Source of the DNA: Limisphaerales bacterium
GTDB taxonomy: Bacteria; Verrucomicrobiota; Verrucomicrobiia; Limisphaerales; SXTU01
Length of the DNA: 52,644 nucleotides
Direction: 5' to 3'
Assembly: GCA_009773355.1 (NCBI GenBank)
Contig: WRPG01000036.1
Location: forward strand, 1 to 52,644
Part shown: positions 1 to 52,644 of the stretch, piece by piece
Layout of the letters: every line of letters starts with the position of its first letter
Position numbering within the stretch: the first letter of the stretch is position 1
Translations under genes and position numbers: made by a program
The notes under the pieces: model-generated
Databases searched by the model: none
What the model saw: the letters and a program-made list of their open reading frames with translations, nothing else
What the model was told of the DNA's origin: nothing

Positions 1-203
1 GTGACGCGGTCGGCGAGGCCCTCGACTTCGCGGTTGCCGAGCGTGGCGATGGCGATGGCCGGCTCCGTGCGATGGACGGTGACGGCCTCGAGCGCCGGCT
101 CGCGCGTGAGCATCGCGGCGACCGAGCGCGCGAGGCAGGAAGGCCCGCCCGCGCCGCTGCCCGCGCCCGCGAGATTCGCCGTGGGATGTGGCGCACCGCT
201 CAT
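1..203 (-). CDS. N-terminal fragment, possible heavy-metal P-type ATPase
   Basis: An open frame reads from an ATG at 201-203 off the left edge of the window (67 codons seen). After a short Gly/Ala-rich lead it contains PSCLARSVAAMLTREPALEA and a segment reading VTVHRTEPAIAIATLGNREV. The layout (Cys, amphipathic helix, then beta strands) resembles the N-terminal region of heavy-metal-translocating P-type ATPases in this phylum, but only one Cys is present where a metal-binding CxxC might be expected. It is divergent from the DUF6797 gene with about 100 bp between the starts. The frame is probably real; the family assignment is a weak inference and no catalytic motif lies inside the window. Confidence 0.4.
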   Translation of the reverse strand, partial: MSGAPHPTANLAGAGSGAGGPSCLARSVAAMLTREPALEAVTVHRTEPAIAIATLGNREVEGLADRV

Positions 204-305
204 TGACGCAAGCTGAACACAGCCCCGGCCAAAGACAAGTCACCGGCTGCAAAAGAATTGCCAGCGCTTGCGAAACGGCCAAACAATCCCGCGCTTTCGC
301 CACCT

Positions 306-2729
306 ATGAAACACGTTGCCGCCGCCCTGTCCCTGCTTGGAATCACGCTTTCCCTCTCCGCTGCGCCGACGGGGAATTCCGCCGACGGCATCCTGCGCGG
401 GCCGTTCTTTTCCGGCACCATCATGTCCAGCGACGGTCGCCAGCTCGCCGCCGGCAAGGGCATCGTCGTGACCGTCGGGCCGAACAAGGACCACTACCTC
501 TGCTACGACACCGACACGCTGCGCTGCGCGCTGGGCTGGTCGGGCGACTTCCTCGAATTTGGCAAGACGCAGGAGCGCATCGAGTGGCCGCCGCCGCCGA
601 AGATCAAGGGCCGGCTCGCCTTCGAGACGCGCATCGGCCCCGGCTGGACGACGACCGAGGATTTCACTGACCCGCGCGCCAACCAGCAAGGTCCGCTGCC
701 ACGCGCGCAGGCGAAGTATCGCGGCCTTTACATGCACGGCGACAACGTCGTGCTGTCTCACTCGGCGGGTGACGCGGGCGTGCTGGAGCTGCCCGGCCTC
801 GAAACCATCGGCGGCAAGAGCGTCTTCACGCGCACGCTGAACCTCGGCGCGGGCAAACAGACGCTGCGCTTCCTCGGCGGCGCGGGCATCGTGGCTGGAG
901 CGGACGAGGGCGCGGTCAAGACCGAGTCGGCGAAGGAGTTCAAGCTCGCCATCTTCGGCAACGGCACGAACCGCCTTGTCATCGGCGTCACCGGCAACAC
1001 GGACATGAGCAAGCTGTCCGCGCAGAAGCGCAACCAGTCGGTGACGAACGGCACCACGGTGTCTTTGGCGTGTGAACTTGCGCTCACGGCCCCGCCGCGC
1101 ACCCAGCCGCTTCATCTGAAAGTCTTCATCGCCCGCGTGGACACCGACGCGGAAGTGGACGCCCTCCGCGCCGCGCTCAAGTCCGCGAAAGCGCCTTCCG
1201 ACCTCACACCGCTCACCAAGGGTGGACCTGCGCAGTGGCCCGCTGTTGTGACCAAGGGAGTTCTGGGAACGGGAAATGTCGTTTCAGTTCCAACGGGAAA
1301 GGCTTCTGTTCCGCCCGGCTCTAAAGAAGCCGGCGCGAAGTGGAATGATGCCTTGAACAAGACGGTGACCAACGCCGGCCCCTACGTCGTGGACCACATC
1401 ACCGAGCCGACACCGAATCCGTGGAACGCCAAGACCTACTTCGGCGGGCACGACTTCTTCCCCGACGGTCGCGCGGCGGTCTGCACTTTCCACGGCGACG
1501 TGTGGCTCGTCAGCGGCCTGGACGCGACGCTGGAGAAGGTGACTTGGAAGCGTTTTGCCTCCGGCCTGTTCCAGCCGCTCGGCACGAAGATCGTGGACGG
1601 CAAGGTTCACATCACGGGCCGCGACCAGATCACCCGCCTGCACGACTTGAACGGCGACGGCGAGGCGGACTTCTACGAGAACTTCAACAACGACACCTTC
1701 GTCACCGCGAACTACCACGAGTTCTGCCTCGGCCTCGACACGGACAAGGCGGGGAACTTCTACTTCGCGAAGGGCGCGCCGTGGCCACCCACCGTGCAGT
1801 CGCCGCATCAAGGCACGATGCTCAAGGTCTCCAAGGATGGCTCCAAGCTCGATGTCATCGCCACCGGGCTGCGCGCGCCCAACGGCATGGGCATCGGCCC
1901 GAACGGTTGGATCACCGTGAGCGACAACCAGGGCCACTACATGCCTTCGAGCAAGCTGAACCTCATCCGCGACGGCGGCTTCTACGGGATGCGCCAGGCC
2001 GCGCACGGCAAGGCCCCGCCCGACGACAACATCCACGCCTACGACCAGCCGATGTGCTGGCTGCCGATGAACATGGACAACTCCAGCGGCGGGCAGGTGT
2101 GGGTGGAGAGCACCAAATGGGGACCGCTCAACGGCCAGCTTCTCTTCATGAGCTACGGCAAGGGCACGCTCTTCGCCGTGATGCCGCAGGAAGTGGACGG
2201 CGTGGTGCAGGCGGGCATGGTGCAGTTCCCGCTCAAGTTCCCGAGCGGCACGATGCGCGGCCGCTTCAGCCCCAAGGACGGCCAGCTTTACACCACCGGC
2301 CTGCGCGGATGGCAGACGGCGGGCGTGCGCGACGGCGGGTTCAGCCGCGTGCGCTACACCGGCGCGCCGGTGCGGATGCCGCAGGCGTTGCACGTCTCGA
2401 AGGACGGCGTGCGCATCACCTTCACCGCGCCACTCGACGAGGCCAGCGCCAAGGACACCGGCAACTGGAACGTGGAGATGTGGAACTACATCTACTCCGG
2501 CGGCTACGGCTCACCCGAAGTCTCGACCAAGGACCCGAAGGTCAAGCAGCACGACAAGCCCGAGGTCACGAGTGTCGCGCTGAGTGCCGACAAGAAAACC
2601 GTCACGCTCAAGCTCTCCGAGCTGACCCCGGCCATGCAGATGAAGATCAAGTTCAACCTCAAGGCTGCCGACGGTTCACCGGTGAGCAGCGAGATTTACA
2701 ACACCATCCACAAGGTCGCGGCGAAGTGA
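306..2729 (+). CDS. Secreted DUF6797 / NHL-like beta-propeller protein
   Basis: 807 residues from ATG 306, chosen over an upstream in-frame codon because a clean signal peptide starts here (MKHVAAALSLLGITLSLSAA). Residues about 25-160 match the DUF6797 type seen in Planctomycetes and Verrucomicrobia (ILRGPFFSGTIMSSDGRQLA, then YLCYDTDTLRCALGWSGDFL). The middle part (about 360-690) looks like a PQQ-dependent sugar-dehydrogenase/NHL propeller (GGHDFFPDGRAAVCTFHGDV; ATGLRAPNGMGIGPNGWITV). The C-terminal 110 residues form an Ig-like beta domain. Such proteins occur in the secreted polysaccharide-degradation or redox repertoire of these phyla, but no enzymatic activity is established and no CxxCH heme site is present. 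It is followed after 66 bp by the DUF1080 gene, with an inverted-repeat element between them. Confidence 0.8.
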   Translation: MKHVAAALSLLGITLSLSAAPTGNSADGILRGPFFSGTIMSSDGRQLAAGKGIVVTVGPNKDHYLCYDTDTLRCALGWSGDFLEFGKTQERIEWPPPPKIKGRLAFETRIGPGWTTTEDFTDPRANQQGPLPRAQAKYRGLYMHGDNVVLSHSAGDAGVLELPGLETIGGKSVFTRTLNLGAGKQTLRFLGGAGIVAGADEGAVKTESAKEFKLAIFGNGTNRLVIGVTGNTDMSKLSAQKRNQSVTNGTTVSLACELALTAPPRTQPLHLKVFIARVDTDAEVDALRAALKSAKAPSDLTPLTKGGPAQWPAVVTKGVLGTGNVVSVPTGKASVPPGSKEAGAKWNDALNKTVTNAGPYVVDHITEPTPNPWNAKTYFGGHDFFPDGRAAVCTFHGDVWLVSGLDATLEKVTWKRFASGLFQPLGTKIVDGKVHITGRDQITRLHDLNGDGEADFYENFNNDTFVTANYHEFCLGLDTDKAGNFYFAKGAPWPPTVQSPHQGTMLKVSKDGSKLDVIATGLRAPNGMGIGPNGWITVSDNQGHYMPSSKLNLIRDGGFYGMRQAAHGKAPPDDNIHAYDQPMCWLPMNMDNSSGGQVWVESTKWGPLNGQLLFMSYGKGTLFAVMPQEVDGVVQAGMVQFPLKFPSGTMRGRFSPKDGQLYTTGLRGWQTAGVRDGGFSRVRYTGAPVRMPQALHVSKDGVRITFTAPLDEASAKDTGNWNVEMWNYIYSGGYGSPEVSTKDPKVKQHDKPEVTSVALSADKKTVTLKLSELTPAMQMKIKFNLKAADGSPVSSEIYNTIHKVAAK

Positions 2730-2731
2730 CC

Positions 2732-2784
2732 GTAGTCGCAGGCTTCAGCCTGCGCGCGATTCGCAACCTGAAGGTTGCGACTAC
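2732..2784. repeat. Inverted-repeat element, GTAGTCGCAGG family
   Basis: Arm 2732-2754 begins GTAGTCGCAGGCTTCAGCCT; arm 2762-2784 is a near-complete reverse complement (CGCAACCTGAAGGTTGCGAC...). Each arm also contains its own short palindrome, so the element can fold as one long or two small hairpins. It fills the gap between the DUF6797 and DUF1080 genes. Confidence 0.8.
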
Positions 2785-2795
2785 CGACCAATCGA

Positions 2796-3770
2796 ATGAA
2801 ACCCAGCCTCCTCATCCTGTTGCTTCTCGGCGCGGCGTGCGTGAGTGCCGCCGACGCCCCGAAACCCAAGCCCGCCGCCTACCTCACCGAGGCCGAGGCG
2901 CGCGCCGCCGGGCCGGACTACGAGTTGCAGGGCGAATACGCCGATGCGGGCCTGGGCGCGCAGGTCATCGCGCTCGGAGACAGCAAATTCCGCCTCGTGT
3001 TGCACACGGGCGGTTTGCCCGGCGCAGGTTGGGACAAGTCCGCGAAGACCGAAGTCGAGGGCGCTCTCGACGGGGCCAAGGCCGTCTTCAAGAGCGCCGA
3101 TGGCAAGGTGTGCGGCACTGCAGCGGGCGGCCTGCTCACCGGCACGGATGCGGCGGGCAAGGCCTTCAAGCTCATCAAAGTCTTTCGCCAGAGTCCTACC
3201 CTCGGCGCGAAGCCGCCCGCCGGTGCGAAGGTGCTCTTCGACGGCTCCAGCGCGGACGGCTGGCAGAACGGAAAGATGGATGAGCGCAAGCTGCTCCGCT
3301 GCGGCACGAAATCCAAGGAGATGATCCAGAGCGGCACGTTGCACATCGAGTTCTTCCTCCCCTTCAAGCCCCTCGGACGCGGCCAGGACCGGGGCAACTC
3401 CGGCGTTTATCTCCAGGACCGCTACGAGGTGCAGGTGCTCGACAGCTTCGGCCTCAAGGGCGAGAACAACGAGTGCGGCGGCATCTACTCCAAGCACCGC
3501 CCCGCCGTCAACATGTGCCTCCCCGCGCTCACCTGGCAGACCTACGACATCGAGTTCACTTCAGCGCAGTTCGACGCCGCCGGGATGAAGACCAAGGACG
3601 CCACCCTCACCGTGAAGCACAACGGCGTGCTCATTCACGAGAAGGCCCCGGTCAACAGCACCACCACCGCCGCCGGCCTCAAGGAAGGCCCCACGCCCGG
3701 CCCCATCCAGCTTCAGGACCACGGCAACCCCATCTTCTACCGGAACATCTGGTGGCTGCCGGCGAAGTAA
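2796..3770 (+). CDS. Secreted DUF1080 (3-keto-disaccharide hydrolase family) protein
   Basis: 324 residues from ATG 2796; the signal peptide is MKPSLLILLLLGAACVSAAD. Residues about 140-324 form the DUF1080 concanavalin/LamG-like fold: VLFDGSSADGWQ at the start, GRGQDRGNSGVYLQDRYEVQ with VLDSFG following, then PGPIQLQDHGNPIFYRNIWW at the end, all hallmark positions of the family. Members hydrolyse 3-keto-glycosides or bind glycans and are greatly expanded in Planctomycetes and Verrucomicrobia. The N-terminal about 115 residues are a less conserved beta-rich domain. It likely shares a transcript with the DUF6797 gene. The family call is firm; the substrate is unknown. Confidence 0.85.
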   Translation: MKPSLLILLLLGAACVSAADAPKPKPAAYLTEAEARAAGPDYELQGEYADAGLGAQVIALGDSKFRLVLHTGGLPGAGWDKSAKTEVEGALDGAKAVFKSADGKVCGTAAGGLLTGTDAAGKAFKLIKVFRQSPTLGAKPPAGAKVLFDGSSADGWQNGKMDERKLLRCGTKSKEMIQSGTLHIEFFLPFKPLGRGQDRGNSGVYLQDRYEVQVLDSFGLKGENNECGGIYSKHRPAVNMCLPALTWQTYDIEFTSAQFDAAGMKTKDATLTVKHNGVLIHEKAPVNSTTTAAGLKEGPTPGPIQLQDHGNPIFYRNIWWLPAK

Positions 3771-3822
3771 TCCGAATCAGGCATCAAGCTGGCGGCGAAG
3801 AGGGATGCGCCGCAGCGTTCCC

Positions 3823-5424
3823 TCACTGCAACGGCAGCGTGAGCCGCACTTCCAATCCGCGCGTCTCGCGGTTGCGGGCGGTGGCGGTGCCGCCGCAGGC
3901 TTCGATGCAGGTTTTCACGATGGCGAGGCCGAGGCCCGCGCCGCCGGTGTTGCGTGCGCGGTCCGGGTCGGTGCGATAGAAGGCGTCGAAGATGCGGTCG
4001 AGATGCTCGGGCGGCACGCCGGGGCCGAGGTCGGTGACGAGGATGACGCAATTGTTCCCGTCGCGGCGCGCGGTGATGGTGATGGGGCCGGCGTCACCCG
4101 CGTATCGAAGCGCGTTGCGGACGAGGTTGGAGAGCGCGCGTTGCAGCAGCTCGGGCCGGGCAAAACAGGTGAGGTCGGCGGGGACTTCGACAACGACCTC
4201 GCCCTTGTTGGCAGCCTCACGCTGGGCGGCGTGGTCGGCGACGGTCTTCACGTTGACGCGCTCGCGCTTGACGTTGCCGGGCTTGAGCGAGGCTTTCGAG
4301 ATGGAGAGCAGCTCGTTGACGAGGTCGCTCATGTGCTGGACCTCCTCGCTCAAGTCGGCGAGGGACTCCTTCTGTTGCTCAGTGGAGTGTTGCTCTAGGA
4401 TGCCGACGGACATTTGCAGGCGCGCGAGCGGCGAGCACAGCTCGTGGGCGATGTCGCCGAGCGAGCGCTTCTGACCGCTGACGAAGCCCTCGAGCCGCGT
4501 GCTCATGCGGTTAATGGACGCGCCGAGCTGGCCGATTTCGTCGGTGCGCCTGTCATCCACGCGCACATCGAACTGGCCGTCGGCAATCTGCCGCGTGGCG
4601 CGCGTCAGTTGCGCGATGCTGCGCGTGATGCCGGTGATGAACGGCAGCCAGAACAACCCGCACACCGCGACCACGCCCGCGCAAAACAGCACCCACGGGC
4701 GGTAGTCGAAGAAAAACCCGCCCGCACTGAACGTGCTGGAGCGCGCCAGCAGCGTGCAACGCAGGTGCCCCGTGCCGCCGGTGCCGGGGCGGAGCGCGCC
4801 CATCAGCCCGACCCAGTAGGCGCGCGGGTTTTCCGACTGCACGAGGAAGCGGCGGTGAATCGGCGCGGAGCCGGGCGGCTCTTGTTTGCCGGTCCCCTTC
4901 ACCCCGCCAGCCGGGGAACCGGGCGCGGAAGTTTCCGTCCAGTCGCTTTCCACGGGCGGGCCTTTCCTGCCGCCCGGACTTTTTTTGCCGGGCGGGGGGA
5001 AACCGCCCTGGCCGAATTCGTTCGCGCCAGGCGGTTCGCCGGGCAACGAGCCGCGCCGGCCGGAGCCGAGACCCTCGCCGCCGCGCGGCGGGCGCGGAAG
5101 CTGGGCGCGCAGGGTTTCCGGCAAATCCACCTCTTCGCCGGCAAGTGTCTGCAACTCGTCGCCCAGCAGAATGAACTTCACGCCGTGCGTCTCGCCGTAG
5201 CGCGCCAGCACGCCATTCCACTCGCCGCGCGGCTTGGACTCCAGCTCGCCGAAGATGGCCCGCGCGGTGGACTCGACGCGCCCGCCGACGTGGCCCGCGA
5301 GAAAGGAGTCGAAGCCGCTGCGGGTGGCGAACCGCAGCCCCAGCCACGCGATGAGCATGAGCAGCAGCAAGTTCGCGGAGAACCAGATGAGAATTTTCGC
5401 GGTGAGGGGGAAGCGTGCAGTCAT
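3823..5424 (-). CDS. CpxA-like membrane sensor histidine kinase
   Basis: 533 residues from ATG 5424, preferred over an upstream TTG at 5460. The order is: TM1 (about 8-30), a periplasmic sensor containing a Pro/Gly-rich low-complexity stretch (about 109-173), TM2 (about 243-265), HAMP, a dimerisation/phosphoacceptor helix with LGDIAHELCSPLARLQ (His about 327), and an HATPase domain with its N box (NLVRNALRYAG) and G boxes (DLGPGVP; GGAGLGLAIVKT). The HELCSPLAR H-box with HAMP is typical of CpxA/heavy-metal-type envelope sensors. The partner regulator lies upstream on the same strand, 165 bp away, with a palindromic element between. The stimulus is unknown; divergent YHYH/MbnP-MbnH genes hint at metal or envelope redox stress (inference). 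Confidence 0.88.
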   Translation of the reverse strand: MTARFPLTAKILIWFSANLLLLMLIAWLGLRFATRSGFDSFLAGHVGGRVESTARAIFGELESKPRGEWNGVLARYGETHGVKFILLGDELQTLAGEEVDLPETLRAQLPRPPRGGEGLGSGRRGSLPGEPPGANEFGQGGFPPPGKKSPGGRKGPPVESDWTETSAPGSPAGGVKGTGKQEPPGSAPIHRRFLVQSENPRAYWVGLMGALRPGTGGTGHLRCTLLARSSTFSAGGFFFDYRPWVLFCAGVVAVCGLFWLPFITGITRSIAQLTRATRQIADGQFDVRVDDRRTDEIGQLGASINRMSTRLEGFVSGQKRSLGDIAHELCSPLARLQMSVGILEQHSTEQQKESLADLSEEVQHMSDLVNELLSISKASLKPGNVKRERVNVKTVADHAAQREAANKGEVVVEVPADLTCFARPELLQRALSNLVRNALRYAGDAGPITITARRDGNNCVILVTDLGPGVPPEHLDRIFDAFYRTDPDRARNTGGAGLGLAIVKTCIEACGGTATARNRETRGLEVRLTLPLQ

Positions 5425-5462
5425 GGGAAAGCGGAAGTGGACAGGGAAAACTTCTGGCAAGA

Positions 5463-5546
5463 GCGTGCTGCGTGCTGCGTGTTGCGTGAAAGCCCGGTGC
5501 GCGACCGGTCGTCCTCACGCAACACGGAACACGCGACACGCGCTCC
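5463..5546. repeat. Inverted-repeat element between regulator and kinase
   Basis: Left arm reads roughly GCGTGCTGCGTGCTGCGTGT and continues TGCGTGA; the right arm TCACGCAACACGGAACACGC is its approximate reverse complement. The arms consist of short GTGCTGC-type tandem units, separate from the GGAGCGC families elsewhere. It interrupts what would normally be a tightly coupled kinase-regulator pair. Confidence 0.65.
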
Positions 5547-5589
5547 ATCGAAGCCTGAATGAGCCTGTGTTCGCATCGCGTTCATTGGC

Positions 5590-6336
5590 TCACCCCACCT
5601 CCGGCCGGATCAGCATGTAGCCCGCCGAGCGCACGGTGCGGATGAAGCGCGGCTCCTTCGGGTCGTCGCCGAGTTTTTTGCGGAGCGCGGAGATGTGCAC
5701 GTCAATCGAGCGATCGAACACCTCGTAGTTGCGGTTGCGGATTTCGTCGAGCAATTGCTCGCGGGACTTCACGCGGCCCTGCGCGCGGGTCAGCGAGAGC
5801 AGCAGGTCAAACTCGACGGGCGTGAGCGTCAGCGTTGTCTTGCCGAGCACCGCCGTGCGCGCGGCGGGATTGATGCGCAGGTCGCCGGCCACCACTTCCT
5901 CGTCCGCGTCGGCGGCCATGCTGCTGGCGGCCTGAGAGCTGCGGCGCGTCACGGCGCGGAGGCGCGCGAGCAGTTCGCGCGTGGAAAAGGTCTTCGGCAG
6001 GTAATCGTCCGCGCCGAGTTCGAGGCCGACAATGCGGTCCGCCTCGTCGCCGCGCGCGGTGAGCATGAGCACGGGCACGGCGGACTGCGTGCGGATGCGC
6101 TTGAGCACCTCAAAGCCGTCGCAGCCCGGCAGCATGAGGTCGAGAATGATGGCGTGCCACGACTCGGCCACGGCGCGCTCCGCGCCCTCCGGCCCGGTGT
6201 GCGCGGCCTGCACGCTGTAGCCGAGCGGTTCGAGGTAGTCCTTGATGAGCCGGCAGAGCTTGCGGTCGTCGTCAATGACAAGGATGCGCGTGGCCGGGGC
6301 GGCGGCGGGAGCGGCGGTTTTCGGAGGCGCGGCCAT
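5590..6336 (-). CDS. OmpR/CpxR-family response regulator
   Basis: 248 residues from ATG 6336; an alternative in-frame ATG at 6417 would add 27 poorly structured residues. The receiver domain starts at ATRILVIDDDRKLCRLIKDY, with the phosphoacceptor Asp in HAIILDLMLPGCDGFEVL and the conserved Lys in DDYLPKTFSTRELLARL. The C-terminal winged helix has LRINPAARTAVLGKTTLTLT, the recognition region SREQLLDEIRNRNYEVFDRS and the ending RFIRTVRSAGYMLI. It works with the downstream membrane kinase and likely also controls the divergent YHYH gene through the shared 5' region. An Ala/Pro-rich 15-residue N-terminal tail is unusual but harmless. Confidence 0.92.
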   Translation of the reverse strand: MAAPPKTAAPAAAPATRILVIDDDRKLCRLIKDYLEPLGYSVQAAHTGPEGAERAVAESWHAIILDLMLPGCDGFEVLKRIRTQSAVPVLMLTARGDEADRIVGLELGADDYLPKTFSTRELLARLRAVTRRSSQAASSMAADADEEVVAGDLRINPAARTAVLGKTTLTLTPVEFDLLLSLTRAQGRVKSREQLLDEIRNRNYEVFDRSIDVHISALRKKLGDDPKEPRFIRTVRSAGYMLIRPEVG

Positions 6337-6561
6337 GTGTGCGTTGGGGAGGGTGATAACAGAGGCGAGCGCGTTTGGGAACTCGCGCGAACCGGAAGGC
6401 AGGAGGGTCGTCGGCATGGCGTGGTCGGGTTTTGCGCGAAGTTTTGCCGGCTGGAACCGGGGTGCGAGCAGTTTTACACCGGCTTAACAAATCTGTCCGG
6501 CCCGACTCACAATCCCTTAACACACGCGGCGCAGCTTGTTGGCAGCAAACATTGCCGCGCC
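6337..6561. promoter_or_regulatory. Divergent control region between regulator and YHYH operon
   Basis: This non-coding stretch separates the CpxR-like regulator (minus strand) and the YHYH gene (plus strand). Two pairs of direct repeats are visible: AGTTTT at 6440-6445 and 6470-6475 (30 bp apart), and CTTAACA at 6483-6489 and 6516-6522 (33 bp apart, three helical turns). Tandem direct repeats are the usual target of OmpR-family regulators, so this is a candidate binding region. That is inference; no -10/-35 box can be assigned with confidence. Confidence 0.4.
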
Positions 6562-9555
6562 ATGAAAACCCATCTGCTCCGCTGCCTTGCCGCGCTCGCC
6601 CTGCTCGTCCCGGCCCACGCCGCCGATGTCACCGTGTCCGACACGCTCGTCGCGCTCGCGTCCAGCGTGAACGGGACGAAGAACTACACCTTCACCGACG
6701 CCGGCTCCGGCCAGAGCGTCACGGTGGCCGTGACGATGTCCCCGTTTTCGCAGACGGCGGGCGAGGTCTTCACCCTGCTCGACAACAGCACGCACCTGGG
6801 CATCGGTCCCGGCGGCACCGGCGACGACAACCATGTGGACAGCACCGAGGGCGTGAACTTCGCCGCGTCGCTCGTGTCGGCGAGCGCCGGCGTGACGGCC
6901 AGCTCGGTGCGCTTCCGCGTCGTCAGCATCGGCCTGCGGAACACCAGCGGCCCGACCCTGAGCTGGGTTTCCTCGGCGACCGGCTCGAACGGCTTTGTCC
7001 TGAATGCCGAGGCGTTGTTCACACTCGACTCGACGACTGCTTCACTCAGCGGCGCGAGCTACGCGGGCCAGTTGCGCTTCGTCACCAGCGACGACCTGCA
7101 ACTCAGCGACGCCGTCACCGGCGGCCTCGGCCTGGTGCTGAACGCGACGTTCTCGACCGATGGCACGACGGTTCAGCCGCCGCTCATCTCATCGTGGTTC
7201 ACGCGCGACTCGGGCCGTTACGCGCGCATCTACGAGACGCTGGCGAATCAGTCCGCCGGCACGACCTCGCTCACCTGGTCGCGCGGCGCGGTGGCGCAGA
7301 CCTTGCCGGCCTACGCGGGCGTGCAGGAAATCAGCTCCTCCGCGAGCTACGTGTATGTCCGCACCACGGGCCTAGGCTTCCACAACATGGGGCCGTGGTA
7401 TCTCGACGCGGGCAAGTCGCAGCTCTTCCCGAATCTCCCCGGCAACACCGCGACGCTCTGGCGCTTCCCGCGCACGCCGAGCGCGTCGGCCTCGCCGACA
7501 CTTACGACGCTCGGCGCGATTGGCTATTTCGTGGACGGCGTGGCGATGTTCGACGGGCAGGACGGCTACTATTGGAACGGCACGGCGGAGGCACAGAGCG
7601 GCACCGGCGGCTTGTGGAATCGCGACGCGTATCCCGAGGAAGGTGTTTCCTTCGACCCTGGCAACGCGCACCAGGAGCAGACCGGCACGTATCACTATCA
7701 CGCCAACCCGCTCGCGCTGCGCTTTCAGCTCGGCGACAACGTGACTTACAACGCGGGGACGAAGACCTGGAGCGAAACCGCCGGCACGCCGACGAAACAC
7801 TCGCCCATCCTCGGCTGGGTGAAGGACGGCTATCCCATCTACGGGCCTTACGGCTACTCCTCGCCAAGCAATTCCAGCAGCGGCATCCGTCGCATGACCA
7901 CCGGCTACCTGTTGCGCAACGGCCAGAACGGCACGGTGAACCTCGCGACGACCGGGCGCGTCACCTTGCCCGCGTGGGCCGCGCGCGGTCGCGTGCGTTC
8001 CGCCACGCTCGCGGCGAACGAATTCGGCCCGAACGTCACCGGCATCTACACCATTGGCCGCTATCACGAGGACTACGAATACCTCGGCGACGTGGGCCAG
8101 ACCCAGGGCGTGAACTTCGACCTCGATGAGCACAACGGCCGCTTCTGCGTCACGCCGGAATTTCCCAACGGCACCTACGCCTACTTCATGACCATCAACA
8201 GCAGCGGCACGCCGGTCTATCCCTACAACATCGGTCGCGTGTTTAAGGGCACGACCAGCGGCGGCCCGGTGACGAGCATCACGGAAACGGTGACGACGAA
8301 CTTCGTCGGCGGCCCGAACGTGCCGGTGAACGTGGCGCGTCCGACGGTCAGCGGCGGAACGGTCACGCTGGCTTGGAGCGCGGCGGAGGGCGGGACTTAC
8401 ACGGTGGAAAGCCGCTCCGAAGTGAACGGCTCGTGGACGCCGGTGGCGACGGGCGTCGCGCTGACGGGCAACGCGGGTTCCCGTGCGGTGACACCCGCTG
8501 GCAGCCGCGCCTTCTACCGCGTCGCCCGCACCGCGCTGGCGAGCTACTCGACGACGGCAGCGGGCACAGGGGGAGGCGGAGGCGGCGGTGGCACGCCGTT
8601 GCCGCCTACCATCGCGAGCGTCACGCCAAACAGCGGCACGGCGAGCGCGTCTGCCACCGTCACTATCACCCTCGGCGGCACGAACCTGCCACCGGCTGAC
8701 GCGGTGCCGACTTCCGTCACGCTCGGCAGCGCGAGCGGCACGGGCATCTCCTACAACGGCAGCGCGGTCTCGGCCACCTTCACGCTGCCGGTCACGACCG
8801 GTTTGCAGAACGTCGTCGTGACCTTCCCCGCGCCCCCGACGGGCGGAGTCGCGCTGACCATCACGGGCACGAACGTCTTCACCGTGAACGCGGCGGGCGG
8901 TGGCGGCGGCGGCGGAACGCCCGCGCCGCCCACCATTGCCAGCGTCACGCCCAACAGTGGCACTGCCAGCGCCTCTGCCACCGTGACCATCACACTCGGT
9001 GGCACGAACCTCCCGCCGGCTGACGCGGTGCCGACTTCCGTCACACTCGGCAGCGCGAGCGGCACGGGCATCAGCTACAACGGCACGGCGGTGACGGCGA
9101 CCTTCACGCTGCCGGTCACGACCGGTTTGCAGAACGTCGTCGTGACCTTCCCCGCGCCGCCGACCGGTGGCGTGGCGCTGGTCATCACGGGCACCAATGT
9201 CTTCACGGTGAACGCAGGGGGTGGCGGAGGCGGCGGAACTTCCGCCACGACCGCACCCGGCGGCACAGCAACGCGCGGCAGCACGGTGACGGTGACCATC
9301 ACGCTCCCCACCGACCCGCCGCAGCCGCCGCTCACGGACATGATGGCGCAGACGATCCTGCCTTCGTCGGTCACGCTGGCGGGCATCACCGGCACCAGCA
9401 TCTCGCGGCCCGCGCAGGGCACGGTGGTCGCCACGTTCGTCATCCCGGCCAACGCCGCGACCGGCGCGCAGAATGTCGTCGTCACCTTCCCGCCGCCGCC
9501 GGGCATGCCAATGGGCGCGACTTACACGCTGACGGGCGGGGTGACGATTCAGTAG
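6562..9555 (+). CDS. Secreted YHYH-domain protein with TIG-like repeats
   Basis: 997 residues from ATG 6562; an open frame extends much further upstream but that part lies opposite the regulator, and a signal peptide starts here (MKTHLLRCLAALALLVPAHA). Residues about 195-590 contain the YHYH domain (GNAHQEQTGTYHYHANPLAL; ILGWVKDGYPIYGPYGY; FDLDEHNGRFCVTPEFPNGT). A short Ig-like domain follows, then a Gly-rich linker and three related beta-sandwich repeats: two 108-residue near-copies starting PPTIASVTPNSGTASASATV and a diverged third, joined by poly-Gly. YHYH proteins are extracytoplasmic and of unknown biochemistry. The next gene encodes an MbnP-MbnH fusion and a second YHYH gene follows, suggesting a common metal or oxidative role. 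Confidence 0.85.
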   Translation: MKTHLLRCLAALALLVPAHAADVTVSDTLVALASSVNGTKNYTFTDAGSGQSVTVAVTMSPFSQTAGEVFTLLDNSTHLGIGPGGTGDDNHVDSTEGVNFAASLVSASAGVTASSVRFRVVSIGLRNTSGPTLSWVSSATGSNGFVLNAEALFTLDSTTASLSGASYAGQLRFVTSDDLQLSDAVTGGLGLVLNATFSTDGTTVQPPLISSWFTRDSGRYARIYETLANQSAGTTSLTWSRGAVAQTLPAYAGVQEISSSASYVYVRTTGLGFHNMGPWYLDAGKSQLFPNLPGNTATLWRFPRTPSASASPTLTTLGAIGYFVDGVAMFDGQDGYYWNGTAEAQSGTGGLWNRDAYPEEGVSFDPGNAHQEQTGTYHYHANPLALRFQLGDNVTYNAGTKTWSETAGTPTKHSPILGWVKDGYPIYGPYGYSSPSNSSSGIRRMTTGYLLRNGQNGTVNLATTGRVTLPAWAARGRVRSATLAANEFGPNVTGIYTIGRYHEDYEYLGDVGQTQGVNFDLDEHNGRFCVTPEFPNGTYAYFMTINSSGTPVYPYNIGRVFKGTTSGGPVTSITETVTTNFVGGPNVPVNVARPTVSGGTVTLAWSAAEGGTYTVESRSEVNGSWTPVATGVALTGNAGSRAVTPAGSRAFYRVARTALASYSTTAAGTGGGGGGGGTPLPPTIASVTPNSGTASASATVTITLGGTNLPPADAVPTSVTLGSASGTGISYNGSAVSATFTLPVTTGLQNVVVTFPAPPTGGVALTITGTNVFTVNAAGGGGGGGTPAPPTIASVTPNSGTASASATVTITLGGTNLPPADAVPTSVTLGSASGTGISYNGTAVTATFTLPVTTGLQNVVVTFPAPPTGGVALVITGTNVFTVNAGGGGGGGTSATTAPGGTATRGSTVTVTITLPTDPPQPPLTDMMAQTILPSSVTLAGITGTSISRPAQGTVVATFVIPANAATGAQNVVVTFPPPPGMPMGATYTLTGGVTIQ
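8602..9216 (+). repeat. Tandem 324-bp coding repeat
   Basis: Two copies, 8602-8892 and 8926-9216, start 324 bp apart and are nearly identical at DNA level. They encode the PPTIASVTPNSGTASASATV beta-sandwich units of the YHYH protein and are separated by poly-Gly (GGC/GGT) linkers. The high DNA identity, with mostly synonymous differences, indicates recent duplication or gene conversion. A third, diverged unit follows at about 9238-9552. Confidence 0.9.
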
Positions 9556-9604
9556 GATTTCGCCATGACACCGCCGCCGCCCAAAACTCTTCTCGCACGC
9601 GGAT

Positions 9605-9671
9605 GGAGCGCAGGTGTCCAACCTGCGCGATGCGGCGGCCTTTCAACGCGCCGGTTGGACACCTGCGCTCC
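9605..9671. repeat. Inverted-repeat element, GGAGCGCAGGTGTCC family
   Basis: Arm 9605-9623 (GGAGCGCAGGTGTCCAACC) and arm 9653-9671 are exact 19-nt reverse complements, with a 29-nt spacer. The right arm ends seven bases before the ATG of the MbnP-MbnH fusion, so its hairpin could affect translation start. The same family occurs at 17947-18013, and a variant lies inside the following gene at 10298-10364. Confidence 0.88.
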
Positions 9672-9678
9672 GTGACGT

Positions 9679-11820
9679 ATGAAGCCGCCGGGACTCACCA
9701 CCAACCAGCGCATCGCCCGCGCTTGGGCGTTGCTCGCGGTGCTGGGGCTGCTGCTCTGGCTCACGCAGCACGCGCGCGGCGCGGAGTCGGAGGTGACGGT
9801 GTCCATCGCGCCGCGCTTCCGGGGCGAGCCGCTGGTGTTTGACCAGCTTCGTTGCACCAACACTGCCGGGCAGGCGCTGACCGTGACGCGTCTGGACATG
9901 TTGCTCTCCGGCGTCGCGGTGCGGCGCGCGAACGGCTCGTGGCTGGAGAAGCACCACTGGTATGCCTTCATCAGCGCACGCGAGGGCCGGACGAACTTCG
10001 TGCTGCGCGGCCTGCCGGCGGGCGACTACGACCGGCTGCGCTTCAACATCGGCGTGCCAACGGAGCAGAACCACGCCAGCCCCGCGCAGTGGGACGCGGC
10101 GCATCCGCTGAACCCGCAGGTCAACGGGCTGCACTGGAACTGGCAGGGCGGCTACGTCTTCCTCGCATTGGAGGGCAAGTGGGCATTGCCACCACGTTTC
10201 GCGGGCGAGCGCGAGGGCTTCGGTGGCGAGCGGGTCAATCCGTTAAGCACCGGTCTGGCGGAGACGGGGTTGAGCCATCCCTCGCCCGCCCTCGGCGGGA
10301 GCGCCGGTGTCCAACCGGCGGGGACGGGCACGCCGCCGAATCGCCGGTTGGACACCGGCGCTCCGCAGGCGGGTTTTTCCTGGCACCTCGCGACGGACCG
10401 GCAACTGATGACTGTGGACGTGCCGGTGACGCTCGCTGTCAGCTCCGCACCGGCTACGGTGCGGCTGGACTTCGACCTCGCCACGGTGTTTGGCGAACTC
10501 ACGCTGGACCGCGACACGCTCTCCACGCACTCGCGCGAGGGCGATGAGCTGGCGGACTGGCTGCGCGGCAACGTGGAGCGGGCCTTCGCGGTGAGCCGTG
10601 CCGGCGGTTTGCAACCGCCGCTGGTAGGGCGGGGTGTCCCCGCCGCGCCGCCGAACGACAGTGGCTCGCGGGTGGCCGGCGGCGGGGTGGGGACACCCCG
10701 CCCTACCAACATCATCGGCACGCCGTATCGCTTCACCTACGCGGCGCATTTCCCCAAGCCCGCATTGCCGCTGGACAATCCGCTGACGGTGGAAGGCGTC
10801 GAGCTGGGGCGGCGGCTTTTCAACGACCCGCTGCTCTCGCGCGGCGAGAAGCAGTCGTGCGCGTCGTGCCATCAGATGGACGGCGGCACGGTGGATGCGG
10901 GCAAGGCGTTCAGCCTCGGCGTGGACGGCCTGGAGGGGAAGCGCAACGCGATGCCGCTCTACAACCTCGCGTGGAAGTCCGAGTTCTTCTGGGATGGCCG
11001 CGCGAAGTCGCTGCGCCAGCAGGCGCTCATGCCGATTCAGGACGAACTGGAGATGCACGAGACGTTGCCGAACGTGGTGGCGAAGTTGAAGGCAGCATCG
11101 GCAAAGACCCCGCCCCGTAGCAGCCGACGTGAGGAGGCTCCAACTTCCCAATCGGCAATCGGCAACCGGCAATCAGCAATCAATCAGAGCCTCCTCACGT
11201 CGGCTGATACCAGTTACGGGGAGATGTTCGCCCGCACCTTTGGCACGCCGGAAATCACGGCGGAACGGGTTGGTCTGGCGCTGGAGCAGTTCCTCATCAC
11301 GGTGACTTCCTTCGATTCAAAGTTCGACCGAGTGCTACGCGGGGAGGCGAAGTTCACCGTGGAGGAACAGCGTGGCTTTGAGCTGTTCCACACCGAGTTC
11401 GACCCGCGCCGCGGCCAGTTCGGCGCGGACTGTTTTCACTGCCACGGCGGGCCGCTGTTCCAGAACGTCGCCTTCGCCAACAACGGCCTCGACCGCGAGC
11501 CGAAGGACTTGGGTCGCTTCCTCGTGACTGGCCGCGACGGCGACAAGGGCAAGTTCTCCGTGCCTTCGCTGCGCAACGTGGAACTCACTGCGCCTTACAT
11601 GCACGACGGCCGGCATCGCACGCTGGAGGAGGCCGTCTTCCACTACGTGCGCAACGTGCAGCGCAGTGACACGCTCGACCCAAACCTCGCCAAGCACCCG
11701 CCCGGCGGCGTGCGCATTCCGCCGCAGGATCTGCACGCGCTCGTGGCGTTCCTGAAAACCCTCACCGACGAGTCGCTGCGGCCTGCGACCCGCCGCGCCG
11801 CCAGCGCGCCATCGCCATGA
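9679..11820 (+). CDS. MbnP-MbnH fusion: copper-type beta protein joined to diheme peroxidase
   Basis: 713 residues from ATG 9679. After an N-terminal membrane/signal segment (about 13-35), residues about 37-290 match the MbnP-like family: LDMLLSGVAV, a GVPTEQNHASP motif, then GLHWNWQGGYVFLALEGKW. Residues about 350-705 are a MauG/MbnH-type diheme cytochrome c peroxidase with CASCH (Cys about 394) and CFHCH (Cys about 585), plus PYMHDGRHRTLEEAVFHYV. In characterised pairs, MbnH oxidises a Trp of MbnP to create a copper site; here both partners are one polypeptide. Three palindromic elements (10298-10364, 10623-10707, 11121-11206) are read through in frame at about residues 207-229, 315-343 and 482-510. 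It sits between two YHYH genes. Families are clear; the effect of the insertions is unknown. Confidence 0.85.
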   Translation: MKPPGLTTNQRIARAWALLAVLGLLLWLTQHARGAESEVTVSIAPRFRGEPLVFDQLRCTNTAGQALTVTRLDMLLSGVAVRRANGSWLEKHHWYAFISAREGRTNFVLRGLPAGDYDRLRFNIGVPTEQNHASPAQWDAAHPLNPQVNGLHWNWQGGYVFLALEGKWALPPRFAGEREGFGGERVNPLSTGLAETGLSHPSPALGGSAGVQPAGTGTPPNRRLDTGAPQAGFSWHLATDRQLMTVDVPVTLAVSSAPATVRLDFDLATVFGELTLDRDTLSTHSREGDELADWLRGNVERAFAVSRAGGLQPPLVGRGVPAAPPNDSGSRVAGGGVGTPRPTNIIGTPYRFTYAAHFPKPALPLDNPLTVEGVELGRRLFNDPLLSRGEKQSCASCHQMDGGTVDAGKAFSLGVDGLEGKRNAMPLYNLAWKSEFFWDGRAKSLRQQALMPIQDELEMHETLPNVVAKLKAASAKTPPRSSRREEAPTSQSAIGNRQSAINQSLLTSADTSYGEMFARTFGTPEITAERVGLALEQFLITVTSFDSKFDRVLRGEAKFTVEEQRGFELFHTEFDPRRGQFGADCFHCHGGPLFQNVAFANNGLDREPKDLGRFLVTGRDGDKGKFSVPSLRNVELTAPYMHDGRHRTLEEAVFHYVRNVQRSDTLDPNLAKHPPGGVRIPPQDLHALVAFLKTLTDESLRPATRRAASAPSP
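10298..10364. repeat. Inverted-repeat element inside CDS (A)
   Basis: Arms 10298-10320 and 10342-10364 are exact 23-nt reverse complements (GGAGCGCCGGTGTCCAACCG...). The element lies within the MbnP-like half of the fusion gene and is translated without a stop as a Gly/Pro/Thr-rich loop. Confidence 0.92.
10623..10707. repeat. Inverted-repeat element inside CDS (B)
   Basis: Arms 10623-10641 and 10689-10707 are exact 19-nt reverse complements (GGTAGGGCGGGGTGTCCCC). It is a different sequence family from element A and lies in the linker between the MbnP-like and peroxidase halves; the frame stays open. Confidence 0.92.
11121..11206. repeat. Inverted-repeat element inside CDS (C)
   Basis: Arms 11121-11140 and 11187-11206 are exact 20-nt reverse complements (CAGCCGACGTGAGGAGGCTC), with an outer CCCCGTA/TACGGGG pair. 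The spacer is a simple array of CGGCAATC/CAGCAATC units. It lies between the two heme motifs of the peroxidase half and is read through in frame. Confidence 0.92.
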
Positions 11821-11955
11821 GCGTCGCACTTCACTTTGCCCGTGTGGGCGAACGGCGGGCGGACCGGAGGCAGTCGTGTGCCCGGTCCGTCCGCCGCGAA
11901 TTCTTGGAAGCGACTTTCGCTTCCGTCGTCCAGTAATCAGCCAGCCAGCACTCGC

Positions 11956-12960
11956 ATGAACCATCGCACCTTCACCCGCCAGACCGTGACGCTCCTCGCG
12001 GTGGTTTCCCTCACCGCCCTGGTTCGCGCGCAAAACCGCCCGGCGGAACCCAAAGGCCCCGGCGGGCGCGGTGGCGAGCAGAAGGGCAAGCAATACGCCG
12101 CGCCGGCGGGTGATGGAAAAAATCCCGCGCCCAGCCAGGTGAGCATTGCGATCGAGGGTGGCTTCCGGGTCATCAAGGCAAACGGCCTGCCGGACCACGC
12201 GCCAGGGCAGTTCCCGAATCGCGGCAACCCGAACGTCGTCGCGGCGCAGAACTACACATACCGCGTGCCGGTGCGGCCGCAGGCCAACGCGCAGTTCACG
12301 CGGCTTGCCATGCACCCGTTCGGCGTCGCGCTCAACGGCGTGGTGTTCGACCCCGGCGCGGCGGAGTGGTGGCAGATGGACCCGCGCTCCGGCTGGACGC
12401 TCGACCCCATCAGCGGCTCGCAGAAGCTCGGGATTGACCGGCACAACGCGCACGTCCAGCCGACCGGCGCGTATCACTACCACGGGATGCCGACGGGGCT
12501 GGTGGAGAAGCTGACCGGCGGCAAGGAGAAGGTCGCGCAAGTCGGCTGGGCGGCGGATGGGTTTCCGATTTACGGCCCGTGGGATTACAGCGACGCGAAG
12601 AGCACGAACAGCGCGGTGAAGCGGATGAAGTCGAGCTACCGGCTGCGCGAGGGCACGCGGGCGAGCGGGCCGGGCGGGAAGTTCGACGGCAGCTACGTGG
12701 AGGACTTCCAGTTCGTCGCGGGGGCGGGCGACTTGGACGAGGCCAACGGGCGTTTCGGCGTGACGCCGGAGTTTCCGCAGGGCACATATCACTACGTGTT
12801 GACGGACGATTTCCCGTTCATCCCGCGCCAGTTCAAAGGCACGCCGGACAGCAGCTTTTTCCGGCACGGCCCCGGTCCGATGCGTTTTGGTGCGGGCGAT
12901 GTGAACTTCAAGGGCGGGCCGGGCGGCAAGGGACCGCCGGGCAAGGGGCGTCCGTTCTAA
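11956..12960 (+). CDS. Secreted YHYH-domain protein
   Basis: 334 residues from ATG 11956; upstream in-frame codons exist, but this start gives the signal peptide MNHRTFTRQTVTLLAVVSLT followed by ALVRAQ. The mature protein opens with a Gly/Pro-rich linker, then a YHYH domain: FGVALNGVVFDPGAAEWW, HNAHVQPTGAYHYHGMPTGL, GWAADGFPIYGPWDYSDA and EANGRFGVTPEFPQGTYHYV. It is the compact, single-domain relative of the 997-residue protein upstream. It lies 135 bp after the MbnP-MbnH fusion and 14 bp before the FHA gene, so it could be the last gene of the YHYH/MbnPH unit or link the two groups. Function unknown; extracytoplasmic. Confidence 0.87.
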   Translation: MNHRTFTRQTVTLLAVVSLTALVRAQNRPAEPKGPGGRGGEQKGKQYAAPAGDGKNPAPSQVSIAIEGGFRVIKANGLPDHAPGQFPNRGNPNVVAAQNYTYRVPVRPQANAQFTRLAMHPFGVALNGVVFDPGAAEWWQMDPRSGWTLDPISGSQKLGIDRHNAHVQPTGAYHYHGMPTGLVEKLTGGKEKVAQVGWAADGFPIYGPWDYSDAKSTNSAVKRMKSSYRLREGTRASGPGGKFDGSYVEDFQFVAGAGDLDEANGRFGVTPEFPQGTYHYVLTDDFPFIPRQFKGTPDSSFFRHGPGPMRFGAGDVNFKGGPGGKGPPGKGRPF

Positions 12961-12974
12961 TCTCACATTTTCCC

Positions 12975-13346
12975 ATGGCTGAAACTTCCTCCCATCGCCG
13001 CAGTGAAGCCACCGTGCCGACGCTCATCGTGGCCGCGCGCCGCGAGCGGGACGTGCGCCCGCACCGGTTGCAGCAAATCGAAGGCGCGGGCGCGCCGCGG
13101 CTCATCCCGCTGGACCGAGAGGAGTTCGTCATGGGACGCGACGAGGCGGCGAACATCCGCATCAACTCCGCGCGCGCGTCGCGGCGGCACGCGCTCATCC
13201 GCCGGCACGAGGAAGGGTTCGAGCTGCTGGACAACGAGAGCCGCAACGGCGTCCTGCTCAACGGGCTGAAGGTGTATTCCGCCGTGCTGCGCGATGGCGA
13301 CGTGGTGCAGGTGGCCGATGGCGTGTTTGTTTATCACGAGAGCTGA
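12975..13346 (+). CDS. Stand-alone FHA-domain protein
   Basis: 123 residues from ATG 12975. After about 35 residues comes an FHA fold with its binding-loop residues: FVMGRDEAANIRINSARASR followed by RHALI, then ELLDNESRNGVLLNG. The Gly-Arg, Ser/Arg-x-x-His and Asn-Gly positions that recognise phospho-Thr are present. FHA proteins dock on phosphorylated partners of Ser/Thr kinases, and an Hanks-type kinase is encoded two genes downstream on the same strand. Only 2 bp separate it from the next gene, indicating translational coupling. It has no membrane segment, so it is cytoplasmic. Confidence 0.9.
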   Translation: MAETSSHRRSEATVPTLIVAARRERDVRPHRLQQIEGAGAPRLIPLDREEFVMGRDEAANIRINSARASRRHALIRRHEEGFELLDNESRNGVLLNGLKVYSAVLRDGDVVQVADGVFVYHES

Positions 13347-13348
13347 AC

Positions 13349-14236
13349 ATGGCGATGATTGTCAAATTCTGGGGCGTGCGCGGGTCCATCCCGGTCACTG
13401 CGCAACGGTCGCGTGTATTCGGGGGCAATACCCCCTGCGTGGAGGTGCGCTGTGACGGCGAGCTGTTCATCTGCGACGCGGGCACGGGCATCCGCGAGCT
13501 GGGCCGCGACCTCGCCCGCCGCGCGCCCGCGCCGAAGGCGGCGCATCTCTTCCTGAGCCATCTGCACCTCGACCACATTCAGGGCCTGCCGTTTTTCCTC
13601 GCAGCGCTGCCGGACCTGCGCGTTCACGTCTATGGCGTGTCCGATGACGACACGAGCCGGAAGCGGCTGCTTTCCGGCGAGCTGGGGGCGGAGTTCTTGC
13701 CGCAAAACGTGGAGCAGCCCCGGGCGAGCCTGGTCTTCGACCATCTGGATGACACGGAGCCACGGCGCGTCGGGGATGTGCGCGTGCGGAGCCTGCCGCT
13801 CAAGCATCCCGGCGGCTGCCACGGGTTTGTCTTCGAGCATGACGGGCGGAAGGTGGTTTATGCGTCGGACGTGGACCTCGACAGCGGCACGTCCGGCGCG
13901 AAAGAGCGCACCGCCACCGCCGACGTGATGACGCTCCGACCGGTGCCGCGCGCGCTGCTCAACGCGGCGCGAGGAGCGGACCTGTTAATTGTGGACGGGC
14001 AATATGACGACCCGCAGTATCGGGCGCATATGGGCAGCGGACATTCGAGTTGCCTCACGGCCACAGACCTCGCCATCCAGGCGGACGTGAAGAACCTTGC
14101 CCTGTTTCACCACGACCCGGACGACCGCGATTCCGACGTGGAGGCGAAAGTGAAGCTCTGCCTCGCCCGCGCCGCCAAGCTCGGGGCCGAGCTGCCCATC
14201 TTCGCCGCGCGCGAGGGCGTGGCGTTGAAACTCTGA
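13349..14236 (+). CDS. MBL-fold metallo-hydrolase
   Basis: 295 residues from ATG 13349 (a second ATG at 13355 is possible). It opens with IVKFWGVRGSIPVTAQRSRV, typical of a subgroup of RNase Z/phosphodiesterase-like metallo-beta-lactamase proteins, and carries the metal motif FLSHLHLDHIQGLPFF (HxHxDH). Further metal-ligand candidates are the His of the GGCHGFVF segment, the Asp of VVYASDVD, and the region GQYDDPQYRAHMGSGHSS. In other bacteria such proteins occur with or fused to signalling domains; the substrate is not established. The setting between FHA and kinase genes suggests a role in the same signalling unit (inference). Confidence 0.85.
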   Translation: MAMIVKFWGVRGSIPVTAQRSRVFGGNTPCVEVRCDGELFICDAGTGIRELGRDLARRAPAPKAAHLFLSHLHLDHIQGLPFFLAALPDLRVHVYGVSDDDTSRKRLLSGELGAEFLPQNVEQPRASLVFDHLDDTEPRRVGDVRVRSLPLKHPGGCHGFVFEHDGRKVVYASDVDLDSGTSGAKERTATADVMTLRPVPRALLNAARGADLLIVDGQYDDPQYRAHMGSGHSSCLTATDLAIQADVKNLALFHHDPDDRDSDVEAKVKLCLARAAKLGAELPIFAAREGVALKL

Positions 14237-14240
14237 CCGC

Positions 14241-15884
14241 ATGGACGAGACCATTTCAGACTCCGCGCCCGCGCCACGCCGCCCGGCCAAAGACTTGCCC
14301 GGCGCGAATGACGAGACGCTGGCGAGCGGCCAGATGCCGCGCGGATCGGTCACGCCCACGGCGGGTTCGGCGATTGCCTTCAAGGGCAAGGAGCGCGACC
14401 TCTCGGGCGCGCAGCTCGGCGAATACCAGCTTGTCCGCAAAATCGCCGTCGGCGGCATGGGCGAGGTGTATGAGGGCGTGCAGCTCAAGCTCGACCGGCG
14501 CGTCGCGGTGAAGCTGCTCTCCGAGGAGCTGTCGCGCGAGCAGGAGTTCCTCACCCGGTTCGAGCGCGAGGCGAAGTCCGCCGCCGCGCTCAACCACCCG
14601 AACGTCGTGCAGGTCTATGACTACGGCTGCGCGGAGGGGCAGTATTACTTCGTGATGGAGCTGGTGGATGGGACCGACCTCTCGGTCTTCGTCAAGGAGC
14701 ACGGCAAGCTGCCCGTCGCCGAGGCGCTGGCGTATTTCGAGCAGGCCGTCAACGCGCTCAAGTTCGCCGCGCGCAACGCCATCATCCACCGCGACATCAA
14801 GCCCGCGAACCTGATGCTCACGCGCGAGGGCGTCGTGAAGGTTTCCGACCTCGGCCTCGCCAAGAAGCTCACCGACGACTCTGACGTGACGATGACTGGT
14901 GTGGGCATGGGTTCGCCGCACTTCCTCGCGCCCGAGCAGGCGGACGACGCCGCGCATGTGGACCATCGCGCGGACATTTACGCGCTGGGCGTGACGCTGC
15001 TTTACCTGCTCACGGGCAAGCGGCCCTTCGAGGGCGCGTCGAACTTCTCCGTCGTCCTCGCGCACGCGAACAAGCCGCTGCCCACGGGCTTCGAGCTGGG
15101 CACGCCGCTGCCGGAGGAGATTGAGCGCTTCATCAAGCGCATGACCGCGAAGCTCCCGGCGGCGCGCTATCAGGACTACGACGAGTTGCTCGCCGACCTC
15201 CAGCGCGTGAAGGCCGGCCACCGCCCGACCGTGAACTGGGGTGCAATCCTGCGCGACCCGAAGAACCTCCAACGGCTCGCCATCGCCGCCGTGGTCATCC
15301 TCATCACCGCGCTCGCCGTGCCGATGATGCTGCCGGACAAGCAGCCCCCCGCCGGTCCGGCCGGCCAAGCTGCCGCGCCCGGCGGGTTCCAGCCGCCCGA
15401 CCATCCGGATGACCGGGACACTCGGCCACGCTTCGGCGGCGACGACGGCAAGAAGGGCAAAGGCCCCGGCAGCGGCCTCCGCCTGCCGTTCCCGCCGCCG
15501 CCGGCGAAGAACCGCGCCCCGCTCAAGGACGCCGCGCCCGCCGAGATGATGGCCGAGGCCGACCGCTTCGCCGCCGAGAACAAGGACGAGCTGACCGGCA
15601 TCGTGGACCGCTACTGGCAGGTGGCCGAAAAGGCGCGCGGCACGCCGCTGAGTCAGGAGGCGCAGCGCAAGACCGACAACGCGCTCCTGACCCACCAGGT
15701 CAAAAGCCACCAGCTCATCGAGGAATTGCAGGTGAAGATGGACGCCTTCGTGAGACAGGGCAAGGCGCAGGAGGCCTTTGATGTGTGGCTGGCCTTCCCT
15801 TCGGACTGGCGCACCCGCGAGACGGACGAGGAGATTCTTGAAATCCTGGGCCGCAGCCTGCCGCGCGGCTTTCAGCCGAAGTGA
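14241..15884 (+). CDS. Hanks-type Ser/Thr protein kinase, membrane anchored
   Basis: 547 residues from ATG 14241. A disordered N-terminal tail precedes the kinase domain (about 61-325): IAVGGMGEVY glycine loop, AVKLL catalytic Lys (about 91), HRDIKPANLML catalytic loop (about 183-193), and SDLG in place of DFG (Asp about 203). The APE region reads GSPHFLAPEQADD. One transmembrane helix (about 349-370) follows, then a Pro/Gly-rich extracytoplasmic stretch and a helical C-terminal domain (about 425-540) with no recognised family, likely the sensor. It is four bases after the metallo-hydrolase gene and near the FHA gene that could read its phosphorylation. Confidence 0.92.
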   Translation: MDETISDSAPAPRRPAKDLPGANDETLASGQMPRGSVTPTAGSAIAFKGKERDLSGAQLGEYQLVRKIAVGGMGEVYEGVQLKLDRRVAVKLLSEELSREQEFLTRFEREAKSAAALNHPNVVQVYDYGCAEGQYYFVMELVDGTDLSVFVKEHGKLPVAEALAYFEQAVNALKFAARNAIIHRDIKPANLMLTREGVVKVSDLGLAKKLTDDSDVTMTGVGMGSPHFLAPEQADDAAHVDHRADIYALGVTLLYLLTGKRPFEGASNFSVVLAHANKPLPTGFELGTPLPEEIERFIKRMTAKLPAARYQDYDELLADLQRVKAGHRPTVNWGAILRDPKNLQRLAIAAVVILITALAVPMMLPDKQPPAGPAGQAAAPGGFQPPDHPDDRDTRPRFGGDDGKKGKGPGSGLRLPFPPPPAKNRAPLKDAAPAEMMAEADRFAAENKDELTGIVDRYWQVAEKARGTPLSQEAQRKTDNALLTHQVKSHQLIEELQVKMDAFVRQGKAQEAFDVWLAFPSDWRTRETDEEILEILGRSLPRGFQPK

Positions 15885-15886
15885 CC

Positions 15887-17212
15887 ATGAAGACCATCCG
15901 CCGCGCAGTCACTGGCATTTCCCCGGGGCGCTTCATGGTTGGGTGCTTCCTGCTCCTCGTGACGCTGCCGCCCATGCACGCCGCCGAGGCGGACTGGCCG
16001 CGCTTCCGCGGGCCGAACGGCGCGGGCATCGCCGCCGGCGCGCAGCCGCCGACCACTTGGAGCGACATGCAGAACGTGAAGTGGAAGACCGAGCTGCCCG
16101 GCCCCGGCACATCCAGTCCCATCCTCGTCGGCGACCGTGTGTTCGTGACCTGCTGGACGGGCTACGGCGCGACGAAGGGCAAAAGCGCGCTCACCCGCGA
16201 GTTGGTCTGCGTGGACCGTGCCAGCGGCAAGGTGAAGTGGGCCAAGTCCGTCACGGGCGAAGCGCCCGTTGACCAATACGAGGGTTATCTGCCCGAGCAC
16301 GGCTACGCGAGCCACACGCCCACGAGCGATGGCAACGCGGTCTTCGTCTATTTCGGGCGCGGCGGCGCGGCGGCGTTCGACCTCGACGGCCAGCAGCTCT
16401 GGCACGTCAAGCTAGGCAACAGCGCGAACCAGAAGAACTGGGGTTCCGCCGCCAGCCCCGTGCTCTACAAGGACACCGTCATCATCACCGCGTCGGAAGA
16501 AGCGCACGCCATCGTCGCGCTCGACAAGCGAACCGGCAAGGAAGTCTGGCGCGCCCCCGGCTCCGCACTCGAATACGTCTTTGGCACGCCCGTGCTCGCG
16601 GGCGCGTCCGCGCAGCCGGAGCTCATCTTCTCGCTGCCGGAAGAGCTGTGGGCGCTCAACCCCGACACCGGCAAGCTCCGCTGGTTCGCCACCTCCAACC
16701 TGCCCGGCAACATCGCGCCCAGCGTCGTCGCGGGCGACGGCGTCGTCTTCGCATTCGGCGGTTTCCCGCAGCTCGGCGCGGTCGCGGTGAGGACCGGCGG
16801 CAAGGGCGACGTGACCGGCACGCACCAGCTCTGGCGCACGCGCGACAGCACCTACGTGCCCACGCCCGTCCTGCATGAGGGCCGGCTTTATGTCGTCACT
16901 GATCAGGGCTTCGCGCTCTGCCTCGACGCGAAGTCCGGCGAGCTGGTCTTCAAGGAGCGGCTCCCCGGCGCGAGCGCCACGGGCCGCGGCGGCAAGCCCT
17001 TTTACGCCTCAGCGGTGCTGGCGAACGGCCACTTCTACGCCGTGAGCCGGCGCAACGGCACGTTCGTCATCGAGGCCAAGCCGCAGTTCAAGCTTGTCGC
17101 GCACAACTCGCTGGCCTCGGACACGACGCAGTTCAACGCCACGCCCGCCGTGAGCGGGAAGGAGCTGTTTCTGCGCTCGGACAAATTTCTCTACTGCCTT
17201 GCCACCCAGTAA
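15887..17212 (+). CDS. Periplasmic PQQ-like beta-propeller protein
   Basis: 441 residues from ATG 15887 (a GTG six bases earlier overlaps the kinase stop). A signal peptide ends near PPMHAAEADW. The mature protein begins WPRFRGPNGAGIA, the hallmark opening of Planctomycetes/Verrucomicrobia PQQ-like propellers, followed by repeated blades such as LVCVDRASGKVKWAKSV, IVALDKRTGKEVWRAPG and LCLDAKSGELVFKERL. The family resembles BamB and quinoprotein propellers, but no cofactor ligands can be assigned. It is two bases downstream of the kinase stop and 11 bp upstream of the EF-hand gene, so probably in one operon. Confidence 0.85.
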   Translation: MKTIRRAVTGISPGRFMVGCFLLLVTLPPMHAAEADWPRFRGPNGAGIAAGAQPPTTWSDMQNVKWKTELPGPGTSSPILVGDRVFVTCWTGYGATKGKSALTRELVCVDRASGKVKWAKSVTGEAPVDQYEGYLPEHGYASHTPTSDGNAVFVYFGRGGAAAFDLDGQQLWHVKLGNSANQKNWGSAASPVLYKDTVIITASEEAHAIVALDKRTGKEVWRAPGSALEYVFGTPVLAGASAQPELIFSLPEELWALNPDTGKLRWFATSNLPGNIAPSVVAGDGVVFAFGGFPQLGAVAVRTGGKGDVTGTHQLWRTRDSTYVPTPVLHEGRLYVVTDQGFALCLDAKSGELVFKERLPGASATGRGGKPFYASAVLANGHFYAVSRRNGTFVIEAKPQFKLVAHNSLASDTTQFNATPAVSGKELFLRSDKFLYCLATQ

Positions 17213-17223
17213 CCATCAGCGCC

Positions 17224-17940
17224 ATGAAAACCAAGCTCCCGCTCCTCACCACGCTCACTCTATTCGCCGCCGCCTTCGTGCTTACCGCTCAGGAGCCGCA
17301 ACGTCCGCCACAGGGCGGCTTCGGCCAGGGCGGGCCGGGACAGAAAGGCCAGAAGGGCGGTCCCGGCGGCGGCAACTTTGGTGGTGGTGGCGGCGAAGGC
17401 TTCCGCCCGCCGCAGCATCCGCTCGAAACAGCCCTCGATGCCAACGGCGACGGCGTGATTGACGCGAAGGAACTCGCCAATGCCGTCGCCGTGCTCAAGC
17501 GGCTCGACAAGAACGGCGATGGCCGGCTCACTGACGATGAGTTCCGTCCCATGCGGCCCGGCGGCGGCTTCGGCGGACCGGGAGGGCAAGGTGGCGGGCC
17601 GGGCGGCTTTGGTCAGGGCGGGCCGGGGCAGAAAGGGCCGGGGCAAAAGGGCGGCTTCGGCGGCGAACCCGGCGGCGGGGGCGGCCAGAAGGGCGAGGCC
17701 AACCCGTTCGCCAAGGGCGCCGACGACTTCGTCTCGCGGCTTTTCCAGAACGACAAGAACAATGACGGCAAAATCACGAAGAGCGAACTGCCGGAGGCGC
17801 TGCAAAGCATCTTCGAGCGCGCCGACACGAACCGCGATGGGGCGATTGACCGCAAGGAAGCCGAGGTGCTCGCCGAGCGCATGAAATCCCGCACCGGCGG
17901 CCAGGGCAACGACGGGAAACGTCCGCCGCTGGAGAAATAG
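17224..17940 (+). CDS. Secreted EF-hand protein with Gly-rich linkers
   Basis: 238 residues from ATG 17224 with signal peptide MKTKLPLLTTLTLFAAAFVL. Four EF-hand loops are visible in two pairs: DANGDGVIDAKE and DKNGDGRLTDDE, then DKNNDGKITKSE and DTNRDGAIDRKE, each with the usual Asp/Asn/Asp and closing Glu calcium ligands. The pairs are separated by a long Gly/Gln/Lys-rich region (GQGGPGQKGPGQKGGFG type). It most likely binds calcium outside the cytoplasm; the partner is unknown. It is the last gene of the plus-strand group, followed by a strong palindrome. Confidence 0.9.
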   Translation: MKTKLPLLTTLTLFAAAFVLTAQEPQRPPQGGFGQGGPGQKGQKGGPGGGNFGGGGGEGFRPPQHPLETALDANGDGVIDAKELANAVAVLKRLDKNGDGRLTDDEFRPMRPGGGFGGPGGQGGGPGGFGQGGPGQKGPGQKGGFGGEPGGGGGQKGEANPFAKGADDFVSRLFQNDKNNDGKITKSELPEALQSIFERADTNRDGAIDRKEAEVLAERMKSRTGGQGNDGKRPPLEK

Positions 17941-17946
17941 GCGGAC

Positions 17947-18013
17947 GGAGCGCAGGTGTCCAACCTGCGCGTTCCAACGCGACATCCTTGCGCAGGCTGG
18001 ACACCTGCGCTCC
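17947..18013. repeat. Inverted-repeat element between convergent genes
   Basis: Arms 17947-17970 (GGAGCGCAGGTGTCCAACCT...) and 17990-18013 are 24-nt reverse complements with one mismatch. Same family as 9605-9671. It fills nearly the whole gap between the ends of two convergent genes, so it could act as a bidirectional transcription stop, although there is no T-run. Confidence 0.9.
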
Positions 18014-18016
18014 AGT

Positions 18017-19600
18017 TCAGTTCCCCGCCGTCAGGTCGTAGCAGCGCACGCGGTCGCGGTGGCGGAGGAAGACTTTGCCGCCGGCGATGGTGGGCGAGGG
18101 AATCCAGAGCGCGCGGACGCTCGCCTTGCCAAGTTCCACGCGGTCCGTCGGCGTGGCCTTGAGCATGAGCAGGTTATTGCCGTTGTTCATCACCACGAAA
18201 ATTTTGCCGTCGGCGACGATGGGTGAGGTGATGGAGGAGGCGACCTTCTGGGTCCACGCGATTTTCCCCGACTCCAGGTTCACGCAGCGATGCTCGCCGT
18301 CCTCGAAGAGATACGCGTGGCCGGCGTGAATCACCGGGCTGGACTGCGAGCGCAGCGCGTCGGTCGGATGGTTCCAGAGCTTCTCCGCGCCGGTGGCCGA
18401 CAGACGGTAGGCTGCGAAGCCGACTTTTGCGTCGCGAGAGAGCACAACCGCACGGTCGCCGGCAAGCGCGGGCGTGGAATCGCCGCCGCCGGGCGTGGTC
18501 CAGAGCACCGCGCCGGTCTTGAGGTCCACGCCGGCGAGTTCATTGCGACCGTTGCAAACGAGGATGGTCTTCCCGTCCTTATGCCACGCGCTGGGCGAGG
18601 AGTAGTTCCCGCCTACCTTTGGTTGCTCCCAAAGCTGCCTGCCCGTGACCGCGTCGTAGGCGGCGAGCTTGCCGGCGAGGATGACGACCGCGCCGTCCAC
18701 GGCGAGCGGCGAGGAACCCGGTGCCTTCGTCGGCAGCGGTTGTGACCAGAGCAACTTTCCGCTCGTCGCGTCCACGGCGTTGAGGTGCGTGCTGCCCATC
18801 GCGAAGACGCGCCCACCCGCGACGCACGGCGTGCTGGAGCAGTTGCGGCCCCTCGGCTCGCCGGGAGTCTTCGTCATCCAGAGCGTCTTGCCGGACTTCA
18901 CGTCGAGGCAGACGACGGTGTCCTCGGCGACGCGTTTGCTCGGCGGCACGGCGGCCAGCACGGCGGCCTTTACGTGGTCGGCGAAGCCCTGCTCGTTGAC
19001 CCACTTTTCAAACTCGGCCTGCGACGCGAAGGGTTTCTCCACGCGCGTCTGCAACTTGTCGTAATCGCCCAGCGGGATGGCGAGCTGGCCCTTGCGAAAA
19101 CGTCCGCTGACGAACCCGCTGAAAAGCTGGCGCTGCTTCTTGTCGAGGTTCTCCTCGATGAACTTCTGCGCGAACTCGTCGAGCTTCGCGCCGCGCAGCG
19201 TGGGCGGAAGCGATTCACGCATGGCCTCAATCTTCGCGACGAGTTCCTTGCCGAGGCTGGCGGGGTTTTGATGACTGAGCTGCGTGCGGAGGATGAGGTC
19301 GGTGATGGTGCGCGTCTCGCTTGGCTCGTCGCGATGCCACACGACCGACAGATAAGCGCGTCCGCCCGCGACCACCACGCTGCCGTGACCGCCGTCGTCG
19401 TCGCTGGGAATCGGCTCGCTCTCCCAAAGCTTGGGCGGGCCGTCGGTGGACCAGATGCTCGTAAGCGCGGGCCCGCCGGCGAGCGCGCCGTTGCGGTCCG
19501 GGCCGCGCCACTGCGGCCAGTCGGCGGAGGGGGCTGCCAGCAACGGCGCGGCGAAACTCAGTGAAACAGCGAGGGTGGCGAGTGCGGTCTTGGTCGGCAT
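18017..19600 (-). CDS. Periplasmic PQQ-like beta-propeller protein
   Basis: 527 residues from ATG 19600. The signal peptide is MPTKTALATLAVSLSFAAPL and the mature protein starts DWPQWRGPDRNGALAGG, as in the propeller at 15887. An inserted helical segment (about 80-215) separates the first strands from regular blades such as VVCLDVKSGKTLWMTKT, LNAVDATSGKLLWSQPL and LAGVDLKTGAVLWTTPG. Length is above the usual 430-450 because of that insert. No heme site and no clear PQQ ligand. It is divergent from the multiheme cytochrome gene with 142 bp between starts, which must hold both promoters. Function unknown; extracytoplasmic. Confidence 0.85.
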   Translation of the reverse strand: MPTKTALATLAVSLSFAAPLLAAPSADWPQWRGPDRNGALAGGPALTSIWSTDGPPKLWESEPIPSDDDGGHGSVVVAGGRAYLSVVWHRDEPSETRTITDLILRTQLSHQNPASLGKELVAKIEAMRESLPPTLRGAKLDEFAQKFIEENLDKKQRQLFSGFVSGRFRKGQLAIPLGDYDKLQTRVEKPFASQAEFEKWVNEQGFADHVKAAVLAAVPPSKRVAEDTVVCLDVKSGKTLWMTKTPGEPRGRNCSSTPCVAGGRVFAMGSTHLNAVDATSGKLLWSQPLPTKAPGSSPLAVDGAVVILAGKLAAYDAVTGRQLWEQPKVGGNYSSPSAWHKDGKTILVCNGRNELAGVDLKTGAVLWTTPGGGDSTPALAGDRAVVLSRDAKVGFAAYRLSATGAEKLWNHPTDALRSQSSPVIHAGHAYLFEDGEHRCVNLESGKIAWTQKVASSITSPIVADGKIFVVMNNGNNLLMLKATPTDRVELGKASVRALWIPSPTIAGGKVFLRHRDRVRCYDLTAGN

Positions 19601-19742
19601 GTCGGAGGGCCAGACGCACCAGCACCGGGGATGGCTTCAACCCGCTTTGCCCAAGTTGCTGGTCGGCTTGCACACCATAAGATGCGCAGCTCTTGGCAAG
19701 CGGTGGTTAGCCCGCCGGCGCCGCGGTCGCCACTCTGGCGGC

Positions 19743-20573
19743 GTGAAAGCTGAGAACCAACCGGACGAAGCAGGTCAACCCGCCGCGCAGCCGGGCCGCC
19801 CGTGGGTAGCCTCGATCGTGCGGTGGGGTGCCTTGGCGGTCGGTTTGGCGGCGGCGGTGACGATGGTGTCCTGCGCCACGGTCACGCGGACCGTCGTGGT
19901 GCCCCCGACCATTCCCGGGGCGGAGTTCGTCGGTAACCAGAACTGCTCGCAGTGCCACGCGGAAATCGTCCGCGATTTCAAAACCTCCAGCCATGCGCGC
20001 CTCATGGCGAAGGGGACCAACGCCATGCAGCTTGGATGCGAGGGCTGCCACGGTCCCGGCAGCTTGCACGCGCAGGCCGGCGGCGGGCGCAACAACATCC
20101 TCAACCCGCGCCGCGACTCGCAGGCATGCTTCGTGTGCCATCTCGACAAGCAGGGCGAGTTCAATCTGCCGCACCACCATCCCGTGCCCGAGGGCAAGAT
20201 GAGTTGCGCGGACTGCCATCACCCGCACAAGGGTTCGGCCATCGCGGGCGGCGGCACGCAACTGGCCACGGAGAAGGAGACCTGCGGCAAGTGCCACACG
20301 GCGCAGATGGGGCCGTTCGTCTTCGAGCATGAGGCCATTCGCGAGGGCTGCACCACCTGCCACAAGCCGCATGGCTCGGTGAACCGCCGGATGCTCACCG
20401 AACGCAACTCGACGCTCTGCCTCAAGTGCCACTTCCAGCAGCAGACCGCTCCAGGCGTGTTGGTCATCGGCGGCCGCAACCATGTTGGCTCCATGGCCCG
20501 GGGAAGCTGCTTCAGCGGCGGCTGCCACGAGGAGGTGCATGGTTCCAACATCGGTTCCTCACTGCGGTTCTGA
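19743..20573 (+). CDS. MtrA/DmsE/PioA-like multiheme cytochrome c
   Basis: 276 residues from GTG 19743, chosen because the upstream frame runs into the opposite gene. A hydrophobic segment (about 27-45) ends near VSCATV, a weak lipobox, so the protein is membrane- or lipid-anchored. Seven CxxCH sites follow (CSQCH, CEGCH, CFVCH, CADCH, CGKCH, CTTCH, CLKCH), and an eighth Cys pair near the C-terminus is spaced CFSGGCH. It resembles the periplasmic cytochromes that plug MtrB-type barrels, although it has fewer hemes than the usual ten. It is 12 bp upstream of the barrel gene. Probable role: electron transfer across the outer membrane as part of a porin-cytochrome complex. Confidence 0.87.
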   Translation: MKAENQPDEAGQPAAQPGRPWVASIVRWGALAVGLAAAVTMVSCATVTRTVVVPPTIPGAEFVGNQNCSQCHAEIVRDFKTSSHARLMAKGTNAMQLGCEGCHGPGSLHAQAGGGRNNILNPRRDSQACFVCHLDKQGEFNLPHHHPVPEGKMSCADCHHPHKGSAIAGGGTQLATEKETCGKCHTAQMGPFVFEHEAIREGCTTCHKPHGSVNRRMLTERNSTLCLKCHFQQQTAPGVLVIGGRNHVGSMARGSCFSGGCHEEVHGSNIGSSLRF

Positions 20574-20574
20574 A

Positions 20575-20580
20575 AGGAGC
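20575..20580 (+). promoter_or_regulatory. Ribosome binding site for the MtrB-like gene
   Basis: AAGGAG, five bases before ATG 20586. It fixes the start upstream of the palindromic element at 20627-20727, showing that the element is translated as part of the N-terminus. Confidence 0.75.
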
Positions 20581-20585
20581 GCGCC

Positions 20586-22745
20586 ATGAAGACATTTCAA
20601 CCACCCCTGGCCGGGACAACGCGGGAGGAGCGCGGCCTTCAGGCCGCAGCGCGTGGAGATTCAATCGGGTGCCGCGAAACGCCCCGCAATCATGCCGGAC
20701 GTTTCTGCGGCCTGAAGGCCGCGCTCCTGCTCGCGCTCGCGCTGTCGCTGCTTCCGCACGCGTCGGCGCAGACGGTCGCGACCAACAAGGTGGCCGAGCC
20801 GAAGAAAGCTGCCGAGGCCGACCCCAACGAGGAGCCGGTCAACTGGATTACCGTCGGTGTCGGCGGCGTGTCCACGAGCGGCAACCGCGCACAATTTCAG
20901 GAGCGTTGGGGCCGGAAGCAGGGTGTGCTCGGTGGGTTGCAGGACTTCCACTACGAGTTGATGTTCGGGCAAAAGGGAATGTTGGAGCTGGATGGCCAGG
21001 CCATGTATGGCGGGGAGGATTACTCGGTGAAACTCCAGGTGGTGGACCCCGACCGGGGCTTTTTCCGGGCCGGGTTTCGCCAGTTCAAGACCTGGTATGA
21101 CGGCAGCGCCGGATATGTCCCGGCCACCGGCGGATTCATCTCGCTGGGCAGCGACGAGTTGAGCCTCCGGCGCGGTGAAATCTGGGTCGAGGGCGGGCTG
21201 ACCCCGCCGGACGGCCCGATGTTGACGCTGAAGCTGTCCCGCGAATATCGCAAAGGCACGAAGGACTCGATCATCTGGGGTGATTCGACCCAGGGCGGCG
21301 TGACGCGCGGGATGGTGCCCAGCTTCCGGGAGATCAATGAGATCAGGAACCGCGTGCTGGCGGACTTGCGGCACACCGTTGGCCGGTCGGACTTTGGCAT
21401 CGGCTTCCGGCTCGACATGGCGGACACCGACAACAAATTCAAGGAGCGGCGGACCCCCGAAGCCGCGGGTGTGGGCAACCGGTTCGTCACCCAGCGCGAC
21501 GTGTTCGAGTCGGACATGTTCAATGTCCGCGCGTTCACGGAGACGCGGTTCAATGACCGGACCCTGTTGACCAGCGGCTACTCCTACACGCGGCTGGACA
21601 CGGACATCGGCGGGAGCCGGATTTATGGGGCGAGCTTCGATGCGCCCTACTCGCCGGCTTACGTGGACAGCGGCTACACCAGCCTCTCCGGCGGCTCGAT
21701 TGTGGATCAGTATGTGATGAACCTGTCGCTGCGCTGGGAGCCGTTTGCGGATTTCGTGGTCGTTCCGTCCCTGCGCGCGGAGAAGATTGATACCGGCGAC
21801 AGTTCGCAATACTCCGTCGCGAACGTGCCCACGGGCATCACCTCGGTGCAGAGCGGCTTCCTGACCGTTTCCGAGGCGCTGGAGGCGCGGTTCACCGGCT
21901 TCACCAACTGGGTGCTCTACGCCCGGGGTGAATGGTCGGAAGGGGACGGTTACCTGCGCGAGCAGAGCACGCCGGTCATTCTGAGAAACACGGACTCCGA
22001 GCGCTTCACGCAGAAATACACCGTCGGGGCCAACTGGTATCCGCTGCGGCGGCTGCACTTCTCGGGGCAGTATTACCACAAGACGGTGGACAACGATTAC
22101 ACGCACCTGACGGACTCGACGGCCAACACACTTGTGGCCGGCAACCGCTACCCGGCCTTCCTCCGCGAGCACAGCTTCCAGACCGATGACCTGAATCTGC
22201 GGGCCACCTGGCGTCCGCTGCCGAACGTCACGTCGGTGACGCGCTACGACTATCAGGTCTCCACCATCAACACGCGCGGCGACAACCTGGGCAATGTTGA
22301 AAGCGGGAAGACCACCGCGCACATCGTCAGCCAGAATCTCACCTGGGCTCCGTGGTCACGGCTCCTGATGCAAGGCAGCTTCAGCTACGCGCTGGACAGC
22401 ACGACCACGCCCGCCAGCTCGATCACAGGGACTGTCACCGACGCGCGCAACGACTACTGGCAGGCGACCGCAACGGTGACTTTCATCGTGGATGACAAGA
22501 CTGACCTGCTGGCGAACTACTTCTATTACCGCGCCAACAACTTCATCAACAATTCCAGCGTCAGCATGCCCTACGGCACCAGCGCCAACGATCACACGGT
22601 CAGCATCGGACTCACCCGCAACTTCAGCAAAACCGTCCGTGGCTCGCTGAACTACGGCTACTTCCGCCACCGCGATGAAACCTCCGGCGGATTCGACAAC
22701 TACGACGCGCATCTCGTCTTCTCCACCATCACCTACCGCTTCTGA
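20586..22745 (+). CDS. MtrB/PioB-like outer-membrane beta-barrel
   Basis: 719 residues from ATG 20586. A normal signal core (LLLALALSLLPHASA, about residues 47-61) is preceded by about 40 residues, most encoded by a palindromic element. The mature protein begins WITVGVGGVSTSGNRAQF and then alternates amphipathic strands (RAGFRQFKTWYDGSAGYVPA, SGYSYTRLDTDIGGSRIYG, LNYGYFRHRDETSGGFDNYD), ending in TYRF with a terminal Phe as expected for BAM-inserted barrels. Length and pattern fit the decaheme-associated MtrB/PioB family. No N-terminal CxxC motif like that of MtrB lies in the mature part. Cytochrome genes flank it on both sides; it would form the sheath of an outer-membrane electron conduit. 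Confidence 0.87.
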   Translation: MKTFQPPLAGTTREERGLQAAARGDSIGCRETPRNHAGRFCGLKAALLLALALSLLPHASAQTVATNKVAEPKKAAEADPNEEPVNWITVGVGGVSTSGNRAQFQERWGRKQGVLGGLQDFHYELMFGQKGMLELDGQAMYGGEDYSVKLQVVDPDRGFFRAGFRQFKTWYDGSAGYVPATGGFISLGSDELSLRRGEIWVEGGLTPPDGPMLTLKLSREYRKGTKDSIIWGDSTQGGVTRGMVPSFREINEIRNRVLADLRHTVGRSDFGIGFRLDMADTDNKFKERRTPEAAGVGNRFVTQRDVFESDMFNVRAFTETRFNDRTLLTSGYSYTRLDTDIGGSRIYGASFDAPYSPAYVDSGYTSLSGGSIVDQYVMNLSLRWEPFADFVVVPSLRAEKIDTGDSSQYSVANVPTGITSVQSGFLTVSEALEARFTGFTNWVLYARGEWSEGDGYLREQSTPVILRNTDSERFTQKYTVGANWYPLRRLHFSGQYYHKTVDNDYTHLTDSTANTLVAGNRYPAFLREHSFQTDDLNLRATWRPLPNVTSVTRYDYQVSTINTRGDNLGNVESGKTTAHIVSQNLTWAPWSRLLMQGSFSYALDSTTTPASSITGTVTDARNDYWQATATVTFIVDDKTDLLANYFYYRANNFINNSSVSMPYGTSANDHTVSIGLTRNFSKTVRGSLNYGYFRHRDETSGGFDNYDAHLVFSTITYRF
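20627..20727. repeat. Inverted-repeat element in signal-peptide coding region
   Basis: Arms 20627-20649 (GGAGCGCGGCCTTCAGGCCG...) and 20705-20727 are exact 23-nt reverse complements, with a 55-nt spacer. The whole element is translated between the start codon and the hydrophobic signal core of the MtrB-like protein; its right arm encodes part of the core entry (CGLKAALLL). Confidence 0.92.
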
Positions 22746-22767
22746 CTCAGCTCAACCCACCCGTCCC

Positions 22768-23103
22768 ATGAAAACCAAAACCCTTCTCCTCGTAACCGCA
22801 GCCATGCTGCTGGTCGGAACATCCACCCTGCGCGCGGCCGATGTCGCGGAGAACTGGACCAAGCACTGTGGCTCCTGCCACGGCGCGGACGGCAAGGCCC
22901 GGACCAAGGCCGGGCGCATGGCCGGCGCGAAGGATCTCACCGACGCGGCCTACCAGAAGCAGTTCACCGACGAGCAAATCCTCCAACGCCTCATGGACGG
23001 CGTGACCGACAAGGGCAAGGAGAAAATGAAGCCCTTCAAAGCCGTGCTTTCCGACGATGAACTGAAGGCGCTTGTCGCGAAGGTGCGCACCTTCGCTAAG
23101 TGA
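22768..23103 (+). CDS. Small periplasmic monoheme cytochrome c
   Basis: 111 residues from ATG 22768. Signal peptide MKTKTLLLVTAAMLLVGTST with cleavage near LRAAD. One heme site CGSCHGADGKA (Cys about 34) and a distal Met candidate in KEKMKPFKAVLSDDELKALV. The fold is the class I cytochrome c type (cytochrome_CBB3 family). It lies 22 bp after the barrel gene. It probably shuttles electrons in the periplasm between the inner-membrane module and the MtrA-like cytochrome, though the direction of flow cannot be read from sequence. Confidence 0.9.
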   Translation: MKTKTLLLVTAAMLLVGTSTLRAADVAENWTKHCGSCHGADGKARTKAGRMAGAKDLTDAAYQKQFTDEQILQRLMDGVTDKGKEKMKPFKAVLSDDELKALVAKVRTFAK

Positions 23104-23489
23104 TGCGCGCGGCGCGAAGCAGCACGCCGGCGACTCTCTCTGACCATGAAAACCGGTGGATTCAACAGTGGCTGCCGGAAGTTCGCCTTCTCCCTTCGCG
23201 CAGCGAGGGGAGAAGGTGGCCGAAGGCCGGATGAGGGGAGCGGCCACTTGCGCCGACGCACGCAACCCCTCACCCCAGCCCTCTCCGTCAAGCGGAGCGC
23301 GGGACTCCGGCCCGCAGCGGCCACCTTCATCCAAGTGCACTGCGGAAACTCGCACGCCGCTCTGCGCAAGCTGCCGCTGCGGCCCGGAGGGCCGCGCTCC
23401 AGTTCAGGGGCTGAAATCGGGCCGTGGAACCTCTCCCCTTGCTCCGCAAAGGGAGAGGGAGAAGAAGCGTTCTTCGACCCTTCCAGCAG
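23104..23489. repeat. Non-coding gap filled by nested inverted repeats
   Basis: No convincing gene. An outer pair of the type CTTCTCCCTTCGCGCAGCGA (about 23188-23225) and GCTCCGCAAAGGGAGAGGGA (about 23443-23465) surrounds an inner pair: arm 23294-23318 (GGAGCGCGGGACTCCGGCCC...) and arm 23376-23400, its reverse complement with three mismatches. This looks like one element inserted into another. It separates the monoheme and pentaheme genes within the electron-transfer group. A weak open frame from 23146 consists mostly of element sequence. Confidence 0.75.
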
Positions 23490-24215
23490 ATGAACGAGAA
23501 CCAGAAAACCTCAGCGGTGCTGACGGGCCTGACGGGCCTTTTCGCGGGTGCTGCGGTGGCCTTCTGGACCACAACAGGCAGCGGCACAGCGGTCGCGCAC
23601 AAGCCGGCCCCGTCCGCCCCAGTCTTCACGAACGCCGCCACCGTGCGCCTCTCGATGACGGAATTGACCAAGTCCGGCGGCGATGTGTCCGGGCTGGACT
23701 GCTACGCCTGCCACTCAAAGGACAAGCCGGTCGCGCCGAAGTTTGATGCGGCGGGCGTCCTGATTCCCTCGGTGGCACATCGCGACGTGGTCTTCTCGCG
23801 AATGAACTGCGCGGCCTGCCACACGCCCGAGGAGAAGGTCGAGCTGAAGTTCGACACTGAAGGCAAAGTTCTCACGCCCGCCGCCCACACGAACGACGTC
23901 GCACGCCACGGCCGCACCATCGGCAATGACCACTGCTTCAACTGCCACGACCCAGCGAACCTCGCCGAGTTGCGCACGGCTGGCGGCAAGAAGCTCAAGC
24001 TCACCGAGAGCACGTTGCTTTGCGCGAGCTGCCACGGTCCGAGCTACCGCGACTGGGAGTCGGGCGTTCATGGACGGCGCAATGGCTTTTGGAATGCGAA
24101 GCTCGGAGCGACCGACCGCAAGGACTGCACGTCGTGTCACGACCCGCACGCGCCTATGCTGCCGCTCCTGAAACCCCTGCCGCCGCCTGCCCGCGCGGTG
24201 GCGAAAGGACACTGA
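23490..24215 (+). CDS. Membrane-anchored pentaheme cytochrome c
   Basis: 241 residues from ATG 23490; the frame extends upstream into repeat DNA. One N-terminal hydrophobic segment (about 9-28, AVLTGLTGLFAGAAVAFW) acts as an anchor or uncleaved signal. Five CxxCH motifs follow: CYACH, CAACH, CFNCH, CASCH, CTSCH, with many additional His residues as potential distal ligands. It does not match a named tetra- or octaheme family by eye. It ends one base before the Tat-exported ferredoxin gene, so the two are probably co-translated, and it is a good candidate for the first periplasmic electron carrier beyond the ferredoxin/NrfD module. Confidence 0.85.
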   Translation: MNENQKTSAVLTGLTGLFAGAAVAFWTTTGSGTAVAHKPAPSAPVFTNAATVRLSMTELTKSGGDVSGLDCYACHSKDKPVAPKFDAAGVLIPSVAHRDVVFSRMNCAACHTPEEKVELKFDTEGKVLTPAAHTNDVARHGRTIGNDHCFNCHDPANLAELRTAGGKKLKLTESTLLCASCHGPSYRDWESGVHGRRNGFWNAKLGATDRKDCTSCHDPHAPMLPLLKPLPPPARAVAKGH

Positions 24216-24216
24216 C

Positions 24217-25173
24217 ATGGCTGCGAACACCAACTTGCCGAACCTCGCAGTGCCCGCGCCAGAGACGGGCGGGACAAGCCGGAGAAGTTTTCTCCGCACG
24301 TCTGCGGCGGTCGCGTCCGGTCTGGCCGCGATGGCCGCGAGCCTTGCCCCGCTGCGCGAGTTGAGCGACTTCGGCTCGGTCGAGGAGTTCCTGCAAAATC
24401 ACTACAAGGAACTCACGCCCGTCGAGATGGAACAGGCGCTCGCGCGCATCCGCCGCGAGGTCGAGAAGCAATACGGCCTGCGCCCGCACGTCCGCGACCT
24501 GCGGCCGATGGACGGCGTCGAGTTCGTCTATTGCCTCAACCTCACGCGCTGCATTGGCTGCCGGAAGTGCGTCCACGCGTGCGTCGCGGAGAACAACCAG
24601 TCGCGCAGCCCGGAGATTCAATACATCCGCGTGCTCAAGATGCCCAACGGCACCTTCGACATGGAGAAGGGCGACCATCACTATCAGACGCCGACCGTGC
24701 CGGAGAAAGGTTTCTTCTACATGCCGGTGCAGTGCCACCAGTGCAAGAACCCGCCCTGCGTGAAGGTCTGCCCCGTGGACGCCACCTGGCAGGAGACCGA
24801 CGGCATCACGGTGATTGACTACGACTGGTGCATCGGTTGCCGCTACTGCGAGGCGGCGTGTCCCTACTTCGCGCGCCGGTTCAACTTCGCCGAGCCGGGC
24901 ATCCCGAAGGAGCAAATCAACCCCGACATGGCGTATCTGGGCAACCGCCCGCGTCACAAGGGCGTGATGGAGAAATGCCACTTCTGCATCCAGCGCACGC
25001 GCGCGGGGAAATATCCGGCGTGCCTCGAAGTCTGCCCGACCGGCGCGCGCAAGTTCGGCAACATCCTTGACCCGGCGAGCGAGGTCTCCCAAATCCTCCG
25101 GCACAAGCGCGTCTTCGTGCTGAAGGAGGAAGTCGGGACGCTGCCGCGCTTTTTCTACTACTTCGACGTATGA
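24217..25173 (+). CDS. Tat-exported four-[4Fe-4S] ferredoxin (DsrO/HybA/NrfC-like)
   Basis: 318 residues from ATG 24217. The N-terminus carries a twin-arginine motif, TSRRSFLRTSA (Arg 22-23), so the folded protein is exported. Sixteen Cys occur in four clusters: CIGCRKCVHAC, CHQCKNPPCVKVC, CIGCRYCEAACP, and CHFC with an 11-residue gap to CLEVCP, enough for four [4Fe-4S] centres. This is the electron-transfer subunit usual in NrfD-containing complexes. The stop overlaps the NrfD-like start (ATGA). No molybdopterin or other catalytic subunit is encoded nearby; the neighbours are cytochromes, so this subunit likely wires the quinone-reactive membrane protein to periplasmic hemes. Confidence 0.92.
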   Translation: MAANTNLPNLAVPAPETGGTSRRSFLRTSAAVASGLAAMAASLAPLRELSDFGSVEEFLQNHYKELTPVEMEQALARIRREVEKQYGLRPHVRDLRPMDGVEFVYCLNLTRCIGCRKCVHACVAENNQSRSPEIQYIRVLKMPNGTFDMEKGDHHYQTPTVPEKGFFYMPVQCHQCKNPPCVKVCPVDATWQETDGITVIDYDWCIGCRYCEAACPYFARRFNFAEPGIPKEQINPDMAYLGNRPRHKGVMEKCHFCIQRTRAGKYPACLEVCPTGARKFGNILDPASEVSQILRHKRVFVLKEEVGTLPRFFYYFDV

Positions 25174-26852
25174 CCCGGTCGGTGAAAAACTTTCTGAGCT
25201 TCCTCGGGCGCTGCGGCCAGCTCGCCTGCGAGGGCGACTGGCGCTACTACGCGTGGACCGGCCTGCTGTTCGCCCTCTGCCTCGTTGGCCTCAACGCCTA
25301 CGCGAAGCAATTCGTCCACGGCCTTGCCACCACGGGCATGACGGACCAGGTGGCGTGGGGCGTTTACATCGCGAACTTCACCTTCCTCGTCGGCGTGGCG
25401 GCGGCAGCGGTCATGCTCGTGATCCCCGTTTACGTCTACAAAAACGAGGAGCTGCACGACCTCGTCATCTTCGGCGAGCTGCTGGCCATCGCGGCGATTC
25501 TGATGTGCCTGGCGTTTGTGATGGTGGACCTGGGCCGGCCCGACCGCTTCTGGCACATGATTCCCGGCATCGGGAAATTCAACTTCCCCGGATCGCTGTT
25601 GAGCTGGGATGTCATCGTCCTGAACGGCTACCTCGTGCTGAACATCTACGTCTGCGCCTACCTGCTCTGGTGCCGCTACGAGAAGCGTCCGCCGAACAAG
25701 TGGCTTTACCTGCCGCCCATCTTCATCGGCATCGTGTGGGCGGTGTCCATCCACACGGTCACGGCGTTTCTCTACGTCGGTCTGGGCGGCCGGCCGTTTT
25801 GGAACTCCGCCATCATCGGCCCGCGCTTCCTCGCATCGGCATTCACGGCGGGGCCGGCGCTCATCATCCTCGCGCTGCAAATCATCCGCCGCGTGACCGC
25901 GCACGCACAGGCCGGGCCGGAGGAGACCGCAACGCCCGGACCAGAGCCTGTCACCCGGGCGGCAACATCGGATGACCTGGCAGCGCTCGCGCAGGCCCTC
26001 CCGGCGTTCGGCGAAGTCCCGCGCCCCGTCCGCCAGTCGTTGTTCACGGCCGCGAAAATTTTGGAAGTGCCCGCCGCGTTCGCACTGCTGCGGCAGGGTG
26101 CGCCCGGTCAGCACGCCTACTTCGTCCTGCAAGGCCGCGTCTCCGTGAACCGCACGGATAGCGGCCGCGTCCGCACCGTCCGCACGCTGGGGCCGGGCGA
26201 GCAGTTCGGCGAGATCTCCGCGCTCAACGGCACGCCGCGCACCGCCACCGCCGTGGCCGAGGAGCCAAGCCGCGTGCTGCGCCTGCCCGCCGAGGCGTTG
26301 CGGCAGTTGATGAAGACGCCTGAGATGGCACGCGTCATCCGCGCGCGGATGCACGACCGCCTCATGATCAGCGACCGCGCGCTGCTCACGCTCCGGCACA
26401 TCGTGCAGGTGGCGATGATCATCAACGTCTTCCTGCTCGGGAACGAGGTCTTCAAGGAGTTCTACACGGGCAACCTCCACGTCAGCTCGGCGCAATACCT
26501 CTACTTTGGCCTGCACGGCCACCACGCGCTTGTGCCGTGGATCTGGACCGCCATCGCCTGCAACCTCATCGCGCTCACGCTGCTCATGCTGCCCATCAGC
26601 ACCAGCCTCAAGTGGCTCGACCTCGCGTGCGTGCTGGCCATCGTCGGCATCTGGATCGAGAAGGGCATGGGGCTCGTGATTCCCGGCTTCGTGCCGTCGC
26701 CGTTGGGCGAGATCGTGGAATACTCGCCGACGTGGAACGAGACGCTCATCTGCTTTGGCATCTGGGCGTTTGGCCTGCTCGTTTACACCGTCCTGCTGCG
26801 TGTCGCCGTGCCGATCCTGCAAGGCCGCTTCACCCGCGCCACCGTTCCATGA
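25170..26852 (+). CDS. NrfD-family quinone-reactive membrane protein with inserted cNMP-binding domain
   Basis: 560 residues from ATG 25170. Ten predicted helices; the first six (about 27-240) and last four (about 403-550) together make a usual NrfD/DsrP/HybB-type protein with ITS typical features (WGVYIANFTFLVGVAAAAVM; VDLGRPDRFWHM; PNKWLYLPPIFIGIVWAVSI). Residues about 262-398 are an additional cyclic-nucleotide-binding domain of the CRP/PKA type: a strand-rich roll (ALLRQGAPGQHAYFVLQGRV) and the phosphate-binding cassette FGEISALNGTPRTATA with Glu 348 and Arg 357 at the exact canonical spacing. The insert follows six helices and so faces the same side as the N-terminus, predicted cytoplasmic. 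This suggests gating of quinone oxidation/reduction by cAMP or cGMP; that is inference. Confidence 0.88.
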   Translation: MTRSVKNFLSFLGRCGQLACEGDWRYYAWTGLLFALCLVGLNAYAKQFVHGLATTGMTDQVAWGVYIANFTFLVGVAAAAVMLVIPVYVYKNEELHDLVIFGELLAIAAILMCLAFVMVDLGRPDRFWHMIPGIGKFNFPGSLLSWDVIVLNGYLVLNIYVCAYLLWCRYEKRPPNKWLYLPPIFIGIVWAVSIHTVTAFLYVGLGGRPFWNSAIIGPRFLASAFTAGPALIILALQIIRRVTAHAQAGPEETATPGPEPVTRAATSDDLAALAQALPAFGEVPRPVRQSLFTAAKILEVPAAFALLRQGAPGQHAYFVLQGRVSVNRTDSGRVRTVRTLGPGEQFGEISALNGTPRTATAVAEEPSRVLRLPAEALRQLMKTPEMARVIRARMHDRLMISDRALLTLRHIVQVAMIINVFLLGNEVFKEFYTGNLHVSSAQYLYFGLHGHHALVPWIWTAIACNLIALTLLMLPISTSLKWLDLACVLAIVGIWIEKGMGLVIPGFVPSPLGEIVEYSPTWNETLICFGIWAFGLLVYTVLLRVAVPILQGRFTRATVP

Positions 26853-27376
26853 TCCGCCAACTTACAACTGACGACGCCCGCCAATCCCTCCGCGACCACT
26901 GCGCCGCGAAGGGTGGGGAAGTCCGCGCCAAGTTTGGCCCGCACCTCGGCTGGGCGGAACTCAACCAACTGCTCGAAGACCGCAAGTTCGTGCGCTACCC
27001 GTGCAGCATCGCGTTCGATGCGTTGCCGCTCCAAGCCGGCGAGTTCGCCTATCCCGAACCGCTCGCTGAAAGTCCTGAGGCTGGCTACCGCATCTGCGTC
27101 CACCCACGCTTCGAGCGTGACCTCGACTCCGTGCCCGCGCTCGTGCTCTACCAACTGGTCGCCGTGAACTACGGCGACTTCGCCACGCCGGAGGACGCCG
27201 AGGCGTTCGGAGCCGCCGCGCTGGGCCTGAGCCGGGAGGAGTATTACCACCGGCTTTGCGCGTGCGCGGACCAGGTTGGCGAGGGCGGTGCGGAGCGCGG
27301 CGTTCACGCCGCAGACGGCCAGCCAGGCAATTGTTGCTCGTCCAACTGCGGTTGTTCGTCCGCTCCTGCGGCCTGA
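26849..27376 (+). CDS. Unknown small protein, C-terminus from repeat element
   Basis: 175 residues from ATG 26849, overlapping the NrfD stop by four bases (ATGA), so translationally coupled to the electron-transfer operon. No signal or membrane segment; sequence such as LGWAELNQLLEDRKFVRYPC, GYRICVHPRFERDLDSVPAL and ALGLSREEYYHRLCACADQV looks like a compact mixed alpha/beta cytoplasmic protein. No family recognised. From about residue 148 the frame runs into a palindromic element (27292-27388) that supplies the last 28 residues, including NCCSSNCGCSS, and the stop codon. The Cys cluster may therefore be an accident of the insertion rather than a metal site. Confidence 0.75.
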   Translation: MIRQLTTDDARQSLRDHCAAKGGEVRAKFGPHLGWAELNQLLEDRKFVRYPCSIAFDALPLQAGEFAYPEPLAESPEAGYRICVHPRFERDLDSVPALVLYQLVAVNYGDFATPEDAEAFGAAALGLSREEYYHRLCACADQVGEGGAERGVHAADGQPGNCCSSNCGCSSAPAA

Positions 27377-27388
27377 AGACCGCGCCCC
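27292..27388. repeat. Inverted-repeat element at gene end
   Basis: Left arm 27292-27314 (GGAGCGCGGCGTTCACGCCG...) and right arm 27366-27388 (CTGCGGCCTGAAGACCGCGC...) pair imperfectly. The TGA in the right arm (27374-27376) ends the preceding reading frame. Same family as 20627-20727 and 29554-29659. Confidence 0.8.
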
Positions 27389-27454
27389 GCGTGCTCGCCG
27401 TCGGCCGCATTGCGGGTCGTTGCGTCTGCCCTGTCTTTGCCTTCTAATCGCCCC

Positions 27455-28876
27455 ATGCCAACACCCGTCATCACCATCGCACAGATGCGCGAGTGGGAGC
27501 GCGCGGCGTGGGCGACCGGCGTGTCCGAGGAATTCGTCATGCGCCGCGCCGGCGCGGCGGTGGCGCAAGTCGCGTTGCGGATGACCCGGCCCGGAGCGGA
27601 AGTGCTCGTCCTCGCGGGCAAGGGGCACAATGGAGACGACGCGCGCTTCGCCGCCGGGAAATTGCCGGGACGCTCCGCGCGCGTTGTGGACGTGACGGAT
27701 CCGGCGGCGGCGGTCGCGGAAGTGAAGGGTTTTTCCGGTGCGCTCATCGTGGACGGTCTTTTCGGCATCGGCCTGAGCCGCCCGCTCGCGGGGGACTGGG
27801 TGAAGCTGGTCACCGCGTTGAACGAGTCGCACATCCCCATCCTCGCCGTGGATGTGCCATCGGGCTTGGACGCGGACTCCGGCGAGCCGCTCGGCGACGC
27901 GGTGCGCACGGCGGTGACGGTAACTTTTGGAGCGATGAAGCAAGGATTGCTGCGCGCGAACGCCGCGCCGTTCACCGGACGGCTGGAAGTGGCGGCGGAC
28001 ATTGGGCTGGTGGCTTGTCCGTTCAAGACCGAGTTGAACTGGACCTTGGCGGAAGACTTCGCGCACTTCCCGCCGCCGCGTCCGGTGGACGGGCACAAGG
28101 GAACCTTCGGCCATCTCGCCATCCTCGCCGGCAGCCAGGGCTATCACGGCGCGGCGGTGCTGGCGGCGCGCGGCGCGCTGCGGGCGATGCCGGGCTTGGT
28201 GAGCGTGTTCACCACGGAGCGGGCGTATCCGGCAGTCGCGGCGCAGCTCGCGCAGGCGATGGTGCATCCGTGGGCGCCGGACGCGCCGCTCCCGAACTCG
28301 TGCTCGGCGATCTTGATTGGCCCCGGACTCGCGGGCATGGAGGTGCCAAAGGCGCTGGTTCAGCAGGCGGTTCGCCTCTGGCAGGAATCTCCGTTGCCGA
28401 TCATCGCGGACGCGAGCGCGCTGGCGTGGCTGCCACCGGGGCCGCCGTCCGAGGCGCTGCGCGTGGTCACGCCGCATCCCGGCGAGGCGGCGGCGATGCT
28501 GGGCGTGGCAAAGGCGCGCGTGCTGGCGGAGCGGGGGCCGGTGCTCCGGGAAATCGCGCTTTCACGGAGCGGTTGCTGGGTGGTGCTGAAAGGCCGGCAC
28601 ACGCTCATCGGGCGCGGACGCGGCGAACTCTTCCTGAACTCCTCGGGCAATGCCGGCCTCGCGCAAGGCGGCAGCGGCGACGTGCTGGCGGGTTATCTCG
28701 CCGGCTGGCTCGCGCAGCCGCTTCTGCGGGAGGATGCAGGGCTGGTCATCCGCCACGCGGTTTGGGAGCACGGACGCGCGGCGGATGAGCTTGCCGCGCG
28801 ACAACGAGCGTGGGGCATGGCGGACCTCATCGAGGTGCTCGGAAATTTCCAGCGAGCAACGCAGGGGGGGGGCTGA
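27455..28876 (+). CDS. nnr: Bifunctional NAD(P)H-hydrate epimerase/dehydratase
   Basis: 473 residues from ATG 27455. The N-terminal half (about 1-215) is the YjeF_N epimerase (MREWERAAWATGVSEEFVMR; VLAGKGHNGDDARFAAGKL; DGLFGIGLSRPL; AVDVPSGLDADSG). The C-terminal half (about 215-465) is the ribokinase-like ADP-dependent dehydratase (DGHKGTFGHLAILAGSQGYH; ILIGPGLAG; VTPHPGEAAAML; NAGLAQGGSGDVLAGYLAGW). Together they repair hydrated NADH/NADPH. The gene ends in a run of nine G (28864-28872) encoding Gly-Gly-Gly before the stop. Well-conserved housekeeping enzyme; confident call. Confidence 0.95.
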   Translation: MPTPVITIAQMREWERAAWATGVSEEFVMRRAGAAVAQVALRMTRPGAEVLVLAGKGHNGDDARFAAGKLPGRSARVVDVTDPAAAVAEVKGFSGALIVDGLFGIGLSRPLAGDWVKLVTALNESHIPILAVDVPSGLDADSGEPLGDAVRTAVTVTFGAMKQGLLRANAAPFTGRLEVAADIGLVACPFKTELNWTLAEDFAHFPPPRPVDGHKGTFGHLAILAGSQGYHGAAVLAARGALRAMPGLVSVFTTERAYPAVAAQLAQAMVHPWAPDAPLPNSCSAILIGPGLAGMEVPKALVQQAVRLWQESPLPIIADASALAWLPPGPPSEALRVVTPHPGEAAAMLGVAKARVLAERGPVLREIALSRSGCWVVLKGRHTLIGRGRGELFLNSSGNAGLAQGGSGDVLAGYLAGWLAQPLLREDAGLVIRHAVWEHGRAADELAARQRAWGMADLIEVLGNFQRATQGGG

Positions 28877-29080
28877 CCGGCTCCCGGTGAACGGTCCTAC
28901 GCAACTTTAGGGGGTTACGAGGCCGCCTTTTTGGCTCGCCTTTTTGCCCGGGCGAGGGAACTCTGCGCCACCAAACAAGAGCAACACGGCTGTTCAGAGA
29001 ACCAGACAACGGGGACGCCAGCCGCCGGTTGCCCAAGCGAATTTGAACACGCCGTCCGGACGGCCACCCAACCCACAAGC

Positions 29081-29539
29081 ATGGACGCTTCAACTGACAC
29101 CCCGGCAATCGCAGCCGACAAAAAAGCCCCGCCGCCGCCCAAACAGGAGGTTCACTGGCACAAGGCGCTGTTCTGGCACGCGCTGGGATTCATCACCATC
29201 GTCATGGTCCTGTGGGCGGACGAGCTGTTCAACCTCGGGCACCGTCTCGGCATCGGCGAGGAGCGCGACGCGAACTACCTGGAGGTTTCGGCGAAGTCCG
29301 GGGTGGTCATCCTGCTGTGGATGTTCTCGGCCTACAAAATCTACCTCATCGTCTCGCGCCTGAGCTACCTGGAGTCCTTCCTCCATGTCTGCGCGTGGTG
29401 CCGGAAGATCGAGGCGGACAACAAGTGGCTGACCGTGGAGCAGCACTTCGCCCAGCAGACCGGGGTGAAGGCCTCGCACGGCATCTGCCCCGAGTGCGCG
29501 AAGAAGCTGGAAGAGGAGTATTCCAAGCCGTCGAGCTGA
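29081..29539 (+). CDS. Membrane protein with C-terminal CxxC/CPEC signalling-type motif
   Basis: 152 residues from ATG 29081, chosen over upstream in-frame codons by hydrophobicity and context. A Pro/Ala/Lys-rich N-terminus is followed by two transmembrane helices (about 32-47 and 67-90). The cytoplasmic tail contains LHVCAWCRKIEADNKWLTVE and, after about 15 residues, HGICPECAKKLEEE. This paired CxWC/CPEC tail is familiar at the ends of receiver and PAS signalling proteins in several phyla; here it stands alone on a membrane anchor. It probably binds zinc or interacts with a signalling partner. A receiver-kinase gene is encoded convergently just downstream. Confidence 0.75.
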   Translation: MDASTDTPAIAADKKAPPPPKQEVHWHKALFWHALGFITIVMVLWADELFNLGHRLGIGEERDANYLEVSAKSGVVILLWMFSAYKIYLIVSRLSYLESFLHVCAWCRKIEADNKWLTVEQHFAQQTGVKASHGICPECAKKLEEEYSKPSS

Positions 29540-29553
29540 ACGGCTGGCGGCAA

Positions 29554-29659
29554 GGGGCGCGGCCTGCAGGCCGCAGGAATGTCCCTTTGCCCGGAGCGTC
29601 CCGAAAACACGGCGCACCTTCGTCCAACCCGGCCTGCTGCGGCGTGAACGCCGCGCGCC
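29554..29659. repeat. Inverted-repeat element between convergent genes
   Basis: Left arm 29554-29576 (GGGGCGCGGCCTGCAGGCCG...) and right arm 29637-29659 (CTGCGGCGTGAACGCCGCGC...) pair with several mismatches. It fills the gap between two converging genes and ends immediately before the stop of the minus-strand kinase. Confidence 0.75.
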
Positions 29660-30931
29660 TCAGCCCACTTCCACCGGCAGAAACACCGTGAAGGTCGTCC
29701 CCCGGTGCGGCTCGGTCTGCACCTGGATGCCCCCCTTCGCCTCGGAAACCAGCCGCCGCACAATGGCCAGGCCCAGCCCCGTGCCCTCGCCCGGCGACTT
29801 GGTGGTGAAGTAGCTCTCGAAGATTTTGGGCAGGACAGTTTCGGGGATGCCCGGCCCGGTGTCGCTCACGCGCAGGGCCACCAGCGGCGGCTCGTTGACG
29901 AAGCTGTCGCGGTTGACGAAGACGCTGCGCGGCGAGTCGGCCAGCGCCGCCGGGGCCACGGCGTCGTCATGATACTCGCCGAAGACCTCGACTTGCAGCG
30001 GCTGGGCGGAGGCCTGGAAGGCGTTGGTGACGAGGTTCAACAGCACTTGTATCAGGTCCGTCCCGTTCATGCGGATGGTGAGGTCGGCGGGCAGAAGCTG
30101 GACGTCGAACTGGTGGCGCTTGCCGCTGGGGTGCGCGCGGAGCAGCTCGCGCACGTCGGCCAGCACCTGGTTGAGGCGGACGGACTGCTTCTGCGCGGAG
30201 CGCTCGCGGGCGTAGTTCAGGTAGCGCCGGGAAATCTCCATGCAGCGCGCCACCTGCTGGTTCACGCGCGCGAGCTGTTCCTTGACGGAATAAGTCGCGC
30301 CGCCGCGCGTGGCCTCCAGGTCCATGCTGACCATCTGGAGCATCACGGAGACGGCCGTGAGCGGGCTGCCGATGTCGTGCATGACGCTGGCGTAAATCTC
30401 GTTCTGCGAGCGTGCCATCTCGCCCTGCAACTGGAGGTTGCGCAGCTCCTCCTGCAGGTCTTGCACGCGCTTCGAGCCGTCCGCCATCGCCTCGTTCAAC
30501 GCGCGCCGCTGGACCGCGTTGGCGACGGCGTCGCGGATGACGGGAATTTCAAACGGCTTGGTCAGGTAGTCGCACGCGCCGTGGCGCAACGCCTGGCGCG
30601 CGGTGTCGAGCGTCTCATAGGCGGTGAGCATCACCACCTCGATGCGCGGATCGAGCTGCTTCAAGTGGCCGAGCAGCTCCGTGCCCGACATGCCGGCCAT
30701 GCGGATGTCCAGCACGGCGGCGTCCACGCGACGGCTCCGGGCGATTTCGAGCGCCCGGGGACCGCTTTCCGCGAGCACCACGTCGTAAAGCTCCTTGAAC
30801 ACGACGCGCAGCGACTGCCGCGGCCCTTCCTCATCATCCACGATGAGCAGGGTGGGGCGTGGCGCGGCGGCCTCAGAAACGGAGGCTGACCGCAGCGGTG
30901 AGGGCGTGGCTGAGGAATGTGTAGCGACCAT
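29660..30931 (-). CDS. Cytoplasmic receiver-histidine kinase hybrid
   Basis: 423 residues from ATG 30931 (an in-frame ATG at 30970 is also possible). The N-terminal receiver domain (about 27-145) has PTLLIVDDEEGPRQSLRVVF, phosphoacceptor VDAAVLDIRMAGMSGTEL and Lys in CDYLTKPFEIPVIRDAV. After a coiled-coil linker comes a HisKA helix with SVMHDIGSPLTAVSVML and an HATPase domain (LLNLVTNAFQ; RVSDTGPGIPE; GTGLGLAIVRRLVSEAKGG). No membrane helices. The start lies inside the 3' end of the FadL-like gene, so the two overlap by about 59 bp in different frames. The input is unknown. Confidence 0.88.
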   Translation of the reverse strand: MVATHSSATPSPLRSASVSEAAAPRPTLLIVDDEEGPRQSLRVVFKELYDVVLAESGPRALEIARSRRVDAAVLDIRMAGMSGTELLGHLKQLDPRIEVVMLTAYETLDTARQALRHGACDYLTKPFEIPVIRDAVANAVQRRALNEAMADGSKRVQDLQEELRNLQLQGEMARSQNEIYASVMHDIGSPLTAVSVMLQMVSMDLEATRGGATYSVKEQLARVNQQVARCMEISRRYLNYARERSAQKQSVRLNQVLADVRELLRAHPSGKRHQFDVQLLPADLTIRMNGTDLIQVLLNLVTNAFQASAQPLQVEVFGEYHDDAVAPAALADSPRSVFVNRDSFVNEPPLVALRVSDTGPGIPETVLPKIFESYFTTKSPGEGTGLGLAIVRRLVSEAKGGIQVQTEPHRGTTFTVFLPVEVG

Positions 30932-32132
30932 TGGGACTGGCGGGTGGAGTTGGGGCGGCGGCAAAAGCAATCGGCACGGTCAGCGCGTTGCCGCTGACAC
31001 TGCGGCTGGGTCCCCACCCCATTTGATACGCCACGTCCCAGCTCACCCGCGCCTGCTGGCGGCCAACGCCGAGACTGAAGATGTGCCGGTCCGAGTCCGG
31101 CACGAGCGGCGAGAAGTTCGCGTCCGGCACGGAGTTCTCGCTGAAGATGTAGCCCGCGCTCGCGCGCCAGCCGCCCTCGAACTTGCGCGTGACACCGAAC
31201 TCGTAGAACCAGCTCGACCGCCAGTTGAACGGCACCGCCGTCGCCCCGGTGAACTGCTGGAATGTGACCGTCGTCAGCCGGCTCCACTCCGTCCAGTCCG
31301 CGTTGAACTCGAAGTTCCAGTCCGGCGTCGGGCGGAACGAGTAGCCGAGCACGACGTGGCGCGGGAACGGCAGCCGCGCGCTGGCCGGCCCCGTCCCGTC
31401 AATCACCCCCGTGCCGGAGATGGTGCCGGTGCCGGACAGGCCCATCGTCGTCGGGCTGCGGTAGTTCACGCCCACGGAATGCTTTTTCAACGGCTGCCAG
31501 AGCAGGCCCAGGTTGTAGCCCACGTCCGTGTCATCGCCCTTGAACCGGTTCACGCCATTGCCCACCGCGCCCGGCAGGTTGCGCGTCGCCTCCTGCCGGA
31601 TCTCCGTGTCGCAATAGTTCAGCGTCAGCCCGGCGGCCACGGACAACGTCGGATGCACCTGCCAGGCCGCGACCGGGTTGAGCGAGAGGTGCGCCATCTT
31701 GCCGTAAAGCAGGCCGAACTCCGCGTTGTTCGGCCACTCCAGCGCCAGCCCGTAAGGCGCGTAAAGCCCCACGCCGAACGCGAGCGGCTGCTCCTTCATC
31801 CCGTAGGCGTAGTAAAGCTGCGGCGCGAAATCCACGCGGCTCTTCGTGTCGAAGCGCGCGCCCGCCGGGGAGGTGAACCGCGATTCAAACGCGATGGTGT
31901 AGCCGCCGAGGCGGACGTGGTGCCCCTCCAACTGCGTCAGTCCGGCGGGGTTGTAGTAGATGGCCGAGGGGTTGTCCGCCGTGGCGGCGAAGGCGTTGCC
32001 GCGCGCGGTGGCGAGGGGATCCTGGTCGGCGATGCGGATGCCCAGCGCCCAAGCCGGCGTGGTTCCGCCGCCCAGACACAGCCCGCCCAGCACTGCCAAA
32101 GAAGTTGTCCTGCCGGAGCCGCTCGGAAACAC
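30873..32132 (-). CDS. FadL/OmpP1/TodX-family outer-membrane transporter
   Basis: 419 residues from GTG 32132, the only good start before a signal peptide (LAVLGGLCLGGGTTPAWA). The mature N-terminus LGIRIADQDPLATARGNAFA and then DNPSAIYYNPAGLTQLEG are diagnostic of FadL-type channels for hydrophobic molecules. Strand pattern continues through LNYCDTEIRQEATRNLPGA, HSVGVNYRSPTTMGLSGTG, and ASAGYIFSENSVPDANFSPL, with SLRF at the C-terminus as a barrel-insertion signal. Likely substrates are long-chain fatty acids or aromatic hydrocarbons. Its 3' end overlaps the kinase gene, and its start lies about 135 bp from the divergent cyclase. Confidence 0.92.
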   Translation of the reverse strand: MFPSGSGRTTSLAVLGGLCLGGGTTPAWALGIRIADQDPLATARGNAFAATADNPSAIYYNPAGLTQLEGHHVRLGGYTIAFESRFTSPAGARFDTKSRVDFAPQLYYAYGMKEQPLAFGVGLYAPYGLALEWPNNAEFGLLYGKMAHLSLNPVAAWQVHPTLSVAAGLTLNYCDTEIRQEATRNLPGAVGNGVNRFKGDDTDVGYNLGLLWQPLKKHSVGVNYRSPTTMGLSGTGTISGTGVIDGTGPASARLPFPRHVVLGYSFRPTPDWNFEFNADWTEWSRLTTVTFQQFTGATAVPFNWRSSWFYEFGVTRKFEGGWRASAGYIFSENSVPDANFSPLVPDSDRHIFSLGVGRQQARVSWDVAYQMGWGPSRSVSGNALTVPIAFAAAPTPPASPNGRYTFLSHALTAAVSLRF

Positions 32133-32268
32133 GCGCGAGAGTGTTCGTCAGAAGGCGGCGGCGCGGCAAGCAGGATTTCCGGCGCGCCGGAATTTGGCTG
32201 ACGGCCCGGTGCGTTCGTGCCAAGAATTTCTTCGCGTTACCCGCAGTTCTGTCGCCAAGCGAAACATC

Positions 32269-33480
32269 ATGGACCCGGATTCCAGCCAGCCGCCGAACCC
32301 GCCGGAGGAGACCAGCACGTTCCAACTGCTGCGCAGCGCGGTGCAAAGCGGCCTCTCGCCCGAGCAGGCGCTCCAGTTGCAGCGCGCGGAGTCCGACCAG
32401 TCCGGCCGGCAGGCCGCCATCCTCGTGGCCGATGACGAGGACGCCATGCGCGGGGTCCTGCTGCTCATGCTCCGTGCGCTGGGCTACCAGAACCTCGCCG
32501 AGGCGCGCGACGGCGAGGAGGCGCTCGCCGCGCTGCACGAGCGGGAGTTCGACCTGCTCATCACCGACATGCAGATGCCCGCGATGGACGGCTTCGCGCT
32601 GCTCCAGGCCATCAAAGACGACCCCTTCATGCGCCACCTGCCCGTGATCGTCGCCTCGGGGATGAACCAGCTCGACGCCGTCGCGCGCTGCATTGAAATG
32701 GGGGCCGAGGATTTCCTGCCCAAGCCGGTCAACGCCACCATCCTGCGCGCGCGCGTCAACGCCTCGCTGGACCGCAAACGGCTGCGCGACCTTGATCGCC
32801 TCCGGCTCATCCAGCTCCAGCAGGAGAAGCAGCTCCTCGAAATGGAGAAGGAGAAATCCGAGCGCCTCCTGCTCAACATCCTGCCGCAGTGCATCGCCGA
32901 GCGGCTCAAGGGCGGCGAGCGCAACATCGCCGAGCGCTTCGCCGAGGTCACCGTCCTCTTCGCCGACATCGTGGACTTCACCACGCTCGCCAACGAGACC
33001 GACCCCGAGGATCTCGTCACCATCCTCAACGAACTGTTTTCCCGCTTCGACCGCCTCGCCGAGCGGCACGGCCTCGAAAAGATCAAGACCATCGGCGACA
33101 GCTACCTCGTCGTCGGCGGCCTGCCGCTCCCGCGCGCCGACCACGCCGAGGCGGTGGCCGAGATGGCGCTGGGGATGTTGGCGACCGTGCGTGACCTGAA
33201 CAGCGATTCCGGCATCAGCCTCCGCGTGCGCATCGGCCTGAACACCGGCCCGGTCGTGGCCGGTGTCATCGGGCGCAAGAAGTTCACCTACGACCTCTGG
33301 GGCACGGCCGTCAACCTCGCCAGCCGGATGCAGTCCAGCGGCCTGCCCGACCACATCCATCTCTCCGAAGGCACCCGCCGGCTGCTGCGCGGGCACTTCA
33401 AGGTCACCGCGCGCGGCACCGTCCACTGCAAGGGCCACGGCGAAGTGCGCTCCTACCTGCTTGAGGGGATGAAGGGCTGA
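32269..33480 (+). CDS. Response regulator-class III adenylate cyclase
   Basis: 403 residues from ATG 32269. The receiver (about 48-170) has AILVADDEDAM, phosphoacceptor Asp about 100 in LLITDMQMPAMDG, and Lys in DFLPKPVN. A coiled coil (about 172-205) leads to a class III cyclase domain: metal-binding Asp in VLFADIVDFTTL, KIKTIGDSYLVVGG (Lys about 273, second metal Asp about 277), RIGLNTGPVVAGVIG, and YDLWGTAVNLASRM (Asp 342, Asn 349, Arg 353). The Lys/Asp purine-recognition pair points to ATP rather than GTP. It should make cAMP on phosphorylation of the receiver; the NrfD-associated nucleotide-binding domain encoded about 5 kb upstream is a candidate receiver of that signal (inference). Confidence 0.92.
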   Translation: MDPDSSQPPNPPEETSTFQLLRSAVQSGLSPEQALQLQRAESDQSGRQAAILVADDEDAMRGVLLLMLRALGYQNLAEARDGEEALAALHEREFDLLITDMQMPAMDGFALLQAIKDDPFMRHLPVIVASGMNQLDAVARCIEMGAEDFLPKPVNATILRARVNASLDRKRLRDLDRLRLIQLQQEKQLLEMEKEKSERLLLNILPQCIAERLKGGERNIAERFAEVTVLFADIVDFTTLANETDPEDLVTILNELFSRFDRLAERHGLEKIKTIGDSYLVVGGLPLPRADHAEAVAEMALGMLATVRDLNSDSGISLRVRIGLNTGPVVAGVIGRKKFTYDLWGTAVNLASRMQSSGLPDHIHLSEGTRRLLRGHFKVTARGTVHCKGHGEVRSYLLEGMKG

Positions 33481-33576
33481 CGGCGGGTCGGTGGGGTTTG
33501 AAGGCGCGTCGAAACCGGTTTGCTTTCCCTGCCACCGGCCATTCCAAGCACACGGAAGCGAAGCCGGAGGGCACGC

Positions 33577-36500
33577 TCACACGCTCCGCAAATCCAGCGT
33601 GAAGGGCAGCTCCGGGTTGACCTGCGCCGGCTTGACCTTCACCGGGCCGGGCGTGTGGCCCAGGCGGAAGAAGCGCGCGAGGCGGCGGCTCTCGGCTTCG
33701 TAGGCGTTCACCGGGAAGCTCGTGTAGTTGCGACCGCCGGGATGCGCGACGTGATACTGGCAGCCGCCGATGCTCTTGCCGTTCCAAGTGTCCACCACAT
33801 CGAAGGTCAGCGGCGCGTGGACGCCGATGGTGGGTTGTAGGCAGGACGCCGGCTGCCACGCGCGGTAGCGGACGCCGGCGATGTATTCGCCGTGCGTGCC
33901 GGTCGGGTGCAACGGGATGGCGTGGCCGTTGCAGGTGATGACGTGGCGCGAGTCGGTGAGGCCGCGCGCCTTCACCTGCACGCGTTCGAGCGAGGAGTCC
34001 ACGTAGCGCACCGTGCCGCCGCCGCCGGGTTCCTCGCCGAGGACGTGCCACGGTTCGAGGGCTTGCCGGAGTTCGAGCGCGGTGTTGCGCAGCTCGACAT
34101 CGCCGAACTGCGGGAAACGGAACTCGAAGTGCGGCGCGAACCACTCGGGCTTCATCGCGTAGCCGGCGTCCTTCAAGTCGGCGACCACATCCTGCAAATC
34201 CGACCAGACGAAGTGCGGCAGCATCCAGCGGTCGTGAATCTGCGCGCCCCAGCGCACGAGCTTGGCGTTGTAGGGCTGCTGCCAGAACTTCGCGACCAGC
34301 GTGCGCAGGAGAAGCTGCTGCGCGAGGCTCATCTCCGCGTGCGGCGGCATCTCGAAGGCGCGCATCTCCAGCAGGCCGAGGCGACCGCTGCTGCTGTCGG
34401 GCGAGTAGAGTTTATCAATGCAGAACTCGACGCGATGAGTGTTGCCGGTCGCGTCAATGAGCAGGTTGCGGAACAAGCGGTCGGTCTGCCATGCGGGCAC
34501 GGGCGCGAAGTCCTTGATTTGTTTGAAGGCGACTTCCAGCTCGTAAAGCGAGTCGTTGCGCGCCTCGTCAATGCGCGGACTTTGGCTCGTCGGCCCGATG
34601 GACAGGCTGCTGAACAGAAACGACAACGACGGGTGATTCTGCCAGTAGCCGAGGAGGCTCTTGAGCAGGTCGGGCCTGCGCAAGAGCGGCGAGTCGGACG
34701 GCGTCGCGCCGCCGATGACGATGTGGTTGCCGCCGCCCGTGCCGGTGTGGCGGCCGTCCAGCATGAACTTTTCCGTGCCGAGCCGCGACTGGCGCGCCTC
34801 CTCGTAGAGCGTCGTGGTCTGCTGCACCATCTCGTTCCACGTCGCGGTCGGGTGCATGTTGACCTCGATGACGCCGGGGTCGGGCGTGACCTTGAGGACG
34901 TTCAGGCGCGGGTCGTGCGGCGGCGTGTAGCCCTCGATGACGACCGGCGTTTTCAACTGCGCGGCGGTGTCCTCCACGGCGGCGACGAGTTCCAGGTAAT
35001 CTTCCAGCGTCGCCACGGGCGGCATGAAGACGTGCAGGCGTCCGCCGCGCGGCTCGACGCACAGCGCGGTGCGCACAATCCACGCGGCGGATTCGCCGCG
35101 TGCCGGTTCGCGCGTCGGGTCGTCGAGGAGTTCGGCCTTGCGCAGGTCCTCGTCGGTCTGGCTGCGACGCCGGAGCGCGGCGGCTTTCTTGCGGGCGGGC
35201 GTGTTGACTTGCAGATAGCGCTGGCGGAATTCCGCGCGCTCCGGCAGCGGCGGGCGCGCCACGCTGGGGTCCAGTTCGTTGAGGTAGGGATAATCCGACT
35301 GGCTCACCCACGGGAGCGAATCGAGTGGCAGCCGGAAACCCATCGGCGAATCGCCGGGGAACAGTAAGAGCTTTTCCGACCGAAGAAACCACGGCCCACT
35401 CGCCCAGACCGGGAAGCAATTCCGCCACGCGCGCTGCACCGGCAGCGCGTGGCCGACGAGTCGGTCAAGGCCGCGCTCCAGCACCTTCGCGAGGCGGGCG
35501 CGTTCCTCCTCGTCCTTCAAGTCGGCCTGGTGCGGGTCCACGTTCGCGGGCAGCCGGCGCTCCTTCCAGAGATGATAGAACGGGTCTTCGTAGCCGGGCA
35601 TTATCCACTGCGGGTCGGCCTTGATGCGCTCGGCCAGCGCGGCCATGAAGCGCGCGGAATGGTCGGTCGTGTGGCCGTATTGCGTCTTTTCGTCGGCGAT
35701 GAGCGCGGGATTTTCCCAGATGGGCTGGCCGTCCTTGCGCCAGTAGCAGGCGAAGGCCCAGCGCGGCAGCGACTCGCCGGGATAGGCCTTGCCCTGGCCG
35801 TAGTGGAGCAGCGCGCCGGGCGCGAAGCGGCCTTGCAGGCGGCGAATGAGTTCATCCGCGAGCGGGCGCTTCGTCGGGCCGAGCGCGGCGATGTTCCACT
35901 CCGCGCCGTCCATGTCGTCAATGCTCACGAAGGTCGGCTCGCCGCCCATCGTGAGGCGCACGTCGTGTTTCTTGAGGTCGGCGTCCACGGCGTGGCCGAG
36001 CTTCGCAATCTCCGCCCACTGCTCGGCGGTGTAAGGCTTCGTGACGCGCGGCGACTCGTGGATGCGCGTGACCTTCATCTCCACGTTGAACTCACACTTG
36101 CTGTCGTCCACAACGCCCGAGATGGGCGCGGCGGACGAGGGGTCAGGCGTGGCGGCGAGCGGGATGTGGCCTTCGCCCGCAAGCAGGCCGCTGGTCGGGT
36201 CGAGGCCAATCCAGCCCGCGCCGGGCAGATAGACTTCGCACCACGCGTGGAGGTCGGTGAAGTCTTGCTCCGCGCCGCTCGGGCCGTCGAGCGACTTCAC
36301 ATCGGGCTTGAGCTGAATCAGGTAGCCGCTGACGAAGCGCGCCGCGAGGCCGCAGTGGCGGAAGAGCTGCACCAGCAGCCACGCGGAGTCACGACACGAG
36401 CCGCTCAACGTGGCGAGCGTCTGGTCCGGCGTCTGCACGCCCGGCTCCAGACGGATGAGATACTTGATGTCCTTCCAAAGCCGCTGGTTGAAGGCGACGA

Positions 36501-37068
36501 GGAAGTCAATCGTGCGCGGGCGCGTGTCCTTCTCCTTGTCCTGATGAATCTGCCCGAACTCCGGCATGTGGCCGTGGGCGTGGACATCTTCCGCCAACTC
36601 GGAATGCGGCACCGGCGCGTGGCGACGATTCGGGAACGTGACGTTCTCACCCAGCGCCTCGCGCGACACGGTGGCGAGGTAGGCCTGAAACCTGGGCGAG
36701 AGCGGGCACTTGAGTTGAAACGGCTCCAGCTCGTGGTCGAGCGTGCGGTCGTATTGAAATGGGAACTGTTCGGCGTGCGGCTCAAGAAAGAAATCGAACG
36801 GGTTGAGCACCGACATCTCAGCCACCAGGTCCACCTCGACGCAGAATTCGCGCGTCGGCTCCGGGAAGACGAGGCGCGCGAGGTAGTTTGACTGCGGGTC
36901 CTGCTGCCAGTTGATGAAGTGTTTCTCAGGCGAGATGCGCAGCGAGTAGCTCAGGATGCGCGTCCGGCAATGCGGCGCAGGCCGCAGCCGCACGACCTGC
37001 GGGCCGAGCGTCACGAGCCGGTCGTAGGCGTAGTGCGTCTTGTGGTGGAGGGCGACGTGGATGGACAT
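33577..37068 (-). CDS. Transglutaminase-like / DUF2126 protein
   Basis: 1163 residues from ATG 37068. The N-terminal part is a bacterial transglutaminase-like N domain (LHHKTHYAYDRLVTLGPQVV) and a papain-fold core with Cys in LSGSCRDSAWLLVQLFRHCG, His in FTDLHAWCEVYLPGAGW, and Asp in IGLDPTSG. From about 340 onward it is the DUF2126 region (LTMGGEPTFVSIDDMDGAEW; GRHTGTGGGNHIVIGGATPS; SIGPTSQSPRIDEARNDSLY). Full-length relatives are encoded with alpha-E and circularly permuted ATP-grasp genes, as here. Comparative work on ATP-grasp amidoligases proposed that these clusters make and process a peptide-like product; this remains a proposal. Confidence 0.92.
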   Translation of the reverse strand: MSIHVALHHKTHYAYDRLVTLGPQVVRLRPAPHCRTRILSYSLRISPEKHFINWQQDPQSNYLARLVFPEPTREFCVEVDLVAEMSVLNPFDFFLEPHAEQFPFQYDRTLDHELEPFQLKCPLSPRFQAYLATVSREALGENVTFPNRRHAPVPHSELAEDVHAHGHMPEFGQIHQDKEKDTRPRTIDFLVAFNQRLWKDIKYLIRLEPGVQTPDQTLATLSGSCRDSAWLLVQLFRHCGLAARFVSGYLIQLKPDVKSLDGPSGAEQDFTDLHAWCEVYLPGAGWIGLDPTSGLLAGEGHIPLAATPDPSSAAPISGVVDDSKCEFNVEMKVTRIHESPRVTKPYTAEQWAEIAKLGHAVDADLKKHDVRLTMGGEPTFVSIDDMDGAEWNIAALGPTKRPLADELIRRLQGRFAPGALLHYGQGKAYPGESLPRWAFACYWRKDGQPIWENPALIADEKTQYGHTTDHSARFMAALAERIKADPQWIMPGYEDPFYHLWKERRLPANVDPHQADLKDEEERARLAKVLERGLDRLVGHALPVQRAWRNCFPVWASGPWFLRSEKLLLFPGDSPMGFRLPLDSLPWVSQSDYPYLNELDPSVARPPLPERAEFRQRYLQVNTPARKKAAALRRRSQTDEDLRKAELLDDPTREPARGESAAWIVRTALCVEPRGGRLHVFMPPVATLEDYLELVAAVEDTAAQLKTPVVIEGYTPPHDPRLNVLKVTPDPGVIEVNMHPTATWNEMVQQTTTLYEEARQSRLGTEKFMLDGRHTGTGGGNHIVIGGATPSDSPLLRRPDLLKSLLGYWQNHPSLSFLFSSLSIGPTSQSPRIDEARNDSLYELEVAFKQIKDFAPVPAWQTDRLFRNLLIDATGNTHRVEFCIDKLYSPDSSSGRLGLLEMRAFEMPPHAEMSLAQQLLLRTLVAKFWQQPYNAKLVRWGAQIHDRWMLPHFVWSDLQDVVADLKDAGYAMKPEWFAPHFEFRFPQFGDVELRNTALELRQALEPWHVLGEEPGGGGTVRYVDSSLERVQVKARGLTDSRHVITCNGHAIPLHPTGTHGEYIAGVRYRAWQPASCLQPTIGVHAPLTFDVVDTWNGKSIGGCQYHVAHPGGRNYTSFPVNAYEAESRRLARFFRLGHTPGPVKVKPAQVNPELPFTLDLRSV

Positions 37069-37073
37069 GAATC

Positions 37074-37206
37074 AAAGCTCCAAGTTCCAAGCTCCAAATC
37101 CCAACCAACGTTGCTTCGCCGCGTCCCCCGCATTACGCACGTCAGCGACATCCCAGCTTGGAGCTTGGAGCTTCTTTGGAACTTGGAGCTTGGGATTTGG
37201 AGCTTT
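37074..37206. repeat. Inverted-repeat element, AAGCTCCAAG family
   Basis: Left arm 37074-37104 (AAAGCTCCAAGTTCCAAGCT...) and right arm 37178-37206 (ending GGGATTTGGAGCTTT) are reverse complements built of shuffled CCAAGCT/CCAAGTT/CCAAATC units. It fills the gap between two genes of the ATP-grasp operon; the right arm reaches the stop codon of the alpha-E gene. Confidence 0.85.
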
Positions 37207-38222
37207 CACTGCTGCTGCTGCTCCTCCTGCTGCACGAGCATTTGCTCATCCATGCTGGCAATGGACTGGAAGAAGTAGGCGGTGAAGAGCGCGTCGCCGA
37301 TGGCGTTGAGCTTGAGCTGGAACTGGTCGAGATACTGGTGCAGTCCGTCCGCGAAGATTTCGTCCACGGTGCTGAACTGCAACTCGGCTTCGAGCCGGCC
37401 GGTGAGCTTCTCGGCCTCGTTGGAGAAGCGGCCCACGGGCACACCGGAGATGCGGCGCAACGCGAGGTTCAATTCCTTGATGCAGAAGCGGGCCGAGCGG
37501 GGAAAGTCCTCGTTGAGCAGGAGGAATTCCGCCACGAGCTTCGGATGCACCTCGGCGCTGTGGATGGACTTGTAGGCGTCCCACGCGCTGCACGAGCGCA
37601 GGATGGCGGACCATTCGAGCGCCTCGGCCTGCGTGACGTTGGTGGGCGCGCCTTTCTCGGGCAGCGTCTGGTAGCGGAGGTCGAGGATGCGCGAGGTCTT
37701 GTCCGCGCGCTCGATGAACTTGCCGGCCTCGCTGAAGTTCCAGCCCTCGTTGCGGATGGAGGTCGCGCGCGTGAGGCCGATGAGAATGAGCGACGACGCC
37801 TTCACCTGCTGGAAGAAGTCGGTGGGGCTTTCCTTCCAGACCTGCCGTGCCTGCGGTGAGCGGACGAAGAGGTAGAGGCGGTTCAACTCCTCCCACAGCT
37901 CGCTGGTAATCTGGTCGCGCACCATGCGGGCGTTCTCGCGCGCCTGGCAGATGGAGGCGACCAGCGAGTTCGAGTTCTCCATCTGGAAGACGAGAAACTC
38001 GGTGACATGCTTGCCGGTGGCCTTCTTGTGGAGCTGGAGAAACGCCTCCTCGTCGCCGGTGCTCTGGACGATGGGCATCCAGTGGTCGGCGAGGCGCTGG
38101 TCGTTGAGGGTGCGGAAGTCGAGGAGGAGCTGGAGGTTCACGTCCACGATGCGCGCGATGTTCTCGGCACGCTCGATGTAACGAGCCATCCAGTAGAGGC
38201 AGTTGGCGACGCGGGAGAGCAT
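37206..38222 (-). CDS. Alpha-E domain protein (DUF403)
   Basis: 338 residues from ATG 38222. The start MLSRVANCLYWMARYIERAE and the all-helical pattern are diagnostic of alpha-E proteins, helical partners of circularly permuted ATP-grasp enzymes. Further family positions include ARENARMVRDQITSELWEEL, RADKTSRILDLRYQTLPEKG and LNLALRRISG. The C-terminus is Gln-rich (EEQQQQ). The biochemical role is unknown. It lies between the ATP-grasp and transglutaminase genes on the same strand, each gap holding a palindromic element of a different family. Confidence 0.93.
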   Translation of the reverse strand: MLSRVANCLYWMARYIERAENIARIVDVNLQLLLDFRTLNDQRLADHWMPIVQSTGDEEAFLQLHKKATGKHVTEFLVFQMENSNSLVASICQARENARMVRDQITSELWEELNRLYLFVRSPQARQVWKESPTDFFQQVKASSLILIGLTRATSIRNEGWNFSEAGKFIERADKTSRILDLRYQTLPEKGAPTNVTQAEALEWSAILRSCSAWDAYKSIHSAEVHPKLVAEFLLLNEDFPRSARFCIKELNLALRRISGVPVGRFSNEAEKLTGRLEAELQFSTVDEIFADGLHQYLDQFQLKLNAIGDALFTAYFFQSIASMDEQMLVQQEEQQQQ

Positions 38223-38228
38223 GGGGAA

Positions 38229-38312
38229 TTTACGCTTTACGTTTTACGATGCTGGTTCGCCTGCCACGGTCAGCCATCAGCCGGGGCGTAAAACGTAATG
38301 CGTAATGCGTAA
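38229..38312. repeat. Inverted-repeat element, TTACG family
   Basis: Left arm about 38229-38249 (TTTACGCTTTACGTTTTACG) and right arm about 38286-38312 (GCGTAAAACGTAATGCGTAA...) pair imperfectly and are made of TTACG-type units. It fills the gap between the ATP-grasp and alpha-E genes. Confidence 0.75.
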
Positions 38313-38317
38313 TCATT

Positions 38318-39757
38318 TCACTCATCTCCATACAGCACCCAAGTATCCTTGCTCCCGCCGCCTTGCGACGAGTTGACGACCAGCGAGCCTTTCCGCAGCG
38401 CGACGCGCGTGAGGCCGCCGGGGACGATGACAATCTTCTCGCCGTAGATGATGTAGGGTCGCAGGTCAATGTGCCGGCCCTCGAACTTGCCGCCGTCCAC
38501 CTGCGTCGGATGCCGTGATAGCGAAATCATCGGCTGCGCGATGTAGTTGCGCGGGTCGGCCTCGACCTGCTTGCGGAAGGCTTCGATTTCCTCCTTCGAC
38601 GCCTTCGGCCCCATCAGCATCCCGTAGCCGCCCGACTCGTTCGCCGCCTTGACGACCAGCTTGGAGAGGTTTTCGAGGATGTATTTCTTGTCCGCCTCCT
38701 CGTTGGCGAGGTAGGTCGGGACGTTCGGGATGATGGGTTCCTGGTCGAGGTAATACTTAATCATCCGCGGCACGAAGTAATACATCACCTTGTCGTCCGC
38801 GATGCCCGTTCCGATGGAGTTGGCGAGGCTGACGTTGCCGGCGCGGTAGGCGCGCACGAGGCCAGGCACGCCGAGCATCGAGTCACGGCGGAAGACCGTC
38901 GGGTCAATGAAGTCGTCGTCAATGCGCCGGTAGATGACGTGGACGGGTTGCAGGCCCTTGGTCGTGCGCATGAACACGCGCGCGTCGCGCACCACGAGGT
39001 CGCGGCCCTCGACGATTTCGATGCCCATCTGCCGCGCAAGGTAGGTGTGCTCGAAGTAAGCCGAGTTGTAGGCGCCCGGCGTCAGCAGCACGACCGTCGG
39101 GTTCGCCACGCCGGCGGGCGCGATGTGATTGAGCATCCGCAGCAGCTCCTGCGGATAGTCCTCCACCGGCCGCACGCCGATGTCCTCGAACATGCCGGGA
39201 AACGAGCGCTTCATCGCGCGGCGGTTCTCCAGCACGTAGCTCACGCCGCTGGGGCAGCGTCCGTTGTCCTCCAGCACCAGCCATTGCCCGCTGCCGTCGC
39301 GAATCAGGTCCGTGCCGCAGACGTGGATGTAAATATCCTTGGGCACGTTGAACCCCGCGAACTCGCGCCGGAAATGTTTTCCCGACAGGACGTAGTGCGG
39401 CGGGATGACGCCGTCCTTGAGGATGCGCTGCTCATGATAGATGTCGTGGAGGAAAAGGTTCAGCGCCGTGATGCGCTGCGTCAGCCCGCGCTCCAGAAAC
39501 TCCCACTCCTTCGCCGGGATGATGCGCGGCAGCAGGTCGAACGGGAAAATCTTCTCCGTCCCCGCCTCGTCGCCATAGACGTTGAAGGTGATGCCCTGCC
39601 GGAGAAACGCCACGTCCACCGAATGCCGCTTGTGCTCGAACTCCTGCGGCGTGAGCGCCTTGAAATGCTGGCGGAACTTCCGGTAGTGCGGCCGCGCCTG
39701 GCCGTCCTTGTCCAGCATCTCGTCGAAGAACCCCGCCTGGTCGTAGCGTTTCAGCAT
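38318..39757 (-). CDS. Circularly permuted ATP-grasp protein (DUF404/DUF407)
   Basis: 479 residues from ATG 39757; an upstream TTG at 39802 is in frame but a less likely start. The N-terminus [20 protein letters not shown] and the later segments [40 protein letters not shown] with [10 protein letters not shown], and [20 protein letters not shown] define the circularly permuted ATP-grasp type 1 family. The C-terminal part carries the [20 protein letters not shown] and [20 protein letters not shown] segments. Such enzymes probably form amide bonds using ATP. First gene of the three-gene minus-strand unit with alpha-E and transglutaminase/DUF2126. Confidence 0.93.
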
Positions 39758-39909
39758 TTGTTGTCTCGTTTTGTTCACGCCGGCCAATTCTTGCACAAGC
39801 AAGCCGCGCTGCTACGCGGCAATCCAGCGAAACTCAAGCGCCGCTCCGGTAGCGCAACTCGCGTGCCGCAGACGGAACACATCCGCAATTTTGTGCCTCA
39901 GGCCGCGAG

Positions 39910-42900
39910 TCAGGCCTTCAGCTTCATCAGCAAGTCTTTGCTCTCCACCGTTTCGCCGACCTGCGCGTTGATTTCCGACACGACGCCGTCCGCCTGCGCG
40001 TAGATGGTGGTCTGCATCTTCATCGCCTCCATCGTCACGAGCTTGTCGTCCTTGGCGACCTTGGCCCCAACGCCGACTGCCAGTGAGGTGATGATTCCCG
40101 GGATTGGGGCGGCCACCTCCAGTGGGTTCGCGGGATCAGCCTTGGCGCGGGCTTTGGCTTTCACGGCCACGGATTTGTCCGCGATGCTCGTCTCGCGCGT
40201 CATGCCGTTCAGCTCGAAGGTCACGGTGCGGCGGCCGTCCTTGTCGGCGGTGCCGATGTTCACGAGCTTGATGAACAGCGTCTTGCCCTCCTCGATGCTC
40301 ACGCTGACTTCCTCATCGGGCTTGAGGCCGTAGAAGAAGGCGTTCGTCGGCAGCGCGCTGACCTCGCCGAAATCACGCTGGACCTTCGCGAAGTCGGCGA
40401 AAACCTCGGGATACATCAGGTGGCTGAAGAGGTCGTCGTCGGTCGCGTCGCGCTTGAGCTTGGTGGCCAGTTCTTCGCGCACCTTCTTCAAGTTCGCGGC
40501 GGGCATGTCCTCGCCGGGACGGACGGTGATGGGCTTGTGCCGGCCCAGCACCACCTTCTGCAATTGCGCGGGCCAGCCGCCCATCGGCTGGCCGAGACCG
40601 CCGGAGAGCATGTCAATCACGCTGGCGGGGAAGGGCACGCTGCCCGGTTCGAGGTTCACCACGTCGGCGGGTTTGATGCCGCGCGTGATGAGGAACATCG
40701 TCATGTCGCCGACGACCTTGCTGCTGGGCGTGACCTTCACGATGTCGCCGAAGAGCGCGTTGACCTCCGCGTAGGTGCGGGCGATTTCGCGCCAGCGGTT
40801 CGCGAGGCCCATGCTGGCGGCTTGTTCCTTGAGGTTCGTGTATTGGCCGCCGGGCATCTCGTGGAGATAAACCTCCGCGCTGCCAGCCTTGGGCGCGGTA
40901 TCGAACGGGCGGTAATACTCGCGGGCCAGTTCCCAGTAGTCGGAGAACTCGTTGAGCGCGTCGAGGTCCAGCTTCGTGTCGCGCGGCGTGTTTTGCAGCG
41001 CGGCGACCACGCTGTTCAAGTTCGGCTGGCTCGTGCTGCCGCTCATGCTGGCGATGGCGAGATCCACCACGTCCACGCCCGCGTCGCACGCGCGCAGGAC
41101 GGAGCCGGCGTTGATGCCGCTGGTGTCGTGCGTGTGGAAGTGGATGGGCAGGCCGACCGACTCCTTGAGCGCCTTCACGAGCTTCTGCGCGGCGTAGGGA
41201 CGGCAGAGGCCGGCCATGTCCTTGATGACAATCATGTGCGCGCCCATGCGCTCCAGCTCCTTCGCCAACTCGACGTAATACTTGAGCGAATACTTGTCGC
41301 GCTTCGGGTCGAGGATGTCGCCCGTGTAGCAGACCGTCGCCTCGCAAATCGCGTGGGTGTCCTGCACGGCCTCCATCGCGGCGCGGAGATTGGGCGTGTA
41401 GTTGAGCGAGTCGAACACGCGGAAGATGTCCATGCCCGACGCGGCGGCGTGCCGCACAAAGCCGGCGACGACGTTGTCCGGGTAGTTCGTGTAGCCCACG
41501 GCATTGCTGCCGCGGAAGAGCATCTGGAAGCAGATGTTCGGCACGCGCTTGCGCAGCTCGCGCAGGCGCTCCCACGGGTCCTCGTGCAGGAAGCGCATCG
41601 CGGTGTCGAACGTCGCCCCGCCCCACATCTCCAGCGAGAACAGCCCCGGCGCGCGGCGCGCAAGCGCGTCCGCCACCGCCAGCATGTCGAAGCTGCGGAC
41701 GCGCGTGGCCATGAGCGACTGGTGCGCGTCGCGGAAGGTCGTGTCCGTGACGAGCAGGCGCTTCTGCTTGAGCGTCCACTGCGCGAACTTCTTCGGCCCG
41801 AGCTTGTGCAACAGGTCGCGCGTGCCGTTGGGCGGGACTTGCTTGTGGTCGTAGGCCGGCGGCTGCGCGAGCGCGAACGGCTTCTCCGGCTTGAAGCCCT
41901 TCGCGTGCGGGTTGCCGTTCACAATCACGTTGCCGAGGAAGTTCAGCAGCTTGGAGGCGCGGTCCTTGCGGTGCTTGAAGGCGAACAGCTCCGGCGTGTT
42001 GTCAATCAGCGTGGTCGTGGCCTGCCCGCTGCGGAAGACGGGGTTGTGAATCAGGTTTTCGAGGAACGGGATGTTCGTCTTCACCCCGCGGATGCGGAAC
42101 TCGCGCAGCGCGCGGTCGGTGCGCTGGAGAGCCATGTCGTAGGTCTGGCCGGAGCTGGTGACCTTCACCAGCATCGAGTCGTAGAACGGCGTGATGACCG
42201 CGCCCGCAAAGCCCATGCCGCCGTCCAGCCGGATGCCGAAGCCGCCCGCGCTGCGGTAGGTGAGAATTTTCCCGTAGTCCGGCGTGAACTTGTTCTCGGG
42301 GTCCTCGGTCGTGACGCGGCATTGCACCGCGTAGCCGTTGCGCGGAATCTGGTTCTGCGGCGGCATCCCGACCTCCGGCCCGTGCAGCGGATGCCCCTGC
42401 GCGATGAGGATCTGCGCGCGCACGAGGTCGAGGCCCGTGATGACCTCCGTGACCGTGTGCTCCACCTGGATGCGCGGGTTCATCTCGATGAAGAACCACT
42501 CGTGCTTGTCGAGGTCGTAAAGGAACTCGATGGTGCCCGCGTTGTCGTAGCGAATCTCGTAGGCCATCCGCGCGGCGGCGGCGCACAGCTCCTTGATGAC
42601 GTGCTCGGGCAGGCCAAACGACGGCGCGACCTCGACGACCTTCTGGTGCCGGCGCTGCACCGAGCAGTCGCGCTCGTGCAGGTGAATCACGTTCCCGTGC
42701 TGGTCGCCGAGAATCTGCACCTCGATGTGCTTCGCATTGGGAATGTATTTCTCGAGGAAGACCGCCGGATTGCCGAACGCCCGGCCCGCCTCCGCCTGCG
42801 CCTCGTCCAGCAGGTTCGCGAGGTCGGCGGCCTTATGAACGACGCGCATTCCGCGCCCGCCGCCGCCGAACGCTGCCTTGATGATGAGCGGGAAGCCAAT

Positions 42901-43422
42901 CTCCTTCGCCAGCTTGAGCGCATCGGCGCGTTCGGAAATCGGTTCCTCCGTGCCGGGCAGCGTGGGCACGCCAATCCGCTGCGCGAGCGAACGCGCCGCC
43001 GTCTTGTCGCCCATCATCTCCAGCAGCTCCGGGCGCGGCCCGACGAACGTGATGCCGGCCTTGGCGCACGCCCGCGCAAACGCCGCGTTCTCCGACAGGA
43101 AGCCGTAGCCCGGATGAATCAGGTCCACGCCGCGCTCCTTCGCCAGCGACACGATGCTCTCGATGTCCAGATACGCGCCGACCGGCCCCTTCCCCTGCCC
43201 CACCAGATACGCCTCATCCGCCTTGAAGCGGTGCACACAGAAGCGGTCCTCCTGCGCGTAGATGGCCACGGTGCGCAGCCCCAGCTCCGTGCCCGCGCGG
43301 AACACGCGGATGGCGATCTCGGACCGGTTGGCCGCCATCAACTTGGTGAACGTCCTCGGCCCCTTTGGAGCCTCGGCGTTCTGCTCGACGGAAATCTTCT
43401 TCGCGCTGCGGCGTGAACTCAT
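39910..43422 (-). CDS. pyc: Pyruvate carboxylase
   Basis: 1170 residues from ATG 43422 (an in-frame codon at 43461 would add 13 residues). The order is biotin carboxylase (about 25-480: LMAANRSEIAIRVFRAG; ATP-grasp loop AAFGGGGRGMRVV; EMNPRIQVEHTVTE), carboxyltransferase (about 560-830: DTTFRDAHQSLMATRVRSFD; VIKDMAGLCRPYAAQKLVKA; HFHTHDTSGINAGSVL), the PC tetramerisation domain, and a C-terminal biotinyl domain with the biotin Lys in VTMEAMKMQTTIYA. It makes oxaloacetate from pyruvate, bicarbonate and ATP in the cytoplasm. Full length with all domains present; a confident assignment. Single gene with no obvious partners. Confidence 0.97.
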   Translation of the reverse strand: MSSRRSAKKISVEQNAEAPKGPRTFTKLMAANRSEIAIRVFRAGTELGLRTVAIYAQEDRFCVHRFKADEAYLVGQGKGPVGAYLDIESIVSLAKERGVDLIHPGYGFLSENAAFARACAKAGITFVGPRPELLEMMGDKTAARSLAQRIGVPTLPGTEEPISERADALKLAKEIGFPLIIKAAFGGGGRGMRVVHKAADLANLLDEAQAEAGRAFGNPAVFLEKYIPNAKHIEVQILGDQHGNVIHLHERDCSVQRRHQKVVEVAPSFGLPEHVIKELCAAAARMAYEIRYDNAGTIEFLYDLDKHEWFFIEMNPRIQVEHTVTEVITGLDLVRAQILIAQGHPLHGPEVGMPPQNQIPRNGYAVQCRVTTEDPENKFTPDYGKILTYRSAGGFGIRLDGGMGFAGAVITPFYDSMLVKVTSSGQTYDMALQRTDRALREFRIRGVKTNIPFLENLIHNPVFRSGQATTTLIDNTPELFAFKHRKDRASKLLNFLGNVIVNGNPHAKGFKPEKPFALAQPPAYDHKQVPPNGTRDLLHKLGPKKFAQWTLKQKRLLVTDTTFRDAHQSLMATRVRSFDMLAVADALARRAPGLFSLEMWGGATFDTAMRFLHEDPWERLRELRKRVPNICFQMLFRGSNAVGYTNYPDNVVAGFVRHAAASGMDIFRVFDSLNYTPNLRAAMEAVQDTHAICEATVCYTGDILDPKRDKYSLKYYVELAKELERMGAHMIVIKDMAGLCRPYAAQKLVKALKESVGLPIHFHTHDTSGINAGSVLRACDAGVDVVDLAIASMSGSTSQPNLNSVVAALQNTPRDTKLDLDALNEFSDYWELAREYYRPFDTAPKAGSAEVYLHEMPGGQYTNLKEQAASMGLANRWREIARTYAEVNALFGDIVKVTPSSKVVGDMTMFLITRGIKPADVVNLEPGSVPFPASVIDMLSGGLGQPMGGWPAQLQKVVLGRHKPITVRPGEDMPAANLKKVREELATKLKRDATDDDLFSHLMYPEVFADFAKVQRDFGEVSALPTNAFFYGLKPDEEVSVSIEEGKTLFIKLVNIGTADKDGRRTVTFELNGMTRETSIADKSVAVKAKARAKADPANPLEVAAPIPGIITSLAVGVGAKVAKDDKLVTMEAMKMQTTIYAQADGVVSEINAQVGETVESKDLLMKLKA

Positions 43423-43500
43423 AAGCCCGGACGTTTTACAGGACCGCCAACCGTTGTCCAAGCCCGGATGCGCGCACCACCGCCGGCTTTGCCTCCCGGC

Positions 43501-44469
43501 CTACGCCGGGCGCGTGATCGTCATCGGCGGGCTGCCCTTCTGGTTGCCGGCGTTCGTGATCACATACACGGACACGGACACCTTGGCCCCCGGCTGCGTC
43601 AGCCCGAAGGCCGAGACGAACTCCCGTGGCGCGTCCTTGGCGTTCGTGGCGATCACCACCGCGTCCTCGCTCTTGAACGTCGCGCCCACGTTTCCGCGCA
43701 ACTGGTATTCCTTCAGGTCCGCCGCCTCGCTCGCGTCATACACCACCTTGAACTGGTTCGGGGCCTGGAACACCGCGCTCGCGTTCACCGCGTCCGGCGT
43801 GCTGCCCGGCCCCGGCGTCAGACGCGGCAGTGCGGCCAGCAGCACCTCGTTGTTGGGCAGCCGCGCGGGCACCGCCAGGCGATACTGCCGCAGCGACTCG
43901 TAGATCACCTTATGCTTGGCCTCCCGACGGAGCCGCTCGATCTTCAAGTCCTGCTCCGCCAGCGCCACCGCCTCGAAGGCATCCTTCAACCCCTGCAATA
44001 GCAGCGTGAAGTCCGCCAGCGCGAAATTCCCATCCAGCACCAGCGGCAGCGTCAGGCCCGTCGGTGCGGGAGCCGCGTTGAGCTTGGCCCACAGGCTTTT
44101 CATGTCCCGCAGCGGCTCCGTGAACTTCTCCTCCCCCTCGCCGATGCCCGGTGCCAGCGGACGCGCCGCCTGGAAGGTGGTCCCCTCGTAATAAGAGTCC
44201 ACGATCCCGTTGAACTCGTTGAGTCGCGCCAGCAGCACCGCCTTCTTCTGCTTGAGCGCCTCCGTGGCCGTCTCCACGTCGTTCAGCTCCTCCTGCACCA
44301 GGTCCAGTTGCGTGCCCAGCTCATCCCGCAGCGTGATCAGCCCGGCGCGGGTCAGGCCGGATTTGAGCACCAGCGGCTTGTCCGGTGGCAGCGCCACCAG
44401 CACATCGCCCCAGTGGGGGATGAACTCGTTGAGGGTGGGTCCATAGGAGGCATTGTCGGTGATGGCCAT
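43501..44469 (-). CDS. Unknown protein with central coiled coil
   Basis: 322 residues from ATG 44469; no signal peptide or membrane segment. Residues about 5-45 start ITDNASYGPTLNEFIPHWGD. A coiled coil spans about 55-92 (LVQEELNDVETATEALKQKK), a second helical part lies around 150-200, and the C-terminal 100 residues are beta-rich, ending in a fibronectin-like strand set (QPGAKVSVSVYVITNAGNQK). No family recognised; similar coiled-coil plus Ig-like proteins occur in this phylum without known role. It is isolated: pyruvate carboxylase lies downstream and 640 bp of mostly repetitive DNA upstream. Confidence 0.75.
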   Translation of the reverse strand: MAITDNASYGPTLNEFIPHWGDVLVALPPDKPLVLKSGLTRAGLITLRDELGTQLDLVQEELNDVETATEALKQKKAVLLARLNEFNGIVDSYYEGTTFQAARPLAPGIGEGEEKFTEPLRDMKSLWAKLNAAPAPTGLTLPLVLDGNFALADFTLLLQGLKDAFEAVALAEQDLKIERLRREAKHKVIYESLRQYRLAVPARLPNNEVLLAALPRLTPGPGSTPDAVNASAVFQAPNQFKVVYDASEAADLKEYQLRGNVGATFKSEDAVVIATNAKDAPREFVSAFGLTQPGAKVSVSVYVITNAGNQKGSPPMTITRPA

Positions 44470-44587
44470 GGTGTTTTATGTGGTTTGTGGTTTTGTCTGC
44501 AAAGCAGGAAGCTGTGGACTGAGCAATAAGGAGAGCAGGAAGGCATGAGGGAAACCCATGCTTGGTCCTCCTGCCCTCCTGCCATCC

Positions 44588-44734
44588 TCATAAGGTCCCC
44601 CTCCCAGCCCGGAGAATTGCTCTCTTGGTGCGGAAAATGGGTGCCTCACTCCATAAAATGACGTTCCGGGTGCGGAAAATGGGGTGCCCGGCTCATAAAA
44701 TGGCGGTCCAAGCGTGGAAAATGGCGTTCCCGGC
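44588..44734. repeat. 21-bp tandem repeat, about seven units
   Basis: Five clear units of 21 bp run from 44630 to 44734, each with GGAAAATG or CATAAAATG at the same phase, preceded by two degenerate units from 44588. GGAAAATG and CATAAAATG units alternate, giving a 42-bp higher-order period. Read on the minus strand in one frame they encode a heptapeptide repeat of the type PGTPFSA/PGTSFYG. Confidence 0.85.
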
Positions 44735-44928
44735 GACCGCCCGCGCCGTTTTACCGGCCCCGCGACCGCCTGCCCCTGCCCGCACCTCGATTTTACCGTC
44801 CCATCACTCATTATTCCCTCAATTGTTCCCAATTTATCCGTCCCGACCTCACTTCTCACCCACCCCGACTCAGAAAACCCGCCATTTCCACCCCTTTCAA
44901 CGCCGTCCGACCGCTCTTGCCCTGCCCC

Positions 44929-45024
44929 AGTAGGTCAGTGCTTCCAGCCTGACTTCTGACTGAGAAGATTCCGCTCAAGCGGGATGTGATCAGATGGAAG
45001 TCAGGCGGGACGCGCTGACCTACT
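44929..45024. repeat. Inverted-repeat element, AGTAGGTCAG family
   Basis: Arms 44929-44956 (AGTAGGTCAGTGCTTCCAGC...) and 44997-45024 are 28-nt reverse complements with three mismatches. It lies in non-coding DNA and is a separate sequence family from the GGAGCGC elements. Confidence 0.88.
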
Positions 45025-45115
45025 TTGGCCCCCGCCCCGCCACCTGTCGTGCTTTGTCTTCCCAATTTCATTCCCGGTCTCCCATCTGCCATCTTCCATC
45101 TCCGATTTCCGACCC

Positions 45116-46219
45116 CTAGCTCCTCAGTTTCCACCACGCCCAAGCGAATACACCGACGCCGAGCACCGCCCACGGCCACACCGGACGACCGCCCGGATGC
45201 TCCGCTCCGCTGCTGGCTGGCTCTGCTCCGGCCGCCGCTCCCGAAGTGGCCGAGGCTGCCGCTGCTTGACTACTGCGATTGCTGATACCCTCCCGGATTC
45301 TGGACGGCTTGGCGATGGCGGGCAATCCCGGCTCTGGTCTGGGCGCAGGGGCTTCTGTGCGGAGCCACCGCTCCCCCTTCGCGCCGGGCACCGGGCGCGG
45401 GGTCTTGGCAGCAACCTCCGGCTTCATCGCCGCGAAGACCTTGTTCACGACATTGGTTGAAATCGTAGGCGGGAGATAGCCATCCAATTTCTCCTGCAAC
45501 CAAGGCAATCTGGCGGGGTCCAGAGAAACAGTTTTGACGATTTGAGAGGCTATTTTATTAGTCAGTGATTGGCCTTCTATCCGCAGCCGGTTCAGCTTTT
45601 CGTTATTGCTGCGTGCCTCTTCATTCCGTGCCAATTCCGCCTCGTATCTGGCCGTGGCAAAAATGTCGCCTTGAATTCCTGGCGGAGGAATGTTCGCAGC
45701 AACTGCTTGGTGCCTTGCTTCGCCGATTTTATTGGCTTCCTCCAGAAGGGCGTGCCATGTGGACATCAAGACATCTATCTCTTCGACCGATTGCTGCCCG
45801 AGTTTCTTCTCATTTACGCTGTATGTGCGATCCAAAGGAAGTGTTGATTCCCTCAGTAATCTGACACGGTCCCAGAGTGTAAGAGCGCCAAGATGGCTCC
45901 GTTGTTTCTCAACTAGCATCTCGTAAGGTCGAATCGCCTCTTGGTTCGTCTGAACTGAAAAAGCCATCAGGTTGGCCGCAGCGTGGAATGCGAAAGCTGC
46001 TCTTACTTCGTCCCTTGATTCGAGGTCAGGAATATACGTAAGCGCTGTGCTTAGAATTCGCTTAATCGAATCGGCACTTTGGCTTGCTTCGTCTAACTTG
46101 GTCAGAATGCTTAATAGTTCGGAATCGCTGCCACCGGTTTGAGCTTGCGCGGCCCGAGCACAGCTTACTGAGGCTAGAATCCTCAGGCAGACAAAGATGC
46201 CAAGTATTGCCAGTTTCAT
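45116..46219 (-). CDS. Unknown exported protein with C-terminal membrane anchor
   Basis: 367 residues from ATG 46219, overlapping the stop of the upstream gene (ATGA). The signal peptide is MKLAILGIFVCLRILASVSC. A long helical region follows (about 30-270: LSILTKLDEASQSADSIKRI; RYEAELARNEEARSNNEKLN), then a Pro/Ala-rich linker and a C-terminal transmembrane helix, VWPWAVLGVGVFAWAWWKL. No family recognised. Base composition of roughly the first two thirds is clearly lower in GC than the rest of the window. Translational coupling indicates that it works with the large secreted protein upstream. Confidence 0.75.
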   Translation of the reverse strand: MKLAILGIFVCLRILASVSCARAAQAQTGGSDSELLSILTKLDEASQSADSIKRILSTALTYIPDLESRDEVRAAFAFHAAANLMAFSVQTNQEAIRPYEMLVEKQRSHLGALTLWDRVRLLRESTLPLDRTYSVNEKKLGQQSVEEIDVLMSTWHALLEEANKIGEARHQAVAANIPPPGIQGDIFATARYEAELARNEEARSNNEKLNRLRIEGQSLTNKIASQIVKTVSLDPARLPWLQEKLDGYLPPTISTNVVNKVFAAMKPEVAAKTPRPVPGAKGERWLRTEAPAPRPEPGLPAIAKPSRIREGISNRSSQAAAASATSGAAAGAEPASSGAEHPGGRPVWPWAVLGVGVFAWAWWKLRS

Positions 46220-48373
46220 GGTTGCGACCCGGGAGCATCGTAGGGAACAAAATGCGGCCCGGATTCAGGTATCTTTTCGATTTGCATTGCTCCATCAGTG
46301 TAAAACTTGCGTTCGGAGAACATTGCATAAAATGTATACCAATTGCCACTGCGGTGACTAAATTCGATTGGGATTGAGCCCGTCAGTGTCGCAATCACTC
46401 CCCGCTGATGCGCGACGCTATAAGGATCCACCTCCGTATGAGCCTCGCCATACGTGTCCGTTGCCCAGTGGTTTGGAGCGGCTGGACCTGTTAAATCCAA
46501 GATGTTCGTTGGTGGCATAAAGGGATGCCAAGGTTGGCCTGGTTGTTGTGACACTTGGTGATCAGCAACCGGTGGGAATGTCCAAGTTTTGTTTGTTCCA
46601 TTGCTGAATGTCACTTGTTGTGTCAGGCCATTGGTTGCATGCACATTACTATTGTAGTGGTAAGGACCGGCTCCCTCGCGCACGTAAATCGCATGGAACG
46701 AGACATCTGCCGGTAGCAGGAAGTAAGAAGCTCTTTTTTGTGCTGAACACACGTTTTCCGTGTGCCCAACATTTGTATATGCGATCACAAAATTATTCGG
46801 AAATGAGTTCGTCACGCTGAAGAATGCAGACTGATTCGTCCAAACAACCAGAACATCCCTCAAAACTGCACTGCTTGGGCGAATGATAGAGAACTGATTG
46901 CTGCGCGTGCTGCCTGCGCACAACCCAGCTGCGATTGTGGCTTTGGCGGTATTAGTTTCGACAAAGGCACCGGCGATGAAGAGATCACTCCCGGCTGCTG
47001 GCGGAATACTACGGTCCCCACTAGGAGTTCCTAGACTCATGCCTGTCACAGACCAATTCATTTCCCCCATTTGCGCCGATGTAAGACCGCTGGGCGTGGG
47101 CGATGCCCATAGAACTACCCCTTCTCCGACCCCGAAGGTTGTTGGGTTAGTTGCACGGCCGAGAAACGCCCCGGGTGCTTCTGCTAAAAACTTCACCGAG
47201 TAGTCAAACACCACCACTTGGTTGCTGGCCGTGGTGCCCGCCGTGACGCTGACCCACTCGCCGTTGGTGGTGCCGGAAACGGCGTTGAAGGTGATGTTAA
47301 CCGTCGTGGCCCCGGCCGTGCCACCGTGACTCCACGTCGGCAGGCCGCTGGGCCAGGTCACGTTGTTCACGCTGGTGGCCACCCGGAAAGTCACCGTGGT
47401 GTCCTTGAGCACATACAGGGGGTCGGAGCGCCAGTTGGTGGTGGAGGTGTCCAGCCATTGAAGCGTCAAATCCACCCGCCCGGCGGACACGGAATAATTC
47501 CAGTTGGTGACGCTGTTGGTGAGGGAGCTGTCCAGTGCCACCGTGACATCGTTGGTGGTGCCGTTCCCATAGACCTTGAACACGCGCCCGTCGGCGTCGG
47601 GCGTCAGGCCGGCCAGCTTCCAGCCGTTCGTGAGGGGAACCCCGGTGCCAGAGGATACGTCGTTGACGGAGCCGGTCAGGCAAAAGAGCGCGTCGCCATT
47701 GGTGCCGCTGGTGAGCAGCTCGGCCTCGGAGACAATCGAGTAGGTTTGCGTCTCGACCAGCCCGCCCTCATCAAGCGAGTAGCTCCAATTGCCCATCACC
47801 CACGAGGCATTCCAGACGGCCACGTAGTTCGTGTCCGTCCAATCCCACGGTTCATAGACATTATCCTCGATCCACTCGCTGTTGACCCATGTGTGATGCC
47901 GCTGCAAGCCGTAGTCCCGCAGGGTGCCGGTGGCGGGAGCCACGGTCCCCCAAGGGGCGCTGGCGGCGTTGGTGCTCTGCAGGATAAAGGTGCCCGGCCC
48001 CGTGCCGGGAAGGTTGGTCCCGTAACCCACGCTGTTCAGCCATTGCTGGGACCAGTAATTCGTGTAGGTGTCGCCCCAGCGATAGACATAGCTGCTGGTC
48101 TCGGTCAGATCAGCGACATCCAGGGCATCGTAGGCGTTGGTGGTGGTGGTCGTCTGCGCCAGCGCCCAGCTCATGGTCTGCGACTTCATCCGGACCTCGT
48201 CCGCTTCCGCGCGCGGCAGCCCAACCACGAGGCTGAAAGCCGCCAGCAGCAGCGGCAGGAGCCGCTTAAGCGCAGATGGGGGGGGGGGTAGGCTTCAAGC
48301 GGCGCTGGCCGCGCGCGGCGGCACCGAGCCAGACGGAAAGGCGAAGCGAGAGGAAGCAGCGGATGGCACCCAT
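46216..48373 (-). CDS. Large secreted protein, frame broken at a run of 11 C (possible phase-variable gene)
   Basis: The uninterrupted frame starts only at GTG 48228, inside a signal peptide. A proper start, ATG 48373 with GGAG seven bases upstream, leads through MGAIRCFLSLRLSVWLGAAA into a run of 11 C (48278-48288) and then a stop at 48266-48268. With one C fewer the frame is continuous for 718 residues and the signal sequence KRLLPLLLAAFSLVVGLPRA is restored. The mature protein is Thr/Asn/Trp-rich and beta-type (VYRWGDTYTNYWSQQWLNS; Ig-like FRVATSVNNVTWPSGLP), with no family recognised. DNA for about the last 330 residues is lower in GC than the first half. It is either a switchable gene caught OFF, a decayed gene, or a homopolymer sequencing error. 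Confidence 0.7.
48278..48288. repeat. Homopolymeric G11 (C11 on the coding strand)
   Basis: Eleven G in a row on the plus strand, located about 30 codons after a well-placed start codon of the minus-strand secreted protein gene. Runs of this length are slippage-prone. Ten or thirteen residues would put start and body in one frame. Confidence 0.9.
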
Positions 48374-48380
48374 AGTTTTA

Positions 48381-48384
48381 CTCC
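48381..48384 (-). promoter_or_regulatory. Ribosome binding site defining the true start
   Basis: GGAG on the minus strand, seven bases before ATG 48373. It supports translation starting upstream of the C11 run rather than at GTG 48228. Confidence 0.7.
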
Positions 48385-48590
48385 GGTGGTTAATTCGTCA
48401 GGAACGCGGGAAGAGGTAGGTGAAGATCGGACGCCGGTCAATCAGATATTCAAACTTTTTTCAGGCACCGGCCAGTTCCGCTGTCGGACCAGCTCACGGG
48501 GACGCTCGCCCCACCAACGGAGCAAACTACAAACCCGCGCCGTGTTCCGAGTTTGCAAAGCTTTCGTCGCCGCCTAGGCTCCGGCCCGTT

Positions 48591-49340
48591 ATGGAATGGC
48601 TTACGGACCCGCAAATCTGGATCAGCCTCTGCACGCTCACGTTGCTGGAGATCGTGCTGGGGATAGACAACCTCATCTTCATCTCCATCCTGAGCGGCAA
48701 GCTGCCGGCGGCGCAGCAGGCCCGGGCGCGCAAGGTCGGCCTCTCGCTGGCGCTCATCACGCGCATCCTGCTGCTGTGCTCGCTGGCGTGGCTGGTGTCG
48801 CTGGACAAGCCGTTCTGGCAGGCGCGCGTCTTCAGTTGGGATCTCGCGGTGTCGGGCAAGGACTTGATCCTGCTGGTGGGCGGCCTGTTCCTCATCGGCA
48901 AGAGCACGAAGGAAATCCACGAGAAGCTCGAGGGTGAGGATGGTTCCGTGACGAACCACCTCGCGCCGACGTTCGTGAGCGTGATCATCCAAATCCTGCT
49001 CATTGACATCGTGTTCTCGCTGGACTCGGTCATCACCGCCGTGGGCATGGTGAAGCAGATCGGCGTGATGATCGCGGCGGTCATCATGGCGATGATCGTG
49101 ATGCTGTTGTTTGTGGAGCAGATCAGCGGCTTCGTGGACCGGCACCCGACGATCAAGATGCTGGCGCTGTCGTTCCTCATCCTCATCGGCACGATGCTCG
49201 TGGCCGAGAGCTTCCACCAGCATGTGAACAAGGGTTACATCTACTTCGCGATGGCGTTCAGCGTGGGCGTGGAGATGCTCAACATCCGCATGAAGACGAA
49301 GCAGGCGACGAAGGTGGCGTTACATCAACCCTACCGCTGA
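48591..49340 (+). CDS. TerC-family integral membrane protein
   Basis: 249 residues from ATG 48591; the open frame continues upstream but without membrane-protein character. Seven or more helices, with the family signatures LLEIVLGIDNLIFISILSG near the N-terminus and LIDIVFSLDSVITAVGMV in the middle, whose Asp residues form the likely cation site. The N-terminal form MEWLTDPQIWISLCTLTLLE and total length fit the YgdQ/YoaE-type short TerC proteins. Family members export manganese or protect secreted metalloproteins; some link to tellurite resistance. It is followed after one base by the glycosidase-like gene, with which it is probably co-transcribed. Confidence 0.92.
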   Translation: MEWLTDPQIWISLCTLTLLEIVLGIDNLIFISILSGKLPAAQQARARKVGLSLALITRILLLCSLAWLVSLDKPFWQARVFSWDLAVSGKDLILLVGGLFLIGKSTKEIHEKLEGEDGSVTNHLAPTFVSVIIQILLIDIVFSLDSVITAVGMVKQIGVMIAAVIMAMIVMLLFVEQISGFVDRHPTIKMLALSFLILIGTMLVAESFHQHVNKGYIYFAMAFSVGVEMLNIRMKTKQATKVALHQPYR

Positions 49341-49341
49341 C

Positions 49342-50436
49342 ATGAGACTTCCCCTGCCCTGCCTCGCGTTGTTTGCGGCGCTGTTGACCTGCCTGGCCGC
49401 CGAGCCGGTCCGCAAGACGACCGTCGCCATCGTCGGCGAGGAGTTTCACCTCAACGGCAGGCCGACCTACGCGGGCCGGACGTGGAACGGGAAGAAGATT
49501 CAGGGCCTGCTCATGAACTCGCGCATGGTGCAGGGCACCTTCGACGACCTGAACCCGGACACCGTCGCGCGCTGGGCTTATCCCGACACGAAGCGGTGGG
49601 ATGCCGAGCGCAACACGCGGGAGTTTCTCGCCGCGATGCCGGAGTGGCGGCGGCACGGGCTGCTGGCGATGACGCTGAACTTGCAGGGCGGCTCGCCGCA
49701 GGGCTACTCACGCGAGCAGCCGTGGGAGAACAACGCGTTCACGCCCGAGGGCGCGTTGCGACCGGCCTATCTGGCACGGCTGGAGCGCATCCTCAACCGC
49801 GCGGACGAACTCGGCATGGTGGTGATCCTCGGCTACTTCTACTTCGGGCAGGACGAGCGCTTGAAAGACGAGGCCGCCGTCCTCCGGGCGACGGACAACG
49901 CAACGAAGTGGCTCCTCGACGTCGGCTGGCGCAACGTGCTCGTCGAGGTCAATAACGAATGCAACGTCCGCTACGACCACGCAATCCTGAAGCCCGACCG
50001 GGTGCATGAACTCATCGCGCGCGTGAAGAACGCGAAGCGCGACGGTCGCCGCCTGCTCGTCTCCACGAGCTACGGTGGCAACCAGATTCCCAAGGAGAAT
50101 GTCGTCCGCGCCTCGGACTTCCTGCTGCTGCACGGCAATGGCGTGTCCAGGCCCGAGCGCATCGCCGAGCTGGTCCGCCTCACACGCGCGGTGCCGGGCT
50201 ACACGCCCAAGCCGATTCTCTTCAACGAGGACGACCACTTCGGCTTTGACCAGCCGGTGAACAACTTCGTCGCCGCCGCGGGCGCGGGGGCGTCGTGGGG
50301 CTACTTCGACTTCCGCATGAAGGACGAGGGCTTTGACGAGGGCTACCAGAGCGTCCCGGTGAACTGGGGCCTCAGCAGCGCCCGCAAGCGCGGCTTCTTC
50401 AAGCTGCTGGCGGAGATCACCGGTGCGAAGCCCTGA
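49342..50436 (+). CDS. Secreted GH5-like glycoside hydrolase candidate
   Basis: 364 residues from ATG 49342, one base after the TerC stop. Signal peptide MRLPLPCLALFAALLTCLAA. The body has the (beta/alpha)8 features of clan GH-A: EFHLNGRPTYAGRTWNGKKI at the start, strand LGMVVILGYFYFG, the putative acid/base Glu in NVLVEVNNECNVRYD at the end of strand 4, and the putative nucleophile Glu in KPILFNEDDHFG near strand 7. It is not close enough by eye to a named subfamily to give a substrate. Extracytoplasmic; likely part of polysaccharide breakdown. Confidence 0.72.
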   Translation: MRLPLPCLALFAALLTCLAAEPVRKTTVAIVGEEFHLNGRPTYAGRTWNGKKIQGLLMNSRMVQGTFDDLNPDTVARWAYPDTKRWDAERNTREFLAAMPEWRRHGLLAMTLNLQGGSPQGYSREQPWENNAFTPEGALRPAYLARLERILNRADELGMVVILGYFYFGQDERLKDEAAVLRATDNATKWLLDVGWRNVLVEVNNECNVRYDHAILKPDRVHELIARVKNAKRDGRRLLVSTSYGGNQIPKENVVRASDFLLLHGNGVSRPERIAELVRLTRAVPGYTPKPILFNEDDHFGFDQPVNNFVAAAGAGASWGYFDFRMKDEGFDEGYQSVPVNWGLSSARKRGFFKLLAEITGAKP

Positions 50437-50538
50437 TCACTGATTTGCCCCCGGCCAATTTCCGCTCGCCTCCGGGCCGGGCACTGTTAAATTCCGCGCA
50501 CTACCCGGCCATGCGCACTCTCAACTGACGCCCCTCCC

Positions 50539-51825
50539 ATGAACTCACGCAATCTGCTCCTCGCCTCCATTCTGTTGAACGTCAGCCTGCTGGCCGGCTT
50601 CGCGTGGCACATCAACCGCGCGCCCGTCGCGGCCGATGCCAAGCCCGCACCCGCCTCGGCAACAGCCGCCGCGCCCGCCGGGCCGGCCAAGCGCGGTTCC
50701 GCGACGGGCACCGAGCCGGCACCGATGGCACCCGCCGCCCGCGCCGAGGCGTTCAACTGGCGCAACGTCGAGTCGGAGGACTACAAGAAATACATCGCGA
50801 ACCTGCGCGCCATCGGCTGCCCGGAGGAGACCATCAAGGACATCATCATCGCCGACGTGAACAAGCTTTACGCGCCGAAGCTCGCGGCCCTGAACCGCCC
50901 GGCCACGGAATACAAATACTGGGAGCCGCAGCGCAATTACCCGGTGGGGATGGACAAGGACAAGCAGCGCCAGATGCGCGAGATCGCGAAAGAGAAGAAG
51001 GCGCTCTTGCAGGAGCTGCTGAGTGTGGACTCGGAGGAGGAAGCGCGCAAACTCTACGGCGGGACGGACTACTACGAGCGGATGAGCGGTTTTCTGCCAA
51101 AGGAAAAGCGCGAGGGGGTGCGCGAGCTGGTGCAGAAGTTTTCCGAGCTGGAACAGGATGTGTATCGCAAAAGCGACGGGCGCCCAGACTCCGAGGACAG
51201 CAAAGAGCTGTTGAAAATCCGCAACGAGCGCCGAGCCGAGCTGGCCAAGCTGCTGACCCCGCAGGAGCTGCTGGACTACGAGCTGCGCAGTTCGCAGACC
51301 GCCAGCCAGATGCGCTACGACCTCACCGCCTTTGAACCCAACGAGGATGAGTTCCGCAGAATTTTCAAGGCACGCGCTGAGTTTGACAACGAGTTCGGCC
51401 CCAACTACGGCGGCACCCAGGACGCGGAGCAGCAGAAGAAGCGCGCCGAGGCCCAACGGAAGGTGGACGAGGCCTTGAAGCTCGAACTCGGCCCGGAGCG
51501 TTACGCCGAATACAAGCAGGCGAGCGACTACGCCTACCGGGAGCTGGCCCGCGTCGCCACGCGCTACGAGCTGCCCAAGGAAACCGCCAAGAAGGTCTGG
51601 GCCGTGAAGACCGCCGCCGAGGAGCAGGCCAGCAAGCTGCGTCAGGATCAGAGCCTCAGCACCGAGCAACGTCAGGCCGCCGCCAAGGCCATCCAGGCCG
51701 AGACGGAAAAGGCGGTGACCGAGATGCTGGGCGAGCGGGGTTACAAAAGCTACGTCAACTCCGGTGGTTACTGGGTGCGCAACGTCGGTTCCGGCGTTGG
51801 GGTTCGCCGCGTCGTCTCCCCTTGA
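50539..51825 (+). CDS. Unknown membrane-anchored helical protein
   Basis: 428 residues from ATG 50539. A single N-terminal hydrophobic segment (NLLLASILLNVSLLAGFAW) is followed by an Ala/Pro-rich linker and then a long, charged helical domain (about 75-415), including YKKYIANLRAIGCPEETIKD, ADVNKLYAPKLAALNRPATE, and ELAKLLTPQELLDYELRSSQ. Proteins of this layout occur commonly in Verrucomicrobiota, where I know of no assigned function. The charge pattern suggests an extended periplasmic helical bundle. Convincing gene; function unknown. Confidence 0.8.
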   Translation: MNSRNLLLASILLNVSLLAGFAWHINRAPVAADAKPAPASATAAAPAGPAKRGSATGTEPAPMAPAARAEAFNWRNVESEDYKKYIANLRAIGCPEETIKDIIIADVNKLYAPKLAALNRPATEYKYWEPQRNYPVGMDKDKQRQMREIAKEKKALLQELLSVDSEEEARKLYGGTDYYERMSGFLPKEKREGVRELVQKFSELEQDVYRKSDGRPDSEDSKELLKIRNERRAELAKLLTPQELLDYELRSSQTASQMRYDLTAFEPNEDEFRRIFKARAEFDNEFGPNYGGTQDAEQQKKRAEAQRKVDEALKLELGPERYAEYKQASDYAYRELARVATRYELPKETAKKVWAVKTAAEEQASKLRQDQSLSTEQRQAAAKAIQAETEKAVTEMLGERGYKSYVNSGGYWVRNVGSGVGVRRVVSP

Positions 51826-51865
51826 ACAAGGCTGCGACAACCCGTTGAAGGTGGGCATTGCGGCA

Positions 51866-51908
51866 ACGCCGGCACGGGGTTTAAGCCCCGCTCCGAAAAC
51901 GCCGGCTC
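51866..51908. repeat. Palindromic element in intergenic gap
   Basis: CGGGGTTTAAGCCCCG (51875-51890) is a perfect palindrome enclosed by GCCGGC copies. It lies in the 246-bp gap between the unknown helical protein and the GYF_2 gene. It could serve as a hairpin terminator, though there is no T-run. The rest of that gap shows nothing recognisable. Confidence 0.55.
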
Positions 51909-52071
51909 CAGCCGTGATGCGGCGACGAGGACCGTTTTCCTGCCGCGTTTTGCGTTGAATTCGCAGTTCGGGACGGCTACATCGAACGAAAGCTTCCGTC
52001 GGACAGGTTTTTCCCGACCAGTGGAAATGCAGGAACGGTGAAGAGCCGATGCGGCACTCAAGGTTTTGGAC

Positions 52072-52644
52072 ATGAATTTCTTCATCCTGCGACGCGGACA
52101 AAAACTCGGCCCGTATCCCGACGGGGCGGTGGAGGGAATGTCATCCCAGGGTGAGCTGAAGGCGGGCGATCTCGTCTGCTATGAGGGCGAGCAAAACTGG
52201 CTGCCGGTGAGCCGCTTCCTTGAGCATCGCCAGCAGCGCGCGGCGGCGGGCGAGACGGAGACACCGGGGCAAACCGTCGAGGAGACCGCCTCCGCCCCCG
52301 TGCCCTCGAAGACCTCGTTTCTGCGCCGCAGCGTGGCGGAGATGGACGAGGCCACGCTGACCGAGGCGGAACGCGAGGTCATCGCCGGCGGACGCTATCT
52401 GGCCTTCGAGTATTGCTGGTCCCTGCTCATTTCCTTCAAGCACAACTCACCGCCCGTGCTGGTGCGGGCGGGGGACGACGGCTTTGGCGCGGCGCTGCGT
52501 TACTCGCTCGTTTCTTTCGTCTTCGGCTGGTGGGGCGTTCCCGGACCGATCTGGGTTTTCACCACCCTCCGGCACAACGCGCGCGGCGGCCAGGATGTCA
52601 CGCTGGCGACGCTCACGCAGCAGGTCGGCCACGCCCGCGCCGCC
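52072..52644 (+). CDS. GYF_2 (DUF4339) membrane protein, 3' end beyond window
   Basis: 191 codons from ATG 52072, open to the right edge. It starts MNFFILRRGQKLGPYPDGAV followed by GDLVCYEGEQNWLPVSRFLE, a GYF_2 domain common at the N-terminus of Verrucomicrobiota and Planctomycetes membrane proteins. After a Thr/Glu-rich linker come segments found repeatedly in this phylum: GRYLAFEYCWSLLISFKHNS and one transmembrane stretch YSLVSFVFGWWGVPGPIWVF. The remainder is missing, so the final topology is unknown. Function is not established. Confidence 0.85.
   Translation, partial: MNFFILRRGQKLGPYPDGAVEGMSSQGELKAGDLVCYEGEQNWLPVSRFLEHRQQRAAAGETETPGQTVEETASAPVPSKTSFLRRSVAEMDEATLTEAEREVIAGGRYLAFEYCWSLLISFKHNSPPVLVRAGDDGFGAALRYSLVSFVFGWWGVPGPIWVFTTLRHNARGGQDVTLATLTQQVGHARAA

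Follow-up and report, generated by a model that had tools for sequence, protein, structure and literature searches.

The window, that is the whole stretch of 52,644 nucleotides that was analysed (contig WRPG01000036.1 of a Limisphaerales bacterium from a lake), contains at 9679-11820 on the + strand a gene for a protein of 713 amino acids. The protein has a signal helix, an MbnP domain (PF20243) and a di-haem CCP/MauG (MbnH-like) domain (PF03150) that is nearest to MbnH-type enzymes, and it is matched in part by NCBIfam TIGR04039. MbnP and MbnH/MauG-like domains are fused here in one polypeptide, and the gene adjoins 11836-12960, beside two YHYH-domain genes. Such fusions are widespread in Verrucomicrobiota and also occur in Bacteroidota. 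A sequence-only reading of this DNA had reported three inverted repeats of different families within this one coding sequence, and all three were found again in place: a single open reading frame of 713 amino acids, starting with the ATG at 9679, reads through them with no stop or frameshift.

Element A (10298-10364, 67 nt) corresponds to residues 207-229 (GSAGVQPAGTGTPPNRRLDTGAP) and has fully paired arms (10298-10320/10342-10364, 23/23 nt). Element B (10624-10706, 83 nt; residues 316-343) has arms of 32 nt (10622-10653/10677-10708) that are 94% paired, and element C (11117-11210, 94 nt; residues 480-511, RSSRREEAPTSQSAIGNRQSAINQSLLTSADT) has arms of 24 nt (11117-11140/11187-11210, 96%) around a heptamer-periodic spacer. 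The peptide stretches read from the inserts are GSAGVQPAGTGTPPNRR, VGRGVPAAPPNDSGSR and REEAPTSQSAIGNR. Against 200 shuffles, single-strand folding gives z-scores of -9.5 for A, -7.4 for B and -7.6 for C, and the three palindromes are far beyond chance. From the outside in, each arm consists of a G(G/T)AG tag, by which the element boundaries were defined, followed by its own small hairpin, and the two arms face each other. The arm reads GGAG CGCCGG-TGTCCAA-CCGGCG in A, GTAG GGCGGGG-TGT-CCCCGCC in B and GTAG C AGCC-GACGTGAGGA-GGCT in C, where the tag of the 3' arm is mutated in the window copy and reads GATAC. A single unit of A folds by itself (7-bp stem, z -3.95) and the stem of a C unit is weak by itself (4 bp, z -0.15); among the copies of C there are compensatory stem variants (AGCC/GGCT, AGAC/GTCT and CGCC/GGCG). 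Because the arms are made of a tag plus their own hairpin and face each other, A (GGAG-tagged), B and C (both GTAG-tagged) are, on this anatomy, head-to-head REP dimers (REPINs), each of a different family. Tag plus hairpin in head-to-head dimers is the anatomy described for REPINs (PMC3733652, PMC3116915), and the elements fall in a known class, the GTAG-type REP head-to-head dimers, which the earlier reading had missed.

Other repeats lie close by. A small palindrome, CGGCGGTT-TGC-AACCGCCG, was read from the sequence just before B (10602-10620, residues SRAGGLQPP); it is largely common to the congeners G001 and G003, and is possibly an older single REP. Ahead of element A, some 30 codons (10209-10297, residues 178-206) are also common to G001 and G003 and are absent from G005 and from other orthologues. 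Just upstream of the gene there is an extragenic family A dimer of 67 nt (9605-9671), and further REP dimers in the window lie at 2732-2784, 17947-18013, 20627-20727 and 23294-23400, the dimer at 20627 perhaps where an ORF of 719 aa starts.

In the AlphaFold model of the protein (mean pLDDT 77.9) there are only three internal stretches of low confidence, at residues 178-224, 308-340 and 489-506, and these fall on A (207-229), B (316-343) and C (480-511), which is partly expected for inserts without aligned homologues, since unaligned segments tend to low pLDDT. The inserts are predicted on this model to be disordered loops: A in a strand-strand loop of MbnP, B in the linker between the domains and C in a helix-helix loop between the two CxxCH haem motifs, which bears out the locations assigned from the sequence. 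When the protein is aligned with the di-haem peroxidase of Nitrosomonas, site C stands opposite two residues. The inserts would be translated and retained in the protein, as far as can be judged from the sequence.

The insertion points are confirmed by orthologues without the elements. The congeners G001, G003 and G005 have the host gene without B and without C, and at site A, G005 is empty, a decayed A with a shared spacer occupies this very position in G003, and G001 carries a shorter segment that is unrelated. The anchor-to-anchor distances at the three sites, in nucleotides for four versions of the gene, are 255/222/255/114, 210/189/189/162 and 237/153/153/135, and every version among the congeners stays in frame. 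It is worth noting that a palindrome can decay while the frame is kept, as at site A of G003 and at site C of G098.

Of 320 genomes of the order, 100 have an orthologue of the host gene; most orthologues are 590-630 aa long and have no insert, and in none of 88 that were aligned do the same segments appear as ordinary conserved protein sequence without a palindrome. The named relatives are Limisphaerales/Pedosphaera (Verrucomicrobia subdivision 3) MAGs. Site A is occupied by other dimers of GGAG type in G027 and G012, and in G189 by a REP-like palindrome; site B holds a palindrome of 156 nt in G280, one of 29 nt in G111 and a GTAG-tagged dimer of 67 nt at L215. At site C, the family C dimer of G027 points the other way and for that reason counts as an independent event; G098 has a decayed C of 94 nt, and G295, G276 and G120 have palindromes of 151-159 nt of another class, among others. 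Counting palindromes with arms of at least 16 nt in the 88 aligned orthologues, 8 of 9 are in loops A, B or C; without the window the count is 5 of 6, for loops that make up about 15% of the protein (binomial, about 4e-4). Weaker palindromes elsewhere in the gene match a codon-shuffled control (22 found, about 20 expected). In other families of the order, different palindromes struck the same three loops independently. The second class of palindrome, 151-159 nt long and of the form GGTGGCAC(A/G)GGCCTC(T/C)..., is likewise read in frame, in loops B and C of orthologues (L191 in G280, L173 in G295, L174 in G276 and L175 in G120), and has an outer tag other than GTAG.

Elsewhere in the genome, about 100 sites match A, B or C. 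A family-blind detector of tag-plus-hairpin dimers found 70 in 784 kb of the genome's own DNA (42 with GGAG tags and 28 with GTAG) and none in the control, 264 kb of DNA after Markov shuffling. With family C added to the detection, 223 dimers were found in a census sample of 2.07 Mb of the 6.16 Mb genome. There are at least 8 dimer families with compensatory stem variants, and the dimer spacers fit the range of 20-100 bp given in PMC3733652. By the gene calls of a home-made codon-model caller, 55 of the 223 dimers are intragenic and in frame; in an unbiased sub-sample, picked regardless of matches, the figure is 23 of 110. Extrapolated from the latter, there are roughly 100 in-frame dimers per genome, and probably about a hundred further genes of this genome carry them. 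The hosts include ValRS, an AddA-like helicase-nuclease, AddB, a sulfatase, an ABC transporter and an aldehyde dehydrogenase, and the ValRS and AddA of relatives are without the inserted segments. The AddA-like gene (L049:10617-14684, C132) has four in-frame REP dimers, one of A and three of C, and the AddB gene next to it (L049:14845-18531, C132) has two, one of C and one of D. In the valyl-tRNA synthetase gene (L091:2212-5565, C10) two in-frame dimers were detected, and at least two more segments (about 438-507 and 548-631) are absent from relatives.

Three Y1_Tnp genes are present in the genome, two with the HUH and YIxNNP signatures of RAYTs and a third of IS200 type. The first RAYT has family A dimers on its flanks and scores 86.8 bits with NCBIfam NF047646 (cut-off 80), and the second has family D on its flanks and scores below that cut-off. 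For B and C, neither the own genome nor the surroundings of 30 Y1_Tnp loci in ten relatives yielded a RAYT with such repeats on its flanks. A nearby IS200-type transposase was considered as the mover of C and rejected; C dimers lie within about 1.5 kb of 4 of the 30 Y1_Tnp loci of relatives and never immediately flank them. The exact 24-nt arm of C is present in 107 of 293 genomes of the order, and a reversed control gave zero matches. At L070:3952-5748 (C27:163952-165748) the first RAYT and a 4-hydroxyproline epimerase are joined via a family A dimer in one ORF of 599 aa, a read-through fusion of enzyme and transposase.

It had been suggested that the lengths of the elements, or their families, are adapted to translation. 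For lengths this does not hold: the tag-to-tag lengths of 67, 83 and 94 are none of them a multiple of three, and the length modulo 3 of the copies in genes (28:17:10) is like that outside (83:49:36), with no bias to multiples of three. For families it can be compared with a filter model in which insertion is random, only frame-breaking copies are lost and the coding density is 0.83. This predicts 0.40-0.57 of the copies of the main families in genes; the observed fractions are 0.12 for both A and D, below the model, and 0.53 for C, slightly above its 0.40. Copies of A and D have more open frames than their shuffles (4.95 vs 3.68 and 3.74 vs 2.31), yet they are rare in genes. As element length is not a multiple of three and genes hold fewer copies of most families than the filter of frame and stops predicts, there is no general adaptation to translation, an idea that shuffled C elements also speak against. 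A simple filter of frame, stops and loop tolerance suffices in general, with C as the possible exception.

The explanation that we consider very probable is that REP dimers were inserted into the host gene separately, and that the survivors are tolerable in-frame insertions in disordered loops. REP dimers are small and non-autonomous and would be copied as single-stranded hairpins by RAYT (HUH/tyrosine) transposases; for B and C, mobilisation is inferred from their anatomy. A, B and C would have entered the gene on separate occasions. Insertion would be widespread, with selection removing frame shifts, stops and damage to the fold, and what is left in genes would be insertions of a net multiple of three, free of stops, in disordered surface loops. 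Because the host has three tolerant loops, these could take up different families time and again, independently in different lineages, with the palindrome later decaying and the frame kept. Survival of tolerable insertions would explain the pattern; in the census, 55 dimers are in frame and no frame-shifting dimer leaves the frame open. Most likely the extra peptide is tolerated as a spacer and has no new function.

A rival explanation is that family C at least is adapted to coding DNA as its niche, its spacer, orientation and exit phase having evolved to give a harmless peptide. With copies taken as independent, gene calls from the home-made caller and p-values computed after the pattern was seen, C is in frame in genes in 9 of 17 copies of the unbiased sample against 14 of 93 for other families (p = 0.0014), the A-rich strand is the coding strand in 30 of 31 in-frame copies where about 0.58 is expected from open frames (p = 1e-6), orientation in other same-strand copies is 9:5 against 30:1 in frame (p = 0.008), and the exit phase is 1 in 26 of 31 (p = 3e-5). 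In that phase the 3' arm reads QSLLTSAAT, though all three of its frames are open, and the constancy arises by co-variation of element length and entry phase. These biases in orientation and exit phase go beyond what stop codons alone account for. A bias of insertion orientation was also rejected as the cause of the strand bias, since the ratio of only 9:5 outside coding sequence points to selection instead. The spacer of C (in the window 11141-11186) is an array of about four heptamers, uniform within a copy and varying between copies (AATCGGC, AACGCGG, CCCAGAC, ACACGCA and others), with identities of 0.58 (lag 7) and 0.56 (lag 14), where other lags give 0.17-0.33; a literature search on heptanucleotide repeats found nothing relevant. 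Against the rival, C copies outside genes have no more open frames than shuffled sequence (2.47 vs 2.42 of 6), the in-gene fraction is near that of the filter, length modulo 3 is not enriched, G027 has C reversed at the same site, and tolerance of the peptide after insertion could produce the biases. We therefore regard adaptation of C as unlikely, and peptide-level tolerance as the likeliest cause of its strand and phase bias. The stronger idea of a family specialised for coding sequence by heptamer spacer, fixed strand and fixed exit phase, repeatedly supplying ready-made loops across the order, seems slightly more doubtful still.

The inserted peptides could instead have a selected function, for example as flexible linkers that tune the contact between MbnP and MbnH or in surface binding. 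The repeated entry into the same loops and the frame kept during palindrome decay in G003 and G098 would fit this, but most orthologues do without an insert, its sequence, family and orientation vary by lineage, the segments are predicted to be disordered and the same peptides occur in unrelated proteins, and we find such a function very improbable. Still less credence is given to palindromes kept in the gene as signals of control at the RNA level (attenuators or RNase III sites), for although the hairpins are very stable, nearly all orthologues are without them, different families occupy the same loops, and in G003 and G098 it is the palindrome that decays and the frame that is kept. That the gene is a pseudogene or an assembly artefact, in frame by chance, is hardly conceivable. 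The assembly is of metagenome type, with 162 contigs and 1.93% contamination, but similar inserts occur in orthologues from independent assemblies and in ValRS, AddA and others. The dN/dS of the host gene is 0.14 (G000 vs G001), from which purifying selection follows and by which a pseudogene was ruled out, and the haem motifs and many invariant residues are intact.

The in-frame insertions have precedents. GTAG REPs and their dimers in frame within genes have already been reported, most of them in Opitutus terrae (Verrucomicrobia), where two uvrA genes have double insertions; many in-frame inserts are in DNA-repair and tRNA-synthetase genes, and linkers and loops were argued to tolerate them (PMC3733652). 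The elements described here are like GTAG REP dimers or REPINs in having a tag and hairpin, inverted dimers and several families per genome (Di Nocera et al. 2013, PMC3733652; Bertels and Rainey 2011, PMC3116915), in RAYTs flanked by the same repeats, here seen for families A and D, and in their presence in repair and tRNA-synthetase genes, here AddA/AddB and ValRS. They are unlike them in that most families have GGAG, a variant that PMC3733652 does not name, in that three different families stand in one gene, in the heptamer-periodic spacer of C with half of its copies in genes, and in repeated independent insertions into the same loops across families of the order. In recB, different REPs were found at about the same place in Xanthomonas campestris and X. 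oryzae (PMC3733652), which is similar in that different elements use one site of one gene; here there are three loops of one gene, more lineages and several classes, including palindromes that are not REPs. The comparison that had been drawn with the Rickettsia palindromic elements (RPE) is apt, since in both cases mobile palindromes stand in frame within many functional proteins unrelated to one another (PMC3733652, PMC10969869). RPE-1 has a length of about 150 bp, however, and the REP-like RPEs are of the CGTC class and have no known transposase, whereas here the tags are G(G/T)AG, RAYTs are present and the hosts are uncultured, apparently free-living Verrucomicrobiota. The present elements work like RPE but, by their tags, fall in neither an RPE family nor the CGTC-tagged units, and they are probably unrelated to RPE in sequence.

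The kind of element is known, and what is new is the scale, the GGAG families, the presence of three families in one gene, family C and the repeated use of the same loops across the order. These genomes amount to a natural experiment on insertion tolerance, with hundreds of REP dimers of known sequence, many of them read as protein, and relatives that show the sites empty. Through its bias in strand and phase, family C lets one test directly whether selfish palindromes within genes are tolerated or adapted to translation, and with the recurrence at three loops, it becomes predictable where mobile DNA may lengthen a protein.
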